Shown: positions 1 through 64,000 of the stretch, in pieces
How positions within the stretch are numbered: position 1 is the stretch's first letter
How the letters are laid out: every line of letters begins with the position of its first letter
Origin: Agathobaculum sp. Marseille-P7918
GTDB taxonomy: Bacteria > Bacillota > Clostridia > Oscillospirales > Butyricicoccaceae
Assembly (NCBI RefSeq): GCF_900625105.1
Contig: NZ_UYYD01000002.1
Span: 186,001-250,000, forward strand
Reading direction: 5' to 3'
DNA length: 64,000 bases
The notes under the pieces: generated by a model
Databases searched by the model: none
Told to the model about the DNA's origin: nothing
The model's input: only the letters and a program-made list of their open reading frames with translations
Made by a program: the position numbers and the translations under genes

Positions 1-597
1 TTTCAGTACCCGGAATACCAGCTGTTTGAAGAGACGATCGCAAAAGACATCGCCTTCGGCCCGACCAACATGGGGCTCAAGCAAGACGAAATCGACGAGC
101 GCGTTTTGGAATCCATGCGCGCGGTCGGTCTGGACGAAAGCATGGCGAACCAGTCGCCGTTTGCGCTGTCGGGCGGACAAAAGCGCCGCGTCGCGATCGC
201 GGGCATCCTGGCCATGCGCCCCGAAGTGCTCGTGCTCGACGAGCCGACCGCGGGCCTTGACCCGCACGGCCGCGACGAGATCCTCGGTCTGGTCAAGGAA
301 TACCACAAGCAGTCGGGCGCGACCATCCTGATCGTGTCGCACTCGATGGAGGACATCGCGGGGCTGGCTGACCGCCTGCTCGTGATGAACCATGCCAAAG
401 TCCTGTTTTGCGACACGCCGCGCGCGGTCTTTTCGCACGCGGAGGAGATCATCGCGGCGGGACTCGACATCCCGATGATCACCAAGGTCATGCTCGAGCT
501 GAAAAAACGCGGGCATGATGTGGACACTTCGGTCTATACGGTGCAGCAGGCGCTCGACGCCCTGCGCGCCTGCAAAGCGAAAGGGGGCGCGCGCTGA
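1..597 (+). CDS. ecfA2: Energy-coupling factor transporter ATPase EcfA2 (5' partial)
   Basis: This is the C-terminal 198 residues of an ABC ATPase that powers uptake of vitamins or metals through ECF-type transporters. The reading frame is open from base 1, so the start and the Walker A motif lie outside the window. The Q-loop segment FQYPEYQLFEETIAKD comes first, followed by the signature LSGGQKRR, Walker B VLVLDEPTAGLDP and the switch histidine in IVSHSMEDI. Its stop overlaps the start of ecfT (ATGA), which is the usual ecfA1-ecfA2-ecfT-truA order in Firmicutes. The assignment to EcfA2 rather than EcfA1 rests on adjacency to ecfT. Confidence 0.93.
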   Translation, partial: FQYPEYQLFEETIAKDIAFGPTNMGLKQDEIDERVLESMRAVGLDESMANQSPFALSGGQKRRVAIAGILAMRPEVLVLDEPTAGLDPHGRDEILGLVKEYHKQSGATILIVSHSMEDIAGLADRLLVMNHAKVLFCDTPRAVFSHAEEIIAAGLDIPMITKVMLELKKRGHDVDTSVYTVQQALDALRACKAKGGAR

Positions 598-1400
598 TGC
601 TCAAGGACATCACCATCGGCCAGTTTTTCCCCGGTGACACCGCCGTGCACCGGCTTGACCCCCGCGTCAAGATTGTGCTGACGATCGCGTTCATCGTGCT
701 GCTCTTCCTCGCGGAAGGCCCGATTTCCTATGTGCTGATCGTCGCGTTTCTGGCCATTATCATCGGCATTTCGCGCATCTCGCCCAAACTGGTTGTGCGC
801 GGACTCAAGCCGATCCTGTTTATCGTGGCGTTCACCGCGCTGCTCAACCTGTTCTACACCCCCGGCGACTATATCTGGCAATGGGGCTTCCTGCACATCA
901 GCAAGCAGGGCATCCGGCTGGCGGTCTTTATGGTCATCCGCCTGATGCTGCTGATCATTGCGACCTCGATGCTGACCTATACGACAAGCCCGATCCAGCT
1001 GACCGACGGGCTTGAGCGTCTGCTCTCGCCGCTCAAAAAGCTGCACGCACCCGTGCACGAGCTTTCCATGATGATGTCGATCGCGCTGCGCTTCATCCCG
1101 ACGCTGATCGAGGAGACCGAGAAGATCATCTCGGCGCAGAAAGCGCGCGGCGCGGATTTTGAATCCGGCAGTCTGGTGCAGCGCGCAAAAGCGATGATCC
1201 CGATTCTGGTGCCGCTGTTTATCTCGGCGTTCCGCCGCGCGGACGAGCTCGCAACCGCGATGGAGTGCCGTCTGTACCGCGGCGACGTCGGCCGCACCCG
1301 CATGAAGCAGCTCAAAATTGAGCGCGTGGACATCTGCGCGATCCTGATCTGCGCAGTGCTGTTCGCGGCGGTCCTTGTGCTGAGGCAGTTCGGCCTATGA
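597..1400 (+). CDS. ecfT: Energy-coupling factor transporter transmembrane protein EcfT
   Basis: This 267-residue membrane scaffold couples the EcfA1/EcfA2 ATPases to interchangeable substrate-binding S components. Several hydrophobic helices are visible between about residues 25 and 130, with a last one at the C terminus (ICAILICAVLFAAVLVL). The two coupling-helix motifs are recognisable as AQKARGADFE and AMECRLYRG; the second departs slightly from the usual A-x-E-A-R-G-Y form. The start overlaps the ecfA2 stop and the end overlaps the truA start by 4 bases, so the three genes are translationally coupled. No S component is encoded nearby, which suggests a shared group II ECF module. Confidence 0.94.
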   Translation: MLKDITIGQFFPGDTAVHRLDPRVKIVLTIAFIVLLFLAEGPISYVLIVAFLAIIIGISRISPKLVVRGLKPILFIVAFTALLNLFYTPGDYIWQWGFLHISKQGIRLAVFMVIRLMLLIIATSMLTYTTSPIQLTDGLERLLSPLKKLHAPVHELSMMMSIALRFIPTLIEETEKIISAQKARGADFESGSLVQRAKAMIPILVPLFISAFRRADELATAMECRLYRGDVGRTRMKQLKIERVDICAILICAVLFAAVLVLRQFGL

Positions 1401-2167
1401 ATATTGCAGTGGTTTTGTCCTATGACGGGACGGCCTATAACGGCTGGCAGGTGCAGAAAAACGGCCCGTCCATTCAGGAATCCATGGAAACCGCGATCCA
1501 GCGTCTGCTCGGCCAGAAAACGCACGTCTCGGGCGTCGGCCGCACGGACTCCGGCGTACACGCGCGGCGCTATGTGGCCAGCTTCAAGGCGGACTGCACC
1601 ATCCCGATGGACCGTCTGCCCTATGCCTTAAACAGTTTTCTGCCGCCCGACATTGCGGTGTCGGGCGCGGTACAGGTGCCGGACGCGTTCGACGCGCGGT
1701 TTGACTGCACCAAAAAGGAATACGCCTATTATATCTTCCCGTCCACCCTGCGCAACCCGTTCCACGCGCGCTATGCCTATCGCTACAACTATCCGCTCGA
1801 CATCGCGCGCATGCAGGAAGGCGCGCAGCGCTTTGTCGGACGGCAGGACTTCGCCGCCGTGCGCAGTCAGGGCACGCCGGTCAAAAGCACCGTGCGCACC
1901 ATCTTCTGGTGCGAGGTCGAGCCGGTGGACGACCTGATCCGCATCCGCGTATGCGGCGACGGCTTTCTGTACAACATGGTGCGCGCGATCGCGGGCACCC
2001 TGACCTATGTCGGCGGCGGCAAGCTGACGCCGGACGACGTTTCGGCCATTCTGCGCGCGGGCGACCGCGAGCAGGCCGGTCCGACCCTGCCCGCCTGCGG
2101 CCTGTTCATGAACCGGCTGTGGTATGAGCATACGCCTGAGCTTGCGCGCTTCCGGCTGGACACCTGA
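1397..2167 (+). CDS. truA: tRNA pseudouridine(38-40) synthase TruA
   Basis: TruA converts uridines 38-40 in the anticodon arm of many tRNAs to pseudouridine. The 256-residue length is typical. The N terminus (VVLSYDGTAYNGWQVQ) and the catalytic aspartate in GVGRTDSGVHA are intact, as are the conserved FDARFDCTKKEYAYYI and GDGFLYNMVRAIAGTL segments. The start codon overlaps the end of ecfT, and the gene closes the ecfA-ecfT-truA operon. About 75 bases of AT-richer sequence separate it from the next gene. Confidence 0.97.
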   Translation: MNIAVVLSYDGTAYNGWQVQKNGPSIQESMETAIQRLLGQKTHVSGVGRTDSGVHARRYVASFKADCTIPMDRLPYALNSFLPPDIAVSGAVQVPDAFDARFDCTKKEYAYYIFPSTLRNPFHARYAYRYNYPLDIARMQEGAQRFVGRQDFAAVRSQGTPVKSTVRTIFWCEVEPVDDLIRIRVCGDGFLYNMVRAIAGTLTYVGGGKLTPDDVSAILRAGDREQAGPTLPACGLFMNRLWYEHTPELARFRLDT

Positions 2168-2242
2168 ACCCATTTTCGGATAATTTATTTTTTATTCACA
2201 TTTTATGCCCCCAAACGCGATACAATGAGGAGACGGAGCAAC

Positions 2243-3505
2243 ATGAGCGAACAACAGTCCCCCAAATCCAAACAGAATATCGTCCGTTTCCCGTCCACGC
2301 GGAAAGAACGCCGCCATCTGCTGCTGGAAAGCAAGGACAAACGCGTGCGCGTCACCGTGCTGCTGCGCACGGTGTGCGGCTGGCTGCTGCTGGTCTGCAC
2401 CGTGCTGTTTTTGCTCTCCAACTACCGGCTGTTCACCCCCACCTCCATCCGCAGCCTTGCGGAATACGCGGTGGCGGGCCTGAAGCAGCACGAGGGCGAC
2501 ATCACCACCATCAATTACCAGAACGGCACATTTTCCGACGCCGCGCTGTTTGATTCCGGCATCGCCTATGCGGATAACGACTCGCTGTATCTTGCGCGTC
2601 CCGGCAGCGTCGTCACCATGACCCACGCGCTGGGCTATTCCTCCCCCGTGGTGGAAGCCAACGACGATTATGTGCTGGCTTACGACCGCGGCGGCCTGAA
2701 TGCCGTGCTGACCAACTCCGCCACGGCGGTCGCCGAACTGACCGCGAACTCCTCGATCATCACGGGCAGCCTCGGACAGGACGGACATTTTGTGCTGGTC
2801 ACCGACGAGCAGGGCTACCGCACCGCAGTCGCCGTGTACGACACCTCCGGCAAGGAGGTATTCAAATACCAGTCGTCGGAATACTATATCGTGTCGTCCT
2901 CGCTTTCACCGGACGGCAAAACGCTTGCCGTGCTCGCCTTCCGGCAGGACGGCGTGTCGCTGCACTCGCATGTGCTGTTTTACAACGTCTCCAGCGGCGA
3001 TCTGGACGCGGACGTCACGCTGGAGGATGCGCTGGGCATGACCCTGTGCTATCCGGAAAACGGCACGGCGGCGGTTTTGTGCGACGACGGGCTGTATCTG
3101 GTGCGCCGCAGCGGCGACGCCGAGCATGTGCTCACCGCAGCCTCGAGCGACCTGATCGCGTTTACCGCGCATGACAACGTGCTGGCGCTTGCCACGCGCT
3201 CGTATTCGGGCGGCGCGCGCAGCGACCTGTACACGGTGCGCGGCAGCACGCTGTCCGGCCCCTACGCGCTGAGCGAGGAGCCGTCCGCGCTGGCGATCTC
3301 CGCCGGCGGCGCAGCCGTGCTGAGCGCCTCAGGCGTGACCGTTTACGATACGTCCTTCACCCCCCAGTGGAGCAACACCGAAGCGGTCGGCGCGCGCCGC
3401 GTGCTGCTGACCGACGACGGCACGGTCTGCGCGCTGTACACCAAAAACGCGCGCCTGTTTACCGCGCACTCCGAACATTCCGAGGATCTGACCAATGCCT
3501 ACTGA
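2243..3505 (+). CDS. DUF5711-like membrane-anchored beta-propeller protein
   Basis: This predicted 420-residue protein has a basic cytoplasmic N terminus and one membrane helix at about residues 33-52 (LLLVCTVLFLLSNYRLF). A long extracytoplasmic part follows, rich in repeated beta-strand segments of the form ADNDSLYLARPGSVV and VLAYDRGG, resembling a WD/PQQ-like propeller. It resembles the DUF5711 family found next to cvpA in Clostridia; its function is not known. I chose the ATG at 2243 because GAGGAG lies 10 bases upstream; an in-frame ATG at 2225 has no Shine-Dalgarno sequence. Its end overlaps the next gene by 11 bases, so the two probably act together at the membrane. Confidence 0.75.
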   Translation: MSEQQSPKSKQNIVRFPSTRKERRHLLLESKDKRVRVTVLLRTVCGWLLLVCTVLFLLSNYRLFTPTSIRSLAEYAVAGLKQHEGDITTINYQNGTFSDAALFDSGIAYADNDSLYLARPGSVVTMTHALGYSSPVVEANDDYVLAYDRGGLNAVLTNSATAVAELTANSSIITGSLGQDGHFVLVTDEQGYRTAVAVYDTSGKEVFKYQSSEYYIVSSSLSPDGKTLAVLAFRQDGVSLHSHVLFYNVSSGDLDADVTLEDALGMTLCYPENGTAAVLCDDGLYLVRRSGDAEHVLTAASSDLIAFTAHDNVLALATRSYSGGARSDLYTVRGSTLSGPYALSEEPSALAISAGGAAVLSASGVTVYDTSFTPQWSNTEAVGARRVLLTDDGTVCALYTKNARLFTAHSEHSEDLTNAY

Positions 3506-4109
3506 CGTTTTATCCGTGCTCACCGGCCTGTGCAACCTGCCCGACCTGATCATTCTGGCCATTCTGCTGGTCAATCTGGTGCTGGGTTTCCGGCGCGGCT
3601 TTTTCGGGTCGCTGTACGGTCTGGTCGGCCGCGTGATCGCGGTGGCTGCCGCCTTTTTCGCGGCCCGCTGGGCGGCGCCCTATGTGGCGAAATGGATCGT
3701 CACGCCGATTGTCGGCGACGTTTTTGAAAAACAGGCAGGCGTGAGCGGCGCCGCCGGCGCGCTGGACGCGCTGCGCCAGTCCGCGACCGAGGCCGCGGTC
3801 TCCATGGCCGAAAGCGTGGCGTTCGTGCTGCTGCTCATCCTGTTTTGCATCCTGTTCGGCTGGCTGATCGGCTTTGCCGTCAAAAGCCTGCACACGATCG
3901 CGCACCTGACCCCATTAGGGTTTCTGGATTCCCTCGCGGGCGGCGTGGTCGGGCTGGCTGCGGGCGGCATCCTGATCGTCCTGATCCTGCTGGGCGTCTG
4001 GTGGGTCTATCCCATCGCCTATTCCCCGCTCGGCTGGCTTTCCCCCGAACGGGTGTCTGATAGCCTGCTGCTGGCAAAACTGATCGACGTGCTGCCGGTG
4101 GCCATCTGA
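3495..4109 (+). CDS. CvpA family membrane protein
   Basis: This is a 204-residue integral membrane protein with four hydrophobic segments, starting with LPDLIILAILLVNLVLGF and ending in GIIL-type helices around residue 155. The motif GFRRGFFGSLYGLVGRV after the first helix is characteristic of the CvpA (colicin V production) family. Its role in Firmicutes is uncertain; family members have been linked to envelope homeostasis. It is translationally coupled to the upstream DUF5711-like gene. Confidence 0.8.
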   Translation: MPTDVLSVLTGLCNLPDLIILAILLVNLVLGFRRGFFGSLYGLVGRVIAVAAAFFAARWAAPYVAKWIVTPIVGDVFEKQAGVSGAAGALDALRQSATEAAVSMAESVAFVLLLILFCILFGWLIGFAVKSLHTIAHLTPLGFLDSLAGGVVGLAAGGILIVLILLGVWWVYPIAYSPLGWLSPERVSDSLLLAKLIDVLPVAI

Positions 4110-4147
4110 AATACGCGTTCCCACTTCCCCAAAGGAGTTTTTTTGTT

Positions 4148-6451
4148 ATGAACATGCCAATGTGCTCGCGATGCAAAAAGAACATCGCCGTGGTATTCAT
4201 CACCAAAATCGAAGGCCCGGACAAAACCACGCAGGAGGGGCTCTGCCTCAAGTGCGCGCGTGAGCTGGGCGTCAAGCCGCTCGACAACATCATGGAGCAA
4301 ATGGGCATCACCGAGGACGACCTCGAGGCCCTGTCGGGCGAGATCGACTCGCTGGCCGATCTGAACGATCTGGTCACCGCCGGTGCGGACGGCTCGGACG
4401 ACGATGCGCCGCACGAGACCGATCCGCTGTCCAACCCGCCCGCGGCTGTTCCGCCGCTGTCGCCGGACGCGCCGCGCCGCCCGGCCGAAGGCGCGCGCAC
4501 GCGCACGCAGGCGCCCCCGCGCGACGACAAAAAGCGCAAGTACCTGAACAACTACTGTGAGAACCTGACGCGCAAGGCCGCCGAAGGCCGCATCGACCAC
4601 ATCGTCGGCCGCGACCGCGAGACCGACCGCGTCATCCAGATCTTAAACCGCCGCCAGAAGAACAACCCCTGCCTGATCGGCGAACCGGGCGTCGGCAAGA
4701 CGGCAGTCGCCGAGGGTCTGGCCGTGCGCATCAACGAGGGGCGTATTCCCTTCAAGATGCGGAACAAGGAAGTGCACCTGCTCGACCTGACCGCGCTCGT
4801 GGCCGGCACGCAGTTCCGCGGCCAGTTTGAAAGCCGCATGAAGGGCCTGATCGACGAGGTCAAGCGTCTGGGCAACATCATTCTGGTCATCGACGAGGTG
4901 CACAACATCGTCGGCGCGGGCGATTCGGAAGGCTCGATGAACGCCGCGAACATCCTCAAACCCGCGCTGGCCCGCGGCGACATTCAGGTCATCGGCGCGA
5001 CCACGCTGAACGAATACCGCAAATATATCGAGAAGGACGCCGCGCTCGAGCGCCGCTTCCAGCCGGTGTATATCGGCGAGCCGTCGGTCGCGGAGACGAC
5101 CGAGATTTTGAAGGGCATCCGCTCGTACTACGAGACCTTCCACGGCGTGCAGGTGCCGGATGATATCTGCCGCCGTGCCGCCGAGATGAGTGAGCGCTAT
5201 ATCACCGACCGTTTCCTGCCCGACAAGGCCATCGACCTGATCGACGAGGCCTGCTCGCGGCTCAACCTGGACTCGCCGCAGCTGTCCGAGATCCCGGCGC
5301 TGCAGACCGAGATGGAGGGCCTGCAGACCCAGCTTGACCTGCTGACCCAGTCGAGCGCGCGCGATGAGCAGGAGGACACCTATGCCCGCATCGCGTCCTG
5401 CCGCCAGCGGCTGCTGCAAGTCGAAGGCCGGCTGCACGAGCTGCTGTGCAAGCCCGCGCCCGCGGTTGACGAACAGCTGCTCGCCTCGGTCATCGAGCTG
5501 TGGACCGGCATCCCGGCCGCCAAGGTCGCGGCGCAGGAGTCCGCACGACTGCGCGGCATGGAAGACCGCCTGAAAGCGCATGTCATCGGGCAGGACGAAG
5601 CCGTGGACGCGGTCTGCGCGTCCATCCGCCGCTCGCGCGCGGGCATCAGCCCCAAGCGCAAGCCCGCGTCCTTCCTGTTTGTCGGCCCGACCGGCGTGGG
5701 CAAGACCGAGCTGGTCAAACAGCTCGCGCTCGACCTGTTCGACTCGCCCGACGCGCTGGTGCGGCTCGACATGTCGGAATATATGGAAAAGCACACGGTT
5801 TCCCGCCTGATCGGCTCGCCTCCGGGCTATGTCGGCTATGACGAGGCCGGTCAGCTGACCGAAAAGATCCGCCGCCGCCCGTACTCGGTTGTGCTGTTCG
5901 ACGAGATCGAGAAGGCGCACCCGGATGTGCTCAACGCGCTGCTGCAAATTCTGGACGACGGCCGCCTGACCGACGCGCAGGGCCGCGTGGTCAGCTTTGA
6001 GAATACGGTCATTGTCATGACCTCGAACGCCGGTTCGCAGACCGGCGGCGCGCCTGCGGGCTTCGGCCGCACGGTCAGCCAGCAGAGCCGCGAACGCGCA
6101 ATGAAGGCGCTCGAGGACATCATGCGCCCCGAGTTCTTAAACCGCATCGACGAGATCATCGCCTTCAACCAGCTGACCGAAGCGGACTTCCGCAAGATCG
6201 CGGTCATCATGCTGAGCGAACTGCGCGACAACCTCGCCGACAAGGATATCCGCCTGACGTGGGACGACAGCCTGCTCGACTGGCTCGTCGAAAAGTCGTT
6301 CTCGCTCAAGTTCGGCGCGCGCAATCTGCGCCGCCTGATCGAAAAAGAGGTGGAAAACCCGCTCGCGACCACGATCGTCACGGGCGAGCAGCCGCTCAAG
6401 GGCGCGTACCTGCGTGCCGCAGACGGCAAACTCATCATCGACACAATTTAA
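4148..6451 (+). CDS. ClpC-like AAA+ unfoldase with N-terminal zinc finger
   Basis: This is a 767-residue Clp/Hsp100 ATPase with two AAA+ modules. D1 has Walker A GEPGVGKTAVAEG and Walker B LVIDEVHNIVG; D2 has GPTGVGKTELV and VLFDEIEKAHPDV. A short coiled-coil middle region lies at about residues 375-430. GFG near residue 640 could be the loop that docks on ClpP. There is no double Clp_N repeat. The N terminus instead carries two CxxC pairs (CSRCKKN and CLKCAREL), like the zinc finger of McsA, then an acidic/proline-rich linker to about residue 125. It probably unfolds proteins for ClpP. AAAGGAG precedes the ATG by 10 bases, and an intrinsic terminator follows. Confidence 0.92.
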   Translation: MNMPMCSRCKKNIAVVFITKIEGPDKTTQEGLCLKCARELGVKPLDNIMEQMGITEDDLEALSGEIDSLADLNDLVTAGADGSDDDAPHETDPLSNPPAAVPPLSPDAPRRPAEGARTRTQAPPRDDKKRKYLNNYCENLTRKAAEGRIDHIVGRDRETDRVIQILNRRQKNNPCLIGEPGVGKTAVAEGLAVRINEGRIPFKMRNKEVHLLDLTALVAGTQFRGQFESRMKGLIDEVKRLGNIILVIDEVHNIVGAGDSEGSMNAANILKPALARGDIQVIGATTLNEYRKYIEKDAALERRFQPVYIGEPSVAETTEILKGIRSYYETFHGVQVPDDICRRAAEMSERYITDRFLPDKAIDLIDEACSRLNLDSPQLSEIPALQTEMEGLQTQLDLLTQSSARDEQEDTYARIASCRQRLLQVEGRLHELLCKPAPAVDEQLLASVIELWTGIPAAKVAAQESARLRGMEDRLKAHVIGQDEAVDAVCASIRRSRAGISPKRKPASFLFVGPTGVGKTELVKQLALDLFDSPDALVRLDMSEYMEKHTVSRLIGSPPGYVGYDEAGQLTEKIRRRPYSVVLFDEIEKAHPDVLNALLQILDDGRLTDAQGRVVSFENTVIVMTSNAGSQTGGAPAGFGRTVSQQSRERAMKALEDIMRPEFLNRIDEIIAFNQLTEADFRKIAVIMLSELRDNLADKDIRLTWDDSLLDWLVEKSFSLKFGARNLRRLIEKEVENPLATTIVTGEQPLKGAYLRAADGKLIIDTI

Positions 6452-6456
6452 CAACC

Positions 6457-6491
6457 TGCCGCCGGGCCAAACGTCCGGCGGCAAATTTTTT
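6457..6491 (+). terminator. Intrinsic terminator after the Clp gene
   Basis: GCCGCCGG pairs with CCGGCGGC across a 9-base loop and is followed by AAATTTTTT. It begins within ten bases of the Clp stop codon and separates that gene from the downstream sigma factor. Confidence 0.85.
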
Positions 6492-6535
6492 GCCCTTCTC
6501 CGGGAGCAATCCCCCGCCGCCGTGCATCTTAAGGG

Positions 6536-6545
6536 TGTCCGGACA
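6536..6545. promoter_or_regulatory. Perfect 10-bp palindrome upstream of sigma gene
   Basis: TGTCCGGACA lies 18 bases before the start of the sigma factor gene and about 45 bases after the preceding terminator, in a short control region that must contain its promoter. Its position suggests an operator or promoter element, but no factor is known. Confidence 0.3.
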
Positions 6546-6563
6546 ACGAGACGAGGTGATACC

Positions 6564-7061
6564 ATGGAAATGATACTGAGCCAGACACAGGACGACACAC
6601 GCACGCGCTTTGCCGCCGCCGTGACCGCGCACCGCCGCGCGATGTACCGCGCCGCGCGGGCGCTGCTAAGCTGCGACGCGGACGCGGAGGACGCGGTGAG
6701 CGAAGCGATATTGCGCGCGTGGCAGGCCTTCGGGCGGCTGCGCGACGAAAAGGCGCTCAAGGGCTGGCTGATTAAAATCACGGTCAACTGCGCGCACGAG
6801 CACCACCGCAAAACCGCGCGCCTGACCTATACGGACGATCTGGAGCCGCTTGCGGGCGGCGCGGAGGACAGACATAACTTCACCCTGTGGGACGCGGTCT
6901 GCGCCCTGCCCGAGGACTACCGCGTCGCGACCGTGCTGTTTTACTACGAGGATATGACGACCGCCGAGATCGCAAAAGTGCTCGGCGTGCGCGAAGGGAC
7001 GGTGCGCAGCCGCCTGTCCCGTGCGCGCAGCCGTCTGCGCACGCTGCTGGAGGAGGAATGA
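6564..7061 (+). CDS. ECF-type RNA polymerase sigma factor
   Basis: This 165-residue protein has sigma region 2 at about residues 20-85 (DAEDAVSEAILRAWQAF) and region 4 at about 105-160 (PEDYRVATVLFYYEDM, then EIAKVLGVREGTVRSRLSRA as the helix-turn-helix). It is an alternative sigma factor of the extracytoplasmic-function type. The frame is open further upstream, but I chose the ATG at 6564 because the upstream part overlaps the terminator and GAGGTG precedes this ATG. The next gene starts 4 bases after its stop and encodes the likely anti-sigma factor. The signal it answers to is unknown. Confidence 0.9.
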   Translation: MEMILSQTQDDTRTRFAAAVTAHRRAMYRAARALLSCDADAEDAVSEAILRAWQAFGRLRDEKALKGWLIKITVNCAHEHHRKTARLTYTDDLEPLAGGAEDRHNFTLWDAVCALPEDYRVATVLFYYEDMTTAEIAKVLGVREGTVRSRLSRARSRLRTLLEEE

Positions 7062-7064
7062 CAG

Positions 7065-8459
7065 ATGACGTTTGACGAAAAGCTGAAAGCCCGCGCACAG
7101 CGCGAGGGCAGCCCGATGCCGGAAGGCTTTGACGAGCGCATGGACGCGCGGCTAGCCGACCTGCCGGAGCAGGTGACGCCCCTCAAAAAGCGCCGCCCGG
7201 CGCGCGTGGCCCTTTGCATCGGCATCGCCGCCGCACTGGTGGTCGGAGCGGCCGCGGCCGCGCCCACGGTCATCCAAATGGCGCAGGGCGCGATCGGCTA
7301 TTTCCACACCGGCCGCAACAGCGAGTATAACGCATTGCAAACCGAGTACGAACAGTTCAACGCCGCGATCGGCGCAAGCAAAACCGTGAACGGTGTGACG
7401 CTGACCATCGACAATATCGCGTTAGATGACAGCTATATGAGCATCTTCTTCACCATGTCGAGCGACACGCCGCTGGATCAGGTGGGAACGGACAGCGAGC
7501 CGGAAAGCTGGCGCGCAGGCTGGACTGCGCCGGTGTTCTGCGCCAAGGTGGACGGCAAAGAACTAGACACCGGCGGCTGGGTGGACAACGAAGCCTATTT
7601 TGTGGACGACTACACGCTCAAAGGCGTACACCGTCTGACGCTCAAGCAAACGCTGCCCGAACAATTCGATTTGCTGCTCTATACCAGCGGCACCAGCCGC
7701 CTGAACGAGGGCGACATCCAGTTTGAACTGTCGGTGGACAAGAGCGCGGTCGCTGTCGAAACGCGGACGGTCGAACCGAAGCAGGATTTCACCGTCCAGT
7801 TTAGCGGTACAGACGAGGCTGGCAAAAACTATACGATAAGCCGCACACCGCGCATCGAGCGCGTGTCTGTCTCGCCGCTCAGCTCGACCATCACACTCAG
7901 TGAGCGCGTAAGCGGTGACGACATTCCATGGGATGGCTTTGTCCTGCGCGATGACAAGGGCAACTTCCTGCTCCGCCTGCCTGCCGCAATGACCAGCAGC
8001 GCATTGAGTCGTTCGGTCAATGTGTTCGAGTTCATCGGTGCGGATGAAACCACAAAGTCGATCACGCTGATCCCGATCCAGTGGAGCTATCACGCCCATG
8101 AGGTCAAAGGCGCGCTGGACAGCCTGCCGCTGACCGACGGCTGCAAAAACGGTGTCACGCTGGAAACGATCGAAGTCGGCGCGGACAGGGCTGTTGCCAC
8201 CTTCTCGGTACACGGTGCCGTCTGGGAGGAAAACGGCCAGTTTAACCTGACCGATGCGGAAGGCAATCCCCTTTCCTTTAACAAATTTGCAGCGATCGAT
8301 AGCTATACCGACCGGGAAACCGGCAAAATCATCGCGACGCTGTACTATCCCGACGCAACCGAGGAGGAAGTCGCCAAGATCGCAGGCGTATCCTTCTGGC
8401 AGCCGGACGACGATCTCACTCTGCTTGAAGATCAGGCGGTCACGATCGACCTGCCATAA
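7065..8459 (+). CDS. DUF4179-type membrane protein, probable anti-sigma factor
   Basis: This 464-residue protein has a short charged cytoplasmic N terminus (about 45 residues), a single membrane helix (ALCIGIAAALVVGAAAAAP) and a large extracytoplasmic region. The NGVTLTIDNIALDDSYM segment just beyond the membrane matches the DUF4179 pattern seen in proteins paired with ECF sigma factors. The inferred role is to hold the upstream sigma factor at the membrane through the N-terminal segment and to release it on an outside signal. It starts 4 bases after the sigma gene with GGAGG at its end as ribosome binding site. Confidence 0.75.
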   Translation: MTFDEKLKARAQREGSPMPEGFDERMDARLADLPEQVTPLKKRRPARVALCIGIAAALVVGAAAAAPTVIQMAQGAIGYFHTGRNSEYNALQTEYEQFNAAIGASKTVNGVTLTIDNIALDDSYMSIFFTMSSDTPLDQVGTDSEPESWRAGWTAPVFCAKVDGKELDTGGWVDNEAYFVDDYTLKGVHRLTLKQTLPEQFDLLLYTSGTSRLNEGDIQFELSVDKSAVAVETRTVEPKQDFTVQFSGTDEAGKNYTISRTPRIERVSVSPLSSTITLSERVSGDDIPWDGFVLRDDKGNFLLRLPAAMTSSALSRSVNVFEFIGADETTKSITLIPIQWSYHAHEVKGALDSLPLTDGCKNGVTLETIEVGADRAVATFSVHGAVWEENGQFNLTDAEGNPLSFNKFAAIDSYTDRETGKIIATLYYPDATEEEVAKIAGVSFWQPDDDLTLLEDQAVTIDLP

Positions 8460-8463
8460 CGAC

Positions 8464-8491
8464 AAAAAGCCACCCCGAAGGGTGGCTTTTT
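8464..8491. terminator. Bidirectional terminator between convergent genes
   Basis: AAAAAGCCACCC-CGAA-GGGTGGCTTTTT is a perfect stem flanked by A and T tracts. It can end both the sigma/anti-sigma operon from the left and the two-component operon from the right. Confidence 0.9.
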
Positions 8492-8527
8492 GCGGTCTAT
8501 CCTGCCTTTTGTCTGCGGGACGCGGCC

Positions 8528-10189
8528 TTATCCGAACCGGAACCAGAACCGCGGCCCGGCGGGGGTGTTCTCCGCGCCATAGGCGTAGCCGTGCAGGTCG
8601 AACACGGTTTTGGCGATCGACAGTCCCAGCCCGTCGCCTTTGGCCGTGCGCGCGGGGTCGGCCTGAAAATACGGCTCCCACAGGCGGGGCAGCGCCGCGG
8701 GTAGGATGGGCTCGCCCGTATTGACGACCGCGCACACGCCGCGCTCGATGCGCACCGTGATGCTGCCATCCGGCGGGGTGTGCTGCACCGCGTTTTCCAG
8801 GATCGCGTCCAGCGCGCGGGCCAGCAGCGCACGGTCGGCGTCGGCCTCGTCCGCGCCGTCTACCACGACCGACGTGTGCAGGCGGCTGTCCGGCGGAACG
8901 GCGGCATCCAGCCGCTCACGCGCGAGGGCGGAGAGAGACACCTTCTCGCGCCGCAGGGCCTTCGTGCCCGCCTCCAGCCGGGACAGCTCAAGCATGCGCC
9001 GCACGCTGCCGTCCATGCGCTGCGCCTGCTGCCGGATGACGTCCAGATAGTGTGTGCGCTTGTCCTGCGCCATGTCGTCCGAGAGCAGCTCGGCGGTCGC
9101 GGACAGGACGGACAGCGGCGTTTTCAGCTCGTGCGCGAGTGCGGCGGTCGTGTCGCGGCGCGCCTGCTCGACGCGCGCCTGCTTGCGCCACACGCGCAGC
9201 AGGGCGAAAGCGAGGATGGCGGACATGGCCAGCATCGCTGCCAACCCCATCCCATAAACCAGCCCCAGCTCGTCTATCGCTTCGCGCAGCGGATAGTACG
9301 ACCAGATGTAGACCACGGAATAATCCGTCGGCTCATAAGAAAAGCCATCCTGCCCGAGATAGCTGCCGACCTCCACGTAATAGTGGAAAATCGTATTATC
9401 ATCATCCCATGCGCCGATGATAAAGTTCATATTATCCACGCCCTCAGCCAGCGTCATCATGCGCGCACGCATCTGCGCCAATTCCGCAGAATCCCGCGCT
9501 TTGACGTAACCGGAAACACCGTCCTCCACATCAAACCCCGATAGGGTGAATCCATCCGGCGTGCCGCCCATATAACATTCAAACGGCTGGTCGTTCCAGA
9601 AAAGGCCGCTGGTGTCAATATCCGGCTGGCGTTCCATCAGCACGGTTTCGCCATCAAGCTCAGTCTCCATGATCCCGCCATCCTCCAGCACCTCGTATTT
9701 CACCGTAGTATAGGTCAGCCGGTACGGGATCAAAAAAGCGCCATCCTGCCAGCCCTGATAATGCAACACATATCCTATCCTGCCGGTGCTATTGCGCGTA
9801 ATCGGCTGGCTGCTTTCCTGCTCAAGCTCCACCAACCGGAACTGCTCCTCTTCCGTCAGCCAGCGTTCCAGATCAAGATACGTCGAGTCGAGGTTATAAT
9901 AATTGCCTGACGACGCAAGCAAGTTGCGGTCTTTATCGAAAATGCCGACCATCGCCAGCGGCCGCAAATCGGACCGATTGCATGTACGGTAGAGCGCCTT
10001 TGGCCAATCCAGAGACAGCTTCTCCCCCGGTTCGAGTAATGCCTGATCTCCCGCGCTCGTACGCGCCTCCTCCAGCTTGCGCTGCGCCGTCACATAGGTG
10101 AACAGTCCCATCACCGCCAGATAAAATGCCAAAAATCCTGCGCCCACGCGCCAAAAGAAACTCCAAAAATTCCTACGTTTGGTTTTCAT
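8528..10189 (-). CDS. Sensor histidine kinase (OmpR-partner type)
   Basis: This 553-residue membrane kinase has a first helix at about residues 10-32 and an extracytoplasmic sensor domain of about 250 residues. A second helix (LAAMLAMSAILAFALL) is followed by the dimerisation domain with the phospho-acceptor histidine in HELKTPLSVLS, and then the ATPase domain with N box LDAILENAVQHTPPDG and G box GDGLGLSIAKTV. The start at 10189 has GGAGG nine bases upstream and overlaps the end of the response regulator gene by 17 bases, so the pair is co-translated. The ligand is not identifiable. Confidence 0.93.
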   Translation of the reverse strand: MKTKRRNFWSFFWRVGAGFLAFYLAVMGLFTYVTAQRKLEEARTSAGDQALLEPGEKLSLDWPKALYRTCNRSDLRPLAMVGIFDKDRNLLASSGNYYNLDSTYLDLERWLTEEEQFRLVELEQESSQPITRNSTGRIGYVLHYQGWQDGAFLIPYRLTYTTVKYEVLEDGGIMETELDGETVLMERQPDIDTSGLFWNDQPFECYMGGTPDGFTLSGFDVEDGVSGYVKARDSAELAQMRARMMTLAEGVDNMNFIIGAWDDDNTIFHYYVEVGSYLGQDGFSYEPTDYSVVYIWSYYPLREAIDELGLVYGMGLAAMLAMSAILAFALLRVWRKQARVEQARRDTTAALAHELKTPLSVLSATAELLSDDMAQDKRTHYLDVIRQQAQRMDGSVRRMLELSRLEAGTKALRREKVSLSALARERLDAAVPPDSRLHTSVVVDGADEADADRALLARALDAILENAVQHTPPDGSITVRIERGVCAVVNTGEPILPAALPRLWEPYFQADPARTAKGDGLGLSIAKTVFDLHGYAYGAENTPAGPRFWFRFG

Positions 10190-10871
10190 CTCCATCCACC
10201 TCCAGTTTGTAGCCCTGCTTGACCACGGTCTTGATGCAGCCCGCGTGCGTGCCCAGCGCGCGCCGCAGCTTTTTGATATGGCTGTCCACGACGCGGTCGG
10301 TGCCGTCAAAATCCCACCCCCACGCGAGATTTAACAGCTCGTCACGCGTCAGCACGCGGTTTTTTCGCTCCATCAGCGCCCGCAGCAGCGCAAATTCCTT
10401 GGGCGGCAGCGCAACCGGCGCCCCGCCCGCCGTCACAGTGCCGCGCGCGGGATCGAGCGTAAGCGTCCCCGCCCGCAGCACGTCGTCCTGCGTCAGCCCT
10501 TTCGCGCGGCGCAGCAGCGCCTGCGCCTTGGCGTACAGCACCGCCAGCGAAAACGGCTTGACCACATAGTCGTCCGCGCCAAGGCCATAGCCGTGCAGCT
10601 TGTCCTGTTCGTCCTCCCGGGCGGTCACGAACAGGATGGGCACGTCGCCCCGCTGCCGCGCGGCGCGGCACAGCGCAAAGCCGTCCGTCCCCGGCAGCAT
10701 CACGTCGAGCAGCAGCAGGTCGAACGCGCGCTGCTCGATCCGTGCAAGCGCGGTGTCACCGTCCGCGGCCGTCTCCACCCGAAGCGCGCCGCCGCTTTTC
10801 TCCGCGAAATAATCCGCCACCACCTCGCGCATGGCGGGCTCGTCCTCGGCCAGTAAAATCGTGTAGCCCAC
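10173..10871 (-). CDS. OmpR-family response regulator
   Basis: This 232-residue regulator has a receiver domain (ILLAEDEPAM with the acidic pocket; phospho-acceptor Asp in LLLLDVMLPGTDGF; switch Lys in DDYVVKPF) and a winged-helix DNA-binding domain ending in VVKQGYKLEVD. I favour the GTG start at 10871, preceded by GGGGGATG, because the extra N-terminal residues of the longer frame have no family match. A TATACT -10 box with a weak -35 lies about 25 bases upstream (10896-10901). It forms a two-component system with the overlapping kinase gene. Confidence 0.92.
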   Translation of the reverse strand: MGYTILLAEDEPAMREVVADYFAEKSGGALRVETAADGDTALARIEQRAFDLLLLDVMLPGTDGFALCRAARQRGDVPILFVTAREDEQDKLHGYGLGADDYVVKPFSLAVLYAKAQALLRRAKGLTQDDVLRAGTLTLDPARGTVTAGGAPVALPPKEFALLRALMERKNRVLTRDELLNLAWGWDFDGTDRVVDSHIKKLRRALGTHAGCIKTVVKQGYKLEVDGDENQT

Positions 10872-10997
10872 GCTGCATCCCCCCTTTGTGCTTCCAGTAT
10901 AACACGCCCCTATGCCCTTTTGATGACGTGCCGGACGGTTTGCAGAAATTTCCGATTCGGCCGGTAAAATTTCTGACAAAGAAAATGAAAAAACCTG

Positions 10998-11026
10998 TTG
11001 ACAAAATCCGCAATCGTTGGTATACT
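10998..11026 (+). promoter_or_regulatory. Sigma-A promoter of the tRNA operon
   Basis: TTGACA and TATACT are separated by exactly 17 bases, a near-consensus promoter. Transcription would start around 11033, about 15 bases before the first tRNA. It is the only clear promoter before the five tRNA genes. Confidence 0.88.
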
Positions 11027-11047
11027 ATTTAAGCGTCAGAAAAACCC

Positions 11048-11121
11048 GCGGGTGTAGTTCAATGGTAGAATGTCAGCCTTCCAAGCTGAACACGTGGGTT
11101 CGATTCCCATCACCCGCTCCA
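11048..11121 (+). tRNA. tRNA-Gly (TCC)
   Basis: The 74-base cloverleaf has acceptor stem GCGGGTG/CACCCGC and anticodon arm TCAGC-CTTCCAA-GCTGA with anticodon TCC. The T arm is GTGGG-TTCGATT-CCCAT and CCA is encoded. It is the first gene of the tRNA operon. Confidence 0.97.
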
Positions 11122-11153
11122 TACTTTTAGGCACGGGTTGCCGGAATTGATAT

Positions 11154-11230
11154 GCGCCAGTAGCTCAGCCGGATAGAGCAACTGCCTTCTAAGCAGTAGG
11201 CCGGGGGTTCGAATCCCTCCTGGCGTGCCA
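11154..11230 (+). tRNA. tRNA-Arg (TCT)
   Basis: The 77-base cloverleaf has acceptor stem GCGCCAG/CTGGCGT (one G-T pair) and anticodon arm ACTGC-CTTCTAA-GCAGT with anticodon TCT. CCA is encoded. The last 21 bases are repeated exactly 116 bases downstream, at the end of the structured insert that follows this gene. Confidence 0.97.
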
Positions 11231-11346
11231 AGATTTTTTCGCAGGCATGGCTAGGGATTCGAAAGGCGGCTCTTACAAACAATCCTGTGGATTGTTTGAA
11301 CCGCCGTGGCTTTTCCGCAGAAAAGCGAATCCCTCCTGGCGTGCCA
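11231..11346 (+). repeat. tRNA-tail-duplicating structured element, copy A
   Basis: This 116-bp insert directly follows tRNA-Arg and ends (11326-11346) with a perfect 21-bp copy of that tRNA's own 3' end, including CCA. Its core shares two exact blocks with copy B: GGATTCGAAAGGCGGCTCTT (11255-11274) and a 34-base block at 11299-11332. Between them lies a 24-base hairpin (CAAACAATCC-TGT-GGATTGTTTG) whose sequence differs completely from copy B. Predicted stems are GGATTCG/CGAATCC, GGCGG/CCGCC and GCTTTTC-CGCA-GAAAAGC. No protein is encoded; short open frames here are not real genes. Confidence 0.85.
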
Positions 11347-11371
11347 ACTTTCCGCTGGCGAAATAGAATAT

Positions 11372-11449
11372 GGTGGGTATAGCTCAGTTGGTTAGAGCAT
11401 CGGATTGTGGTTCCGAGGGTCGAGGGTTCGAGTCCCTTTACCCACCCCA
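11372..11449 (+). tRNA. tRNA-His (GTG)
   Basis: The acceptor stem is GTGGGTA/TACCCAC, preceded by the extra G-1 typical of tRNA-His facing discriminator C. The anticodon arm TCGGA-TTGTGGT-TCCGA has anticodon GTG. CCA is encoded. No structured insert follows this gene. Confidence 0.97.
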
Positions 11450-11454
11450 TATAA

Positions 11455-11497
11455 ACCCTATGACGCGCTGCCTATCGCAGCGCGTTATGCTTAGGGT
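11455..11497 (+). other. Long hairpin between tRNA-His and tRNA-Gln
   Basis: TGACGCGCTGC (11461-11471) pairs with GCAGCGCGTTA (11477-11487) over a 5-base loop, and ACCCTA/TAGGGT extends the base of the stem. There is no T tract after it, so it is more likely a processing or stability element in the tRNA precursor than a terminator. Confidence 0.6.
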
Positions 11498-11525
11498 ACG
11501 GTCTGTCGTTTGATTCAACGGATAC

Positions 11526-11600
11526 AGGGGCGTCGCCAAGCGGTAAGGCATCGGCCTTTGACGCCGACATTCGCTGGTTCGAATCCAGCCGTCCCTGCCA
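11526..11600 (+). tRNA. tRNA-Gln (TTG)
   Basis: The 75-base cloverleaf has acceptor stem AGGGGCG/CGTCCCT (one G-T pair), discriminator G and encoded CCA. The anticodon arm TCGGC-CTTTGAC-GCCGA has anticodon TTG. Its last 21 bases are repeated exactly 103 bases downstream. Confidence 0.97.
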
Positions 11601-11703
11601 TTTTTTCCATTGGATTCGAAAGGCGGCTCTTGGCAAGATGCCGGCGGCATGTTGCAACCGCCGTGGCTTTTCCGCAGAAAAGCGAATCCAGCCGTCCCTG
11701 CCA
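11601..11703 (+). repeat. tRNA-tail-duplicating structured element, copy B
   Basis: This 103-bp insert directly follows tRNA-Gln and ends (11683-11703) with a perfect 21-bp copy of the tRNA-Gln 3' end. The conserved blocks are at 11612-11631 and 11656-11689, identical to copy A. The 24-base variable hairpin is GCAAGATGCC-GGC-GGCATGTTGC, pairing at 9 of 10 positions despite having no sequence similarity to the hairpin of copy A. Orientation relative to the tRNA is the same in both copies. Confidence 0.85.
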
Positions 11704-11726
11704 CTTTTCTTCGCACAATTTCATAT

Positions 11727-11802
11727 GACCCAGTAGCTCAGTCGGCAGAGCACCTGCCTTTTAAGCAGGGTGTCCGGGGTTCGAATCCCCGCTGGGTCAC
11801 CA
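11727..11802 (+). tRNA. tRNA-Lys (TTT)
   Basis: The 76-base cloverleaf has acceptor stem GACCCAG/CTGGGTC, discriminator A and encoded CCA. The anticodon arm CCTGC-CTTTTAA-GCAGG has anticodon TTT. It is the last gene of the tRNA operon and is followed at once by a terminator. Confidence 0.97.
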
Positions 11803-11841
11803 AAGCGAACCCGTCACGAAAGTGACGGGTTCGCTTTTTTT
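11803..11841 (+). terminator. Terminator of the tRNA operon
   Basis: AGCGAACCCGTCAC-GAAA-GTGACGGGTTCGCT is a 14-bp perfect stem with a GAAA tetraloop and a run of seven T. It starts right after the tRNA-Lys CCA. Confidence 0.95.
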
Positions 11842-11867
11842 ACTTCTCCATCCAAAGGAGGCGCCCT

Positions 11868-11963
11868 ATGCTGTACAACATCATCTGGTGGGCCAAAACC
11901 ATTTTTATCTGCGCCGTGCTGCTGTTTGTGGTCGGCGTAATCCACGGCTCCCGCAAACAGTGA
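11868..11963 (+). CDS. 31-residue single-helix membrane microprotein
   Basis: A short frame begins MLYNIIWWAKTIFICAVLL and ends VIHGSRKQ, giving one hydrophobic helix with a basic C-terminal tail. AAAGGAGG (11854-11861) lies six bases before the ATG, which is strong support for translation. It sits just after the tRNA terminator and 285 bases before the FtsX-like permease. I do not recognise a family. It may be an accessory subunit of a membrane complex or a stand-alone stress microprotein. Confidence 0.6.
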   Translation: MLYNIIWWAKTIFICAVLLFVVGVIHGSRKQ

Positions 11964-12248
11964 ACCGCATGCAAGCGCCACGCCTTTGCATCCCCGCAAG
12001 GCGACGCATGCAAAACAAACAAATGTTTTCTTTGCTGCACAATCCAAGGGAAAATACAGCACTTTCCGGCATAGAAATTCCCAAAAATATTTTGTCGATC
12101 CTGTCTCTATACCGCCCGCGCGCCAACTGGTACAATGAACACAGAAGCATCCGAAACGCCGGGACGATTCCCGTTTCGGGCTGTCCGAACGAAACGTCCG
12201 GCCGGGCCCCGTTCCGCTTTTGCCGTCTGTTTCAAAGGAGGTTGTCAC

Positions 12249-13811
12249 ATGGGAAAGCGGACTTCCCTTTACCTCAGGCGCAACGCCAAACGCAGCATAC
12301 TGCTGTTTTTGCTGCTGTTTGTCATTTCGTTCAGCCTTGCCATCGGCGTTACCGTATGGAACAGCATCGGCGCGGTCACCAAAGAGGTGCAGAACAGACT
12401 GGGGACGAGCTTTGTCTGCAAAATACTGCCTTTGGATTCGGAAAATACAGAGTATTATCAAATGGTATTGTCGCGGGACGGCTCCATGAAGAAAACGTAT
12501 ACCGGCGCCGTGCTCAACCATGAGTTGGCAGAAAAGGTGATGCAGCTGGACGGCGTGACCGCGTACAACGGCGAACTGAAGCAGTATGTGGTCGTGGACA
12601 ACATCAAGCTCTATCCCGGCGCGGCGGCGAACCGCTATCAATATTACACATCGGACCCGGAGCGGAAGGCATACAAAGCCGCCGATGTCGAGTGGGGCGG
12701 CCTGGTGAGCAGTGAGCTGAACGCAGCGCAAACCGCGATATACAGCAATACCGAGACGGCACTGAACGACAAATTCCGCACCGGCGCGTTCGAACTGGTG
12801 TCCGGCCGGCATATTACGGCGCATGACAGGCAGAAAGTTCTGATTTCCGACGAACTCGCAGCGCAGAATGACCTTCAGCTCGGGGATACGATTCAGATCA
12901 GCATGCGCAACCAGCAGCTTGGTTGGTATGATTTGAGAAAATACGATCCCACGAAGGTGCTTGCGGAGTGGGAACTCGAGATCGTCGGTATTTTCCATGT
13001 CAATGGGTATCAGCCGACCGGCGAAAATGTGCATGAGTACAATATCACCTATAACTGGCTGATGGCAGATGAAGATACGGTATCGCAGATCAAAACTGCG
13101 TGGGATGAAAACTATTATGAAGATTATATCGGCGATTTTTCCTACTATAATCTCACTGTTTTTGTGGATGATCCATCCCATCTCGCAGAAATTGTAAAAC
13201 AGGCAAAGCAACTAAAATTCCCGGATTCGGACTATTGCGCCATATCGTTGGACGACACCATGTACAAATCCACCGTCGATCCGCTCCATTCCATCCGGAA
13301 CATGGTTGCGGGCTTGGTGGGCGCAATCGTCGCAGGCTGCATGATCGTGCTGCTGATCGTGTTCACCATGTGGGTGCGCAGCCGCCGGCAGGAGGTCGCG
13401 ATTTACTTATCGCTGGGCTTCAGCAAGGCGAAAATCCTCGGCCAGTTCGTGCTGGAAGCGGTGATCGTGGCGGCGCTGGCGCTTTTGGTCGCGCTGCCGG
13501 CAAGCATACCGAGTGCCAACGCGATCGGCAATCAGATGCTTGCCTCGACCATCCAAGCAGCGCAGCCGCAGGCAAAGGAATATACCGAAGAGGAAATCTA
13601 CAACGCGGCGATGAGCGGCAAAATGTCCGAGCTGTTCGCCTGTGAAAGCGGCAGCTACGGCGGGCCGGAGCACATCGACTTTTCGTTCGGCTTTATCCCA
13701 CTGCTGGCGCTCGCGGGGCTCGAACTGCTGCTGATCGTGATCGCGATCTGCAAGGGCGGTTGGTTCATTTTCCAATTGCAGCCACGGCAGATCCTGACGG
13801 CTTTGCGATAG
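12249..13811 (+). CDS. FtsX-like ABC transporter permease without ATPase partner
   Basis: This 520-residue protein has an N-terminal membrane helix (SILLFLLLFVISFSLAIGV) and a large MacB-like periplasmic domain (residues about 40-350). Three C-terminal helices follow (GAIVAGCMIVLLIVFTMWV, ILGQFVLEAVIVAALALL, PLLALAGLELLLIVIAI). This is the FtsX/MacB permease topology, used for lipoprotein, peptide or cell-wall signalling export. The start at 12249 follows AAAGGAGG; the frame upstream has no start support. No ATP-binding gene is adjacent, so the ATPase must be encoded elsewhere or the protein acts alone. Confidence 0.85.
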   Translation: MGKRTSLYLRRNAKRSILLFLLLFVISFSLAIGVTVWNSIGAVTKEVQNRLGTSFVCKILPLDSENTEYYQMVLSRDGSMKKTYTGAVLNHELAEKVMQLDGVTAYNGELKQYVVVDNIKLYPGAAANRYQYYTSDPERKAYKAADVEWGGLVSSELNAAQTAIYSNTETALNDKFRTGAFELVSGRHITAHDRQKVLISDELAAQNDLQLGDTIQISMRNQQLGWYDLRKYDPTKVLAEWELEIVGIFHVNGYQPTGENVHEYNITYNWLMADEDTVSQIKTAWDENYYEDYIGDFSYYNLTVFVDDPSHLAEIVKQAKQLKFPDSDYCAISLDDTMYKSTVDPLHSIRNMVAGLVGAIVAGCMIVLLIVFTMWVRSRRQEVAIYLSLGFSKAKILGQFVLEAVIVAALALLVALPASIPSANAIGNQMLASTIQAAQPQAKEYTEEEIYNAAMSGKMSELFACESGSYGGPEHIDFSFGFIPLLALAGLELLLIVIAICKGGWFIFQLQPRQILTALR

Positions 13812-13865
13812 CGCGGGCGTTCCGCTGTTCAGCGCAGCCGGCCTTCCCTTCCGCCGGCGAAACAC

Positions 13866-13904
13866 AAAAAAGTCTGCAAGGCAGGTTGCCTTGCAGACTT
13901 TTTC
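13866..13904. terminator. Bidirectional terminator between permease and TSUP gene
   Basis: AAAAAGTCTGCAAGGCA-GGT-TGCCTTGCAGACTTTTT forms a 17-bp stem with A and T tracts on either side. It closes the FtsX-like gene from the left and the 16-kb sulfatase island from the right. Confidence 0.95.
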
Positions 13905-13927
13905 TATCCCGCGCTCCACGGCCGCAT

Positions 13928-14713
13928 TCAGAAAAAGAACGAATAGATATTGTAGCAGCTGATCGCCATGACCAGCACCATGGAAGCCTCAAACAGCCGC
14001 GTGGCGCGCTGCTCGCTCAGCCGCTTGTTGATCCGGCCGCCGACCTCGCCGCCGACCACGCCGCACAGCACCATGCCGGCCAGCAACCACACGGAAAGCG
14101 CCGGAATGCCGTCGCCCAATGCCGTGGCCAAAATGCCGACCGACTGGCTGATCAAAATGACATACAAGCTGTTCTGCGCGGCCACCTTGGTGGACATGGA
14201 GAAAAAGAAATACAATACCGCCATGTTGAACGGTCCGCCGCCGATGCCCAGAAACGTGCCCAGCATCCCGAGACCTAGGCCGATCAGGATGCAGGCCGGC
14301 TTGCTGCGCACCTGCAGCATGTGCAGCCGGCTTTTGTTGACCGTATACAGCAGCGTGGCGAACGTCGCCGCCAGCAGCAGCCCCGCCTGCACGCCGCCCG
14401 CGGTGTTCGCATCCGCAAACAACCCCGCCACCGCGGAAAACAGCTGCTTGCCGAACAGGCCGCCCGCCGCCGCGCCGATGGCCAGCGGCGTGGAAACCGC
14501 AAGGTCGATCTGGGAATCCCGCTTGACCATGGATTTACCAACCGACCAGCAGGTCATGCCGATGACCGTGCAGCCGGACAGGAAATTGATCGCCGCCACC
14601 TGCATCACGCCGGTCGCGTCCAGCACCGGCTTGATGATCACACCGCCGCCCATACCGCAGATCTTGCCGATGATGCAGGCCAGAAAAGCGGTCAGAAAAC
14701 AGATCACATACAT
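13928..14713 (-). CDS. TauE/SafE (TSUP) family anion exporter
   Basis: This 261-residue membrane protein has about eight hydrophobic helices and the family hallmark GKICGMGGGVIIKPVLD near the N terminus, with a second, half-repeat motif LGIGGGPFNMAVL near residue 175. TSUP proteins move sulfite, sulfoacetate, thiosulfate or other small organosulfur anions. It is the last gene of the sulfatase island, 49 bases after a sulfatase, so export of sulfate or sulfite released inside the cell is the natural inference. A family role in uptake cannot be excluded. Confidence 0.88.
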   Translation of the reverse strand: MYVICFLTAFLACIIGKICGMGGGVIIKPVLDATGVMQVAAINFLSGCTVIGMTCWSVGKSMVKRDSQIDLAVSTPLAIGAAAGGLFGKQLFSAVAGLFADANTAGGVQAGLLLAATFATLLYTVNKSRLHMLQVRSKPACILIGLGLGMLGTFLGIGGGPFNMAVLYFFFSMSTKVAAQNSLYVILISQSVGILATALGDGIPALSVWLLAGMVLCGVVGGEVGGRINKRLSEQRATRLFEASMVLVMAISCYNIYSFFF

Positions 14714-14762
14714 GCGATCCCACCCTCATTTCTCTCGGCCGTTCTCCCGAACCGCCATTTTT

Positions 14763-16274
14763 TTAACCGCGCGGCGGCGTCAGCCCCAGCCGCTCGAACT
14801 GCTCGGCCGGACTGTCATGCCGCGCCATGGCCTGCGCCAGCTTGCCGCACATCATGCGCTCAATCTCCGGATCGTCCAGCGGATGCTCCTGCTGCGGATC
14901 GGTTTGCAGATCGAACAGCAGATTATGCCCCACGATCTCATACCGCTCGGCAAAATTCTGCGAATCATTGGCAAAGCGCGTGATCGTGTTGGGGATGCGG
15001 AACACCGGATAGTCCGTATAGGACAGAAACGGCCCGGCCGTGATCTGCGACACGTCGGTTAAGTGGTCGAAGTCCCAGTAATGGCAGATCGTGCTCGGCA
15101 TCGCCGTATACAGGTTGAGCGGCCGGTTATCCTCGCGCACCGCCGAACGGAAGTAGGTATAGCGCCCGTCACAGATGTTGACCTGCCGGCCGAACACACC
15201 GTAAATGACCGACTCGTGGATGCGGTCGCACTCGCCCCGCATGAGCGGCAGCAGACTTGCCCCGTGCAGCGGATAGCGGCAGTCCTTCTGCCCGATGCCG
15301 AAGAAATCCAGAATGGTCGGCATCAGGTCGATGTTCTGCGTCAGCGCCGCGCAGCGTGTCGGGCCGGTCATGCCCGGCGTCCAGACCATCATCGGGATCT
15401 GGTAGATCTCGTTGTAGCAGGGCATGTAGTTTTTCGCCAGAAAGCCCTTTTCGCCCAGCATGTGGCCGTGGTCGGTGGTCAGGACGACCATCGTGTCCTC
15501 CCACAGGTCGTGCTTGTCCAGCACGTCCAGCAGGCGGCCCAGCCAGCGGTCGCTCATGGTCACAAGCGTCGCGTACCGGCGGCGCAGATGCTCGATCGCC
15601 TCCGCGGTCGCCTGCTCGCTGCCCGCGTATTCCGGCCAGTAATAGAGCTTGTCTTTGTAGTCGTCCGGGTACTCCGCCGCGTCCTCGTCCGGGAAGTCGA
15701 ACGGCTCGTGCGGGTCAAACGAATCGACCAGCAAAAACCAGTTGTCGTCCGCGTGGTGCTCTTCCACCCAATCCGCCGCATGGTGCAGCGTTTTGGGCGA
15801 GGGGTATTCAGACTCGTCCGTAAAGCGCGCGCGGTTGCGCACATACTGCGCCTCGTCCTGCCCGTAATGCGGCCGCTCGGGCATCTTGCCGAGGTTGGAC
15901 GCCCACACGTCGGTCTCCTGCCCGCGGAAAAACTCCCACGAATCGAACACCGCATGGTAATTCTCGCCGCCCAGATGGAAATAGTGGAAATGGTCGGTCG
16001 CCAGATGGCTGAAATACCCGTTGCGGTGCAGCACATCGGGCAGCGTGCAGTCAAACGGCTGCACGGGCGCCCAGTTGCGCTCGAGGAAGTCGATGCGGCC
16101 GGTCAGCAGGTCGTGCCGCGCGGGCATGCAGGGCGCCGAGCCGACAAAGTGGTTGTCAAACACGCAGCTGCGCGCCGCCAGGCGGTCCATGTTAGGCGTG
16201 CGTACCCAAGTGTTGCCGTAGGCGGGCAGAAAGCGGCGGTTGAGGCTGTCCATCAGCACAACGATGGTTTTCAT
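14763..16274 (-). CDS. Cys-type sulfatase (S1 family), cytoplasmic
   Basis: This 503-residue alkaline-phosphatase-fold hydrolase has the sulfatase signature SAPCMPARHDLLTGR. The cysteine of C-x-P-x-R must be oxidised to formylglycine, here presumably by the anSME encoded at 29015-30139. The protein begins directly with the first core strand (MKTIVVLMDSLNRRFLPAYG) and has no signal peptide, so it should act in the cytoplasm. The usual Asp-Asp metal pair is Asp-Ser here. The second metal site is VVLTTDHGHMLGEKG. It is closely related to the sulfatases at 25764 and 27308. The substrate is unknown; a sulfate ester is likely. Confidence 0.9.
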   Translation of the reverse strand: MKTIVVLMDSLNRRFLPAYGNTWVRTPNMDRLAARSCVFDNHFVGSAPCMPARHDLLTGRIDFLERNWAPVQPFDCTLPDVLHRNGYFSHLATDHFHYFHLGGENYHAVFDSWEFFRGQETDVWASNLGKMPERPHYGQDEAQYVRNRARFTDESEYPSPKTLHHAADWVEEHHADDNWFLLVDSFDPHEPFDFPDEDAAEYPDDYKDKLYYWPEYAGSEQATAEAIEHLRRRYATLVTMSDRWLGRLLDVLDKHDLWEDTMVVLTTDHGHMLGEKGFLAKNYMPCYNEIYQIPMMVWTPGMTGPTRCAALTQNIDLMPTILDFFGIGQKDCRYPLHGASLLPLMRGECDRIHESVIYGVFGRQVNICDGRYTYFRSAVREDNRPLNLYTAMPSTICHYWDFDHLTDVSQITAGPFLSYTDYPVFRIPNTITRFANDSQNFAERYEIVGHNLLFDLQTDPQQEHPLDDPEIERMMCGKLAQAMARHDSPAEQFERLGLTPPRG

Positions 16275-16286
16275 CTTGCGTCCCCC

Positions 16287-17822
16287 CTATCGAATGCCGC
16301 GCGTCTGCGCGCAGGCGGTGCACCAGGTTTTCTGTGCCGCCGGATGGTGATCGACCATATAAGCCAGACGGGCGCGCGCCTGCTCGACCTGCGCGCGGTA
16401 CGCGGGGTCGGAGACACAGTTTTTCGTCTCCATCGGGTCGCGCGTCAGGTCGTAGAACTCCTCGTAAGGCGCCTCGCCCAGCTGATAACCCAGATACTTG
16501 ATGTACTTGCTGTTTTCCGTGATGATCGACTGCCATGCGTTGCTGCGGCGGCCGTCCGCCCCGCGCCAATACGGCGTGTCCGTGATCGGGACGCCGTCGA
16601 TGCGCTCCTCGGTAAAGTCACTCTCGGCAAAGCAGAAATCGCGGCAGCGGTCGGTCTCCCCGCGCAGCACGGGCAGCAGCGACCGGCACGGGATGACATC
16701 GTTATACGCCGGCCAGCTGCGGCTGAGCGCCGCGGCCGGGTCTAGTCCGGCGTAATCCAAAATCGTCGCCGCAAGGTCGGACAGCTCAACCGGCGAGGTG
16801 TTTTCCCCGATCGGCGCGGCGCCCGGCAGGCGCACGGCAAGCGGCACGTTGACCGCCTGCCGCCACGGCACACCCTTTTGCAGCAGATAGTGGTCGCCCA
16901 GCATGTCGCCGTGATCCGAGGTGAACAGGATGAGCGTATCCTCCAGCATGCCGCGCTCTGAAAGCAGGTCGAGGATCCGGCCAATCTGGTCGTCGATCAG
17001 CTTGATCATCGCCTTGGACGAGCGCCGCTGCCGCCAGAGGGCTTCTTTGTCCTCGGGCGCGATCTGCTGTCCCTCGGGCAGCAGGAAGTCGTCCTCCCGC
17101 TCGAGCGGGAACATATCCAGATAGCGCTGCGGCGCGTCATAGGGCTTGTGCGGCCCGCAGAACGACACCTTCATGTAAAACGGCTGGTCGGCCGGATGGG
17201 CGCGCAGCTGCTCGCACGCGACGCGGCCGGTGACCACGTCGATGTAGTCCTCCTCATCGAACGGCCACGGCAGCGCCTTGTCGTAGTTGTGATGCGGCAC
17301 ATCGCCGTTTGACCCGCCGCACTGCTGGAAAAAGTCGCGCACCTGCGAAAGCAGGCCTTTCTTTTGCAGATAATCGCAGTAAAAACAGTAGTTGGAAACC
17401 GCCTGCTGCTTGCCCGCGGTCTCCCAGACGAAGTCGTAGCCATAGGCCTTCTCCCCGTCCTCGCCCGCGACCGGGTCCATGCCGCAGCCGCGCGGCGTGG
17501 ACCACGGATAGGTCTGGTTGTAATGAAACTTGCCGATGCCGTAGGTCTTGTACCCCGCACGCTGCAGCGCCTGCATGAAGGTCGGGATCTGCGGAAACAG
17601 GTCGCCCGACATGGTCAGCGTGCCGATCTGGCGCGGATAGCGCCCGGTGATCAGCGAGGTGCGCGCGGGTGAACAGATCGGATTGGTCGTGTTGCAGCAG
17701 GTGAAATACGCGCCCTGCGCGATGCGGTCGATGTTGGGCGTATCCACCACACCGCCCGGCACATAGCCGACATACTCGACCCGCTGCTGGTCGGTCATAA
17801 GCAAAAGGATATTGCGCGGCAT
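16287..17822 (-). CDS. Cys-type sulfatase (S1 family), divergent paralogue
   Basis: This 511-residue sulfatase has signature NPICSPARTSLITGR, with the Cys of C-x-P-x-R intact, and the metal-binding segment LILFTSDHGDMLGDH. It starts MPRNILLLMTDQQR without a signal peptide. It differs from the other three sulfatases in the island (Asp-Gln at the N-terminal metal site, different insert lengths), so it probably acts on a different substrate or sulfate position. I chose the ATG at 17822, preceded by AAAGGTG, over an upstream in-frame start at 17846. It lies 12 bases upstream of the next sulfatase in the operon. Confidence 0.9.
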   Translation of the reverse strand: MPRNILLLMTDQQRVEYVGYVPGGVVDTPNIDRIAQGAYFTCCNTTNPICSPARTSLITGRYPRQIGTLTMSGDLFPQIPTFMQALQRAGYKTYGIGKFHYNQTYPWSTPRGCGMDPVAGEDGEKAYGYDFVWETAGKQQAVSNYCFYCDYLQKKGLLSQVRDFFQQCGGSNGDVPHHNYDKALPWPFDEEDYIDVVTGRVACEQLRAHPADQPFYMKVSFCGPHKPYDAPQRYLDMFPLEREDDFLLPEGQQIAPEDKEALWRQRRSSKAMIKLIDDQIGRILDLLSERGMLEDTLILFTSDHGDMLGDHYLLQKGVPWRQAVNVPLAVRLPGAAPIGENTSPVELSDLAATILDYAGLDPAAALSRSWPAYNDVIPCRSLLPVLRGETDRCRDFCFAESDFTEERIDGVPITDTPYWRGADGRRSNAWQSIITENSKYIKYLGYQLGEAPYEEFYDLTRDPMETKNCVSDPAYRAQVEQARARLAYMVDHHPAAQKTWCTACAQTRGIR

Positions 17823-17861
17823 GCTATCCACACCTTTCTCACGCAAATTGGTTCATAGGTG

Positions 17862-17902
17862 GATTTCCCCTTGGCCCGGCAAAGCCAAACCAAGGGGAAA
17901 TC
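17862..17902 (-). other. Strong hairpin between transporter and sulfatase genes
   Basis: GATTTCCCCTTGG pairs with CCAAGGGGAAATC (13 bp), with a small GGC-AAA-GCC hairpin in the loop. There is no T tract on either side, so it is more likely an mRNA-stability or processing element than a full terminator. It separates the importer genes from the two downstream sulfatases. Confidence 0.55.
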
Positions 17903-17957
17903 AGAAAGAAGAAGAGAGAGATATGATCGTTTTTCATCCGGTGTCCGCCGAACGGGG

Positions 17958-18704
17958 TTACCACCACTTGATCAGGTCGGTGACCTTGTTGCGCAGCGCG
18001 ACGAATTCTTCCGAAACGACGTCGCGCGGCAGCGGCAGCGGGTTGTCCAGTACGGTTTTCACCGAGGTCGGCTTGTTGGTCAGCACCATGATCTTCTGGC
18101 TGAGGTAAACCGCCTCTTCGATGTTATGGGTGATGAACAGCACGGTCGTGCCGGTCTTTTTCCACAGCTTGATCAGCTCGTCCTCGAGCTTGAAGCGCAG
18201 GTCGATGTCCAGCTGGCCGTACGGCTCGTCCATCAGCAGCAGCTCGGGCTTGGTGGCAAACGCACGCGCGATCGCCACGCGCTGGAGCATACTGATCGAC
18301 AGCTGGCTCGGATAATAGTTGCGGAACTTGGTCAGGCCGACGATGTCGAGCATCTCCTCGACATTGGCGTCCGCTTCCGCCTTGGGGGTCTTTTTGATCT
18401 CCAGCCCGAAGCGGATGTTCTGCTCGACCGTCAGCCACGGGAAGGAGGAATACTCCTGAAAGATATAAGAGATGTTCTGCTTTTTCGGATCGACCGGGAT
18501 GCCGTTGACCAGGATATCGCCCGCGGTCGGCTCATACAGGCGCGTCAGGCTGTTGAGGAACGTGGTCTTGCCGCAGCCGGTCGGGCCGACGATGCACAGG
18601 AATTCGCCTTCCTCCACCTCGAAGTTGAGGTTGTCGAGCACAAGCAGGTCGCCGAACTTTTTGGTCAGGTTCTGCACGCGAACCTTGGGTTCCTTGTTTG
18701 CCAT
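17958..18704 (-). CDS. NitT/TauT-type ABC transporter ATPase with degenerate signature
   Basis: This 248-residue ATPase of the nitrate/sulfonate/taurine importer family has Walker A GPTGCGKTT, Q-loop IFQEYSSFPW, Walker B LLLMDEPYGQLD and H-loop FITHNIEEAV, all intact. The ABC signature normally reading LSGGQ or LSGGM is LSISM here ([16 protein letters not shown]). The neighbouring second ATPase keeps LSGGM, so the two probably form a heterodimer with one consensus and one degenerate ATP site. It lies 15 bases after that second ATPase gene. Confidence 0.9.
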   Translation of the reverse strand: MANKEPKVRVQNLTKKFGDLLVLDNLNFEVEEGEFLCIVGPTGCGKTTFLNSLTRLYEPTAGDILVNGIPVDPKKQNISYIFQEYSSFPWLTVEQNIRFGLEIKKTPKAEADANVEEMLDIVGLTKFRNYYPSQLSISMLQRVAIARAFATKPELLLMDEPYGQLDIDLRFKLEDELIKLWKKTGTTVLFITHNIEEAVYLSQKIMVLTNKPTSVKTVLDNPLPLPRDVVSEEFVALRNKVTDLIKWW

Positions 18705-18719
18705 TTGCAGCGGCCTCCT

Positions 18720-19508
18720 TTACAGCGTGTGGTCAACCACCGAGTCGATCTCGCGGCGCAGCCGCAGGAACTCGGGGTCGGTGTAATTGCGCGGACGCGG
18801 CAGAGTGATCTCGTATTCCGCCTTGACGCCGGTCGGGCAATTGCGCAGCACCAGAATGCGGTCGGCGAGATAGACCGCCTCTTCGATGTTGTTGGTGACG
18901 AAAATGACCGTGCGCTTTTCCGCCTGCCAGATGCGGGTCAGCTCGTCCTGCATCAGATAGCGGGTCTGCGCGTCCAGATGGCCGAAGGGCTCGTCGAGCA
19001 GCATGACGAGCGGCTCGTTGCAGTAAGCGCGCGCGATGCCGACACGCTGCTGCATGCCGCCGGACAGCTTGACCGGGAAGGAATTTTCAAACCCCTGCAA
19101 GCCGACCAGATCGATGTAATGCTGCGCCTTCTTGCGGCGCTCTTCCTTTTTCACGCCCCGCATCTTGGGGCCGTATTCCACGTTGCCCATGACCGTCAGC
19201 CACGGGAACAGCGCGGTGTTCTGGAACACCATGCCGCGGTCCGGGCCGGGGCCTTCGATGGGCTTGCCCTGACAGAGCACTTCGCCCGCCGAGGGCATCT
19301 CAAAGCCCGCGACCATGTTGAGGATCGTGCTCTTGCCGCACTGGCCGGGGCCGAACAGCACGAGGAATTCGTTCTCGCGCACCTGGATGTTCAGGTCGCC
19401 GACGACCTGATAGCGGCCCTCTTCCGGCTTGTTGAAAAATTTATCGACTTTGCGGAATTCAATCAGCGCGTCGTTTGTGCTTACTTGCCTCTCACTGTCC
19501 ATGCGCAT
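18720..19508 (-). CDS. NitT/TauT-type ABC transporter ATPase (consensus)
   Basis: This 262-residue ATPase has Walker [10 protein letters not shown], signature [14 protein letters not shown], Walker [13 protein letters not shown] and H-loop [10 protein letters not shown], in which the switch histidine is replaced by Asn (TNN rather than THN). The start at 19508 has GGAG eight bases upstream and overlaps the permease gene by 28 bases. With the other ATPase it would drive the two permeases as a heteromeric importer. Confidence 0.9.
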
Positions 19509-20254
19509 AATTTAGACTCCACTCCTCTCATAATCGACGTGATCAGCAGGCCGGTCAGCGCGATCGCCATAATGCCTACCATGATCTGGGTCATATTGCC
19601 TACTTCCTGACCGCTGATGATCAGCCAGCCAACGCCTTCGGACGAACGGATCATTTCCGCCGCGACGATGGTCGCCCATGCCGAACCGAGCGCAACCTGC
19701 AAACCGGAGAAGATGTAGGGCACGGTGGTCGGCAGCACGATCGAGGTGAACAGCTGGTTGTCCTTCGCGCCCAGCATGCGCGCCGCGCGCACCAGCGTCT
19801 CGTCAACCGAGTGTACGCCGTTGTAGGTGGTCAGCGCGATGGTGAAGAAGCACGCCAGGAAAATCAGGAAGTACTTCGAACCTTCGTCAAAGCCGAACCA
19901 TACGATCGAAAGCGGGATCCACGCGATCGGCGGGATCGGACGGATCATCTGGATATAGGGCATGAGGATGGCGTCGGCCAGCTTGTACCAGCCCATCAGG
20001 ATGCCGACCAGCACGCCCAGCACGCCGCCGAAGAAATACGGGATGAGCATGCGGCGCAGGCTGACCAGAATGTGCATGATCATGGAATGGGTGCCGATCG
20101 GTTCGACAAACGCGGTGAAGAACCCGGCCAGAACGGTGACCGGATCGGGCATGACCTTGCCCAGCGACGTCAGCGTTGTTGCGGCATACCAGATGCACAG
20201 GAAGATGAAGATACCCAATGCACCGAACAGCACTCTTTTCTTTTTCTCAGTCAT
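19481..20254 (-). CDS. ABC transporter permease (SsuC/TauC-like)
   Basis: This 257-residue inner-membrane permease has about six helices and the cytoplasmic EAA-type loop (LVRAARMLGAKDNQLF followed by IVLPTTVPYIFSGL) that contacts the ATPases. Family members import sulfonates, taurine, nitrate or aromatic sulfates. Its start overlaps the end of the upstream permease by one base. The two permeases are clearly paralogous, sharing LGSAW-TIVAAE-type blocks, and likely form a heterodimeric channel. Confidence 0.9.
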   Translation of the reverse strand: MTEKKKRVLFGALGIFIFLCIWYAATTLTSLGKVMPDPVTVLAGFFTAFVEPIGTHSMIMHILVSLRRMLIPYFFGGVLGVLVGILMGWYKLADAILMPYIQMIRPIPPIAWIPLSIVWFGFDEGSKYFLIFLACFFTIALTTYNGVHSVDETLVRAARMLGAKDNQLFTSIVLPTTVPYIFSGLQVALGSAWATIVAAEMIRSSEGVGWLIISGQEVGNMTQIMVGIMAIALTGLLITSIMRGVESKLCAWTVRGK

Positions 20255-21045
20255 CAGGTTCTGCCTCCTTTAATCATCTTTCTGCCCAGCCACTGGATGA
20301 TCGAGGACAGCACGGCGCCCGTGATCGCAATGACGATCATACCGACGATAACGATATCCAGTCGGAAGATGCCGCGCGCCTGCTGGATCATGAAGCCCAG
20401 GCCCTTGGTGGATGCGAGCAGTTCGGCTGCGACCAGCGTGGTCCATGCGGAACCCAGCGCAACATCCAGGCCGGTGAAGATCATCGGCAGCGCCGACGGA
20501 ATCGCGATCTTGGTCAGCAGCTCCCAGTTGCTTGCGCCAAAGGTCTGGCCGACCCACAGATGCACGGTTTTGGTCTGTTTGATGCCGGAATAGCTGTTGA
20601 TGACCATGGCGACCATGGCCGAAATGAAAATAACCAACGCTTTGGACAGAAACCCGATGCCGACGAGCGTAACCATGACCGAAGTCCACGCAACGCCCGG
20701 GATGGTACGCACCAGATCGAACACCGGGCGCACGCACATATCGACCTTATCGTTCCACGCCATGAAGATGCCGAGCGGGATGCCGATGATCGCGCCGATC
20801 ACATAGCCGCCCAGTGCGACCTGCAAGCTTGCGATCAGGTGCTCGAGCAGCGTTGCGCCGTCCGGTTTGGTCTCATACCACTTTTTGATGAAGGACTCGA
20901 ACACCTTGACCGGAGACGGCAGCGCGTTCGAACGGAAGATGCCCAATCCGTCGGTCACCAGCCACCAGACGAAAATGCCCAAGCAGATGGATAGTATACT
21001 GATGAAGAAATATTTGTTGATCTGAAACTTCTTTTTGCCTTTCAT
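20254..21045 (-). CDS. ABC transporter permease (SsuC/TauC-like), second subunit
   Basis: This 263-residue permease is paralogous to its neighbour, with an EAA loop (VGQTFGASNWELLTKIAIP) and the conserved LGSAWTTLVAAELLAS block. It follows the binding-protein gene after a 123-base gap that contains a terminator-like hairpin, so it and the downstream genes are probably transcribed at a lower level than the binding protein. Confidence 0.9.
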   Translation of the reverse strand: MKGKKKFQINKYFFISILSICLGIFVWWLVTDGLGIFRSNALPSPVKVFESFIKKWYETKPDGATLLEHLIASLQVALGGYVIGAIIGIPLGIFMAWNDKVDMCVRPVFDLVRTIPGVAWTSVMVTLVGIGFLSKALVIFISAMVAMVINSYSGIKQTKTVHLWVGQTFGASNWELLTKIAIPSALPMIFTGLDVALGSAWTTLVAAELLASTKGLGFMIQQARGIFRLDIVIVGMIVIAITGAVLSSIIQWLGRKMIKGGRT

Positions 21046-21104
21046 TTGCCCCGCTCCCTTGCTGCATCAGCCGAAAAAATCGCCTGTTTGCCGTCATTTT
21101 TCCG

Positions 21105-21138
21105 CAAAAAGGGAGCCCATGGAGCATGGGCCCCCTTT
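21105..21138 (-). terminator. Internal terminator between binding protein and permeases
   Basis: On the minus strand AAAGGGGGCCCATG and CATGGGCTCCCTTT form a near-perfect stem followed by a T run. It lies directly after the binding-protein gene. In ABC operons such partial terminators commonly give more binding protein than membrane components. Confidence 0.8.
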
Positions 21139-21168
21139 CGCAGGCTTTTTTATTGTGTTGTTTGGGCG

Positions 21169-22293
21169 TTATTCGAGCGTTGCCGCCTTGACCGTGATGC
21201 CCAGCGCATCCTGTACCGGTCCGACGTTGATCGCCTCTTCGATGAACTGCACCTGATCCTCCTCGATCGTGCCGATCGAAGCGAAGAAATTGCCAACCTG
21301 CAGCGTGCCCGAACCCAGGTAATAATCATCCGCGGTCAGATCGTCCGGCACGATGAACGGACGGATCTCGGTTTCCGCCTTGACGTCGTCTGCGTCCGCC
21401 GGCTTGCCGTTTTCCGAATAGAACTTGAGCGCGAACTCATTGCGCAGATCCGGATCGGCCTGCAGCTCCTCGGCAGCCTTGTACATGCCGCGCAGGAACA
21501 GAACCACATCGCCGTAACGGTTTTCCAGGATGTCCTTGCGGGCCAGGAAGCCGTTGAGGAATTCGGTGTCGGTCGCTTCCAGGCAGTCGGCAACCGCTAC
21601 CATGCCGTTGTCTTCCATCATGTTGCAGTAGTCCACGTCGGTGGCAACGAACACGTCGCCTTCACCGGTCAGGATCGCCTGCGCCGCCGCTGCACGGTCC
21701 ATGTTGAGGTACTCGTAATCCGCGCCGGCCGTCAGACCGAACTGCGAGAAGTAAGAAGCGGCAACCCACTGCTCCATCGTGGAGGTCGGGCCGAGAACGG
21801 TCAGGCCCTTGAGGCTGTCCGCGCTGCCGTACATATCCGGCTTGCCGTCGATCTCACCCTTGTGCTGGAGCACCGGGCTGTCCGGACGGACATAAACGTT
21901 TACCGTGACCGAACCGCTGTCGGATTCCGCGATCCAGTCGCACAGGCCGGACGCCATCGAATACACCGAAGCCAGACCGTTGGACGCGACGTCCAGCTGC
22001 TCGGCTGCGAGGCCTTCGTTTTCCGGAGAACCGTTCGGGAACATAATCAGGTTGACATCCAGACCCAGTTCGTCAAAATAACCTTTTTCTTCTGCATAAA
22101 CCGTGGGGATGGAGATGATGTTGGACTGCACGCCTACGTTCAGGGTCTGGCCGGACGCCGTGAACGTGCCGTCGCTCGAGCCTTGGGACGCGTTCTGGTC
22201 ATCGCCGCCCGCGTTTGCATCGTTGCCGCCGCATGCGGCCAGGCTGGTCAATACTGCACCGGTAAGAAGTAATGCGAGTAATCTTTTTTTCAT
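21169..22293 (-). CDS. ABC transporter substrate-binding lipoprotein (NitT/TauT type)
   Basis: This 374-residue protein has a lipoprotein signal peptide (MKKRLLALLLTGAVLTSLAA then Cys-Gly-Gly) and an SsuA/ThiY/NMT1-like fold, with the typical LNVGVQSNIISIPTVYAEE start and FLARKDILENR segment. It would capture the imported compound at the cell surface. AGGGAGG precedes the start. The ligand is not evident; the surrounding sulfatases suggest an organic sulfate or sulfonate. Palindromic sequence sits in the 90-base upstream region. Confidence 0.92.
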   Translation of the reverse strand: MKKRLLALLLTGAVLTSLAACGGNDANAGGDDQNASQGSSDGTFTASGQTLNVGVQSNIISIPTVYAEEKGYFDELGLDVNLIMFPNGSPENEGLAAEQLDVASNGLASVYSMASGLCDWIAESDSGSVTVNVYVRPDSPVLQHKGEIDGKPDMYGSADSLKGLTVLGPTSTMEQWVAASYFSQFGLTAGADYEYLNMDRAAAAQAILTGEGDVFVATDVDYCNMMEDNGMVAVADCLEATDTEFLNGFLARKDILENRYGDVVLFLRGMYKAAEELQADPDLRNEFALKFYSENGKPADADDVKAETEIRPFIVPDDLTADDYYLGSGTLQVGNFFASIGTIEEDQVQFIEEAINVGPVQDALGITVKAATLE

Positions 22294-22323
22294 GATTCAT
22301 ACCTCCCTCTGATTTGACTTCAG

Positions 22324-22340
22324 TTTACCGTAAAATTTAC
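22324..22340. promoter_or_regulatory. Overlapping palindromes upstream of the binding-protein gene
   Basis: TTTACCGTAAA (22324-22334) and GTAAAATTTAC (22330-22340) overlap about 30 bases upstream of the binding-protein start and just after the response regulator gene. The position suits an operator, possibly for the YesN-like regulator encoded next door. Confidence 0.35.
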
Positions 22341-22385
22341 ACAAAGTCTTTTTAATTTTTGACCCCGTTTTTCACATTTATGACA

Positions 22386-23840
22386 TCATTCGGCTTTCTT
22401 CTTTTTTCGGATGTCGTTCGGCTTGCAGCCGAAGGATTTGTGAAAAACGGTGGAAAAGTAGCTCATATTGGTGATGCCGACGCTCAGCGCGATGTCGGAA
22501 ATGCGCATATTGGTCGTCTCGAGCAGACGCTTGGCGCGCCGCATCCGCATGGTCATCAAAAATTCCGAAAAATTGACCCCGACCTCTTTTTTGAACTGCC
22601 GGGACAGATAGTCGCGGTTGAGATAGACAAAATCCGCCACCGTGTTGAGCGAAATATCCTCGGTATAGTGAAAGCCGATGTAGTCGATCGCCCGCTGGAT
22701 CGGGGCGGAATACAGCTTGTCCTGCCCGCGCAGCAGATCGAGCCCCTGCTGCACGCAGCGCAGCATTTCCGGATAGGTGCGGCTGTTCTCGATGCCGGCC
22801 TCCACCTCTTCCAGTTCCATGCCGAGCTTGACCCGGATGCCGGCAAACATTTGCAGCAGCGCCTCCTTGAGGAACGGCACCCGCACATGATATCGCTGCG
22901 CATACCCCATCAGCTTGGTGATCTCGGTGCAGCCTTTGCCGATCTCCTTCTCCTCGATCTGAAGGGTCGCGCGCATGATGTAGGTCTCCACCTGGCGGAT
23001 GCCCATTTCCTCAGCCCCCGCCTCGGCCGCGGTCTGATAAAACCGGCTGTCGCGGTCCTCGTCCGCCTCGGCAAAGGCCTGCTGCAATTTCTCCAGATGA
23101 TAGTGCACGCGGCTGCATCCGACCGCGTCGTCAAACCGGTCGTCCGCGCTGCGGAACACGGCGGCGGCGCGGTCGTCCTGCAAGGGGCCTTCCTCCTTGT
23201 GCAGGTTGACCAGCAGATACATTTCCTGACTGTTATAGGCATAAAACAGCGGATTTTCAAACCCGCCCCGCAGGCTTTCCTGCATCCGGTCCACGTTGCT
23301 TGCGCTGTTGCGGAACGCGACCACCACAAACGCCCGGTCACTTAAGTAGATGTGATTGGCCCGCAGATCGCTTTCCCGGATCGGCTGCACGCTTTCGTCC
23401 TGCTCCGCCAGACGGCGCAGGTAATTGTTGCGGCTGATCTGCTGCGCCGCACCCTTGGCACTGTGCTCCTGCCGGCCCTGCTTCATTTCTTTCAATACAT
23501 CGCGCATCCGTTCCACGCTGACCTCGTTTTTGAGGATGTAATTGCTGGCCTGATGCTGCATCGCCGCGCGCGCATACTCAAAATCATCGTGACAGGTCAG
23601 CATGATCACGCTGACCGACGGATCGCGTTTTTTGATCTCGCGCAGCAGCTCGATGCCGTCCATTTTGGGCATGGTGATATCGGCAAACACCAGATCCACC
23701 GGCGTTTTCTCGAGCGTTGCCAGCGCCTTCGCGCCCGAGGTCACCGCGCCGATGATCTCGTTTTCCGGGTCCGCATTGCGGATGCATTGCACGATATATT
23801 GGTTGATGAGCGGTTCATCGTCAACCACCATGATCTTCAT
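22386..23840 (-). CDS. YesN-family response regulator with AraC-type DNA-binding domain
   Basis: This 484-residue regulator has an N-terminal receiver domain (MVVDDEPLINQYI; phospho-acceptor Asp in LVFADITMPKMDG), a middle linker, and a C-terminal pair of AraC helix-turn-helix motifs (SLNTVADFVYLNRDYLSRQ and ISDIALSVGITNMSYF). The ATG at 23840 follows AAAGGAGG and overlaps the kinase gene by 20 bases. It most likely switches on the adjacent importer and sulfatase genes when the kinase senses substrate. Confidence 0.92.
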   Translation of the reverse strand: MKIMVVDDEPLINQYIVQCIRNADPENEIIGAVTSGAKALATLEKTPVDLVFADITMPKMDGIELLREIKKRDPSVSVIMLTCHDDFEYARAAMQHQASNYILKNEVSVERMRDVLKEMKQGRQEHSAKGAAQQISRNNYLRRLAEQDESVQPIRESDLRANHIYLSDRAFVVVAFRNSASNVDRMQESLRGGFENPLFYAYNSQEMYLLVNLHKEEGPLQDDRAAAVFRSADDRFDDAVGCSRVHYHLEKLQQAFAEADEDRDSRFYQTAAEAGAEEMGIRQVETYIMRATLQIEEKEIGKGCTEITKLMGYAQRYHVRVPFLKEALLQMFAGIRVKLGMELEEVEAGIENSRTYPEMLRCVQQGLDLLRGQDKLYSAPIQRAIDYIGFHYTEDISLNTVADFVYLNRDYLSRQFKKEVGVNFSEFLMTMRMRRAKRLLETTNMRISDIALSVGITNMSYFSTVFHKSFGCKPNDIRKKKKAE

Positions 23841-25635
23841 GTGTCGCCTCCTTTGCCGCATCCAACGCGGTCTTGCGCTTGTTTTTCAGCTCCTTGTATC
23901 GGTCCATTGTGACCGTCACCGTCGTATATTCTCCCAGCCGGCTTTTCACCCGCACGCCGGAATTGCCGCCGTAGATGATCTCCAGCCGCTTCTGCACATT
24001 TTTCAGGCCGATGCCGTGGTGCATCCGGCCGGACTTGTAGTGGCCCGACGCGATCTCGTCCAGCCGCTTGTGCGCGATGCCCTCGCCGTTATCCGTCACC
24101 TCAATGTAGAGTGCCGCGCCGCGGAAACCCGCGCGCATCCGGATCTCGCAGCCCTCGTCCTTCTCCGCAAAGCCATGGAAGAAGGAATTGCCGACGATCG
24201 GCTGCAAGATCATGCGGGGCACCGGAATAGACAGCATCTGCTCCGGAATCTCGCAGAAAAACTCCACATCTTTTTCCGTCCGGCAGTTCATGATGGCGAT
24301 GTAATTGCGCACCAGATGCAGTTCTTCCCCCAGCGGCACAAACTGGATCTCCGGCGTGGACGGAATATGCAGCAGCTCGACCAGCTCGTTCATCATGCGG
24401 CTCGCACGATCCACATGCCCCATGGCGATCAGGCTTTTGACCGCCAGAAGCGTATTATTGAGAAAATGCGGGTTGATCTGCGCCTGCAGAAAGTCGTATT
24501 CCGTGCGCTGCTTTTCCTGCTCGCGCAGCCGGATGTCCTCGATCAGCTCTTTGATGCGGTGGATCATGCCGTTGAACGCCGTGGTGAGGACAAAGGTCTC
24601 CTCGTAGGTCTCGCTGACCGGCAGCGGCGTCAGACGGTCGGCCCGCATATCGCCGATCGTGTCGGTCACTTCGACCAGCACGTCGGTCACCTGCTTGACG
24701 CGCACATAGGCCAGAATGCCGGCGACCAGGCAGCCGGCCAGCACCACCAGCAGGCAGTTGCGGATGAGCGCGAAGCCCTCCTGCAGCAGCGCGTCGATGT
24801 TCTGCTCCTCGACAAAGGTCCAGCCGCTGTCCTTGTCGCAATAGCTGGCCAGAATGACATTTTCGTCGCCCCGCTGGATGATGCGATAGGAGTTATAGCC
24901 GTATTCCTCCTGAAACGCCTCCATGCTCGTCATCCAGTTGCCCACGCGCTGCGCGTTGGTGTGGCAGATGATGATGCCGTTCTGGTCGAGGATGTACACC
25001 TTTGCGCCGTCGCTGACCAGCTTCTGGAAGGTTCGGAACAGGGCTTCATGCTCGCTGGTGATGACGATCACGCCGATCGGCGTCCCGTCCGGCGCGTACA
25101 CCGTCCTGCCGTAGGACAGGCCGTAGCTGGAGATATCGCTCACATCCCAAAAGCGCAGGTTCCAGCTGGTATCGGTCTCGCCGCTGTAATGGCGGATATA
25201 CCAGTAGGTGCTCTGCAAGCTCTCGATGTTGCTCTTGTCGTCGTCCGTGGTGAACTGGCGATGGTCGTTCATGACGATGTCGATCGTAAAATCCATGCCG
25301 ATATGCTGCAGCAGCGCCTCGGTCGCCTCCAGCTGATGTGCGATCTGCTGCGTGGTCCGGTCGTTTGCGTCCGCGGTCAGCACCTCATAGAAATCGTCGT
25401 AGACCATGTTCATGACGTTGACCATATTGGTCCGGTTGACCGAGTTGCTGTCGCTGATCTGCTGCAAAACATCCACGCGGGATTCTCCCTTTTCCTCCAA
25501 AACCAGGTAAAAGGTGAAATACGCGATCGCGCTGACCGCGATGATCACCGAAACCACAATGCACAGCAGACTGGTCGCAATCACCGACTGCGACATTTTC
25601 TTTCTTCGTCTTGGCCGCTGCCTTTTTCCGCTCAA
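23821..25635 (-). CDS. YesM-family sensor histidine kinase
   Basis: This kinase of about 604 residues has a basic N terminus, a first membrane helix (LLCIVVSVIIAVSAIAYFTFYLVL), an extracytoplasmic Cache-like sensor of about 230 residues, a second helix (LLVVLAGCLVAGILAYV) and a HAMP region. The His_kinase domain carries QAQINPHFLNNTLLAVKSL, and the ATPase domain carries GIGLKNVQKRLEIIYG. I favour a TTG start at 25635 because AAAGGGAGG lies eight bases upstream; an ATG at 25677 is possible. It pairs with the overlapping YesN-like regulator and should sense an external ligand, probably the transporter's substrate. Confidence 0.88.
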   Translation of the reverse strand: MSGKRQRPRRRKKMSQSVIATSLLCIVVSVIIAVSAIAYFTFYLVLEEKGESRVDVLQQISDSNSVNRTNMVNVMNMVYDDFYEVLTADANDRTTQQIAHQLEATEALLQHIGMDFTIDIVMNDHRQFTTDDDKSNIESLQSTYWYIRHYSGETDTSWNLRFWDVSDISSYGLSYGRTVYAPDGTPIGVIVITSEHEALFRTFQKLVSDGAKVYILDQNGIIICHTNAQRVGNWMTSMEAFQEEYGYNSYRIIQRGDENVILASYCDKDSGWTFVEEQNIDALLQEGFALIRNCLLVVLAGCLVAGILAYVRVKQVTDVLVEVTDTIGDMRADRLTPLPVSETYEETFVLTTAFNGMIHRIKELIEDIRLREQEKQRTEYDFLQAQINPHFLNNTLLAVKSLIAMGHVDRASRMMNELVELLHIPSTPEIQFVPLGEELHLVRNYIAIMNCRTEKDVEFFCEIPEQMLSIPVPRMILQPIVGNSFFHGFAEKDEGCEIRMRAGFRGAALYIEVTDNGEGIAHKRLDEIASGHYKSGRMHHGIGLKNVQKRLEIIYGGNSGVRVKSRLGEYTTVTVTMDRYKELKNKRKTALDAAKEATHEDHGG

Positions 25636-25705
25636 AGCCTCTTTCCTCCCTTTGCACCGTTCTGGTATTTCTGGCATGTATCCCCCATGATACCCGATAA
25701 ACGGC

Positions 25706-25746
25706 AAAAATGCACACCCTTATTCTTCCAACAAGAGTGTGCATTT
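25706..25746 (-). terminator. Terminator between sulfatase and kinase genes
   Basis: On the minus strand AAATGCACACTCTT and AAGGGTGTGCATTT pair (13 of 14) and are followed by a T run. It ends the sulfatase pair upstream, so the two-component genes need their own promoter or read-through. Confidence 0.85.
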
Positions 25747-25763
25747 CGGTATGCAGCGAGAAA

Positions 25764-27287
25764 TCAGAGACCCATCCGTTCGAACTGCTCTGCGGGAGCG
25801 TCATACCGCTCCATACACTGCTTCAGCTGCGCCATGCAGGCACTCTCCAATTGCTTGTCCAGAATCGGATGCTCCTGCGCATAATCCGCCTGGATATCAA
25901 ACAACAGCGTCTCCGCATTGAAGGGCGACCGGCCGACAAATTCCTGCGACGCGTTGCCCCAATGGATGATGTCCGCCGGGAAGCGGTAAACCGGGTAGTC
26001 GGTCCACGACAGGAAGCGGCCCATTTCGATCCGTCCGTAATCGACCACGTTCACGCCGTCGTTGCCGCCGTAGACCTGACGCAGCACGGTCGGCATGGCG
26101 GTGTAGACATAGAGCGGGGTATTGCTCTCGTCCTTGGCGGCGCGAAAATAGGTGTATTTGCCGTCCGTCCACGCGATCTGCTTGCCGAAATAGCCGTAGA
26201 TCGTGCTCTCGTGCACGGTATCGGTCTCGCGGCGCATCGCGGGCAGCAGGCTGCGGCCGTGGATCGGGTATTGCAGCACGTCCTCGGAGATGCCGAAGTA
26301 TTCCAGCACGGTCGGCAGCACGTCGATGTTCTGGGTGACGGCGTTGCAGCGGCCGGGCGCAACGCCGGGCGCTGCCGCCATGAGCGGGATGTGGAACACT
26401 TCGTTATAGGGCGACATGTAGTTTTTCGCCATGTAGCCATGCTCGCCCAGATGATAGCCGTGGTCGGTGGTCAGGATAATCATGGTGTCTTCCCACATGT
26501 TGTACTTGTCCATGACATCCAGAATCTCGCCCAGATGACGGTCGGTCATCGTGGTCAGCGCCTTGCAGCGGCGGCGCAGATGCTCGGTCTCCTCGAGCGT
26601 GAATTCGTTGGGCGCGTAGGACGGATGGGTGAAGTCCGGGCCGTCGTAGTCGCCTTCCTGCTCGTACATGTCCAGATAGTACTTCGGGCAGTCGAAGGGT
26701 TCATGCGGGTCGAACGCCTCGACCCAGAGGAAGAAGTTATCCGCGTCGTGGTTGTCCTCCAGCCACTCGGCCGCGTGCCACATGGTCTTGACGCTCGGGT
26801 AGTCATACTCGGTGCGGAAGTGCGAACGGTTCTCGCGCTCGGCCTCGGACCAGGTGCCCTTGAAGCCTTCGGGCGGCACATCCGGGCGGATGCCGTCCTT
26901 GCAGGGGCGCGTCCAGACCGGGTCGCCCTCCTGCCCGCGGTTGACCTCCCACGCGGTGAAGCCCTTGGTGTAGTTCTCGCCGCCGGGGATGACATAGTGC
27001 GCATGGTCGGAGAACATCTGGGTGTGGATGTTCTTTTCCCCCGACAGGATGCTTTGCAGCGACTGGTCGAACGGTTCCATCGCGCCCCACGGCTTCTCGA
27101 GGAAGTTGAGGCGGCCGGTCATGATATCGCGGCGGGCGGGCATGCACGGCGCCGAACCGCACCAGTGGTTGTCAAAAACCACCGAGCGGCGCGCCAGCCG
27201 ATCCATATTCGGGGTGATAGCGTCCCCGCCGTAGGCCGGCAGCATGCGGCGGTTGAGCGTGTCGCAAAGGATAAATACGGTTTTCAT
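25764..27287 (-). CDS. Cys-type sulfatase (S1 family), cytoplasmic
   Basis: This 507-residue sulfatase has signature SAPCMPARRDIMTGR and the second metal segment IILTTDHGYHLGEHG. It begins MKTVFILCDTLNRRMLPAYG with no signal peptide, and the N-terminal metal pair is Asp-Thr rather than Asp-Asp. It is a close paralogue of the sulfatases at 14763 and 27308, sharing the LNRR-LPAYG start, the GRLNFLEKPWG block after the active site and the PHEPFD segment. Formylglycine formation by the local anSME is inferred. The substrate is unknown. Confidence 0.9.
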   Translation of the reverse strand: MKTVFILCDTLNRRMLPAYGGDAITPNMDRLARRSVVFDNHWCGSAPCMPARRDIMTGRLNFLEKPWGAMEPFDQSLQSILSGEKNIHTQMFSDHAHYVIPGGENYTKGFTAWEVNRGQEGDPVWTRPCKDGIRPDVPPEGFKGTWSEAERENRSHFRTEYDYPSVKTMWHAAEWLEDNHDADNFFLWVEAFDPHEPFDCPKYYLDMYEQEGDYDGPDFTHPSYAPNEFTLEETEHLRRRCKALTTMTDRHLGEILDVMDKYNMWEDTMIILTTDHGYHLGEHGYMAKNYMSPYNEVFHIPLMAAAPGVAPGRCNAVTQNIDVLPTVLEYFGISEDVLQYPIHGRSLLPAMRRETDTVHESTIYGYFGKQIAWTDGKYTYFRAAKDESNTPLYVYTAMPTVLRQVYGGNDGVNVVDYGRIEMGRFLSWTDYPVYRFPADIIHWGNASQEFVGRSPFNAETLLFDIQADYAQEHPILDKQLESACMAQLKQCMERYDAPAEQFERMGL

Positions 27288-27307
27288 ACGGTTTCCCTCC
27301 TATATTG

Positions 27308-28774
27308 TCATGGCTCCTGTAAACCAATCCTCCGGTATTGTTCGGCCGGCGCGTCGTTTGCCTGCATCAGCGCGCGCATGAGCGCGATCATGCGCTGCTC
27401 GAGCGCGGGATCGTCCAGCGGCTGCATCTGCCCCGGGTCGCTTTGCAGATCGAACAGCAGATCGCGGTTTTCCTCCGCCGCGACCGACATGCACGGATAA
27501 AAATCCTTGGGCATCGCGATTTTGAGCACGCGGCAGCCCTTGGTGAACGAAAACGGCTCGGCCAGTTCCAGCTGCTGCAATTCTTCCGGCGCATACATCG
27601 CGCGCTGGTGCAGCGGCAGCAGCGTATAGTCGTAAAGCGGCGTATCCGGCCGATCGGCGCGCATGTACACATACCGCCCGTCGGTCACGCAGACGTGCGC
27701 ACCGAACATGCCGAACAGCGCGGCCTCGCGCACCGGCTTGTCCGTCCGCACGGTGTCCCGCAGGTCGTGCCCCTGCATGTCGGGCGTCGGCGCGACGCCG
27801 AAAAAGCCCAGCAAGGTCGGCGCAAGGTCGATGGTCTGCACGAGCGCCTGCCGCCGCTCGCCCGCGCAGCCCGCGCGCGGGTCCCAGAGAAACAGCGGCG
27901 TGTGCGACAGCTCCTCGTAAAACGGCGGGCGGTTTTTCGCCCACCAGCCGTGCTCGCCGAGCAAAAAGCCGTGGTCGGTCGCCACGATCAGCATGGTGTC
28001 CCGCCACATGTCGTGCGCGTCCATGTAGTCGAGCAGATGGCCGAGATAGTCGTCGCACATGGACAGCAGCACGCCGTACTGGTTACGGCAGTGCGCCGCC
28101 GCGCCCAGCGGCTCGGTGACGTGGTCGTACGGCGGCCAGTCAAAGCGCGGGCCGTCGTAATCGTCGGGATACAGCCGCTGATATGCCGGCTGGGTGAAAA
28201 ACGGCTCGTGCGGATCGAACGGCTCGATGTGCAGCAGCCAGTTGTCCGCGTTGCGGGTGCGGTCGAGGAATTCCCATGCCAGCGAAAACACCTGTCCCAA
28301 CGGCTGCTCATCGGCGCTGCCGAAATACTGCCGGTTGACCTCATCCTGCCGTCCGGCCTGTCCCAGATGCGGCGGAATGTCCGGGTCGGCGACCTGCGCC
28401 CTCCACGGGTCGCCCTCCTGCCCGCGCACGCACTCCCATGAGCTGTACCGCGTGTGGTAGGTCGCGCCGCCGTCCTCCCAATAGTGCTGATGGTCGGAAA
28501 TCAGGTGCGTGTACACGCCGTGCCGCTTGAGCAGCTCGGGCATGGAGTCGTCAAACGGCTCGACCGGCCCCCAGCTGCGGTGCAGGAAGTTGTACCGCCC
28601 GGTATGCAGCTCGCGCCGCGCGGGCATGCAGGGCAGCGAACCGGCGTAGCAGCGGTCAAACTGCACGGTGCGCGCCGCCAGCCGCCGGAAATTCGGCGTA
28701 TGCGTCCAGTCGCAGCCGTAGGGCTCGAGACAATGGCGGTTGAGTGAATCAAACAGCAAAAGGATCGCTTTCAT
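27308..28774 (-). CDS. Cys-type sulfatase (S1 family), cytoplasmic
   Basis: This 488-residue sulfatase has signature GSLPCMPARRELHTGR and second metal segment LIVATDHGFLLGEHG. The start at 28774 (MKAILLLFDSLNRHC) has AGGGGAG upstream; the frame continues further upstream but without a supported start and with no signal peptide. Asp-Ser replaces Asp-Asp at the N-terminal metal site. It is the third member of the DSLNR-type paralogue set in the island and lies 21 bases before the next sulfatase gene. A TATAAT box at 28841-28846 (minus strand) may be its promoter -10. Confidence 0.9.
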   Translation of the reverse strand: MKAILLLFDSLNRHCLEPYGCDWTHTPNFRRLAARTVQFDRCYAGSLPCMPARRELHTGRYNFLHRSWGPVEPFDDSMPELLKRHGVYTHLISDHQHYWEDGGATYHTRYSSWECVRGQEGDPWRAQVADPDIPPHLGQAGRQDEVNRQYFGSADEQPLGQVFSLAWEFLDRTRNADNWLLHIEPFDPHEPFFTQPAYQRLYPDDYDGPRFDWPPYDHVTEPLGAAAHCRNQYGVLLSMCDDYLGHLLDYMDAHDMWRDTMLIVATDHGFLLGEHGWWAKNRPPFYEELSHTPLFLWDPRAGCAGERRQALVQTIDLAPTLLGFFGVAPTPDMQGHDLRDTVRTDKPVREAALFGMFGAHVCVTDGRYVYMRADRPDTPLYDYTLLPLHQRAMYAPEELQQLELAEPFSFTKGCRVLKIAMPKDFYPCMSVAAEENRDLLFDLQSDPGQMQPLDDPALEQRMIALMRALMQANDAPAEQYRRIGLQEP

Positions 28775-28956
28775 GCGCAACTCCCCTTTTCCGGCAAAGC
28801 CGTTTTTTCGGGCGGCACACACCCCGCCCATGATAGGACCATTATAAATTTCGCCCGTCTGTAAATCTTTCAAATATCTGATGTCATTTTTCAATTTTAT
28901 GTGCATTCTCGACAAGCACGCCCGGCGCATACCCGCGCACTTTGCATAATTGCAAC

Positions 28957-28995
28957 AAAAAACCGCGGTACATGTCGCCATGTACCGCGGTTTTC
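28957..28995 (-). terminator. Terminator after the anSME gene
   Basis: AAAACCGCGGTACATG-TCGC-CATGTACCGCGGTTTT is a perfect 16-bp stem; the minus strand continues into a T run. It ends the anSME transcript before the sulfatase genes. Confidence 0.93.
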
Positions 28996-29014
28996 CGCAC
29001 TTTCTTCGGTTTTC

Positions 29015-30139
29015 TCAGCCGCGCATCCGGCAAATCAGCCGCACCGCGTCCATCAGCTTGCCCTCGCGCTGCGTGAAGAACTTCCGATACGCCGCGCAGT
29101 AACAGGTCTGGTCGATCGCGCCGTCCGGCAGCACCAGCCGGTCGCGCCGGCAGCCGTTGCGGCACAGGCCGTACCACCGGCAGGCGCGGCACTGCTCGGG
29201 CACGCGCAGCGACGCCTCAACAAACCGCCACGCGACCTCGCCCTGCTGCATCTCCGCAAAGGAGGTTTCCCCCACCGTGCCCATGCGCCACTCGTCAAGC
29301 ACATAAAAATCGCAGGGGTACACGCCGCCGTCGCCCTCGACGACAAACTGCACCGAGCACTGTCCCGCCATGTTGCAGGCTTCGGGCCGGTCGCCCAGCA
29401 GGATGGACAGCCAGTTGTCCAGATGGCGGATGCTGACATATTCGCCGTGCCGCAGGTCGTCATACCACAGGTCAAACAGGCGGATGAGGAAGTCGCCGTA
29501 GCCTTCGGCGGACAGATGGTACTTTTCCTCGCCGCGCTGCTGCTCCATCGGCTCAAGGCAAGGGATGAATTGCAGCCAGCGGAAGCCCTGCCTGCGGTAA
29601 AAGCGGTAGATTTTCTCGACCGCGCGCGCGTTGCGCCCGGTCACGACACACAGGATGTTGAACTCCACGCCGTGCTTTTCCATCAGCTGCGCCGCGCGCA
29701 GCACGCGGTTGAACGTCCCGTCGTCCGCGGCGTCCACCCGGTTGAGGTTGTGCAGGTCCGCCGGGCCGTCGAGCGACAGGCCGACCAGAAAGTGATGCTC
29801 CGCGAAAAACTTCGCCCATGCCTCGTCGATCAGCAGGCCGTTGGTCTGGATCGCGTTGCGGATCTCCACGCCCGGCCGCGCATACTTGCTTTGCAGCTCG
29901 ACCACACGGCGGTAAAAATCCAGCCCTGCGAGCGTCGGCTCGCCGCCCTGAAACGCGAACGAGCAGATATGCTCGGCATACTCCATGCCCGCCCGGATGA
30001 CGCGTTCCATGTCCTCGAGCGACAGCATGCCCTCGAACGCCTGCGCGCGGTGCTCGGCCACGTCCCGGTAAAAGCAATAGCGGCACGCCATATTGCAGGC
30101 GGATGAGGCGGGTTTGATCAGGATATTGATCGGCGGCAT
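29015..30139 (-). CDS. Anaerobic sulfatase-maturating radical SAM enzyme (anSME)
   Basis: This 374-residue radical SAM protein has the cluster motif CNMACRYCFYRD near residue 16 and a C-terminal SPASM region with clustered cysteines (CSVQFVVEGDGGVYPCDFY and CRACRWYGLCRNGC). Enzymes of this family oxidise the active-site Cys or Ser of sulfatases to formylglycine without oxygen. All four sulfatases in the island have the Cys form, which makes this their likely maturase. The ATG at 30139 follows AGGGGGA. A promoter lies about 75 bases upstream. Confidence 0.92.
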   Translation of the reverse strand: MPPINILIKPASSACNMACRYCFYRDVAEHRAQAFEGMLSLEDMERVIRAGMEYAEHICSFAFQGGEPTLAGLDFYRRVVELQSKYARPGVEIRNAIQTNGLLIDEAWAKFFAEHHFLVGLSLDGPADLHNLNRVDAADDGTFNRVLRAAQLMEKHGVEFNILCVVTGRNARAVEKIYRFYRRQGFRWLQFIPCLEPMEQQRGEEKYHLSAEGYGDFLIRLFDLWYDDLRHGEYVSIRHLDNWLSILLGDRPEACNMAGQCSVQFVVEGDGGVYPCDFYVLDEWRMGTVGETSFAEMQQGEVAWRFVEASLRVPEQCRACRWYGLCRNGCRRDRLVLPDGAIDQTCYCAAYRKFFTQREGKLMDAVRLICRMRG

Positions 30140-30209
30140 GGTCCATTCCCCCTGTTTCCGGTTTCCCGTCCGGCGCTTCACGCGAAAAGCCCGTCCGGAT
30201 GTATCCGCT

Positions 30210-30238
30210 ATTATACTACGCGTTTTGCGCCGCCGCAA
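30210..30238 (-). promoter_or_regulatory. Probable promoter of the anSME gene
   Basis: On the minus strand TTGCGG and TATAAT are spaced 17 bases apart, ending about 70 bases upstream of the anSME start and just after the GntR gene stop. Confidence 0.65.
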
Positions 30239-30245
30239 GGGGCTT

Positions 30246-30896
30246 TTACAGCGCGTGCACCGCCTCGAGTGTCTTGAGCGCGATCACCTCGGAGTAGTTG
30301 GTGTGCGACACCAGCGCGCGCTCAATGCGCGAAAGATCCTCCGCGAGCAGCGCCTCGATGATCTCATGGTGCTCGGTGTAATAGTCCCGCTTCTCGGCCG
30401 TGCCCACGCGCACGGAATACACCCCGAACCGGTACTGCACCTCCATCAGCCCCGCGAAAAACGTGTCCAGCGTGCGGTTTTCCGCCGCCGCCACCAGCCA
30501 GCGGTGAAAGTCGGTGTCCAGCTGATAGTAGGCGCGGTCGTCCGCGCGGTCGAGCGACGCAAACCGCCGGTCAAAATCCAGCAGCGCGGCCTTGTCGAAC
30601 CGCAGACAATATTTGACGCAAACCGTCGGCTCGATCAGCTTGCGAATCTGATATATCTCACTGATGCGCGCATGGGAGAAACCCGCCACGCGGATGCCCT
30701 TGCGCGGGAAAATCTCAACCAGCCCTTCGCCCCGCAGCGCAAGCAGCGCCTCGCGCACCGGCGTGCGCCCGCAGTCGAGCGTCTCGCATAGCCCTTTTTC
30801 AGAAAGCGGCTGTCCGGGCATATATTCGCAGTCCTGTATGCGCTGTTTGAGCACCTGATAGGCTTGTTCGGTCAAGGAAATGGGTTTTTCCGCCAT
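30246..30896 (-). CDS. GntR-family (FadR/FCD subfamily) transcriptional regulator
   Basis: This 216-residue regulator has an N-terminal winged helix ([16 protein letters not shown], then [19 protein letters not shown] as the recognition region) and an all-helical FCD ligand-binding domain with the metal/ligand histidines in [12 protein letters not shown] and [13 protein letters not shown]. Such regulators usually bind a sugar acid or organic acid and repress the genes of its breakdown. The gene is divergent from the RraA/UxaA/SDR operon, sharing a 147-base control region, so that operon is the likely target. Confidence 0.9.
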
Positions 30897-30981
30897 GACT
30901 TGCTTCTCCTCTCCTGCGGGCAGAGCATGCCCTTACGGGATTATCCTATCATATTTTTTTCAGCCACGCAAGGCTTGGCGC

Positions 30982-31010
30982 TTGCATTCCGGCAGACGGC
31001 GTGCTATGCT
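30982..31010 (+). promoter_or_regulatory. Promoter of the RraA-UxaA-SDR operon
   Basis: TTGCAT and TATGCT are separated by 17 bases. The start of transcription would fall near 31017, about 27 bases before the first gene, inside the region shared with the divergent GntR gene. Confidence 0.6.
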
Positions 31011-31043
31011 GTATTTACTGATATATCACAGGAGGGAAGTCCT

Positions 31044-31709
31044 ATGCCGCTCTGGAAGGACGAGGCGGAGAAATTCCGCCTGATGAAGGAAAAGCTGTAC
31101 ACCCCGGTCGTGGGGGACATTCTGGACGCGATGGGCTACACGCACCAGTTCCTGCCGCCCGACATCCGCCCGCTGCGCGAGGAGATGAAGCTCGCCGGAT
31201 ACGCAATGACCGTGCTGATGATCGACGTGTTCGGCCCGCAGGAAAAACCGTTCGGCCTGCTGACCGAAGCGCTCGACCAGCTCAAGGAAAACGAGATCTA
31301 CCTTGCCACCGGCGGCACGGGCCGCTGCGCCTACTGGGGCGAGCTGCTGACCGCCACCGCCCGCACCCGCGGCGCGGCAGGCGCGGTCGTCAACGGCTAC
31401 CACCGCGACACACCGCAGGTGCTTGCGCAGCACTGGCCGGTGTTCTCGCGCGGCGCATGGGCGCAGGATTCGTCCGTGCGCACGCAGGTCGTGGACTTCC
31501 GCTGCCCGATCGAAATCGGCCAGGTCACCATCCACGACGGCGATCTAATTTTCGGCGACGTAGACGGCGTGCTGGTCATCCCGCAGGAGGTCGCGGACGA
31601 GGTGCTCGAAAAGGCGCTCGAGAAGGCCGCGGGCGAAAAGAAGGTGCGCGCCGCGATCGAAGGCGGCATGTCCGCAACCGAAGCCTTCCGCGTGTTCGGC
31701 ATTTTGTGA
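31044..31709 (+). CDS. RraA-like protein, probable HMG-type aldolase/decarboxylase
   Basis: This 221-residue protein belongs to the RraA / 4-hydroxy-4-methyl-2-oxoglutarate aldolase superfamily. The conserved active-site block [20 protein letters not shown] contains the Arg-Asp pair seen in catalytically active members. Those members cleave 2-keto acids to pyruvate or decarboxylate oxaloacetate, and the operon context (UxaA-type dehydratase, SDR) fits a 2-keto-3-deoxy acid. GGAGGG precedes the ATG at 31044. Alternative: a regulatory RraA without aldolase activity, which is less likely given the RD pair. Confidence 0.82.
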
Positions 31710-31722
31710 GGAGGACTGCGGC

Positions 31723-32058
31723 ATGACGCTGGAACAGACCGCTTTCGTCATCGACCGGCGCGACAATGTCGCGACCGCGCTCGCCGCGCTCACACCGGGC
31801 GCGGTGCGCCTGACCGGCGAGCCGGTGCAGCCGGAAACCACCGCCACGCAGGACATCCCGGACGGGCACAAGCTGGCGCTGCGCGACATCGCGGCGGGCG
31901 AGGACATTGTCAAGTACGGCGTGGTCATCGGCCGCGCGACCGCGCCCATCCCGGCGGGCAGCTGGGTGCACCTGCACTGCATGCGCAGTCTGGTGGACGA
32001 GCGCTCGTCCCATCTGGACGTGGTGACCGGCGCGCCCACCGACATCAGCTATGAATAA
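31723..32058 (+). CDS. SAF-domain small subunit of UxaA-type dehydratase/lyase
   Basis: This 111-residue protein corresponds to the N-terminal SAF domain of altronate/galactarate dehydratases, here as a separate polypeptide. The family block [22 protein letters not shown] followed by [21 protein letters not shown] is clear when read in short pieces. It would pair with the large subunit whose gene overlaps its end. Split small/large pairs are also known for sulfolactate sulfo-lyase (SuyA/SuyB), and the sequence alone does not separate the two roles. Confidence 0.85.
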
Positions 32059-32071
32059 GGAGGGCGGCAAG

Positions 32072-33295
32072 ATGCAACCCGAACAAGTCATTTGGCAGGG
32101 CTACGGCCGCGCGGACGGCTCGATCGGCATCCGCAACAAGGTGCTGGTCGTGTACACGGTCGAGTGCGCGCACTTTGTCGCCGAGCAGATCGTCCGGCAG
32201 GCGGCGGACAGCGAAACCGAGCTGGTCGGCTTTGCCGGCTGCACGGACAACCAATATGCCGTGCGCCTGCTGCTCGCGCTCATCCGGCATCCCAATGTGG
32301 GCGCGGTGCTCGCGGTCGGACTGGGCTGCGAATACACCCAGCCCGAGCGGCTGGCCGAAGCCGCCCGCCAGGCCGGACGCCCCGCAAGCTGGTTTTTCAT
32401 TCAGGACATGGGCGGCACCGCCTCCTCCATCGCGCATGGCGTGGATTGCGTCCGCTGGCTGCGCGCGCAGCTGCGCGACACGCCGCGCGTCCCCATGCGG
32501 CTGCGCGATCTGGTGGTCGGCGCGGAGTGCGGCGGCTCGGACTACACCAGCGGACTGGCGGGCAATGTCGCGGTCGGCCGGTTTTACGACCATCTGGTCG
32601 CCCACGGCGGCACGGCCGTGTTCGAGGAAATCGTCGAAGCGGTCGGGCTGGTCGATCTGCTGGCCGGGCGCGCAGCAAACGAACAGGCGCGGCGCGAAAT
32701 CGTATACACCTATCACAAGGCGATGGACTACTGCAAGTCCGTGCGGCAATATTCGGTCAGTCCGGGCAATTTCGCGGGCGGGCTGTCCACCATTGAAGAG
32801 AAAAGCATGGGCGCGGTCGTCAAAAGCGGCAGCCAGCCGATCGAGGGCGTCATCAAGGTCGGGCAGCGCCCACCGCACACCGGCCTGTGGCTGCTCGACT
32901 CCACGCCCGACCCGCACTGGATGCAGTTCGGCATCACCAACCCGAACGACAACGAAGGGTTGATGGATCTGATCGCCGCGGGCTGCCACCTGACCATTCT
33001 GGTCACCGGACGCGGCAACGTGGTCGGCTCAGCGGTCGCGCCGGTCATCAAGGTGACCGGCAACAGCCGCACCTTCCGCCGCATGCAGGGCGACATGGAC
33101 TTTGACGCAGGACCGGTGCTGACCGGTGCGGAAACGCCCCAAGCGCTCGGCCTGCGGCTGGCGGACAAGGTGATCGCGGTCGCGTCCGGCGAGCAGACGT
33201 GCAGCGAAGCGCTCGGTCACAAGGAATACTGCATTCCTTATAAATATCAGGACAAACAAGTCGGGGCGACGCCCCGCTGTGAACAGGAGTGTTGA
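32072..33295 (+). CDS. UxaA/GarD-family large subunit (sugar-acid dehydratase or lyase)
   Basis: This 407-residue protein carries the C-terminal catalytic region of UxaA/GarD enzymes. It begins with [20 protein letters not shown] and contains [17 protein letters not shown] and [18 protein letters not shown], with conserved cysteines that in the family bind a metal. It probably removes water from a sugar acid to give a 2-keto-3-deoxy acid. The alternative is a C-S lyase of the SuyB type, which would fit the sulfur-rich neighbourhood. The start at 32072 has AAGGAGGG seven bases upstream. Confidence 0.85.
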
Positions 33296-33298
33296 AAG

Positions 33299-34057
33299 AT
33301 GAATCATCCGTTTTCCCTGGAAGGCAAAACCGCGCTCATCACGGGCGGCGCGACCGGGCTTGGCCTTGCCATGACCGGCTGCATGATCCAAGCGGGCGCA
33401 CGCGTGGTCGTGGTCGGCCGCGACAAGGCCCATTTTGACGAAAACTGCGCCCAGTTCGGCAACAAAGCGCTGTTTTTTGCGAGCGACGTCGCGCAGACCG
33501 ACGCTACCCCCGCGCTGGCGGACCGGATTCTCGCTGCGACCGGCTGCGTGGACATTCTGGTCAACAACGCGGGCAACCACTGCAAAAAGCCGATCGAAGA
33601 GATGGAGCCGGCCGACTTCTCCCGCGTGCTGCAAACCCATCTGGTCGGCTCGTTCGCGCTGACCCGCGCATTGCTGCCCCAGATGCGTGCGCGGAAAAGC
33701 GGCAGCGTGCTGTTCATCGCCTCGATGACCAGCTACATCGGCCAGCCCTACGTCATGGGATATTCGGCCGCCAAATCCGGCGTGCTCGGCATGGTGCACA
33801 CGCTCTCGGCCGAGGTCGCAGCGGACGGCGTGCGCGTCAACGCGATCGCGCCCGGCTGGATCGACACGCCCATGTACCGCGCGGCGACCGACAACGATCC
33901 CCCGCGCCGCGCCAAAATCCTCGGCCGCATCCAGATGAACCGCGTCGGCGAGCCGGCCGACATCGGCTGGGCCGCCGTATACCTGTGCTCGGACGCGGCC
34001 AAGTACGTCACCGGCGTGTGCCTGCCCGTGGACGGCGGCGCGCTGGTCGGCTTCTGA
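33299..34057 (+). CDS. SDR-family oxidoreductase
   Basis: This 252-residue short-chain dehydrogenase has cofactor motif TGGATGLGLAM (following ITG), NNAG, the catalytic Ser in FIASMTSYIG and Tyr-x-x-x-Lys in YSAAKSGVLG. It is similar in layout to gluconate 5-dehydrogenase-like enzymes. It is the last gene of the operon, 3 bases after the UxaA large subunit, and would oxidise or reduce the sugar-acid intermediate. Cofactor preference cannot be stated with confidence. Confidence 0.9.
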   Translation: MNHPFSLEGKTALITGGATGLGLAMTGCMIQAGARVVVVGRDKAHFDENCAQFGNKALFFASDVAQTDATPALADRILAATGCVDILVNNAGNHCKKPIEEMEPADFSRVLQTHLVGSFALTRALLPQMRARKSGSVLFIASMTSYIGQPYVMGYSAAKSGVLGMVHTLSAEVAADGVRVNAIAPGWIDTPMYRAATDNDPPRRAKILGRIQMNRVGEPADIGWAAVYLCSDAAKYVTGVCLPVDGGALVGF

Positions 34058-34085
34058 ATCCCGATCCATTCTCTCCCCCCTTTCG

Positions 34086-34121
34086 GCGGCCGGACCCACT
34101 TGGGTCCGGCCGCTGTCTTTT
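34086..34121 (+). terminator. Terminator of the RraA-UxaA-SDR operon
   Basis: GCGGCCGGACCCA and TGGGTCCGGCCGC form a 13-bp stem with a 2-base nominal loop (in practice a CTTG loop), followed by TGTCTTTT. Confidence 0.88.
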
Positions 34122-34272
34122 GCCTGCCGCCGCCCTTCTCAAGCCCTTTGTATTTTTGTTTGTTTTTCCCATTTTTTCATCTTTTTCCCCAAGGGGTTGT
34201 GCATGCTTTTTGCTAAGTTGCACAACATGCCCAAAACATACTTACAAATTAACAAATTTCTCATTTTATTCC
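34122..34272. other. AT-rich intergenic region with inverted repeat
   Basis: No gene is visible. The stretch is unusually T-rich for this window and holds an 8-bp inverted repeat, GTTGTGCA and TGCACAAC at about 34196-34226, some 65 bases upstream of the bcd promoter. It could be an upstream activator or repressor site. Confidence 0.4.
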
Positions 34273-34315
34273 GTCAATTTTGACAATTGACGCATGATTT
34301 TCCGTGTGGTATATT
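34273..34315 (+). promoter_or_regulatory. bcd-etf promoter with overlapping operator-like repeat
   Basis: TTGACG (34287-34292) and TATATT (34310-34315) are 17 bases apart. The inverted repeat GTCAATT-TTGAC-AATTGAC (34273-34291) covers the -35 box, a position typical of a repressor site. The transcript would carry a leader of about 180 bases. Confidence 0.7.
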
Positions 34316-34363
34316 GGTAGACGAAAGCAAGACTTAACAAAAAGATACACAAAACAAAACCGA

Positions 34364-34421
34364 AACCAAACCATCTGTTGTGCGCGGCAAAACCGATGGC
34401 TTGGTCTTTTCCTGCCGTTCG
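34364..34421 (+). promoter_or_regulatory. Leader hairpin upstream of bcd
   Basis: ACCAA-CCATC on the left pairs with GATGG-TTGGT on the right around a 19-base loop and is followed by CTTTT. It lies in the untranslated leader of bcd-etfBA and could act as a weak attenuator or a stability element. I see no known riboswitch motif in it. Confidence 0.4.
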
Positions 34422-34500
34422 TCACGGCACTTTTTATGGCAGAACGCCGGCTCTCCGTCGGCATCGGCAATAAATTTCCATCAAAAAAGGAGACTTGAAC

Positions 34501-35643
34501 ATGGATTTCCATCTGACCCGTGAACAGGAACTGGTTCGCCAGATGATGCATGACTTCACCGAAAACGAAGTCAAGCCCATCGCTGCGGAAACCGACAAAA
34601 CCTCTACCTACCCCCGTGAGACCATCGAAAAGCTGTTTGATCTGGGCGTTATGGGCATGATCGTACCGGAAGAGTTCGGCGGCGCCGGCGCGGACGACAT
34701 CTGCTCCGCCATCGCCATCGAAGAACTGTCCAAGCAGTGCGCTTCCACCGGCGACATCCTCGCTACCCACAACGGCCTGTGCTGCGGCCCGATCATCCAG
34801 CACGGCACCCCTGAGCAGAAGGAAAAGTATCTGCGCATGCTGACCGAAGGCCACAAGGTAGGCGCGTTCGCGCTGACCGAGCCGGACGCTGGTTCCGACG
34901 CTGCCAAGGGCACCTGCACCGCGGTCCTCGACGGCGACCATTATGTACTGAACGGTTCCAAGATCTTCATCACCAACGGTTATGTTGCGGACGTTTTCGT
35001 TGTGTTCGCCATGACCGATAAATCCAAGGGCACCCGCGGCATTTCCGCGTTCATCGTGGAAAGCTCGTTCCCGGGCTTCTCTGTCGGCAAGCACGAGGAA
35101 AAGCTCGGCCTGCACGGCTCGCCCACGGCGGAAATCGTGTTCACTGACTGCATCGTTCCGAAGGAAAACCTGCTCGGCCAGGAAGGCAAGGGCTTCAAGA
35201 TCGCCATGCAGACCCTCGACGGCGGCCGTATCGGCATCGCTGCCCAGGCGCTCGGCATCTCCGAAGGCGCAATGGAAGAGGCTATGGCCTTCGCCAAGAC
35301 CCGTGAGCAGTTCGGCCGTCCGATCGCAAAGTTCCAGAACACCCAGTTCGTCTTTGCCGATATGCACGTTGCCATCGAGGCTGCCCGCCTGCTGACCTAC
35401 AAGGCTGCTTCCCTCAAGACCGAAGGCAAGCGCTTCACGGTTGACGCTGCAACCGCAAAGCTGTTCGCTTCCGAGGCTGCCATGAAGATCACCACCAAGG
35501 CAGTTCAGATCCACGGCGGCTACGGCTACACCAAGGATTACCCGGTTGAGCGCATGATGCGTGACGCCAAGATCACCGAGATCTACGAAGGCACGAGCGA
35601 GATCCAGCGCGTCGTTATCTCCGGCAACATTCTCGGCAAGTAA
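34501..35643 (+). CDS. bcd: Butyryl-CoA dehydrogenase (acyl-CoA dehydrogenase)
   Basis: This 380-residue flavoprotein reduces crotonyl-CoA to butyryl-CoA, the last redox step of butyrate formation. With EtfAB it can bifurcate electrons to ferredoxin. The family signatures GAFALTEPDAGSDAAKGTC and QIHGGYGYTKDYPVERMMRD are complete, and the catalytic glutamate lies in ITEIYEGTSEIQR. The ATG at 34501 has AAAAAGGAG upstream; a TTG two codons earlier is less likely. The gene is followed by etfB and etfA. Its codon use is shifted to GCT, GTT and AAG relative to flanking genes, which suggests strong expression. Confidence 0.95.
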   Translation: MDFHLTREQELVRQMMHDFTENEVKPIAAETDKTSTYPRETIEKLFDLGVMGMIVPEEFGGAGADDICSAIAIEELSKQCASTGDILATHNGLCCGPIIQHGTPEQKEKYLRMLTEGHKVGAFALTEPDAGSDAAKGTCTAVLDGDHYVLNGSKIFITNGYVADVFVVFAMTDKSKGTRGISAFIVESSFPGFSVGKHEEKLGLHGSPTAEIVFTDCIVPKENLLGQEGKGFKIAMQTLDGGRIGIAAQALGISEGAMEEAMAFAKTREQFGRPIAKFQNTQFVFADMHVAIEAARLLTYKAASLKTEGKRFTVDAATAKLFASEAAMKITTKAVQIHGGYGYTKDYPVERMMRDAKITEIYEGTSEIQRVVISGNILGK

Positions 35644-35663
35644 GAATAGGAGGAAAACAGAAC

Positions 35664-36464
35664 ATGAAAGCAATCGTTTGTGTAAAGCAGGTTCCGGATA
35701 CCTCCGGCAAGGTTGCGGTCAATCCCGACGGCACCCTGAACCGCGCATCCATGGCCACCATCATCAACCCGGACGACAAGAACGCGGTGGAAGCCGCCCT
35801 CAAGCTCAAGGACGAGACCGGCTGCAAGGTTGTTGTTGTCACCATGGGTCCTCCCCCGGCGCAGGGCATGCTGCGTGAGCTGCTCGCTATGGGCGCGGAC
35901 GAAGCGATTCTGGTTTCCGGCCGTGAGTTCGGCGGTTCGGATACCTTCGCAACCTCCCAGATCCTCGCCGCAGCCATCAAGAAGCTCGGCCTTGAGGATG
36001 ACGACATCGTTTACTGCGGCCGTCAGGCTATCGACGGCGATACCGCGCAGGTAGGCTCCCAGATCGCGGAGAAGCTCGGCATCCCGCAGATCTCCTACGC
36101 TGCCGATATCAAGAAGGAAGGCAACACCATCACCGTCAAGCGTATGCTGGAAGACGGTTACATGACCATCCAGACCCACACTCCCTGCCTGCTGACCTGC
36201 ATCAAGGAGCTGAACGTTCCCCGTTACATGTCCATCAAGGGCATCATGAAGTGCTATGACAAGCCGGTTACGGTTTATGACTACAACGCCCTGAAGGATG
36301 ATCCGCTGATCGATCCGGCTACCATCGGCCTGAAGGGTTCTCCCACCAACATCTTCAAGTCCTTTACGCCCCCGCAGAAGGGCCAGGGCAAGATGCTCGA
36401 AGGTGCCGATATGTCCACCTGCGAAGAGCTGGTCGGCGAGCTTCAGAAGAAGCACATCATTTAA
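35664..36464 (+). CDS. etfB: Electron transfer flavoprotein beta subunit
   Basis: EtfB (266 residues) together with EtfA passes electrons between NADH, ferredoxin and Bcd. The N terminus KAIVCVKQVPDTSGKVAVN, the nucleotide-binding VVVTMGPPPAQGML and the signature YCGRQAIDGDTAQVGSQIAE are typical of clostridial Bcd-associated Etf. It is 20 bases downstream of bcd with AGGAGG before the start. Confidence 0.96.
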   Translation: MKAIVCVKQVPDTSGKVAVNPDGTLNRASMATIINPDDKNAVEAALKLKDETGCKVVVVTMGPPPAQGMLRELLAMGADEAILVSGREFGGSDTFATSQILAAAIKKLGLEDDDIVYCGRQAIDGDTAQVGSQIAEKLGIPQISYAADIKKEGNTITVKRMLEDGYMTIQTHTPCLLTCIKELNVPRYMSIKGIMKCYDKPVTVYDYNALKDDPLIDPATIGLKGSPTNIFKSFTPPQKGQGKMLEGADMSTCEELVGELQKKHII

Positions 36465-36485
36465 CTGAAAGGGGAATATTGAACA

Positions 36486-37601
36486 ATGGCTGATTTCAAT
36501 AACACCAACCTCGCCGATTTTTCCGGCGTATGGGTATTTTGTGAACAGCGCCAGGGCAAGCTCCAGCCGACCGTGCTTGAGCTGATCTCCGAGGCGCGCA
36601 AGCTGGCGGACGACATGGGCGTCGAGGTATGCGGCCTGCTGCTGGGCGGCAAGGGCGTAGGCGACTCCATGGTCAAGGAACTGGGCGCTTACGGCGCGGA
36701 TAAGGTCCTTGTTTGCGAGAACGACCTGCTCGAGACCTACACCACCGATGCATACGCAAAGGTAATCTGCGATACCGTTATGGCCAAGAAGCCGGAGATC
36801 CTGCTGATCGCGGCTACCAACATCGGCCGTGACCTGGGCCCGCGCTGCGCAGCTCGCCTGCACACCGGCCTGACCGCAGACTGCACGCACCTCGACGTTG
36901 ACGTTGAGAAGTACGCTGCCTTCCTGAAGGAAGCTTCCACCCTGCCCGAAGCACAGATCGACGCGCTTGATCGTGCCGACCGCAACCTGAAGATGACCCG
37001 TCCGGCATTCGGCGGCCACCTGATGGCGACCATTATCTGCCCGCGCTTCCGTCCCCAGATGGCGACCGTTCGTCCGGGCGTTCTGAAGAAGGGCGAGTAC
37101 AACGAAGCGAAGGCAAACGCTGTTGTTGTCGAGAAGGTTGAGGCACAGCTGTCTGAGGCAGATCTGCAGACCAAGGTTCTGGAAGTTGTCAAGGAAGCCA
37201 AGGAGCTCGTTGACCTGACCGGCGCAGACGTAGTCGTTTCCGTTGGCCGTGGTATCTCTAAGGACGTTGAGACCGGCATCAAGCTGGCGGAAGAGCTGGC
37301 TGGCCTGTTCGGCGGCGTTGTCGGCGGTTCCCGTGCAGCGATCGACTCTGGCTGGCTGACTGCCGACCATCAGGTTGGCCAGACCGGCAAGACCGTACAT
37401 CCGAAGCTGTATGTTGCGCTGGGTATCTCCGGTGCGATCCAGCACAAGGCTGGCATGCAGGATTCCGAGTGCATCGTAGCGGTCAACAAGTCTGACTCCG
37501 CTCCGATCTTCGACGTAGCAGACTACGGCATCTGCGGCGACCTGTTCAAGGTTGTTCCGATGATGATCGACGCGATCAAGGCTGCAAAGGCTTCCAAGTA
37601 A
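36486..37601 (+). CDS. etfA: Electron transfer flavoprotein alpha subunit
   Basis: EtfA (371 residues) forms the FAD-containing partner of EtfB. The C-terminal FAD domain is clear ([53 protein letters not shown]). The N-terminal extension ([20 protein letters not shown]) is the usual start of the alpha/beta domain; there is no ferredoxin domain. It completes the bcd-etfB-etfA operon. Thiolase, crotonase and hydroxybutyryl-CoA dehydrogenase genes are not in this window. Confidence 0.96.
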
Positions 37602-37760
37602 TTCAGCCTCCTCTCTCCCACTGATCCCCCGGGCAGCACCGATTGTACCTCCTATTCTCCGCCACGGGCCGGAGCATCCCGCGGTGTGCGATCCGCCGGA
37701 AGCCAACGACGGGTCCGGTGCTGTTCTCCTTCCCGTTTCAGTGTGGATAATCCTCATAAG

Positions 37761-37789
37761 AGCCGCAGGGCTGCTGCCCTGCGGCTTTT
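37761..37789 (+). terminator. Terminator of bcd-etfBA
   Basis: AGCCGCAGGGC-TGCTG-CCCTGCGGCT followed by TTTT. It lies 160 bases after etfA; the sequence before it (37602-37760) shows no gene. Confidence 0.88.
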
Positions 37790-37817
37790 CCCTGTCCGTT
37801 TGCGGGCGCAAAGGCGC

Positions 37818-37850
37818 AAAAAAGCCGGCAGCTTATGCTGCCGGCTTTTT
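37818..37850. terminator. Bidirectional terminator before yjbQ
   Basis: AAAAAAGCCGGCAGC-TTAT-GCTGCCGGCTTTTT has a 13-bp stem with A and T tracts on both sides. It ends yjbQ from the right and backs up the etf terminator from the left. Confidence 0.92.
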
Positions 37851-37866
37851 CTGTCTCCGTTTTTGG

Positions 37867-38319
37867 TTATTCGCCCATCACCTGAAAGACGATGTCGCGC
37901 GTGCGGTCGCGGGTGTCGCACTCGACCAGCGTCAGGTTCTGCCACGGGCCGATGGTGATCTCCCCTTCGACAAAGGGGATAACGATGAACGGGCTGAGCA
38001 GCGCCGCCTTGATGTGCGACGAGCCGTTGTCATCGTGCCAAGTGTCGTGGTGATGGTAGTAGATCACACGGCCGTTCTCGTCCTTATAGGGCGAAAACAC
38101 GTCCAGCGCGGCCTTGAGGTCGTGGTGCACCATGCCCGGCTCAAACTCGAGCGTGGTCAGGCCCGCCACGCCGCCGGTCGTGAAGCCGGTGATGATGCCC
38201 GACTTTATGCCTGTGTTGCGGCAAGCGTTGTGCACCGCCGCGCGGAAATCATCGGTCACATCGATCATGCCCATATGGGCGCGGGTGCGGTAAGTTTTGG
38301 TTTCGGTATAAACTGCCAT
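37867..38319 (-). CDS. YjbQ/UPF0047 family protein
   Basis: This 150-residue protein matches the YjbQ family, sometimes annotated as secondary thiamine-phosphate synthase enzyme. The conserved histidine-rich core MVHHDLKAALDV, YYHHHDTWHDDNGSSHIKAA and the signature EGEITIGPWQNLTLVECD are present. The protein starts MAVYTETKTYRT with GGAG upstream. The true cellular role is not settled. It lies 15 bases after rfbA and is probably co-transcribed with it. Confidence 0.88.
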   Translation of the reverse strand: MAVYTETKTYRTRAHMGMIDVTDDFRAAVHNACRNTGIKSGIITGFTTGGVAGLTTLEFEPGMVHHDLKAALDVFSPYKDENGRVIYYHHHDTWHDDNGSSHIKAALLSPFIVIPFVEGEITIGPWQNLTLVECDTRDRTRDIVFQVMGE

Positions 38320-38334
38320 TGGTAAAAAACTCCT

Positions 38335-39192
38335 TTACAGGCATTGCAGATATTGGCCATACAACGTTTTATCCAGATCGGACGCATGGCGCAGCAGCGT
38401 CTGGCGGCTGATGTACCCGCGCTGATACGCGATCTCTTCCAGACAGGCAATATAGCGGCCGGTTTCATCCTGCACACGCTTGACCTCCTGCGCGGAATCG
38501 AGCAGGTTTTCCGCCGTGCCGGCATCCAGCCAGACGAAGTCCTTGTCCAGCTTGACCACGCGCAGCGCACCGCGGCGCAGGTACTCCAGATTGACGTCCG
38601 TGATCTCCAGCTCGCCGCGCGCCGACGGCTTGAGGTTATGCGCGATCTCCATGACCGTATTGTCATAGAAATACAGGCCGGGCACGATATAGTTGGACTT
38701 GGGGTACCGCGGTTTTTCCTCGATGGAAACCGCGCGGCCCTCTTCGTCGAACTCGACCACGCCGAACGCCCGCGGATCGTCCACATAATATCCGAACACA
38801 CAAGCGCCCTGCCCCCAGCTCAGCGCCTGCTGCAGATAGGATTCAAAATCCGGGGAATAGAAGATATTATCGCCCAGCACCAGACAAACATCATCCTCGC
38901 CGATGAACTGCTCACCGATGAGCAGCGCGTCCGCGATGCCGCGCGCCACTTCCTGCACCTCATAGGTGATGTCCACGCCGAAGCGGCCGCCCGAACCAAG
39001 CAAACGATAAAACGGGCCTTCCTCTCCGGGCGGAATGATGATCAGGATGTCGCGGATGCCCGCCTGCAGCAGCACCGCCAGCGGGTAATAGATCATCGGC
39101 TTGTCGTACACCGGCAGCAGCGGTTTGCACACCGGTCGCGTCATCGGATACAGGCGCGAGCCTTTGCCTGCGGCAAGAATAATTCCTTTCAT
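38335..39192 (-). CDS. rfbA: Glucose-1-phosphate thymidylyltransferase
   Basis: This 285-residue nucleotidyltransferase makes dTDP-glucose, the first step toward dTDP-rhamnose and related sugars. The N-terminal IILAAGKGSRLYPMTRPVCK motif and PVYDKPMIYYPLAVL are diagnostic, as are VLGDNIFY and FVWLDAGTAENLLD. The ATG at 39192 follows AGAGG. The rfbB, rfbC and rfbD genes are not next to it, so dTDP-sugar synthesis genes must be scattered. Confidence 0.95.
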   Translation of the reverse strand: MKGIILAAGKGSRLYPMTRPVCKPLLPVYDKPMIYYPLAVLLQAGIRDILIIIPPGEEGPFYRLLGSGGRFGVDITYEVQEVARGIADALLIGEQFIGEDDVCLVLGDNIFYSPDFESYLQQALSWGQGACVFGYYVDDPRAFGVVEFDEEGRAVSIEEKPRYPKSNYIVPGLYFYDNTVMEIAHNLKPSARGELEITDVNLEYLRRGALRVVKLDKDFVWLDAGTAENLLDSAQEVKRVQDETGRYIACLEEIAYQRGYISRQTLLRHASDLDKTLYGQYLQCL

Positions 39193-39229
39193 ATGGTTTT
39201 CCTCTATCTTTGTTTTGTATTGCGAAACC

Positions 39230-39258
39230 ATTATAGCACATTTCCCCGCGAGTTGCCA
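39230..39258 (-). promoter_or_regulatory. Extended -10 promoter of rfbA
   Basis: On the minus strand TGC-TATAAT is an extended -10 box with a weak -35 (TGGCAA) at 17-base spacing; it ends about 40 bases before the rfbA start. Confidence 0.6.
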
Positions 39259-39369
39259 TAGGAAAATGGCCAAATCCCGCACAGCCGGTCGGGATTTCGC
39301 CCGCTTTGGGCGCGGCCCAAAATGCGAAGCGGCAGTCCGCGCAGGCGGGCCGCCGCTGTCGCCGGATCG

Positions 39370-40494
39370 TTATTCGGTATACGGCGCATCCGTGTCAATG
39401 ACCACGGTCTGCGAAGCGCTGTCCCACTGCACGCCGAAGTCCAGCGCCGCGCCCAGATCGCGCAGCTTGAAGTAGTTGTTGCCGCCGATCTCATAAGCGG
39501 TCAGGTCGAGCGCCTTGCCGCCCAGATAGACCGAAGCCTCGGTCAGCGCAGCCGGCCGGCTGCCCGCCGGAAGGGCTGCCAGTTCGCCGCCGACCGGCGT
39601 GTACGATGCGCCGTCGGTCAGGTCGATGCGCTGCTCCACACCGTTCCAGGCGACCTCGAACTGCGCCGCCGTACCGGACAGCGCCTGCGCCAGATCGCGC
39701 AGCTTGAAGTAGTTGTTGCCGCCGATCTCATAGGCCGCCAGCGACACCGACTTGCCGTCGATCGTAACCTTGTGCGCGGAGACCGCCGCCGTCGGATTGG
39801 TCAGCGCGCGCAGCGCGGTGATGGTCTGCTGCACCGTGCCCCGCACGTTTTGCTGCTCCAACGGGATATTCCAATAGGTGTAATCCAGTTTTGTCATGCC
39901 CGCGGTCAGCTGCTCCAACGCGGCCTGGAGCGCCTCCGAGGACACCGACTGCCCGTTGACCGTGCACAGATGCGCGCCCCAAGTGCCGTCCGGATTTTCC
40001 CCGATCGCGTCCGTATAGGTCAGCGCAGCCACCATTTGGCCGCCCTGTTTGGTCAGATACCGCACCTCGCCGCCGTTCATCACCTCATGGCCGTCCACCA
40101 GATACGCCTTGTCCGCATCGACATACAGCAGCGTGGTCGGCGAGACGTCCGTGCCGAAGTTACTCACCTGCCGGGGGATCTCCAGATCGACCAGCGCGCC
40201 GTCATAGGTGTACAAATGCTGGCCGCTATAGCTGCCGCAGTAGAGTTCGGGCGTGCCGTCGCCATCAAAATCCACCAGCTGCGCCAGCGACAGCCCCTGC
40301 CACATGCCGCTCAGCGGGCTGCCTTGCGGCGCCGTCCATGCCGTGCCGTACGTTTGCTGCAGCTGCACGATCGCGTCCAGATACGCCCGCGCCCCCTTTG
40401 GCGTCAGGTTCCCCGTGCCCGCAGCTCCCGCTGCGCCCAGACACAGCGCGCCCGTCAGCACGGCACACAACAGTCGTTTCCCACATTTTCGCAT
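39370..40494 (-). CDS. Secreted protein with two copper-amine-oxidase-like stalk domains
   Basis: This 374-residue exported protein has a signal peptide (KRLLCAVLTGALCLGAAGAAG). A middle region of unknown fold carries FDGDGTPELYCG, a short FG-GAP/VCBS-like calcium loop. The C-terminal part has two stalk domain repeats, each centred on EIGGNNYFKLRDL (about residues 255-270 and 345-360). Stalk domains are common on surface proteins of Firmicutes and likely bind the cell wall. The ATG at 40494 follows AAAGGAGG. The role is unknown. Confidence 0.75.
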   Translation of the reverse strand: MRKCGKRLLCAVLTGALCLGAAGAAGTGNLTPKGARAYLDAIVQLQQTYGTAWTAPQGSPLSGMWQGLSLAQLVDFDGDGTPELYCGSYSGQHLYTYDGALVDLEIPRQVSNFGTDVSPTTLLYVDADKAYLVDGHEVMNGGEVRYLTKQGGQMVAALTYTDAIGENPDGTWGAHLCTVNGQSVSSEALQAALEQLTAGMTKLDYTYWNIPLEQQNVRGTVQQTITALRALTNPTAAVSAHKVTIDGKSVSLAAYEIGGNNYFKLRDLAQALSGTAAQFEVAWNGVEQRIDLTDGASYTPVGGELAALPAGSRPAALTEASVYLGGKALDLTAYEIGGNNYFKLRDLGAALDFGVQWDSASQTVVIDTDAPYTE

Positions 40495-40540
40495 AAGGCA
40501 TCCTCCTTTTTGCCGGCGTTCCGCCGTCTGTTCTGCTTTC

Positions 40541-40569
40541 AGTATACTGTGCCGCCCCACCGCTGTCAA
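40541..40569 (-). promoter_or_regulatory. Consensus promoter of the stalk-domain gene
   Basis: On the minus strand TTGACA and TATACT are spaced 17 bases apart, about 45 bases upstream of the start codon. Confidence 0.85.
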
Positions 40570-40671
40570 GACATGCATCCCCCGTGCGAAAATCCGCGCA
40601 TACCGACATAAACGCGCCAAAATTGCCAGTTTTGCGCGCGTATTTCACGCGAATTTTGATGATAACACAGG

Positions 40672-40700
40672 TGGAAAACCTACCGGAAAGCGGGTATAAT
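40672..40700 (+). promoter_or_regulatory. Promoter of typA
   Basis: A perfect TATAAT (40695-40700) with a weak -35 (TGGAAA) at 17-base spacing lies 40 bases before the typA start. Confidence 0.65.
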
Positions 40701-40739
40701 ATATCTGTATGAAAATTATCCGCAGATGGAGGAATAGAT

Positions 40740-42566
40740 ATGGTTCGTAACGATTTGCGCAACATCGCCATCATTGCACACGTTGACCACGGCAAAACGA
40801 CGCTGGTCGACCAGATGCTCAAGCAGGCGGGCGCATTCCGTGAAAATCAGGTGGTGGAGGAGCGCGTCATGGACTCGGGCGACATCGAGCGTGAGCGCGG
40901 CATCACCATTCTGGCAAAAAACACTTCGGTACATTACAAGGGCGTCAAGATCAACATCGTCGATACCCCGGGCCACGCGGACTTTTCCGGCGAGGTCGAG
41001 CGTATCCTCAAGATGGTGGACGGCGTTGTGCTGCTGGTCGATGCGGCGGAAGGCCCGATGCCCCAGACCCGTTTCGTCCTCCAGAAGGCGCTGGAATTCG
41101 GCCATAAGATCATCATTGCGATCAACAAGATTGACCGTCCGGACGCACGCCTCAACGAGATCGGCGACGAGGTCCTCGAGCTGCTGCTGAACCTCGACGC
41201 ATCCGACGAGCAGCTGGACAGCCCGATCGTTTACTGCTCGGGCCGCGCCGGCACCGCGTCCATGTCCCCGAACGTGCCGGGCACCGACCTGACCCCGCTG
41301 TTCGAGCAGATCCTCGAGCACATCCCGGCGCCGCATGTCGATACCGAAGGCCCGACCCAGATGCTGGTCTCCTCGATCGACTACAACGAGTACGTCGGCC
41401 GCATCGGCATCGGCCGCATCGAGCGCGGCTCGATGAAGGTCGGCCAGCAGGTCATGGTCTGCGACTACCACGGCTCCACCCAGCCGTATAACGCCAAGGT
41501 CGTCACGCTGTACACGATCGAAGAACTCGACCGCCAGCCGGTGGACGAAGCCAAGGCGGGCGAGATCGTGTGCTTCTCGGGCATTGAGAACGTCACCATC
41601 GGCGAGACCCTGTGCGACCCCGAGCACGTCGAGCCGCTGCCCTTTGTCAAGATCTCCGAGCCGACGGTCGAGATGACCTTCTCGGTCAACGATTCGCCGT
41701 TTGCCGGCAAGGAAGGCAAGTTCGTCACCTCGCGTCACCTGCGTGAGCGCCTGTTCCGCGAGCTTTTGAAGGACGTGTCCCTGCGCGTCAACGAGACCGA
41801 CACGACCGATTCCTTCCGCGTGTGCGGCCGCGGCGAAATGCATCTGTCCATCCTGATCGAAAACCTGCGCCGCGAAGGCTATGAGTTCCAGGTCGGCGCA
41901 CCCAAGGCGCTGTTCAAGGAAATCGACGGCAAGAAATGCGAGCCGATCGAGCGCATGATCGCGGACGTACCGCAGGACGCAGTGGGCGCGATCATGGAGA
42001 AGATGGGCAGCCGCAAGGGCGAACTGGTCTCCATGAACCCCAAGGGCTCGGACCGCATGCGCCTCGAGTTCCTGATCCCGGCGCGCGGCCTGTTCGGCTA
42101 CCGCACCGAATTCCTGACCGACACCAAGGGCGAAGGCGTCCTGTCCTCGGTCTTCCACAGCTATCAGCCGTACAAGGGCGAGATCCAGAAGCGCACCACC
42201 GGCTCGCTGATCGCGTTTGAGACGGGCGAAGCCGTCGGCTACGGCCTGTTCAACGCGCAGGAGCGCGGCCCGCTGTTCATCGGCCCGGGCACGCAGGTAT
42301 ACGAAGGCATGGTCATCGGTGAGAACCCGCGCGGCGAAGATATGGCGGTCAACGTCTGCAAGAAAAAGCAGCTGACCAACATGCGTGCTGCCGGTTCGGA
42401 CGATGCGCTGCGCCTGATCCCGCCGCGCCAGATGTCGATCGAAGCGGCGCTCGAGTTCATCTCGGACGACGAGCTGCTCGAAATCACGCCCAAGAGCATC
42501 CGCATCCGCAAAAAGATCCTGTCCAACACCGAGCGTCTGAAAAAGACCAAGGGCGGCAAAAAGTAA
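40740..42566 (+). CDS. typA: Translational GTPase TypA/BipA
   Basis: This 608-residue ribosome-associated GTPase is related to EF-G and needed for ribosome assembly and stress growth. The GTPase motifs are HVDHGKTTL, RGITILAK, DTPGHADF and NKIDRPDA. EF-G-like domains II, III and V and the BipA-specific C-terminal domain (AGSDDALRLIPPRQMSIEAA) are complete. GGAGG precedes the ATG. It is followed 31 bases later by ridA. Confidence 0.97.
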   Translation: MVRNDLRNIAIIAHVDHGKTTLVDQMLKQAGAFRENQVVEERVMDSGDIERERGITILAKNTSVHYKGVKINIVDTPGHADFSGEVERILKMVDGVVLLVDAAEGPMPQTRFVLQKALEFGHKIIIAINKIDRPDARLNEIGDEVLELLLNLDASDEQLDSPIVYCSGRAGTASMSPNVPGTDLTPLFEQILEHIPAPHVDTEGPTQMLVSSIDYNEYVGRIGIGRIERGSMKVGQQVMVCDYHGSTQPYNAKVVTLYTIEELDRQPVDEAKAGEIVCFSGIENVTIGETLCDPEHVEPLPFVKISEPTVEMTFSVNDSPFAGKEGKFVTSRHLRERLFRELLKDVSLRVNETDTTDSFRVCGRGEMHLSILIENLRREGYEFQVGAPKALFKEIDGKKCEPIERMIADVPQDAVGAIMEKMGSRKGELVSMNPKGSDRMRLEFLIPARGLFGYRTEFLTDTKGEGVLSSVFHSYQPYKGEIQKRTTGSLIAFETGEAVGYGLFNAQERGPLFIGPGTQVYEGMVIGENPRGEDMAVNVCKKKQLTNMRAAGSDDALRLIPPRQMSIEAALEFISDDELLEITPKSIRIRKKILSNTERLKKTKGGKK

Positions 42567-42597
42567 GTCCATTTTTTCACCATAAAGGAGTATTCCC

Positions 42598-42984
42598 ATG
42601 TCTGTTAAAGAAGTACTGCACACCGATCTCGCACCCGCAGCTGTTGGCCCGTATTCGCAGGCCATCGCGGCAAGCCGCATGATCTTCACCTCGGGCCAGA
42701 TCCCGATCAACCCCGCGACCGGCAAGATCGAGGCCACCACCATCGAGGAGCAGACCGAGCAGGTCATGCAGAACCTGCGCTGCGTGCTCGCCGAGGGCGG
42801 CGTGTCGTTTGACCGCGTCATCAAGACCACCTGCTTCCTGGCCGATATGAACGACTTTGCAGCGTTCAACGGCGTTTACGGCAAGTATTTCCCCGAAGGC
42901 GCACCGGCGCGCTCCTGCGTACAGGTTGCGGCGCTGCCGATGGGCGCAAAGGTCGAGGTTGAGGTCATCGCGGTTCAGGGCTGA
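42598..42984 (+). CDS. ridA: RidA family enamine/imine deaminase
   Basis: This 128-residue protein hydrolyses reactive enamine/imine intermediates such as 2-aminoacrylate. AVGPYSQAIAASRMIFTSGQ and the C-terminal PARSCVQVAALPMGAKVEVE contain the conserved Tyr, Arg and hydrophobic core residues of active RidA. AAAGGAG lies upstream. Its stop overlaps the next start (TGATG). Confidence 0.95.
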   Translation: MSVKEVLHTDLAPAAVGPYSQAIAASRMIFTSGQIPINPATGKIEATTIEEQTEQVMQNLRCVLAEGGVSFDRVIKTTCFLADMNDFAAFNGVYGKYFPEGAPARSCVQVAALPMGAKVEVEVIAVQG

Positions 42985-43199
42985 TGGAGTCTATCAGGCC
43001 CGGCCGCTACCGCCACTTCAAGGGCAACGAGTACGAGGTACTCGGCACCGCGCGCCACTCGGAGACGGACGAGACCATGGTCGTCTACCGCGCGCTGTAC
43101 GGTGAGCACGGCCTGTGGGTGCGTCCCGCTGCGATGTGGAACGAGACCGTCGAACGGGACGGCTACTGCGGCCCACGCTTCCGGTATATCGGCGAATAA
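42984..43199 (+). CDS. DUF1653 family small protein
   Basis: This 71-residue protein matches DUF1653 throughout (RPGRYRHFKGNEYEVLGTAR, ETMVVYRALYGEHGLWVRP, CGPRFRYIG). The function is unknown. It is translationally coupled to ridA by a one-base overlap and ends at a strong terminator. Confidence 0.88.
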   Translation: MESIRPGRYRHFKGNEYEVLGTARHSETDETMVVYRALYGEHGLWVRPAAMWNETVERDGYCGPRFRYIGE

Positions 43200-43202
43200 A
43201 AA

Positions 43203-43231
43203 AGAGGACGGAAATTCCGTCCTCTTTTTTT
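43203..43231 (+). terminator. Terminator of the typA-ridA-DUF1653 operon
   Basis: GAGGACGGAA-A-TTCCGTCCTC followed by seven T. Confidence 0.93.
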
Positions 43232-43318
43232 GCATCAAGCCCTCTCTTGCCGCCCATCCGATCACAGGCAGCCCGAGACGCACCGCCGTCCACCAAACCG
43301 AAAAAGTTCCGCGGCATT

Positions 43319-43347
43319 TGTAGCGATCTGCCGCCCTGCGGCGTATT
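43319..43347 (+). promoter_or_regulatory. ECF-type promoter of the second sigma operon
   Basis: TGTAGC (43319-43324) and CGTATT (43342-43347) are 17 bases apart, resembling the TGAAAC/CGTA promoters used by ECF sigma factors. The downstream AGTGAAAGG (43351-43359) is shared exactly, at the same distance, with the promoter at 54312-54340. This suggests autoregulation. Confidence 0.55.
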
Positions 43348-43371
43348 CTCAGTGAAAGGAGGCGGGAGCAC

Positions 43372-43848
43372 ATGACAGACAAAACACCGGAACAGCTGAT
43401 CCGCACCTACGGCGCTACGGTTTACCGGCTGGCCTACGCCCAGACGCGCAGCCGCCACGACGCGGACGACATTTTTCAGGAAGTGTTTCTGCGCGTGACG
43501 CAGCACCATCCGGTCTTCGACAGCGAAGCCCACGAAAAGGCGTGGCTGCTGCGTGTGACGCTCAACTGTCTGAAAAGCCATTGGCGCGCAGCCTGGCGGC
43601 GGCATGACGTGCCGCTCGACGAGCGCATCCCGTTCCCCGCACCCGAGGAAAACGCGCTGGACGAGGCGCTGCGGCAGCTGGCGCCCAAGTACCGCGCCGC
43701 GGTGCATCTGTTCTACTTTGAAGGCTATTCCGCCGAGGAGATCGCACGCATGACGGGCGAAAAGCCGTCCGCCATCCGCACGCGGCTGACCCGCGCCCGC
43801 GCGCAGCTCCGCGACCTGCTGAAAGGAGAGGACGACGATGAACTTTGA
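43372..43848 (+). CDS. ECF-type RNA polymerase sigma factor
   Basis: This 158-residue sigma factor has region 2 (SRHDADDIFQEVFLRVTQHH, with the AW-LLRVTLN segment following) and region 4 (LAPKYRAAVHLFYFEGYSAE and RMTGEKPSAIRTRLTRARAQ). It resembles the sigma factor at 54823 more than the one at 6564. AAAGGAGG precedes the ATG by several bases, and the stop overlaps the anti-sigma gene by 11 bases. Confidence 0.9.
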   Translation: MTDKTPEQLIRTYGATVYRLAYAQTRSRHDADDIFQEVFLRVTQHHPVFDSEAHEKAWLLRVTLNCLKSHWRAAWRRHDVPLDERIPFPAPEENALDEALRQLAPKYRAAVHLFYFEGYSAEEIARMTGEKPSAIRTRLTRARAQLRDLLKGEDDDEL

Positions 43849-44830
43849 GCAAACCTATCGCAGCATGCAGACACCAATCACGCCGTCGGATGCGCTGGTA
43901 AGCGACACCCTGTCGCGCATGCACCAGCGGCAGCGCCCCAAACGCCGCCTGCGGCGCGGCATCGCTGTGGCGCTTGTCGCCGCGGTCGCGTTAGGCGGCA
44001 CCGCAGCCGCCCTCCAAGCCACCGGCCAGCTGCCGGCACTGTACACCGCGGTATCCCGCTTTCTGTCCCCCGTGAAGCAGGCCTGCACCGAGCAGGGCAT
44101 CACGATGCAGGTGGAATCCGCCTATCTGGAAGGCCACACGGCCTGTGTGGTGTTCACCGTGCAGGACACACAGGGCGATCGTCTCGCGGCCGATGACCTG
44201 CTGCTGGATGGATACCGGATCGACGGCTGGACCATGGGCAGCGGCAGCTATCGGCTGCTGGACTGGGACGAAAAGACGCAAACCGCAACCTTTTTTGCGG
44301 AGTTTTCCGTGCTGAACCGCACGCTTGACGCTGCGGAGCCGCTGACCTTTTCGGTGGATACGCTCACGCCGGTCCTGTCCAGCTATGACGGCGAAAAGCT
44401 GCCGGTTTCCCTGTCCAATCTGCCGGGCAGCGCCGCCGTGCAATCTCATGTATTGAGCGACTGCTTCCTGCCGGACGGCGGCGAAGCACCGGAGAGCTAC
44501 GCCTTCCTCGCCCCGCAGACGCCGCTCTGGCAAAGCGAGGACGGACTGTTCTCCGTGTCCGCCGTTTACCAAAATGGGCAGCTGCATTTGCAGCTTCGCA
44601 CCGAGCAGGCGGACGGCGCCAACGGCATTCTGGAACTGCTGGATGCGGATGGGCAGCCGGTTGCGGCCCACGCATCTTACAGCTATTCGGACAGCGGCCT
44701 GTACTGCCGGGAAGCGATCTATGCCATTCAGCCGGATGTGCTATCCGGTTGCACGCCGGTGCTTTATGGCTCGGTGGACGGTACTGCCATCCAAGGCGGC
44801 TGGCGCGTCACATTCCAGCTCGACGGCTGA
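43838..44830 (+). CDS. DUF4179-like membrane protein, probable anti-sigma factor
   Basis: This 330-residue protein has a cytoplasmic N terminus of about 40 residues, a membrane helix (GIAVALVAAVALGGTAAAL) and an extracytoplasmic region beginning with a DUF4179-like ITMQVESAYLEGHTACVVF block. The start overlaps the sigma gene, so the two are made together. The inferred job is to hold the sigma factor inactive until an envelope signal arrives. Confidence 0.7.
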   Translation: MNFEQTYRSMQTPITPSDALVSDTLSRMHQRQRPKRRLRRGIAVALVAAVALGGTAAALQATGQLPALYTAVSRFLSPVKQACTEQGITMQVESAYLEGHTACVVFTVQDTQGDRLAADDLLLDGYRIDGWTMGSGSYRLLDWDEKTQTATFFAEFSVLNRTLDAAEPLTFSVDTLTPVLSSYDGEKLPVSLSNLPGSAAVQSHVLSDCFLPDGGEAPESYAFLAPQTPLWQSEDGLFSVSAVYQNGQLHLQLRTEQADGANGILELLDADGQPVAAHASYSYSDSGLYCREAIYAIQPDVLSGCTPVLYGSVDGTAIQGGWRVTFQLDG

Positions 44831-44845
44831 GCGCAGGCGCAAACG

Positions 44846-44884
44846 AAAAAAAGGCTTCGAAACCTTACGGTTCCGAAGCCTTCT
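44846..44884. terminator. Bidirectional terminator between anti-sigma gene and acpP
   Basis: AAGGCTTCG-AACC pairs with GGTT-CGAAGCCTT (one mismatch) around TTAC. A seven-A run on the left serves the minus-strand fatty acid operon. Confidence 0.88.
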
Positions 44885-44901
44885 CTCTGCTTTACAGCAA
44901 A

Positions 44902-45129
44902 TTAGTTCTGGTGCTCCTCGATGTACTTGACAATGTCACCGATGGTGCTCATCTGGGTCGCCTCTTCGTCGGAGATCGTTACGCCGAAGTTCTCCTCGAG
45001 GTCCATCATCAGCTCAACAACGTCCAGAGAGTCCGCGTTCAGATCTTCCTTTACCTTGGTATCCATGGTCATGGTGGAAGCGTCGGCGTCGAACTTGTCA
45101 GCCAGAATCTCGCATACCTTTTCAAACAT
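44902..45129 (-). CDS. acpP: Acyl carrier protein
   Basis: This 75-residue acidic carrier has the phosphopantetheine attachment serine in ADSLDVVELMMDLEENFGV. It carries growing acyl chains in the type II fatty acid synthase. It is the last gene of the minus-strand fab/acc operon, 5 bases after accA. Confidence 0.97.
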   Translation of the reverse strand: MFEKVCEILADKFDADASTMTMDTKVKEDLNADSLDVVELMMDLEENFGVTISDEEATQMSTIGDIVKYIEEHQN

Positions 45130-45134
45130 GGGAT

Positions 45135-45953
45135 TTACACTCCTTCATTTTGATCTTGATTTATTGTTCTGAAAATTCCGATCTTACGGAACTTTTCATA
45201 CCGTTTTTGCAGCATCGTATCCATATCCGGCTCGGCTGCCAGCTCTGCGAGCTGGTCGCGCAGCGCGCGGCCCACGTTGCGGATGAGCTGGGCGTTTGTC
45301 TGCCCTTCCGGGATGATGCCCTCGATCATGCCGAAATTATACAGGTCCTGCGCGGTGATGCGCAGGGTGTCGGCGGCTTCCGCTTCGCGCGAGGGGTCCT
45401 TCCACAGGATGGACGCGCAGCCGCGCGGCGAAATGACCGAATACAGCGCGTTTTCCAGCATGAGCACACGGTCGGCCACAGCCAGCGCCAGTGCGCCGCC
45501 CGAACCGCCTTCGCCCGTGACAATCGAAATCACCGGCGTGCGCAGTTCGATGAACTCATACAGACTGCGGGCGATCGCCTCGCCCTGTCCGCGCTCCTCC
45601 GCGCCCACGCCCGGGAATGCGCCGGTCGTATCGACCAGATTGATGACCGGACGGTGGAATTTCTCGGCCTGATGCGCGAGTCTGAGCGCCTTGCGGTAGC
45701 CTTCGGGGTTGGCCATGCCAAAATTGGCGGCCATCTTTTCCTCGGTCGTCTTGCCCTTACGGTGGCCGATGACGGTCACCGGCGTGCCGTTAAACAGGCC
45801 AATGCCCGCGCAGATCGCATGGTCCTCGCCGAAATAGCGGTCGCCGTGCAGCTCGACAAAGTCGGTGAACAGCTCGTCGATATAATCCTCGATCTGCGGA
45901 CGCTTGGGGTCATGGATGATGCGCATTTTTTCACTTGCAGGTTTATTCGCCAT
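45135..45953 (-). CDS. accA: Acetyl-CoA carboxylase carboxyltransferase alpha subunit
   Basis: AccA (272 residues) with AccD transfers CO2 from carboxybiotin to acetyl-CoA, giving malonyl-CoA. Landmarks are GHRKGKTTEEKMAANFGM, NPEGYRKALRLA, LVDTTGAFPGVGAEERGQ and the oxyanion glycines in TGEGGSGGALAL. The gene overlaps accD by 11 bases. Confidence 0.97.
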   Translation of the reverse strand: MANKPASEKMRIIHDPKRPQIEDYIDELFTDFVELHGDRYFGEDHAICAGIGLFNGTPVTVIGHRKGKTTEEKMAANFGMANPEGYRKALRLAHQAEKFHRPVINLVDTTGAFPGVGAEERGQGEAIARSLYEFIELRTPVISIVTGEGGSGGALALAVADRVLMLENALYSVISPRGCASILWKDPSREAEAADTLRITAQDLYNFGMIEGIIPEGQTNAQLIRNVGRALRDQLAELAAEPDMDTMLQKRYEKFRKIGIFRTINQDQNEGV

Positions 45954-46818
45954 AGTGCCACACCTGCCGTTTCTTCGGTTTGGGCTGCCGATGGAGTTTG
46001 AGAAGCGTCTCCAGCGTGCCCTTGAGCTTGTTGCGCGGAACTATTTTATCACAAAAACCGTGCGAAAGCAAGAACTCGGACGACTGAAAGTCCTCCGGCA
46101 GCGTTTCGCCGATCGTGCCCTCGATGACGCGCCGTCCGGCAAAGCCGACCGTCGTGCGCGGCTCGGCGAGGATGATGTCGCCCAGCATGGCAAACGACGC
46201 GGTCACGCCGCCGGTGGTCGGATCGGTCAGCACGGTGATATACAGCAGCCCTGCGTCCGAATGCCGGCGCGCCGCGGCCGAAACCTTGGCCATTTGCAGC
46301 AGGGAGAACATGCCTTCCTGCATGCGCGCGCCGCCCGAACAGGTGAACAGCACCACGGGCAGGCCCTTTTCGGTGGCATATTCAAACAGGCGGGTCAGCT
46401 TTTCGCCCACGACCGAGCCCATGGACGCCATCATAAAGTGGCTGTCCATCACGCCAATGCAGGTTTCCACCCCGCCGATGCGGCACACACCGGTCTTGAC
46501 CGCGTCCGGCATGCCGACCTTTTCGGCCAGCTGCGCCGTCTTTTCCGCATAACCCGGAAAGTCGATCGGGTCGGCAGGCGCCAGATCGGCATACAGCTCC
46601 ATAAAGCTGTCCTTATCCGCGATCTGACGGATGCGCGTGCGCGCGAGCAGCCGCCCGTAACGGCCGCAATGCGGGCACACATACAGATTTTTACCATAGG
46701 CATAGGCTTTCAGCTCCGCGCCGCAGCCTTTGCACTTGACCACCTTGACGCCCGTTTGCTCCTGCGGTTTCATCTCCATCGAGGTTTCCCGCGTTTTCTG
46801 GAATAAATCGAGCAGCAT
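45943..46818 (-). CDS. accD: Acetyl-CoA carboxylase carboxyltransferase beta subunit
   Basis: AccD (291 residues) has the N-terminal four-cysteine zinc ribbon (KCKGCGAEL and YVCPHCGRYG) and the crotonase-like core with CSGGARMQEGMFSLLQMAK and GGVTASFAMLGDI. GGGAGG lies upstream of the ATG. It is the partner of the overlapping accA. Confidence 0.97.
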   Translation of the reverse strand: MLLDLFQKTRETSMEMKPQEQTGVKVVKCKGCGAELKAYAYGKNLYVCPHCGRYGRLLARTRIRQIADKDSFMELYADLAPADPIDFPGYAEKTAQLAEKVGMPDAVKTGVCRIGGVETCIGVMDSHFMMASMGSVVGEKLTRLFEYATEKGLPVVLFTCSGGARMQEGMFSLLQMAKVSAAARRHSDAGLLYITVLTDPTTGGVTASFAMLGDIILAEPRTTVGFAGRRVIEGTIGETLPEDFQSSEFLLSHGFCDKIVPRNKLKGTLETLLKLHRQPKPKKRQVWHYGE

Positions 46819-46836
46819 GGCGCTCCCTCCCCTCTT

Positions 46837-48183
46837 TTATCGATCAAAATCGCCGTTTGCGATCGAATTGACATTGAACTCCGCGTCCTCAAACGCCTTG
46901 GAACGCAGAATATGCATCTGATAGTCCGTGCCGGTCACAACGCCTTCGAACAGCGTCTCGGCCAGTGCGCGGCGCATGCGGGCAATGGCCTGCTGGCGGT
47001 CCGCGCCGTAGACGATCAGCTTGCCGATCATGGAATCATAGAACGGCGGGATTTTATAGCCCTGATAAGCCGCCGTATCCATGCGCACACCCGGTCCGCC
47101 CGGCAGGTGCATGGACACCAGCGTGCCCGGGCAGGGCGCGAAGTCGCGCGACGGGTCCTCCGCGTTGATGCGGCACTCGATCGCGTGGCCGCGCAGCTCC
47201 AAATCGTCCTGCGTGAAGGACAGCGGCTCGCCCGCCGCCACACGGATCTGCTCGCACACGAGATCGACGCCCGTCACCTGCTCGGTGACCGGATGCTCGA
47301 CCTGGATGCGGGTGTTCATCTCGCAGAAATAGAAGTTGCGGTCGCTGTCAACCAGGAATTCGATCGTGCCCGCGTTGCGGTAGCCCACGCGCTTGGCCAG
47401 ATCGACCGCCGCCTTGGTCATTTTCTCGCGCAGCTCGGGCGTGACGAAGGCCGACGGGCTTTCCTCGATCAGCTTCTGGTGGCGGCGCTGCACCGAGCAC
47501 TCGCGCTCGAACAGGTGCACCACGTTGCCGAAGCTGTCGCCCAGGATCTGCACCTCGATATGGCGCGGATTCTCGATATATTTTTCCATGTACAGGCGGC
47601 CGTCGCCGAAGTTTGCAACCGCTTCCGCCGCCGCGCTGTCATACGCATCCTTGAGTTCGCGCACGCTCTGCGCCACGCGGATGCCCTTGCCGCCGCCGCC
47701 GGACGCCGCCTTGAGCATGACCGGATAGCCGATGCGCTCGGCTTCGGACAGCGCCTCGTCAAAGTCGCGCAGCGGGCCGTCCGTGCCCAGTGCGACCGGC
47801 ACGCCGGCCGCAATCGCGTTGCGCTTGGCCTCGGACTTGTCGCCCATCAGGCGGATGGTCGCGGCGGTCGGGCCGATGAAAGCCAGACCGGCCTGCGTCG
47901 TGCGCTCGGCAAAATCCGGGTTTTCGGACAAAAAGCCGAAGCCCGGGTGGATCGCCTGACAGCCCGACGCGAGCGCCGCCGAGATAATGTTGTCCATATT
48001 CAGATAGCTGTCCGCCGCGCGGGCCGGGCCGATGCACACCGCTTCGTCCGCGATCTGCGCGTGCAGCGCCTCGCGGTCGGCCTCGGAATACACGGCAACC
48101 GCGATCACGCCCAGATCGCGGCAAGCCTGAATGATGCGGACCGCGATTTCGCCGCGGTTCGCGATGAGTACCTTTTGAAACAT
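46837..48183 (-). CDS. accC: Biotin carboxylase subunit of acetyl-CoA carboxylase
   Basis: AccC (448 residues) carboxylates the biotin on AccB using ATP and bicarbonate. The N terminus QKVLIANRGEIAVRIIQACR, the glycine-rich loop KAASGGGGKGIRVAQ, HIEVQILGD and the catalytic EMNTRIQVEHPVTE are all intact. I chose the ATG at 48183 because the protein then begins exactly at the family start; the upstream frame overlaps fabZ. Confidence 0.97.
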   Translation of the reverse strand: MFQKVLIANRGEIAVRIIQACRDLGVIAVAVYSEADREALHAQIADEAVCIGPARAADSYLNMDNIISAALASGCQAIHPGFGFLSENPDFAERTTQAGLAFIGPTAATIRLMGDKSEAKRNAIAAGVPVALGTDGPLRDFDEALSEAERIGYPVMLKAASGGGGKGIRVAQSVRELKDAYDSAAAEAVANFGDGRLYMEKYIENPRHIEVQILGDSFGNVVHLFERECSVQRRHQKLIEESPSAFVTPELREKMTKAAVDLAKRVGYRNAGTIEFLVDSDRNFYFCEMNTRIQVEHPVTEQVTGVDLVCEQIRVAAGEPLSFTQDDLELRGHAIECRINAEDPSRDFAPCPGTLVSMHLPGGPGVRMDTAAYQGYKIPPFYDSMIGKLIVYGADRQQAIARMRRALAETLFEGVVTGTDYQMHILRSKAFEDAEFNVNSIANGDFDR

Positions 48184-48196
48184 GTTCTTCCCCGCC

Positions 48197-48622
48197 TCAG
48201 TCCATGATGACCATGCACTTGATCTCCGCCTCGGCAGCCTTCTGGTCGCCCACCCAGGCAACGCCCTCGGCTACCGCCATCGGGCCGCGGCGCTTGGTGA
48301 ACTTGACTTCCAGACGCAGCGTATCGCCCGGCTTTGCCATCGCGCGGAACTTGGCCTTGTCGATGCCGGTGTACACCGCGGTCTTGCCCTTGAACTCGGG
48401 CATGCTCAGCAGCGCCACGCCGCCGGCCTGCGCCAGCGCTTCCAGACGGAACACCGCGGGCATGATCGGGTTGCCCGGGAAGTGCCCCTGGAAGAAAAAC
48501 TCGTCGCCCGTCAGGTGCAGCGTGCCGACCACATGCTCCTCATCCATTTCGAGAATCTCATCGACCAGCAGCATGGGCGGGCGGTGGGGCAGGATCTCCA
48601 TGATCTGTTCTTTATTCAGCAT
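48197..48622 (-). CDS. fabZ: 3-hydroxyacyl-ACP dehydratase FabZ
   Basis: FabZ (141 residues) removes water from 3-hydroxyacyl-ACP. The catalytic His is in LPHRPPMLLVDEI and the catalytic Glu in GHFPGNPIMPAVFRLEALAQ. It is the only dehydratase in the cluster; no FabA/FabM isomerase is seen here. It lies 13 bases before accC. Confidence 0.97.
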   Translation of the reverse strand: MLNKEQIMEILPHRPPMLLVDEILEMDEEHVVGTLHLTGDEFFFQGHFPGNPIMPAVFRLEALAQAGGVALLSMPEFKGKTAVYTGIDKAKFRAMAKPGDTLRLEVKFTKRRGPMAVAEGVAWVGDQKAAEAEIKCMVIMD

Positions 48623-48690
48623 ATATCTTATACCTCTTTCCCAGCAAGCGCAAGCAATTTCGTCAATCGAGCGCTTTTTTATTCAAGATA

Positions 48691-48711
48691 GGGGGCTTGA
48701 TGCAAGCCCCC
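48691..48711 (-). other. Hairpin between accB and fabZ
   Basis: GGGGGCTTG-ATG-CAAGCCCCC forms a 9-bp stem in the 94-base gap after accB. There is no T run directly after it on the minus strand, so it may be a processing or partial attenuation site inside the operon. Confidence 0.5.
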
Positions 48712-48716
48712 TTCCC

Positions 48717-49181
48717 TCATTCAATAATGACAACCGTCTGGTTATACTCGACCATATCGCCCGGCTGCGCCAGAATGCGCACAACCGTACCGTCGCACGG
48801 GGCCTTGATCTCGTTCATCGTCTTCATCGCTTCGATGATGAACAGCGTGTCGCCCTCCTTGACCTTCTGGCCGACCAGCACAAACGGCGGCGCATCCGGT
48901 GCGGGAGACGAATAGAACGTGCCCACCAGCGGGCTCTTGACCGGCGTGCCCTCGGGCTGCTCTTCGGCAGCCGGCGCGGCGGAAGCAGTTTCGCCCGCAG
49001 CAGCGGCTGCGGCCGGTGCTGCGGCAACCGGTGCAGCTGCGACCGGAACCACCGGCGCCGGCGGCGCGGACTTGATCTTGATCTTGACGTCGTCCAGCTC
49101 CAGCTCGACTTCGCCCAAGCCATGTGCTTTGAGCGCGTCCATCAGCTCGACGGCGACGTCCTTGAGTTCCTTGATATCCAT
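48717..49181 (-). CDS. accB: Biotin carboxyl carrier protein of acetyl-CoA carboxylase
   Basis: AccB (154 residues) has an N-terminal helical part, an Ala/Pro-rich linker (about residues 35-75) and a C-terminal biotinyl domain with the target lysine in IEAMKTMNEIKAPCDG. It lies 3 bases after fabF. Confidence 0.97.
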   Translation of the reverse strand: MDIKELKDVAVELMDALKAHGLGEVELELDDVKIKIKSAPPAPVVPVAAAPVAAAPAAAAAAGETASAAPAAEEQPEGTPVKSPLVGTFYSSPAPDAPPFVLVGQKVKEGDTLFIIEAMKTMNEIKAPCDGTVVRILAQPGDMVEYNQTVVIIE

Positions 49182-49184
49182 ATC

Positions 49185-50414
<1,230 letters not shown>

Positions 50415-50472
50415 CAAAGCATCTCCTTTTCCCTCATACACCCTGCGGCCAACTCCTGCCGCGAAATATTCC

Positions 50473-51201
50473 TCAGATCATGCCGCCGTCGGCCACGATG
50501 ACCTGACCGGTGACATAGCTTGCCGCATCCGAAGCCAGGAACGCGACCACGCCCGCGATCTCCTCGGGCTTGCCGAAGCGGCCGAGCGAGATCTGCTTGA
50601 CCGCGCCTTCCTTGATGGCGTCCGGCAGGCCCTGCGTCATATCCGTATCGATAAAACCGGGGGCGACCGCATTGACCGTGATGCCGCGCGCGCCGAGCTC
50701 CTTGCTGGCGGTCTTGGTCATGCCGATCAGGCCCGCCTTGGCTGCGGAATAGTTGATCTGTCCCGGGTTGCCCACAATGCCGGCAACCGAAGCAATATTG
50801 ACGATACGGCCCTGCTTGGCGCGCATCATCATCGCGCCGCACTGGCTGATCATATTGAACGCGCCCTTGAGGTTGGTGCGGATGACCGCGTCAAACTGGT
50901 CCTCCTTCATGCGGACCATCAAGCCGTCGCGCGTGATGCCCGCGTTGTTGACCAGAATATAGGGCACGCCCATTTCTTCCTTAATTTCCTTGAGCGCTTT
51001 GCCGCAGGCTTCGTAATCCGCTACGTCCCACTGCTTGACAACAGCCTTGACGCCGTGCGCGCGGCACTTTTCCGCGACCGCCTCAGCCTTTTCGACCGAA
51101 GAGGCGCAGTTGATGACGATATCATGGCCGTCTGCGGCCAGCTTTTCCGAAATGGCCGCGCCGATGCCGCGCGAGCCGCCGGTTACGATTGCAATTCCCA
51201 T
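50473..51201 (-). CDS. fabG: 3-oxoacyl-ACP reductase FabG
   Basis: FabG (242 residues) is the NADPH-dependent ketoreductase of fatty acid synthesis. Motifs are TGGSRGIGAAI, NNAGIT, the catalytic Ser in NIASVAGIVG and YSAAKAGLIGMTK. It lies 11 bases after fabK. Confidence 0.97.
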   Translation of the reverse strand: MGIAIVTGGSRGIGAAISEKLAADGHDIVINCASSVEKAEAVAEKCRAHGVKAVVKQWDVADYEACGKALKEIKEEMGVPYILVNNAGITRDGLMVRMKEDQFDAVIRTNLKGAFNMISQCGAMMMRAKQGRIVNIASVAGIVGNPGQINYSAAKAGLIGMTKTASKELGARGITVNAVAPGFIDTDMTQGLPDAIKEGAVKQISLGRFGKPEEIAGVVAFLASDAASYVTGQVIVADGGMI

Positions 51202-51212
51202 CGTTTTTCTCC

Positions 51213-52160
51213 TTATTCAAAACGCTTGTACGCGTTTTTCATCAGCTGTTCGGCATCGTCCGTCATGCTGCGGATGATATCCGCGCACGGACGCAGCTCC
51301 TTGATCATGCCCGCGATCTGGCCGGACATGAAGGTGCCTTCCTCGTAGTTGCCGTCCTGCACCGCCTTGCGCAGCGAGCCTGCGGTTGCGGTTTCCAGCT
51401 CTTCGAGCGACTGCTCGGTGCCGATCTTCTCCAGCTCGAGGCACTTGCGCGCCATCGGGGTCTTGAGCGAGCGCACCGGATGGCCGGACGGACGGCCGGT
51501 GACAACGGTCGAGATATCGGTCGCCTTGAGGACCAGCTCCTTATACTTATCCGAAATATAGCACTCGTTGGAGGCGAGGAACACGGTGCCGCACTGCACG
51601 CCCTCGGCGCCCAACAGGAACGCCGCCGCCATGCCGCGGCCGTCCGCGATACCGCCCGCCGCGATGACCGGGATGCTCAGCGCATCCACCACCTGCGGCA
51701 CGAGCGGCATGGTCGTCAGCTCGCCGATGTGGCCGCCACCCTCCATGCCTTCCGCGATGACGGCGTCCGCGCCCGCGCGCTCCATGCGCTTGGCCAGTGC
51801 AACCGACGCGACGACCGGCATGACCTTGATGCCGGCTTCCTTCCACTTGGCCATGTACTTGCCCGGATTGCCCGCGCCCGTGGTCAGCACTTCGATCTTT
51901 TCGTCGATGGCCAGCTGCGCGAGGTCGTCCGCGTTCGGGGAGAGCAGCATGATGTTCATGCCGAGCGGCTTGTCCGTGATCTCACGGGCCTTGCGGATCT
52001 CGTCACGGATGTAATCCACCGGAGCCGCGCCGCCTGCAATGATACCAAGGCCGCCCGCCTTGGAAACCGCAGCGGCGAGGTGATGCTCCGCAACCCACGC
52101 CATTGCGCCCTGCACAACCGGATACTCGATACCGAGCAATTCTGTAATCTTGGTTTTCAT
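51213..52160 (-). CDS. fabK: Enoyl-ACP reductase FabK (FMN-dependent)
   Basis: FabK (315 residues) is the flavin-containing enoyl reductase used by many Firmicutes in place of FabI. EYPVVQGAMAWVAEHHLAAA, the GGLGIIAGGAAP loop and the catalytic-His segment IAEGMEGGGHIGELTT identify it. No FabI is seen in the window, so the organism may be naturally insensitive to triclosan-type inhibitors (inference). It lies 13 bases after fabH. Confidence 0.96.
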   Translation of the reverse strand: MKTKITELLGIEYPVVQGAMAWVAEHHLAAAVSKAGGLGIIAGGAAPVDYIRDEIRKAREITDKPLGMNIMLLSPNADDLAQLAIDEKIEVLTTGAGNPGKYMAKWKEAGIKVMPVVASVALAKRMERAGADAVIAEGMEGGGHIGELTTMPLVPQVVDALSIPVIAAGGIADGRGMAAAFLLGAEGVQCGTVFLASNECYISDKYKELVLKATDISTVVTGRPSGHPVRSLKTPMARKCLELEKIGTEQSLEELETATAGSLRKAVQDGNYEEGTFMSGQIAGMIKELRPCADIIRSMTDDAEQLMKNAYKRFE

Positions 52161-52173
52161 TGAACTCTCTCCT

Positions 52174-53163
52174 TTACAGTTTCAGTACAAACGCACCATA
52201 GGTCAGGCCGCCGCCGAACCCGGTGCACACAATGGTCTGCCCTGCTTGCAGCAAACCGTTTTTCCGCATTTCATCCAGACAAATCGGTACGGAAGCCGAC
52301 GAAGTGTTGCCGAAGCGGTCCATATTGACATAGACCTTTTCCTTCGGCAGGTGATAGCGCTTGGCGATCACGTCGAGGATGCGCAGGTTGGCCTGATGCG
52401 GCACCACCCAGTCGATCTCGTCCGCCGACACATTCGCGCGCTGCAGCGCGGTGTCGATCGCCAGCGGCACCGCGCGCGCGGTGAAGCGCACGACCGCCGC
52501 GCCCTGCATTTTAAGGAAGCGCGCCTTGGGATCGACCGGACGCTCAGCCGCGAACGGGTCTTCGACCGGCAGCGCCTCCATATAAAGGTAATCCGAACCC
52601 GAGCCGTCCGCCGCGATAAAGGTGGACTGGATGCCGACGTTCTCGTTCTCGGTGGCGCGGTAAACCGCCGCGGCTGCGCCGTCGCCGAACAGGATGCAGG
52701 TCGAGCGATCGGTGTAGTCCGTGATGCGGTGCAGCGTCTCAGCCGAGACGACCAGCACGGTCTTTGCCTTGCCCGCCTTGATGAAGCTGTCCGCGATGTC
52801 GGTGGCGGAAACGAAGCCCGCGCAGGCGTTGTTGATGTCGATCGCGCCCACCTGCCGCGCGCCCAGCTTGTCCTGCAGGACGCTTGCGGTGTTCGGGGTG
52901 TTGGTATCCGGCGTGCAGGTGCTGACCAGAATCAGGTCAATCTCCTCGGCCGAGATGCCCGCGTCCGCCAGCGCGTTCTGCGCCGCGCCGAGGGCGAGCT
53001 CCCAGGTGTGGGTGTTCTTGGCAATGCGGCGTTCGCGCACGCCCGTGCGCTTGACGATCCATTCGTCATTGGTGTCCACCATGGTTTCGAGCATTGCGTT
53101 GGTCAAAACAAAATCCGGAATGCACGAACCCGTGCCGATCAGTTGGCTGTTGATGATTTCCAC
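52174..53163 (-). CDS. fabH: 3-oxoacyl-ACP synthase III FabH
   Basis: FabH (about 329 residues) starts each chain by joining acetyl-CoA and malonyl-ACP. The Cys-His-Asn triad is in INNACAGFVSATDIA, VPHQANLRILDV and NMDRFGNTSSASVP. I favour a GTG start at 53163 (VEIINSQLIGTGSCIPD). A TTG at 53226 would lie only about 8 bases after the predicted transcription start, and its extra residues do not match the family. FabH is the first gene of the minus-strand operon. Confidence 0.93.
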   Translation of the reverse strand: MEIINSQLIGTGSCIPDFVLTNAMLETMVDTNDEWIVKRTGVRERRIAKNTHTWELALGAAQNALADAGISAEEIDLILVSTCTPDTNTPNTASVLQDKLGARQVGAIDINNACAGFVSATDIADSFIKAGKAKTVLVVSAETLHRITDYTDRSTCILFGDGAAAAVYRATENENVGIQSTFIAADGSGSDYLYMEALPVEDPFAAERPVDPKARFLKMQGAAVVRFTARAVPLAIDTALQRANVSADEIDWVVPHQANLRILDVIAKRYHLPKEKVYVNMDRFGNTSSASVPICLDEMRKNGLLQAGQTIVCTGFGGGLTYGAFVLKL

Positions 53164-53219
53164 GCTCCCCAAAAGTTCAAATCGCTCTCCCAAAGCGTGG
53201 AAAAGCGACAATAGTTTGA

Positions 53220-53248
53220 TTGACAAAGTAATCCTTGACTATTATAAT
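53220..53248 (+). promoter_or_regulatory. Perfect consensus promoter for fabD
   Basis: TTGACA (53220-53225) and TATAAT (53243-53248) are 17 bases apart, matching the sigma-A consensus at all 12 positions. The start of transcription would be near 53255. The -10 overlaps that of the opposite-strand fabH promoter. The segment TTTG-N5-CAAA at 53217-53227 recalls FabT-type operators. Confidence 0.85.
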
Positions 53249-53269
53249 AAAAGGACACGAAAATGTCAA
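53241..53269 (-). promoter_or_regulatory. Perfect consensus promoter for the fabH operon
   Basis: On the minus strand TTGACA (53269-53264) and TATAAT (53246-53241) are also exactly 17 bases apart. Both -10 boxes lie within the 8-base palindrome ATTATAAT, so two RNA polymerases cannot bind at once. TGTCAA at 53264-53269 also forms an inverted repeat with TTGACA at 53283-53288. Confidence 0.85.
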
Positions 53270-53310
53270 CCTTTTCCGAGGTTTGACAGCGATTTTTGGA
53301 GGAACGGAAC

Positions 53311-54228
53311 ATGGAATACGGTTTTGCATTTTTCCCCGGTCAGGGCGCGCAGGCGCCGGGCATGGGCAAGGATCTGTATGAAAATTCTCAGGCTGCCAAG
53401 TTGGTTTTCGAGGAAGCGAGCGACGGCGCGGGACTGGACGTGGCAAAGCTCTGCTTTGACAGCGACAAGGCGACCCTGTCGCGCACCGAGAACAGCCAGA
53501 TCGCGATTTTCACGCACTCGATGGCAGCACTCGCCGCACTGGGGGAAGCGGGCGTGACCTTCAAGGCGGCGGCAGGCTTCTCGCTGGGCGAATACACTGC
53601 GCTCGCGGCGGCGGGCGTAGTGACGCTGGCCGACGGTGTCAAGATCGTCTCGATGCGCGGCAAGCTGATGCAGCAGGCCGCGGACTCGATCGACGGCGGC
53701 ATGGCGGCCATCCTCGGCCTTGCCGATGACAAGATCGAAGCCGCGTGCGCGGCCGTGACGAGCGGCATCGTGCGCCCGGTCAACTATAACTGCCCCGGCC
53801 AGCTGGTCATCGCGGGCGAAAAGGCAGCGCTCGCGGAAGCGGTCGAGAACTGCAAGGCAGCAGGCGCGCGCCGCGCGGTACCGCTGGCGGTATCGGGCGC
53901 GTTCCACACCCCGCTGATGGCAAAGGCAGCCGCCGAGCTGCGCGCCTATGTGTCGGATTTCACCTTCTCCGCTCCCCAGATGGACATTTACTCCAACCTG
54001 GACGGCCAGGTGCTCGACTGCTCCGACCTGCCCGCGCACCTCGAGCAGCATATGATTTCCCCCGTGCGCTGGACGCAGCTGGTGAAAAACGGCATGGCGG
54101 CGGGTCTGACCACCGCATGCGAGATCGGCCCGGGCAAGACGCTGACCGGCTTTGCGGGCAAGATCAGCAAGGAGCTGACCTGCAAGACCGTGCAGGATAT
54201 GGCGGGCGTGCAGGCAGCCGCAGAGTAA
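53311..54228 (+). CDS. fabD: Malonyl-CoA:ACP transacylase FabD
   Basis: FabD (305 residues) loads malonate onto ACP. The catalytic serine is in AGFSLGEYTALAAAG and the histidine in SGAFHTPLMAKAA; FFPGQGAQAPGMGKDL starts the fold. TGGAGG precedes the ATG at 53311. It is divergent from, and shares its control region with, the other fatty acid synthesis genes. Confidence 0.97.
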   Translation: MEYGFAFFPGQGAQAPGMGKDLYENSQAAKLVFEEASDGAGLDVAKLCFDSDKATLSRTENSQIAIFTHSMAALAALGEAGVTFKAAAGFSLGEYTALAAAGVVTLADGVKIVSMRGKLMQQAADSIDGGMAAILGLADDKIEAACAAVTSGIVRPVNYNCPGQLVIAGEKAALAEAVENCKAAGARRAVPLAVSGAFHTPLMAKAAAELRAYVSDFTFSAPQMDIYSNLDGQVLDCSDLPAHLEQHMISPVRWTQLVKNGMAAGLTTACEIGPGKTLTGFAGKISKELTCKTVQDMAGVQAAAE

Positions 54229-54243
54229 CCGAGAAAACACCCC

Positions 54244-54272
54244 AAGGGAGGCGCCGCGGCGTCTCCCTTTTG
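54244..54272 (+). terminator. Terminator of fabD
   Basis: AAGGGAG-CGCC pairs with GGCG-CTCCCTT, followed by TT. A second AT-rich palindrome, CCGCAAAAAA with TTTTTTGCGG at about 54277-54306, follows directly and may reinforce it. Confidence 0.8.
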
Positions 54273-54311
54273 CGCCCGCAAAAAAATTTCCGAAAATTTT
54301 TTGCGGAAGCA

Positions 54312-54340
54312 TGAATGGATTTTCCTCCCCCGGTCGTATT
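54312..54340 (+). promoter_or_regulatory. ECF-type promoter of the third sigma operon
   Basis: TGAATG (54312-54317) and CGTATT (54335-54340) are 17 bases apart, followed 3 bases later by AGTGAAAGG (54344-54352). The -10, the 3-base gap and the AGTGAAAGG block repeat those at 43342-43359, upstream of another sigma gene. Confidence 0.55.
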
Positions 54341-54399
54341 GGTAGTGAAAGGCACAAACGAAAACCAAAAACGACAAACGATTGCAAGGAGGCATTCTT

Positions 54400-54780
54400 A
54401 TGAAAAAGATGGTTATGGGTACGGTCAGCGCCGCATTGGTGCTCTCGCTGGCAGTGACGGGCGCGTTCGCCGCCGGCAACGGCCGCGGCCGGAACTATGT
54501 GGACGCAAATGGTGACGGCGTGTGCGACAACTACGGCACGGGCCGCGGACAGTACTTCGTCGATGCAAACGGCGACGGCGTGTGCGACAACTGCGGCACG
54601 GGCCGCGGACAGTATTTCGTCGATGCGGACGGCGACGGCGTGTGCGACAACTGCGGCACGGGCCGCGGACAGTATTTCGTCGATGCAGACGGTGACGGTG
54701 TGTGCGATAACTGCACGCAGCAGGGGCTTTGCCCCCGCGACGGCAGCGGCCGTCAGAACGGCTGGGGCCGCGGCCGCTGA
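54400..54780 (+). CDS. Secreted tandem-repeat protein with Ca-loop/CxxC repeats
   Basis: This 126-residue exported protein has a signal peptide (VSAALVLSLAVTGAFA) and then four 20-residue repeats of the form GRGQYFVDADGDGVCDNCGT, encoded by 60-bp DNA repeats (about 54481-54716). DADGDGVCD fits the D-x-D/N-x-D-G calcium loop of dockerin and thrombospondin type 3 repeats, and the paired CDNC cysteines suggest metal binding or disulfides. AAGGAGG precedes the ATG. It lies in one operon with a sigma factor and an RsgI-like protein. I know no function for it. Confidence 0.7.
   Translation: MKKMVMGTVSAALVLSLAVTGAFAAGNGRGRNYVDANGDGVCDNYGTGRGQYFVDANGDGVCDNCGTGRGQYFVDADGDGVCDNCGTGRGQYFVDADGDGVCDNCTQQGLCPRDGSGRQNGWGRGR
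54481..54716 (+). repeat. Four 60-bp tandem repeats inside a coding region
   Basis: A 60-base unit beginning GGCCGCGG and containing GACGGCGTGTGCGACAAC is repeated about four times in frame with few changes. It encodes the Ca-loop/CxxC repeats of the secreted protein. Copy number may vary between strains. Confidence 0.85.
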
Positions 54781-54822
54781 GCGAGGGGCACAGGCGGGCA
54801 AATCGAAGTTGAGGTTGGTGCA

Positions 54823-55305
54823 ATGCGGAGCGAACAGGAAGCAAACCGGGCGATCGAGCGGTACGCGGACACCGTCCGGCGGATCTGTATGATCCATTTG
54901 AAAAATCACGCCGATACCGAGGACATCTTTCAGAACGTTTTTTTGAAATATGTCCTCAGTACCACCATGTTCGAAAGCGAGGAACACGAAAAGGCGTGGT
55001 TCATCCGCGTGACGATCAACGCCTGCCGCGATCTGCTGAGGAGCTTTTTCCGCAGCCGCACGGTTTCGCTCGACACCCTGCTCGACCAGCCCGCCGAGAT
55101 GACCGAAAACGACCGCACGGTGCTCGACGCGGTGCTCGCGCTGCCGCCCAAGTACCGCGACGTGGTCTATCTGCATTATTATGAGGGCTACACCGCCCCG
55201 CAGATCGGCGAGATCCTGAAAAAGAACGTGAACACGATTTATACACTGCTGACCCGCGCCAAACAGGCGCTGCGCGAAACGCTGGGAGGGGACGACGATG
55301 CGTGA
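54823..55305 (+). CDS. ECF-type RNA polymerase sigma factor
   Basis: This 160-residue sigma factor has region 2 (NHADTEDIFQNVFLKYVLST, then EKAWFIRVTINACRDLL) and region 4 (LPPKYRDVVYLHYYEGYTAP and EILKKNVNTIYTLLTRAKQA). It is similar to the sigma factor at 43372. The stop overlaps the RsgI-like gene by 8 bases. The pairing with an RsgI-type anti-sigma is the SigI/RsgI-like or SigV-like arrangement used to sense envelope or polysaccharide signals. Confidence 0.9.
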   Translation: MRSEQEANRAIERYADTVRRICMIHLKNHADTEDIFQNVFLKYVLSTTMFESEEHEKAWFIRVTINACRDLLRSFFRSRTVSLDTLLDQPAEMTENDRTVLDAVLALPPKYRDVVYLHYYEGYTAPQIGEILKKNVNTIYTLLTRAKQALRETLGGDDDA

Positions 55306-56176
55306 CGAACTGAAAACCGCGCTGGACAAGGTCACGGCGGACGAAGCCCTCCAGCAGTCCACCCGCGCGTTCCTCGCCCGGCAGACGGGCAACTACGGCG
55401 CGGCCAAAGCCCGCCCGCACACCGCGCGCCGCTTTGCGGCGGCCTTCGCCTGCTGCGCCCTTGTGGCCGCGGGCGGCACGGGCTACTGGGCGTACTTCTC
55501 CCCCACCTGTGCGATCAGCATCGACATCAACCCTTCGGTCGAGCTTTCGGTCAACCGGTTTGACAAGGTGATCGCGGTCGAGGGCATCGGCGCGGACGGC
55601 GACGCGCTGGCCGAGACGCTCGACGTGCGTTTTCTCGACTACGCCGACGCGCTGGACAGCCTGCTGGAAAACCCCACGGTCGAGGATTACCTCGCCGAGG
55701 ACGAGGTGCTGTCCATTGCAGTCACGGGCGAGAACGCCGCGCAGGCGGACGCCATCCTCACGCAGGCGCAGACCTGCACCGCGGGCACGAAAAACGTCTA
55801 CTGCCATGCGGCGAACGCGGAAGAGGTCGAGCAGGCGCACGAAGCCGGGCTGTCCTTCGGCAAGTATCAGGCGTTCTTGCAGCTGCAGGCGCTCGACCCG
55901 AGCGTGACCCCCGAGGACGTGCAGGGGCTGACCATGCGCGAGATCCGCGACCGAATCGCCGCGCTCTCCGGCGAGACGCCGAGCACCGGCCACGGCGCAG
56001 GACAGGGCAACGGTGCGGGCGCGGGACAGGGTCAAGGCAACGGCCAAGGTGCCGGTGCAGGTAACGGACAAGGTAGCGGCGCAGGCAATGGTCAGGGCCG
56101 GGGCAGCGGAAACGGCGCCGGCCAGGGCTATGGCGCCGGCAGCGGCGGCGGACAGGGCAAAAAATCCGGCCAGTGA
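55298..56176 (+). CDS. RsgI-like anti-sigma factor with Gly-rich repeat tail
   Basis: This 292-residue protein has a cytoplasmic N terminus of about 45 residues, a membrane helix (FAAAFACCALVAAGGTGYWAY) and an RsgI-type extracytoplasmic domain recognisable from SIDINPSVELSVNRFDKVIA. The tail, from about residue 230, is almost only Gly, Gln, Asn, Ala and Ser in GAGQGNG-type repeats. RsgI proteins hold a sigma factor and sense ligands outside the cell. GGGAGG precedes the ATG. The low-complexity tail is a candidate wall-spanning or ligand-binding segment. Confidence 0.8.
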   Translation: MRDELKTALDKVTADEALQQSTRAFLARQTGNYGAAKARPHTARRFAAAFACCALVAAGGTGYWAYFSPTCAISIDINPSVELSVNRFDKVIAVEGIGADGDALAETLDVRFLDYADALDSLLENPTVEDYLAEDEVLSIAVTGENAAQADAILTQAQTCTAGTKNVYCHAANAEEVEQAHEAGLSFGKYQAFLQLQALDPSVTPEDVQGLTMREIRDRIAALSGETPSTGHGAGQGNGAGAGQGQGNGQGAGAGNGQGSGAGNGQGRGSGNGAGQGYGAGSGGGQGKKSGQ

Positions 56177-56217
56177 CCCCCGCCCAACATGTTTTGCCGC
56201 CGGACCGCAGAAATTGC

Positions 56218-56246
56218 TTGACAAATCCCCCGCGATGGAATACACT
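56218..56246 (+). promoter_or_regulatory. Promoter of the metNIQ leader
   Basis: TTGACA (56218-56223) and TACACT (56241-56246) are 17 bases apart. Transcription would start near 56253, giving a leader of about 225 bases before metN that contains a leader peptide and an intrinsic terminator. Confidence 0.8.
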
Positions 56247-56299
56247 ATTACCACAGAGAATAAAATCTATTAAAACCGTAGGAAAAGGAGGAAGCCGCG

Positions 56300-56368
56300 A
56301 TGCTGTCGATTCGAATGGACATGTGCATGATGTGCGGTTTTGCTCGTTTTTCTGCCATGCAGCGATAA
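56300..56368 (+). CDS. Met/Cys-rich leader peptide of metNIQ
   Basis: A 22-codon frame begins MLSIRMDMCMMCGF and ends FSAMQR, then TAA. Six of its 22 residues are Met and two are Cys, with five of these packed into codons 8-12. GGAGG (56287-56291) lies nine bases before the ATG. The frame sits between the promoter and an intrinsic terminator upstream of the methionine transporter genes. This is the layout of amino-acid leader peptides, in which a ribosome stalled by lack of charged tRNA changes the RNA fold. I infer that it senses methionine (or methionine plus cysteine) supply. Confidence 0.7.
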   Translation: MLSIRMDMCMMCGFARFSAMQR

Positions 56369-56466
56369 AAAAGCTGCAAGCTGTAAGCGGGCCGCTTTTC
56401 ATGCGGCATGGCACGGTTTACATGGAAAACGAGCGGAAAGCAGACCCTGCTTTCCGCTTTTATTTT
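56342..56466 (+). promoter_or_regulatory. Attenuator of metNIQ (pairing arms plus intrinsic terminator)
   Basis: The terminator is AGCGGAAAGCAG-ACC-CTGCTTTCCGCT (56432-56458) followed by TTTATTTT. An upstream arm inside the leader peptide can pair at a distance: GCTCGTTTT (56342-56350) with AAAACGAGC (56426-56434), and TGCCATGC (56353-56360) with GCATGGCA (56406-56413). The first pairing uses the base of the terminator stem. GCAGC/GCTGC (56359-56377) and GCCGC/GCGGC (56391-56407) are further local hairpins. Which fold forms during stalling needs an RNA folding analysis. Confidence 0.7.
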
Positions 56467-56484
56467 GACAAAGGGGGAATGGAC

Positions 56485-57490
<1,006 letters not shown>

Positions 57491-57504
<14 letters not shown>

Positions 57505-58144
57505 ACTTTGGGCCCAGAGCCTGTGGGAAACTTTATATATGGTCATCGTATCGACCGCAGTCTCCTATCTGATCGGCCTGCCGCTCGGTCTGCTGCTGGT
57601 CGTGACCGATAAGGACGGCATCCGTCCGATGCCCTTGCTCAACACCGTGCTGGGCGTGATCGTCAACATCCTGCGCTCGATCCCGTTCCTCATCCTCGCG
57701 GTCATGATCACCCCGATGACCCGCGCGATCGCAGGCAAGGCGATCGGCACAACCGCTATGATCGTGCCGCTGACGGTCGCGGCCGCGCCCTATGTCGCGC
57801 GCATGGTCGAGTCGTCCATCAAGGAAGTGCCGTTCGGCGTGATCGAAGCGGCGCAGTCCATGGGCGCATCCCCGTGGCAGATCGTCTGGAAGGTGCTTGT
57901 GCCCGAGGCCAAGCCCTCGCTGATGGTGGGCGGTGCGATCTCGATCGTCACCATCCTCGGCTATTCCGCAATGGCGGGCTTCATCGGCGGCGGCGGTCTG
58001 GGCACGGTGGCCGTCAACTACGGCTACAACCGCTATAACTTCGAGATCATGCTGGTCGCGGTCATCATCATCGTGATCGTTGTGCAGATTTTTCAGGTCG
58101 TCGGCATGTGGCTCGCGCGCCGACTGGACAAGCGCAACCGCTGA
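57491..58144 (+). CDS. metI: Methionine ABC transporter permease MetI
   Basis: MetI (217 residues) is the membrane channel of the methionine importer, with five hydrophobic helices and the coupling motif GVIEAAQSMGASPWQIVWKV. GGAGG precedes the ATG within metN. The order metN-metI-metQ is the standard one. Confidence 0.96.
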
Positions 58145-58208
58145 GCCCCCTATATTTTCGTTATCATTAAAAAATGATAGATCAATCGTAGAAAAGGAGA
58201 AAACAACC

Positions 58209-59048
58209 ATGAAGAAGAAACTTGCAGCACTGCTGGCAGGCGTCCTGTGCCTGTCCGCGCTGGCAGCCTGCGGCGGCGGAAACGACGCCCAGTCCTCCGA
58301 CGCCGGCGCGTCCGACGACAAGACCATTACGGTCGGCGCATCCCCCACACCGCACGCGGAAATCCTGAACGCCGCCAAGGACCTGCTGGCCGAGGAAGGC
58401 TGGACGCTCAACGTTGTGGAGTTCACCGACTATGTGCAGCCCAACACCGCGCTGGTGGACGGCGATCTGGACGCGAACTACTTCCAGCACATCCCCTACC
58501 TGAACAACTTCAACAAGGAAAATAACGCCGATCTGGTCTCCGCCATCGAGATGCACTACGAGCCGTTCGGCATCTATCCCGGCAAGACCGCGACCCTGGA
58601 CGCGCTGGCGGACGGCGCGTCCGTCGCTGTCCCGAACGACGGCTCGAATGAGACCCGCGCGCTGCTCCTGCTGCAGGACGCCGGTCTGATCAAGCTGAAG
58701 GACGGCATCGACCCGACTTCGGATGCGACCAAGCTGGACATCGTCGAGAACCCGAAGAACCTCGACATTCAGGAAATCGCTGCCGAGCAGCTGCCGCGTT
58801 CGCTCGAGGACGTTGACCTCGCGGTCATCAACGGCAACTACGCGCTGCAGGCCGACCTGAACGCCAAGGAGGATTCGCTCATCACCGAGAATCCGGAGTA
58901 CGCCAAGGTCTATGTCAATGTGGTTGCCTGCCGCAATGGCGACGAGAACAGCGAAAAGATTCAGGCACTCAAGAAGGCACTGCAGAGCGACACGGTCAAG
59001 CAGTTCATCGACGACACCTACAAGGGCGCTGTCGTGGCGGTCTTCTAA
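58209..59048 (+). CDS. metQ: Methionine-binding lipoprotein MetQ
   Basis: MetQ (279 residues) is the substrate-binding lipoprotein, with signal peptide and lipobox LSALAAC. Family blocks are VGASPTPHAEILNAAKDLL, DYVQPNTALVDGDLDANYFQ and the MHYEPFGIYPGK segment. AAAAGGAG lies upstream of the ATG at 58209. It ends at a strong terminator. Confidence 0.95.
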   Translation: MKKKLAALLAGVLCLSALAACGGGNDAQSSDAGASDDKTITVGASPTPHAEILNAAKDLLAEEGWTLNVVEFTDYVQPNTALVDGDLDANYFQHIPYLNNFNKENNADLVSAIEMHYEPFGIYPGKTATLDALADGASVAVPNDGSNETRALLLLQDAGLIKLKDGIDPTSDATKLDIVENPKNLDIQEIAAEQLPRSLEDVDLAVINGNYALQADLNAKEDSLITENPEYAKVYVNVVACRNGDENSEKIQALKKALQSDTVKQFIDDTYKGAVVAVF

Positions 59049-59069
59049 ATTTCCCCCTCAAAAAAGCGC

Positions 59070-59106
59070 AGCCCCTCTGCCGCAGCACGCGGCAGAGGGG
59101 CTTTTT
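59070..59106. terminator. Terminator after metQ (bidirectional)
   Basis: AGCCCCTCTGCCGC and GCGGCAGAGGGGCT form a 14-bp stem, with TTTTTC on the right and an A run on the left that serves the convergent DUF2812 gene. Confidence 0.93.
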
Positions 59107-59119
59107 CTTGTCTTTCTCG

Positions 59120-60496
59120 TTACAGATCGCCCAGTTTTTCACCGACCAGCGCTTTCTGCGCATCGGTCGGCGTCCAGCTGAAGCTGATCTCAACCAGATT
59201 GCGGTCGTAGCACAGTAAGTAATCGTCACCCGGTATATCGTTCTCCCAAGTCACCTGCCACGCCTCGTTGGCACCCCACGGCGCAGCGTCGCACGGCGTG
59301 GCGATGCGATACGCAACGACGTCGATCTGCCGATAACTGATTTCTATCTTCTTTTCCACCAGCTGCGTACGACACCGGTCGTACAGTGCGGGCAGCTTGA
59401 TCACGATAACCGTGTAGTCGAGCGACGGCGTGGACACGCCTTGCTCCAGCGGATAGGCCTCCTCTTTACCGTCGTACACCGCAGCCAGCGGCGAGGCATC
59501 TTCCGTCCATCTGGACTGATACGCTGCCTCCGGCAGTTCATCGCCCCACAGCTCGGCCAGTGTCAGCGGCAGTTCATCGACGGCGGTATCGCTGTCCAGC
59601 CAGCCGTTTTCGGTTGCGCGCAGCGTGCCGAATACGATGGCGGCCATCATGCCGAACGCGAGCACTACGTCCACCGCGATCGTGACCGCGCGGTTGACCC
59701 CACGCGACACTTTCCTGTTTTTAAGCAGCTGCTTGACGCCCCCTACGACGCCCATCATCAGCAGCGTATACAGCAAAATCGAAATCGCGACAATGCGCCA
59801 AAACGACGAAAAACTGGTCAGGATGTACAGCCAAGTCAGCGCAAAACAGACCAGCCAGGCCGTCAGCATCACGCACCGGAACCAGTGCGTATTGGGCGTG
59901 TCGACAAATTCACCGCATTCGGCAGCCTTCTGCGCACGGCGGTACCAAAACAGATACGCGGCAATTTCCACAAGGCTTACCAGCGCGAGGAGCGGCCACT
60001 GCACTAGCATTCCTATCTTGATCGCGCTGGAAAACACCCCGATCGGATCATCCGACAGGTCAGCCAGCGATCTGATCAGATAGAACAGCGAAACCGCCAG
60101 TAATATTCCATACCCCGGAAAAAAGGTCTTTTTCATCGCGGCATGGATGGTCTCCAACTCCAGTTCCGGGTCGGTCTCGATCGGCACGGCGTCCGGCTGA
60201 TCGGTGTAGAAAATCTGCATCTGCGCCCAGCTTGCCGCATAGTGCCAGCCGGTCTGCTCGGTCATATCGTGGTAAACCTGCTGGTCCTCGGTCGGACCGG
60301 GGTCAAAGTCGGATGCTTTTGGGTAATAGGTCACGGCGAACCGCAGCTTTTTCGGCTCGATACGGCGGTAAACCCAGCCAAAGCTGGTCACACGGTCGAT
60401 CAGCCAGCCCTTGGCCGCCATTTTCTCCAAATGCCGCCCGACGCCGGTGCGGTCGTAAAAGGACAGCGTTTCCAGTCTGCGCTTGGTCTTTCTCAT
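59120..60496 (-). CDS. DUF2812 membrane protein controlled by PadR
   Basis: This 458-residue protein has an N-terminal DUF2812 domain (YDRTGVGRHLEKMAAKGWLI, then FGWVYRRIEPKKLRFAVTYY), about five membrane helices in the middle and a C-terminal extracytoplasmic part. DUF2812 genes are commonly found behind PadR regulators, as here. The function is unknown; envelope stress or export are guesses. Its ATG overlaps the padR stop (TGATG). Confidence 0.85.
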   Translation of the reverse strand: MRKTKRRLETLSFYDRTGVGRHLEKMAAKGWLIDRVTSFGWVYRRIEPKKLRFAVTYYPKASDFDPGPTEDQQVYHDMTEQTGWHYAASWAQMQIFYTDQPDAVPIETDPELELETIHAAMKKTFFPGYGILLAVSLFYLIRSLADLSDDPIGVFSSAIKIGMLVQWPLLALVSLVEIAAYLFWYRRAQKAAECGEFVDTPNTHWFRCVMLTAWLVCFALTWLYILTSFSSFWRIVAISILLYTLLMMGVVGGVKQLLKNRKVSRGVNRAVTIAVDVVLAFGMMAAIVFGTLRATENGWLDSDTAVDELPLTLAELWGDELPEAAYQSRWTEDASPLAAVYDGKEEAYPLEQGVSTPSLDYTVIVIKLPALYDRCRTQLVEKKIEISYRQIDVVAYRIATPCDAAPWGANEAWQVTWENDIPGDDYLLCYDRNLVEISFSWTPTDAQKALVGEKLGDL

Positions 60497-60816
60497 CACG
60501 GTGCCTCCTTTCCGAAAACCCGTTCGTAATCCGCCGCCTGTGCGCGCAGCCGCTGATATTCCTGGGCGAGTCTCTCCCGCCCCTTGTCGGTCAGCAGATA
60601 ACTGCGGCGGCGGCCGTCCACGTTCACCTCGCGAATCATCTCCGCTTCCAAAAACTGCTCGAGCAGGTTGTACATCGTGCCCGAACCAACCGTGACGCGC
60701 CCCTGCGTCATAGCCGACACCTTATCGAAAATATCGATGCCGTAGCACTCCTCCCGCAGGCACAGCAGCACATAAAACATCTGCTCGGTCAGCGTCTGAA
60801 ACTTGGCTCTCGGCAT
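60496..60816 (-). CDS. PadR-family transcriptional regulator
   Basis: This 106-residue regulator has a winged helix (QMFYVLLCLREECYGIDIFD, with VGSGTMYNLLEQFLEAEMI as the recognition part and the wing DGRRRSYLLTDKGRERL). It is the small PadR-s2 type that usually represses its own operon and releases DNA when a hydrophobic compound binds. Two identical palindromes in its promoter strongly suggest autoregulation. Confidence 0.93.
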   Translation of the reverse strand: MPRAKFQTLTEQMFYVLLCLREECYGIDIFDKVSAMTQGRVTVGSGTMYNLLEQFLEAEMIREVNVDGRRRSYLLTDKGRERLAQEYQRLRAQAADYERVFGKEAP

Positions 60817-60832
60817 GGCTTATCACCCCAAT

Positions 60833-60886
60833 CTCGAATATCGAGTTTCTGTACCTTCATTATATCTCGAATATCGAGAAAGTCAA
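60833..60886 (-). promoter_or_regulatory. padR promoter with two identical operators
   Basis: The palindrome CTCGA-ATA-TCGAG occurs twice, at 60833-60845 and 60866-60878, with centres 33 bases apart (about three helical turns). On the minus strand TTGACT (60886-60881) and TATAAT (60864-60859) form a promoter with a 16-base spacer. One operator fills the spacer and the other lies just after the start of transcription. Confidence 0.85.
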
Positions 60887-60911
60887 GCGTCCTCTGCATT
60901 TTGGGGCAAAG

Positions 60912-60942
60912 AAAAAGCCGCTGCACATGCGCAGCGGCTTTC
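60912..60942 (-). terminator. Terminator of the TraX-like gene
   Basis: AAAGCCGCTGC-ACATGC-GCAGCGGCTTT overlaps the stop codon of the TraX-like gene; the minus strand runs into TTTTTC. Confidence 0.88.
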
Positions 60943-61666
60943 AGATGCACAGACTCACCAGCCCGATGAGCAGCAAATGCACCGGATAAAACCAGTAAAA
61001 GAACTGTTTGAGGTTTTTCTCGCCTCTTGTCCCATCATAGGCGAACAGAAACGGCAGCGTGAGCAGGCTGTACGGCTGGACGCCGCCCATTTGCAGCGAA
61101 AGCACCAGCAGCCCGACCGAAAATCCGAGCAGCCGCACAGTGGAGCGCTCGGTCTCCGCCGCAGCATGCCTGTCAAAGATGGCGACGGGCAGTTCGGCAA
61201 ACAGCGGCAGCATCACCCCGATAAACCCGTAATCCACAGCGATCCAGCTGCAGATCAGCCAGATCCCACCGAGGCAGCCCAGCAAAACGCCTGCGCCGGC
61301 CAGCCGCGCGGCAGGTCTGCCCTGCGCCCAGCGCGTTCTGGCATACTGAAACGCATACAGCGCGCACAGTGACAGCGAAAACGTGATCAGGATGTTGCCG
61401 TAAACCGTCCCGTCATAAATGTAGTAACCCGCCATGCACAGCAGGCCCATGCCGAGCAGCCGTGTGAGATACCGCACGGGGTGATGCGTGCGGCGGCTGC
61501 CTTCACAGATGCAATAGGAAAACACCGGAAACGCCAGCCGGCCGATGATGCGCAGGATGGTCAGCTGCGGGAACAGCTCCGCCCCCACATGATCGAGCAC
61601 CATCGCGGCGGCGGCGATCATTTTCACTTGGTTTTGCGATAATCCAAACGTCGTTTTGTGATCCAT
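60941..61666 (-). CDS. TraX-like membrane protein
   Basis: This 241-residue membrane protein has about eight helices. The N-terminal LSQNQVKMIAAAAMVLDHVG and IGRLAFPVFSYCICEGSRRT segments match the TraX family, whose founder acetylates pilin in F-plasmid conjugation. In Firmicutes chromosomes these proteins are stand-alone and probably acyltransferase-like enzymes acting on an unknown envelope substrate. No conjugation genes are near. Confidence 0.85.
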   Translation of the reverse strand: MDHKTTFGLSQNQVKMIAAAAMVLDHVGAELFPQLTILRIIGRLAFPVFSYCICEGSRRTHHPVRYLTRLLGMGLLCMAGYYIYDGTVYGNILITFSLSLCALYAFQYARTRWAQGRPAARLAGAGVLLGCLGGIWLICSWIAVDYGFIGVMLPLFAELPVAIFDRHAAAETERSTVRLLGFSVGLLVLSLQMGGVQPYSLLTLPFLFAYDGTRGEKNLKQFFYWFYPVHLLLIGLVSLCI

Positions 61667-61783
61667 GCCGACCCTTTCCGGCGCACGGCAGGCGCACGCC
61701 TTTGCTTCGGTTCAGCATCAGTATAGCACCAAACCGCCGCAAATACAACGCAAAGCCGCGCCGTTTGCGTGCCGGGCGCCGGC

Positions 61784-62695
61784 TCACCGCAGCCCGGCGA
61801 CCTCTTCCATCGTCGGCACCGAGGTCTGCGCGCCCGGCCGCGTCACGACAATCCCGGACACACGGTTGCCGAACGCGATCGCGTCCGCGTCGCTCTCGCC
61901 CCGGCTGCGCGCCACGGCGAAGGCCGCGGTAAAGCTGTCGCCCGCCGCGGTGGTGTCCACGGCCGTCACCTTGCAGGCCGGGAATGTCTGCACGCCCGCG
62001 TTTGTCACCATCCACGCACCCATCTCGCCCAGCGTCACGATCACCGCGCGGACCCCCTTTTGCAAAAGCGCCCGCGCGCCCTCCTGCAAGGCCTGCGGCG
62101 TCGGCAGCGCCTTGCCCAACAAGGTTTGCAGTTCGGTCTCGTTGGGCTTGACGATGTCAAACCCCGCAAAAAAGTCGTCCGGCAAACCCGCTTTTGCCGG
62201 GGCGGGGTCCAAAATCATCTGCTTGCCGCGCGCCTTGCCCAGCTGCTTGACATAGGCCACAACTTCCAGCGGGATCTCCAGCTGTAGGAGGATCATGTCG
62301 CATTCGTCCACCAGACGGATGTGCCGGTCGATCATTTCCGTGGTCAGCTGCGCGTTGGCGCCGGGCACCACCACGATCGCGTTTTCTCCCCGGTCGTCCA
62401 CCGGGATGACGGCGTTGCCCGTGGGACAGCCGGTCAGCGTTTCGATGCCCGAGATATCCACCCCGACTGCCGCCAAATTGTCCTTGAGCTGCCGTCCGAA
62501 CGCGTCGTCGCCCACCGCGCCGATCATCGCGACCTGTCCGCCCAGCTTGGCCGCCGCATAAGCCTGATTGGCGCCTTTGCCGCCGGGCACCTGCCGGATG
62601 CCCTGCGCCAGAACGGTTTCCCCCGGCACCGGTATGTTGTGCACGCGGATAACAGAATCCATGTTCAGGCTGCCGACCACCAAGATCTTTTTCAT
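61784..62695 (-). CDS. rbsK: Ribokinase (PfkB family)
   Basis: This 303-residue sugar kinase has the N-terminal substrate motif VGSLNMDSVIRVHNIPVPGE, then GGKGANQAYAAAKLGG, and the catalytic DTTAAGDSFTAAFAVA with the active-site Asp. The usual Gly in DTTGAGD is Ala. Ribose is the probable substrate, but no rbs transport genes are adjacent. The ATG at 62695 follows AGGGAGCG. Confidence 0.88.
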   Translation of the reverse strand: MKKILVVGSLNMDSVIRVHNIPVPGETVLAQGIRQVPGGKGANQAYAAAKLGGQVAMIGAVGDDAFGRQLKDNLAAVGVDISGIETLTGCPTGNAVIPVDDRGENAIVVVPGANAQLTTEMIDRHIRLVDECDMILLQLEIPLEVVAYVKQLGKARGKQMILDPAPAKAGLPDDFFAGFDIVKPNETELQTLLGKALPTPQALQEGARALLQKGVRAVIVTLGEMGAWMVTNAGVQTFPACKVTAVDTTAAGDSFTAAFAVARSRGESDADAIAFGNRVSGIVVTRPGAQTSVPTMEEVAGLR

Positions 62696-62797
62696 ATCGC
62701 TCGCTCCCTGTCGTTTGTTGCATGCTTTCATCATACCCTACCGCCCCGGTTTTCGCAACGGTTTCCCGACGCATTGCGTGCAAACGCCAGGCAGTAT

Positions 62798-62825
62798 TTT
62801 GTTTGGACGCAAATTGTGGTATGAT
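62798..62825 (+). promoter_or_regulatory. Extended -10 promoter of the lipoprotein gene
   Basis: TGG-TATGAT (62817-62825) is an extended -10 box, with a weak TTTGTT -35 16 bases upstream, about 30 bases before the start codon. Confidence 0.5.
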
Positions 62826-62855
62826 AAACACAGTAAACCAAAAGGAGGCGGTCGG

Positions 62856-63635
62856 ATGCGCAAGACCATTTTCGCGCTGTGTATTTTGCTGGCAGGCGGG
62901 TTTGCCGCCTTATGCGGCTGCGCGCCCGCCTCGTCCGCAGAAGCGCCGGACGCCGACGCCCCTGCTGCCGCTGCGCAGCCGTCCGACGCGCAGACCGTCA
63001 CGGTCGCGGACATCATCGCGACCGAACCGCCGACGCAGTACGCGGGCATGGACGTGGTCGAGGGCACTGGTATCGTGGATTGGGCGCAGTATCCCTTCCT
63101 GGAAAACATGGTTTCGCTGGCCGATGTGATCGTGTACGGCACCGTGACCGGCAAAGAATATGTCAATTTCGGCGCGGATGCGTGGACAAAATTTGATTTC
63201 ACCGCCGAGCAGACGCTGTTGGGCGAAGCGCCCGCCGACCCGGCGCTCACGATATACAGCTCGGGCGGCTATCTCTCGCAATATGACCAGCTCACGGCGC
63301 AGGGCACGCGGGAACGCGTGACCGACCGCACGGATGCGCAGCTGCAAAACACCATCGTGCACGAACACGCGGATTATCATTTCGACCCGTTGGTTGGGAG
63401 CAAATACATCCTGTTTTTGACGCATGCAGACCCGGATACTGCCTTCCCTGCGGACAGTTACCAGATCGTCGGCGCGCGATTCTGTCAGCTGTGTGAAACC
63501 GCGCCGGACATCTTCAGCTATATCGCTTTCGGCCCGGACCCGGATGATCCGGACGCTGTATTTTCGCCCGACGACCCGGTGGTGCAGATGACCCGCAGTG
63601 AGGTGGAGGCGCTTTTGGCCGAGGCCGCGCCGTAA
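62856..63635 (+). CDS. Putative lipoprotein of unknown function
   Basis: This 259-residue protein has a lipoprotein-type signal peptide (IFALCILLAGGFAALCGC), an Ala/Pro-rich spacer and then a globular domain containing LADVIVYGTVTGKEY and VGSKYILFLTHADPD. Segments of this kind recur in secreted Clostridia proteins that resemble OB-like or cysteine-protease-inhibitor-type folds, but I cannot name a family. AAAAGGAGG precedes the ATG at 62856. It stands alone between a divergent rbsK and a convergent nrdR. Confidence 0.7.
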   Translation: MRKTIFALCILLAGGFAALCGCAPASSAEAPDADAPAAAAQPSDAQTVTVADIIATEPPTQYAGMDVVEGTGIVDWAQYPFLENMVSLADVIVYGTVTGKEYVNFGADAWTKFDFTAEQTLLGEAPADPALTIYSSGGYLSQYDQLTAQGTRERVTDRTDAQLQNTIVHEHADYHFDPLVGSKYILFLTHADPDTAFPADSYQIVGARFCQLCETAPDIFSYIAFGPDPDDPDAVFSPDDPVVQMTRSEVEALLAEAAP

Positions 63636-63654
63636 CGCTATGATTTTTCCAGTA

Positions 63655-63690
63655 AAAAAAGAACGCAAAGCAGGAAAATGCTTTGCGTCC
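63655..63690. terminator. Bidirectional terminator between lipoprotein gene and nrdR
   Basis: GAACGCAAAGCA-GGAAAA-TGCTTTGCGTCC has a stem of about 11 bp, with an A run on the left and T-rich sequence on the right. Confidence 0.8.
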
Positions 63691-63733
63691 TTTGTCTTTT
63701 GGCTGATTTCTGCTTGTGGGAGAAAACCGAAGC

Positions 63734-64000
63734 TCACTTATCCTTGAGCAGGGTATTGAGCTCCTCCATAAAGGTGTTGATGTCCTTAAACTGGCGGTAC
63801 ACCGAGGCGAATCGCACATAGGCCACTTCATCGACCTTGCGCAGCTGCTCCATGACCAGCTCGCCGATCACCTTGCTGGACACTTCGCTTTCGAGTGAGC
63901 CAAACACCTTCTGCTCGACGTTATCCACGATCTGCTCGAGCTGTGCCAGCGACACCGGCCGCTTTTCGCACGCCTTGACCAAACCGTTGAGCAGTTTCTG
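63734..64000 (-). CDS. nrdR: Transcriptional repressor NrdR (5' partial)
   Basis: These are the C-terminal 88 residues of NrdR; the N-terminal zinc ribbon lies beyond the window end. The ATP-cone part ([20 protein letters not shown], then [20 protein letters not shown]) is diagnostic. NrdR represses ribonucleotide reductase genes according to the dATP/ATP level. Confidence 0.94.

Follow-up and report, generated by a model that had tools for sequence, protein, structure and literature searches.

The 64,000-nt window analysed here, from Agathobaculum sp. Marseille-P7918, contains a tRNA-Arg(tct) gene and a tRNA-Gln(ttg) gene that are each followed by a short insert, of 116 and 103 bp respectively (Table 1). 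The earlier note had claimed that each insert ends in a perfect 21-bp copy of the tail of its host tRNA, and this was confirmed, with the exact copies running from C56 to A76. It had also stated that the inserts share long identical blocks and code for nothing. Pairwise alignment gave 98 shared columns at 80% identity, and a lack of coding capacity is likewise supported, as is the presence of many copies. A third copy in the same genome lies behind tRNA-Ser(tga). Between tRNA-His and tRNA-Gln, at 11460-11488 of the window, there is a hairpin (GACGCGCTGC...GCAGCGCGT) that is also seen in 13 genomes of the genus.

Table 1. Parts of the inserts behind tRNA-Arg and tRNA-Gln, in window coordinates.
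Feature	Position	Strand	Remarks
tRNA-Arg(tct), intact	11154-11230	+	ARAGORN; last 21 nt (11210-11230) are the copied tail
Insert 1, spacer	11231-11243	+	absent from the empty sites of relatives
Insert 1, left arm (antitail)	11244-11261	+	antisense of the tRNA-Arg tail; outer part decayed, AGGGATTCG exact; 5' strand of P1
Insert 1, constant core (64 nt)	11262-11325	+	holds P2, P2a and P3
Insert 1, P2	11265-11269 with 11301-11305	+	core helix
Insert 1, P2a	11276-11285 with 11289-11298	+	core helix; variable, palindromic
Insert 1, P3	11310-11315 with 11320-11325	+	core helix
Insert 1, right arm	11326-11346	+	exact 21-nt copy of the tRNA-Arg tail (C56-A76), identical to 11210-11230; its start is the 3' strand of P1
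tRNA-Gln(ttg), intact	11526-11600	+	ARAGORN; tail at 11580-11600
Insert 2, spacer	11601-11610	+	between tRNA-Gln and the left arm
Insert 2, left arm (antitail)	11611-11618	+	TGGATTCG, complementary to CGAATCCA in the Gln tail
Insert 2, constant core (64 nt)	11619-11682	+	core of the Gln insert
Insert 2, right arm	11683-11703	+	exact 21-nt copy of the tRNA-Gln tail, identical to 11580-11600

Across the family the unit is ordered as a spacer or terminator, sometimes with genes, followed by an antitail, a 64-nt core and a tail. The earlier note had overlooked the antisense arm and the constant folded core, as well as the tandem arrays and the gene-bearing stretches that such units end. At the Arg insert the left arm GGGATTCG (11254-11261) belongs to a nearly full-length, decayed antitail (11244-11261), whose complementarity extends in decayed form to the far end of the tail and which pairs with the start of its own tail copy, as does TGGATTCG at the Gln insert. 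Behind tRNA-Pro in L044 there is a longer exact antitail, GTGACTGGATTCG, with a tail beginning CGAATCCAGTCAC, whilst behind tRNA-Tyr in L026 the antitail, again longer and exact, is GGAGAAGGTGGATTCG and the tail begins CGAATCCACCTTCTCC, the right arm being broken after CGAATCC.

Identity between the tRNA and the distal copy was 0% at positions 51-55, 100% at C56, 0.80-1.00 up to A76 and 0.29-0.58 beyond, as measured in 59 copies that were aligned without offset and had a tail match of at least 15/21, hence chosen for resemblance. The borders at C56 and A76 are sharp and therefore the tail identity is not due to chance. A same-strand tRNA lies within 700 bp upstream of 87 of the 124 distinct copies. 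Among these 87 the tail match is 21/21 in 35, at least 20 in 44 and at least 17 in 57; with random tails as a control, 2% reach at least 20/21 and about 1% compare with the 21/21 class. The proposed specificity for tRNA tails is supported, in that good tails follow the local tRNA, and so is the proposal that the tRNA gene stays intact. Hits away from tRNAs and constant tails, which the earlier note had set against its own reading, are not the rule, yet 21 of the 87 copies match the local tail at only 10-14 of 21 positions. The 37 copies without a tRNA within 700 bp comprise copies at contig edges, an element behind tmRNA with an exact tail (L062), copies with a distant tRNA and some that are unexplained; in L018, L088 and L133 the tRNA is found 1-2.3 kb upstream and its tail is matched exactly.

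A covariance model gave 59 matches in 40 fetched regions, and 51 of these have a tRNA gene on the same strand no more than 500 bp upstream. The 59 matches overlap the 124 copies (some genomes are shared) and are not an independent test. The remaining 8 comprise 3 within 165 bp of a contig end, 3 after a tail copy without a whole tRNA (twice in L287, once in L290), 1 weak match (L291) and 1 that is unexplained (L230). Tail matches of at least 17 were found for Phe, Tyr, Arg, Gln, Ser, Pro, Lys, Val, Ala and Asp tRNAs. The tRNA-Leu tails match at 17 and 20 of 21 positions (L292), and for Met, Asn and Trp there is an exact tail at a distance, at one locus each. In total, the host tRNAs represent 14 amino acids, plus tmRNA. 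This is a real, widespread and tRNA-specific family.

The left arm also follows the local tRNA. In 113 of the 124 copies, taken without hand selection, Watson-Crick pairing of the left arm with its own tail and with the tails of other copies was 0.89 vs 0.67 at position 57, 0.92 vs 0.42 at 59, 0.72 vs 0.30 at 63, 0.65 vs 0.30 at 64 and 0.67 vs 0.45 at 65. At 66-68 the own tail was slightly better (0.38-0.45 vs 0.28-0.34), and at the near-constant positions 56, 58 and 60-62 it was no better than a swapped one.

Further observations were made at individual loci. In L292 (3449-3680 and 5969-6199), tRNA-Leu(gag) occurs twice at a distance of 2.5 kb; behind each gene lies a divergent element, and between the two a 365-aa membrane-type ORF. 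Other insert types, with the local tail and a different interior, occur at L018:387-579, behind tRNA-Val(cac) in L080 and L291 and behind tRNA-Tyr in L094; judged by eye, the insert in L018 has a left part that is antisense to the tRNA-Met anticodon arm. Upstream of elements (L065:807, L287:5808, L076, L040, L041, L053 and L290), copies of the tail are fused to TCTT or to a longer, incomplete tRNA-Pro; these are probably attachment sites of other integrated DNA; counts of such tail echoes come from loci selected for the element and are not a rate. Spacers behind terminal tRNAs (e.g. L031, L065, L136) have a recurrent stretch like TTGGTATGGGTATTTG between a terminator-like hairpin and the antitail. 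Lastly, tandem 23-bp tail-like repeats (CTTGAGTCCCCGCCGGGTCACCA) stand right after the element tail on the minus strand of L110, at about 116-220 of that strand.

Antitail, core and tail are predicted to fold into a three-way-junction hairpin, with 12 pairs in P1 (antitail with tail), 5 in P2, 10 in P2a and 6 in P3. The alignment used (A2) holds 73 of 79 script-selected copies, L008, L023, L037, the second L061 copy, L087 and L094 having been excluded by hand; several of these have a displaced or altered left arm and therefore their exclusion favours P1 in the structure test. With that bias, 91.6% of cells were paired, compared with 79.2% in shuffled and 37-49% in slid controls, and the covariation score was 0.345 against 0.125 in the shuffles, which retain the relatedness among copies. 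Two of the five structure measures were barely above shuffles; pairs changed on both sides numbered 17 vs 15.6 (56 of 500 shuffles as high) and further pair types 60 vs 56.3 (52 of 500 as high). By eye, the arms of P2 and P3 vary between genera with pairing preserved. A nested hairpin (CCCGTAGGCCGACAACC...GGTTG, or GAGGCCGTAGCCCTC...) was seen at recurring places, namely in P3 of L213 and L214 and between P1 and P2 in L215, L008 and L023. We also weighed a hammerhead-like three-way junction and discarded it on visual inspection.

A core pattern matched 15 of 60 genomes, the window's own included, and 108 stretches in a one-genome-per-species collection, with Oscillospiraceae, Clostridia, Agathobaculum, Butyricicoccus and Flavonifractor among the matches listed. 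The covariance model, with stricter filters applied to the genome counts for relatives, order and phylum, was positive in 30 of 99 relatives and, within the order, in 55 of 394 genomes (own included) and 30 of 169 genera. In a draw of 398 genomes from the phylum the single positive was the window's own genome, the other 397, with a few element-free genomes of the same order among them, giving no match to the model. Both the model (R1) and the search pattern are based on the core, and therefore divergent cores are missed. Three exact patterns gave 1, 0 and 0 matches in a viral contig collection.

A comparison of strains for empty sites had been proposed, and relatives do have such sites, both at Arg and at Gln: across 13 genomes of the genus, the gap between Arg and His and that between Gln and Lys are either short or filled with the element, the copy at the Arg site of G004 being decayed. 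What follows the distal tail is similar to the sequence flanking an unoccupied site, and therefore the inserted part consists of spacer, antitail, core and tail. In a local tree of about 1.3 kb, in which several branches are long and G009 is based on 188 bases, G000 is filled at Gln and the surrounding G006, G023 and G015 are empty, so that the Gln copy of G000 would most simply be a recent gain. Moreover, the core is at least 95% identical in 34 pairs whose two copies follow tRNAs for different amino acids, and one Pro copy has the same core as two Tyr copies (64/64) with different arms. Part of this high core sharing may reflect closeness to a common consensus. In G003, where the Arg site is empty, the core of the Gln copy shows 98% identity with the cores that G000, G006 and G023 have at Arg, a likeness that may stem from gene conversion between neighbouring ancestral copies. 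Patchy occupancy suggests that the element moves; no excision, circular form or within-species polymorphism was seen.

Units occur in tandem in L065, L101, L123, L094, L214, L225 and L229. Moreover, ORF-bearing stretches of 0.9-3.4 kb terminate in the element, lying either between two copies (L035, L061 and L127, of which L061 has poor tails and L127 no tRNA) or downstream of a tRNA or of a tail copy (L018, L088 and L133). Pfam searches with nine cargo ORFs (from L018, L035, L043, L061, L088 and L133) identified LytTR, DUF7010 and RNA_pol_A_CTD, the other six having no family.

We also searched for an enzyme that might move the element. The Y1 transposase PF01797 does not track it, being found in 10 of the 30 genomes with the element and 29 of the 69 without it; G008, G028, G064, G076 and G054 gave no match. 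Reverse transcriptase (RVT_1, PF00078), searched for in 16 genomes, was not found in G008, G016, G002, G064 and G054 and was present in others, e.g. G000, G022, G028 and G076. A search for tyrosine recombinases (PF00589) in 15 genomes, all element-bearing, gave no candidate that tracks the element. Two PF00589 hits were found in G064 (6 copies, 99% complete), one a Xer-like recombinase of the housekeeping kind and the other an integrase that appears truncated, and two each in G121 (10 copies, 83% complete) and G169 (4 copies). A single recombinase family was common to all seven compared genomes. It is present in 87 of the 99 relatives (73 of the 75 good ones) with or without elements, and therefore this shared recombinase is the housekeeping Xer-like one. 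A home-made integrase profile built from G000 integrases gave only 7 ORFs of at least 100 aa in loci numbered lower than L164 and a single ORF among the 20 from L274 to L293, and no autonomous form was recognised.

Several known systems resemble the element in part. Like an integron attC site it is an imperfect palindrome that can fold as single-stranded DNA, has inverted outer boxes, can end a gene-bearing unit and forms tandem arrays. Unlike in attC, the outer boxes are tRNA tails, the anchor is any of many tRNAs and not attI, most units are seen without a gene and the core sequence is well conserved. The consensus core boxes of attC are GTTRRRY and RYYYAAC; neither occurs in the two window inserts, and both occur together in 1 of 73 copies. 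No integron integrase was found among the PF00589 hits of G064, whose Xer-like protein scored 95.6 against the integron integrase model TIGR02249 (cut-off 265). By boxes and integrase the element is not a member of the integrons, and it is attC-like in shape. The properties of attC as a folded single-strand recombination site are in part given in PMC2727003 and PMC3053210.

Like REP/RAYT sequences and MITEs, the copies are short, non-coding, dispersed hairpins without a gene of their own; unlike these, they are nearly confined to the 3' ends of tRNA and tmRNA genes, their arms copy the local tRNA and the Y1 transposase does not track them. The exact tail duplication and the intact tRNA are shared with islands that target tRNAs through a tyrosine integrase, from which the element differs in its size of about 100 bp, in having no integrase in the unit and in serving many tRNAs with a single core. 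The known mobile elements at tRNA genes each come with a single fixed tail, matching a single tRNA. The rtT repeats of the E. coli tyrT operon, which are tied to that one tRNA operon and form their own Rfam family, are likewise units 3' of a tRNA gene that contain its 3' end. Unlike rtT, the element follows tRNAs of 14 amino-acid types and includes both an antisense arm and a constant core. Moreover, Rfam returned only tRNAs across the window at the gathering threshold; with E-values up to 5, the stretch 11000-11900 gave no rtT, and the other 10 matches there were under the gathering scores of their families. An element of the tyrT operon is mentioned in PMC8250186, and the palindrome behind Methanopyrus tRNAs that PMC5217627 describes is unlike the present element. 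Among the matches listed from the open PMC literature, none describes such an element in its title or the start of its abstract.

The inserts could be functional RNAs within the tRNA transcript, as rtT would be, with the tail copy as a decoy or processing signal. Covarying helices, the position 3' of tRNAs, the CCA-ended tail, the tRNA tail that rtT repeats also hold and a stable RNA fold of the Arg insert (z of -4.5; only -1.5 for Gln) would all agree with this. RNA-level structure should, however, tolerate G-U more than A-C on one strand, whereas inner P1, P2, P2a and P3 of the 73 copies have 29 G-U and 23 A-C cells (the outer four P1 pairs, counted apart, have 27 and 26), compared with 129 and 6 in the acceptor and T stems of 144 tRNA genes, a control biased towards G-U because ARAGORN accepts G-U and not A-C. 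The near-equality therefore suggests DNA folding or copying between the arms, and this symmetry points to folded DNA rather than RNA. As single-stranded DNA, the Arg insert has fold z-scores of -6.1 (+) and -5.2 (-) and the Gln insert -2.7 (+) and -1.1 (-). Many copies also lie behind a terminator-like hairpin and occupancy is patchy, both of which count against a role in the transcript, and we consider a functional RNA quite improbable. The description of the inserts as a tiny non-autonomous mobile element or RNA module thus stands as to tail-specific insertion, with its empty counterparts, and not as to the RNA module, for which a G-U excess is lacking. Remnant attachment sites of ordinary tRNA-targeting islands or prophages, with the tail copies as attR and the core as the end of a deleted integrase element, would carry the tail duplication that is the classical mark of integration at a tRNA, and other tail copies nearby, in L040, L041, L053, L065 and L076, match the tRNA over a longer stretch or are joined to TCTT. 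This origin is nevertheless improbable, given one core with many different tails, an antisense arm, a size of about 100 bp in many genomes and, at the sensitivity of the search, no match to the Gln insert in 50,697 phage or 72,556 plasmid records.

Alternatively, host-driven template switching and unequal recombination at tRNA tails might have produced the copies with no dedicated mobile element. A nascent strand would fold back on the tail, copy the core of an existing hairpin through CGAATCC / GGATTCG microhomology and return to the tail, and arrays would grow and shrink by recombination between tails. Such a route requires no enzyme and is consistent with an antitail and a tail that are both local, with near-perfect P2a and P3 palindromes that have few wobble or mismatch cells, and with the tandem arrays. 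In 13 of 52 copies the sequences that follow CCA on the two sides resemble each other, exceeding the 95th percentile of swapped controls, which also speaks for this route; in the other 39 they do not, which counts against it. Moreover, it would leave unexplained why many families of the order retain a 64-nt core with loops and an unvarying arrangement of P2 and P3, and why the 397 other genomes of the phylum draw lack it. We regard template switching as rather unlikely.

The reading we prefer, tentatively and at somewhat less than an even chance, is that of small non-coding mobile modules of folded DNA that settle directly 3' of tRNA or tmRNA genes and whose arms are inverted copies of the local tail. 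The family looks like a mobile element of an undescribed type. Antitail and tail, starting from C56 and with the tail reaching A76, would close the three-way-junction hairpin around P2/P2a and P3 of the core, and the moving machinery would recognise this folded single strand as the integron integrase does attC. The tRNA tail would serve as the anchor site, with C56 as the joint, and units could carry cargo. Conservative recombination into another tRNA would give a chimeric tail, and simple integration therefore does not explain exact local arms; these might conceivably be rebuilt or adjusted with the new tRNA as the source, through templated copying across the hairpin. A more far-reaching version, which we regard as unlikely, is a tRNA-anchored, integron-like cassette system in Oscillospirales, with custom boxes made of tRNA or tmRNA tails, tandem gene capture and arms rewritten whenever a new tRNA is reached, by some enzyme or through copying templated by the hairpin.

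One core behind tRNAs for 14 amino acids and tmRNA, with both arms copied from the local tail, is unlike elements with a fixed tail. If the element moves, some mechanism must rewrite its ends at each new site, and such rewriting, if true, would represent a novel mode of target choice and repair by DNA. It would also give gut bacteria a natural route for gathering genes behind their tRNAs.
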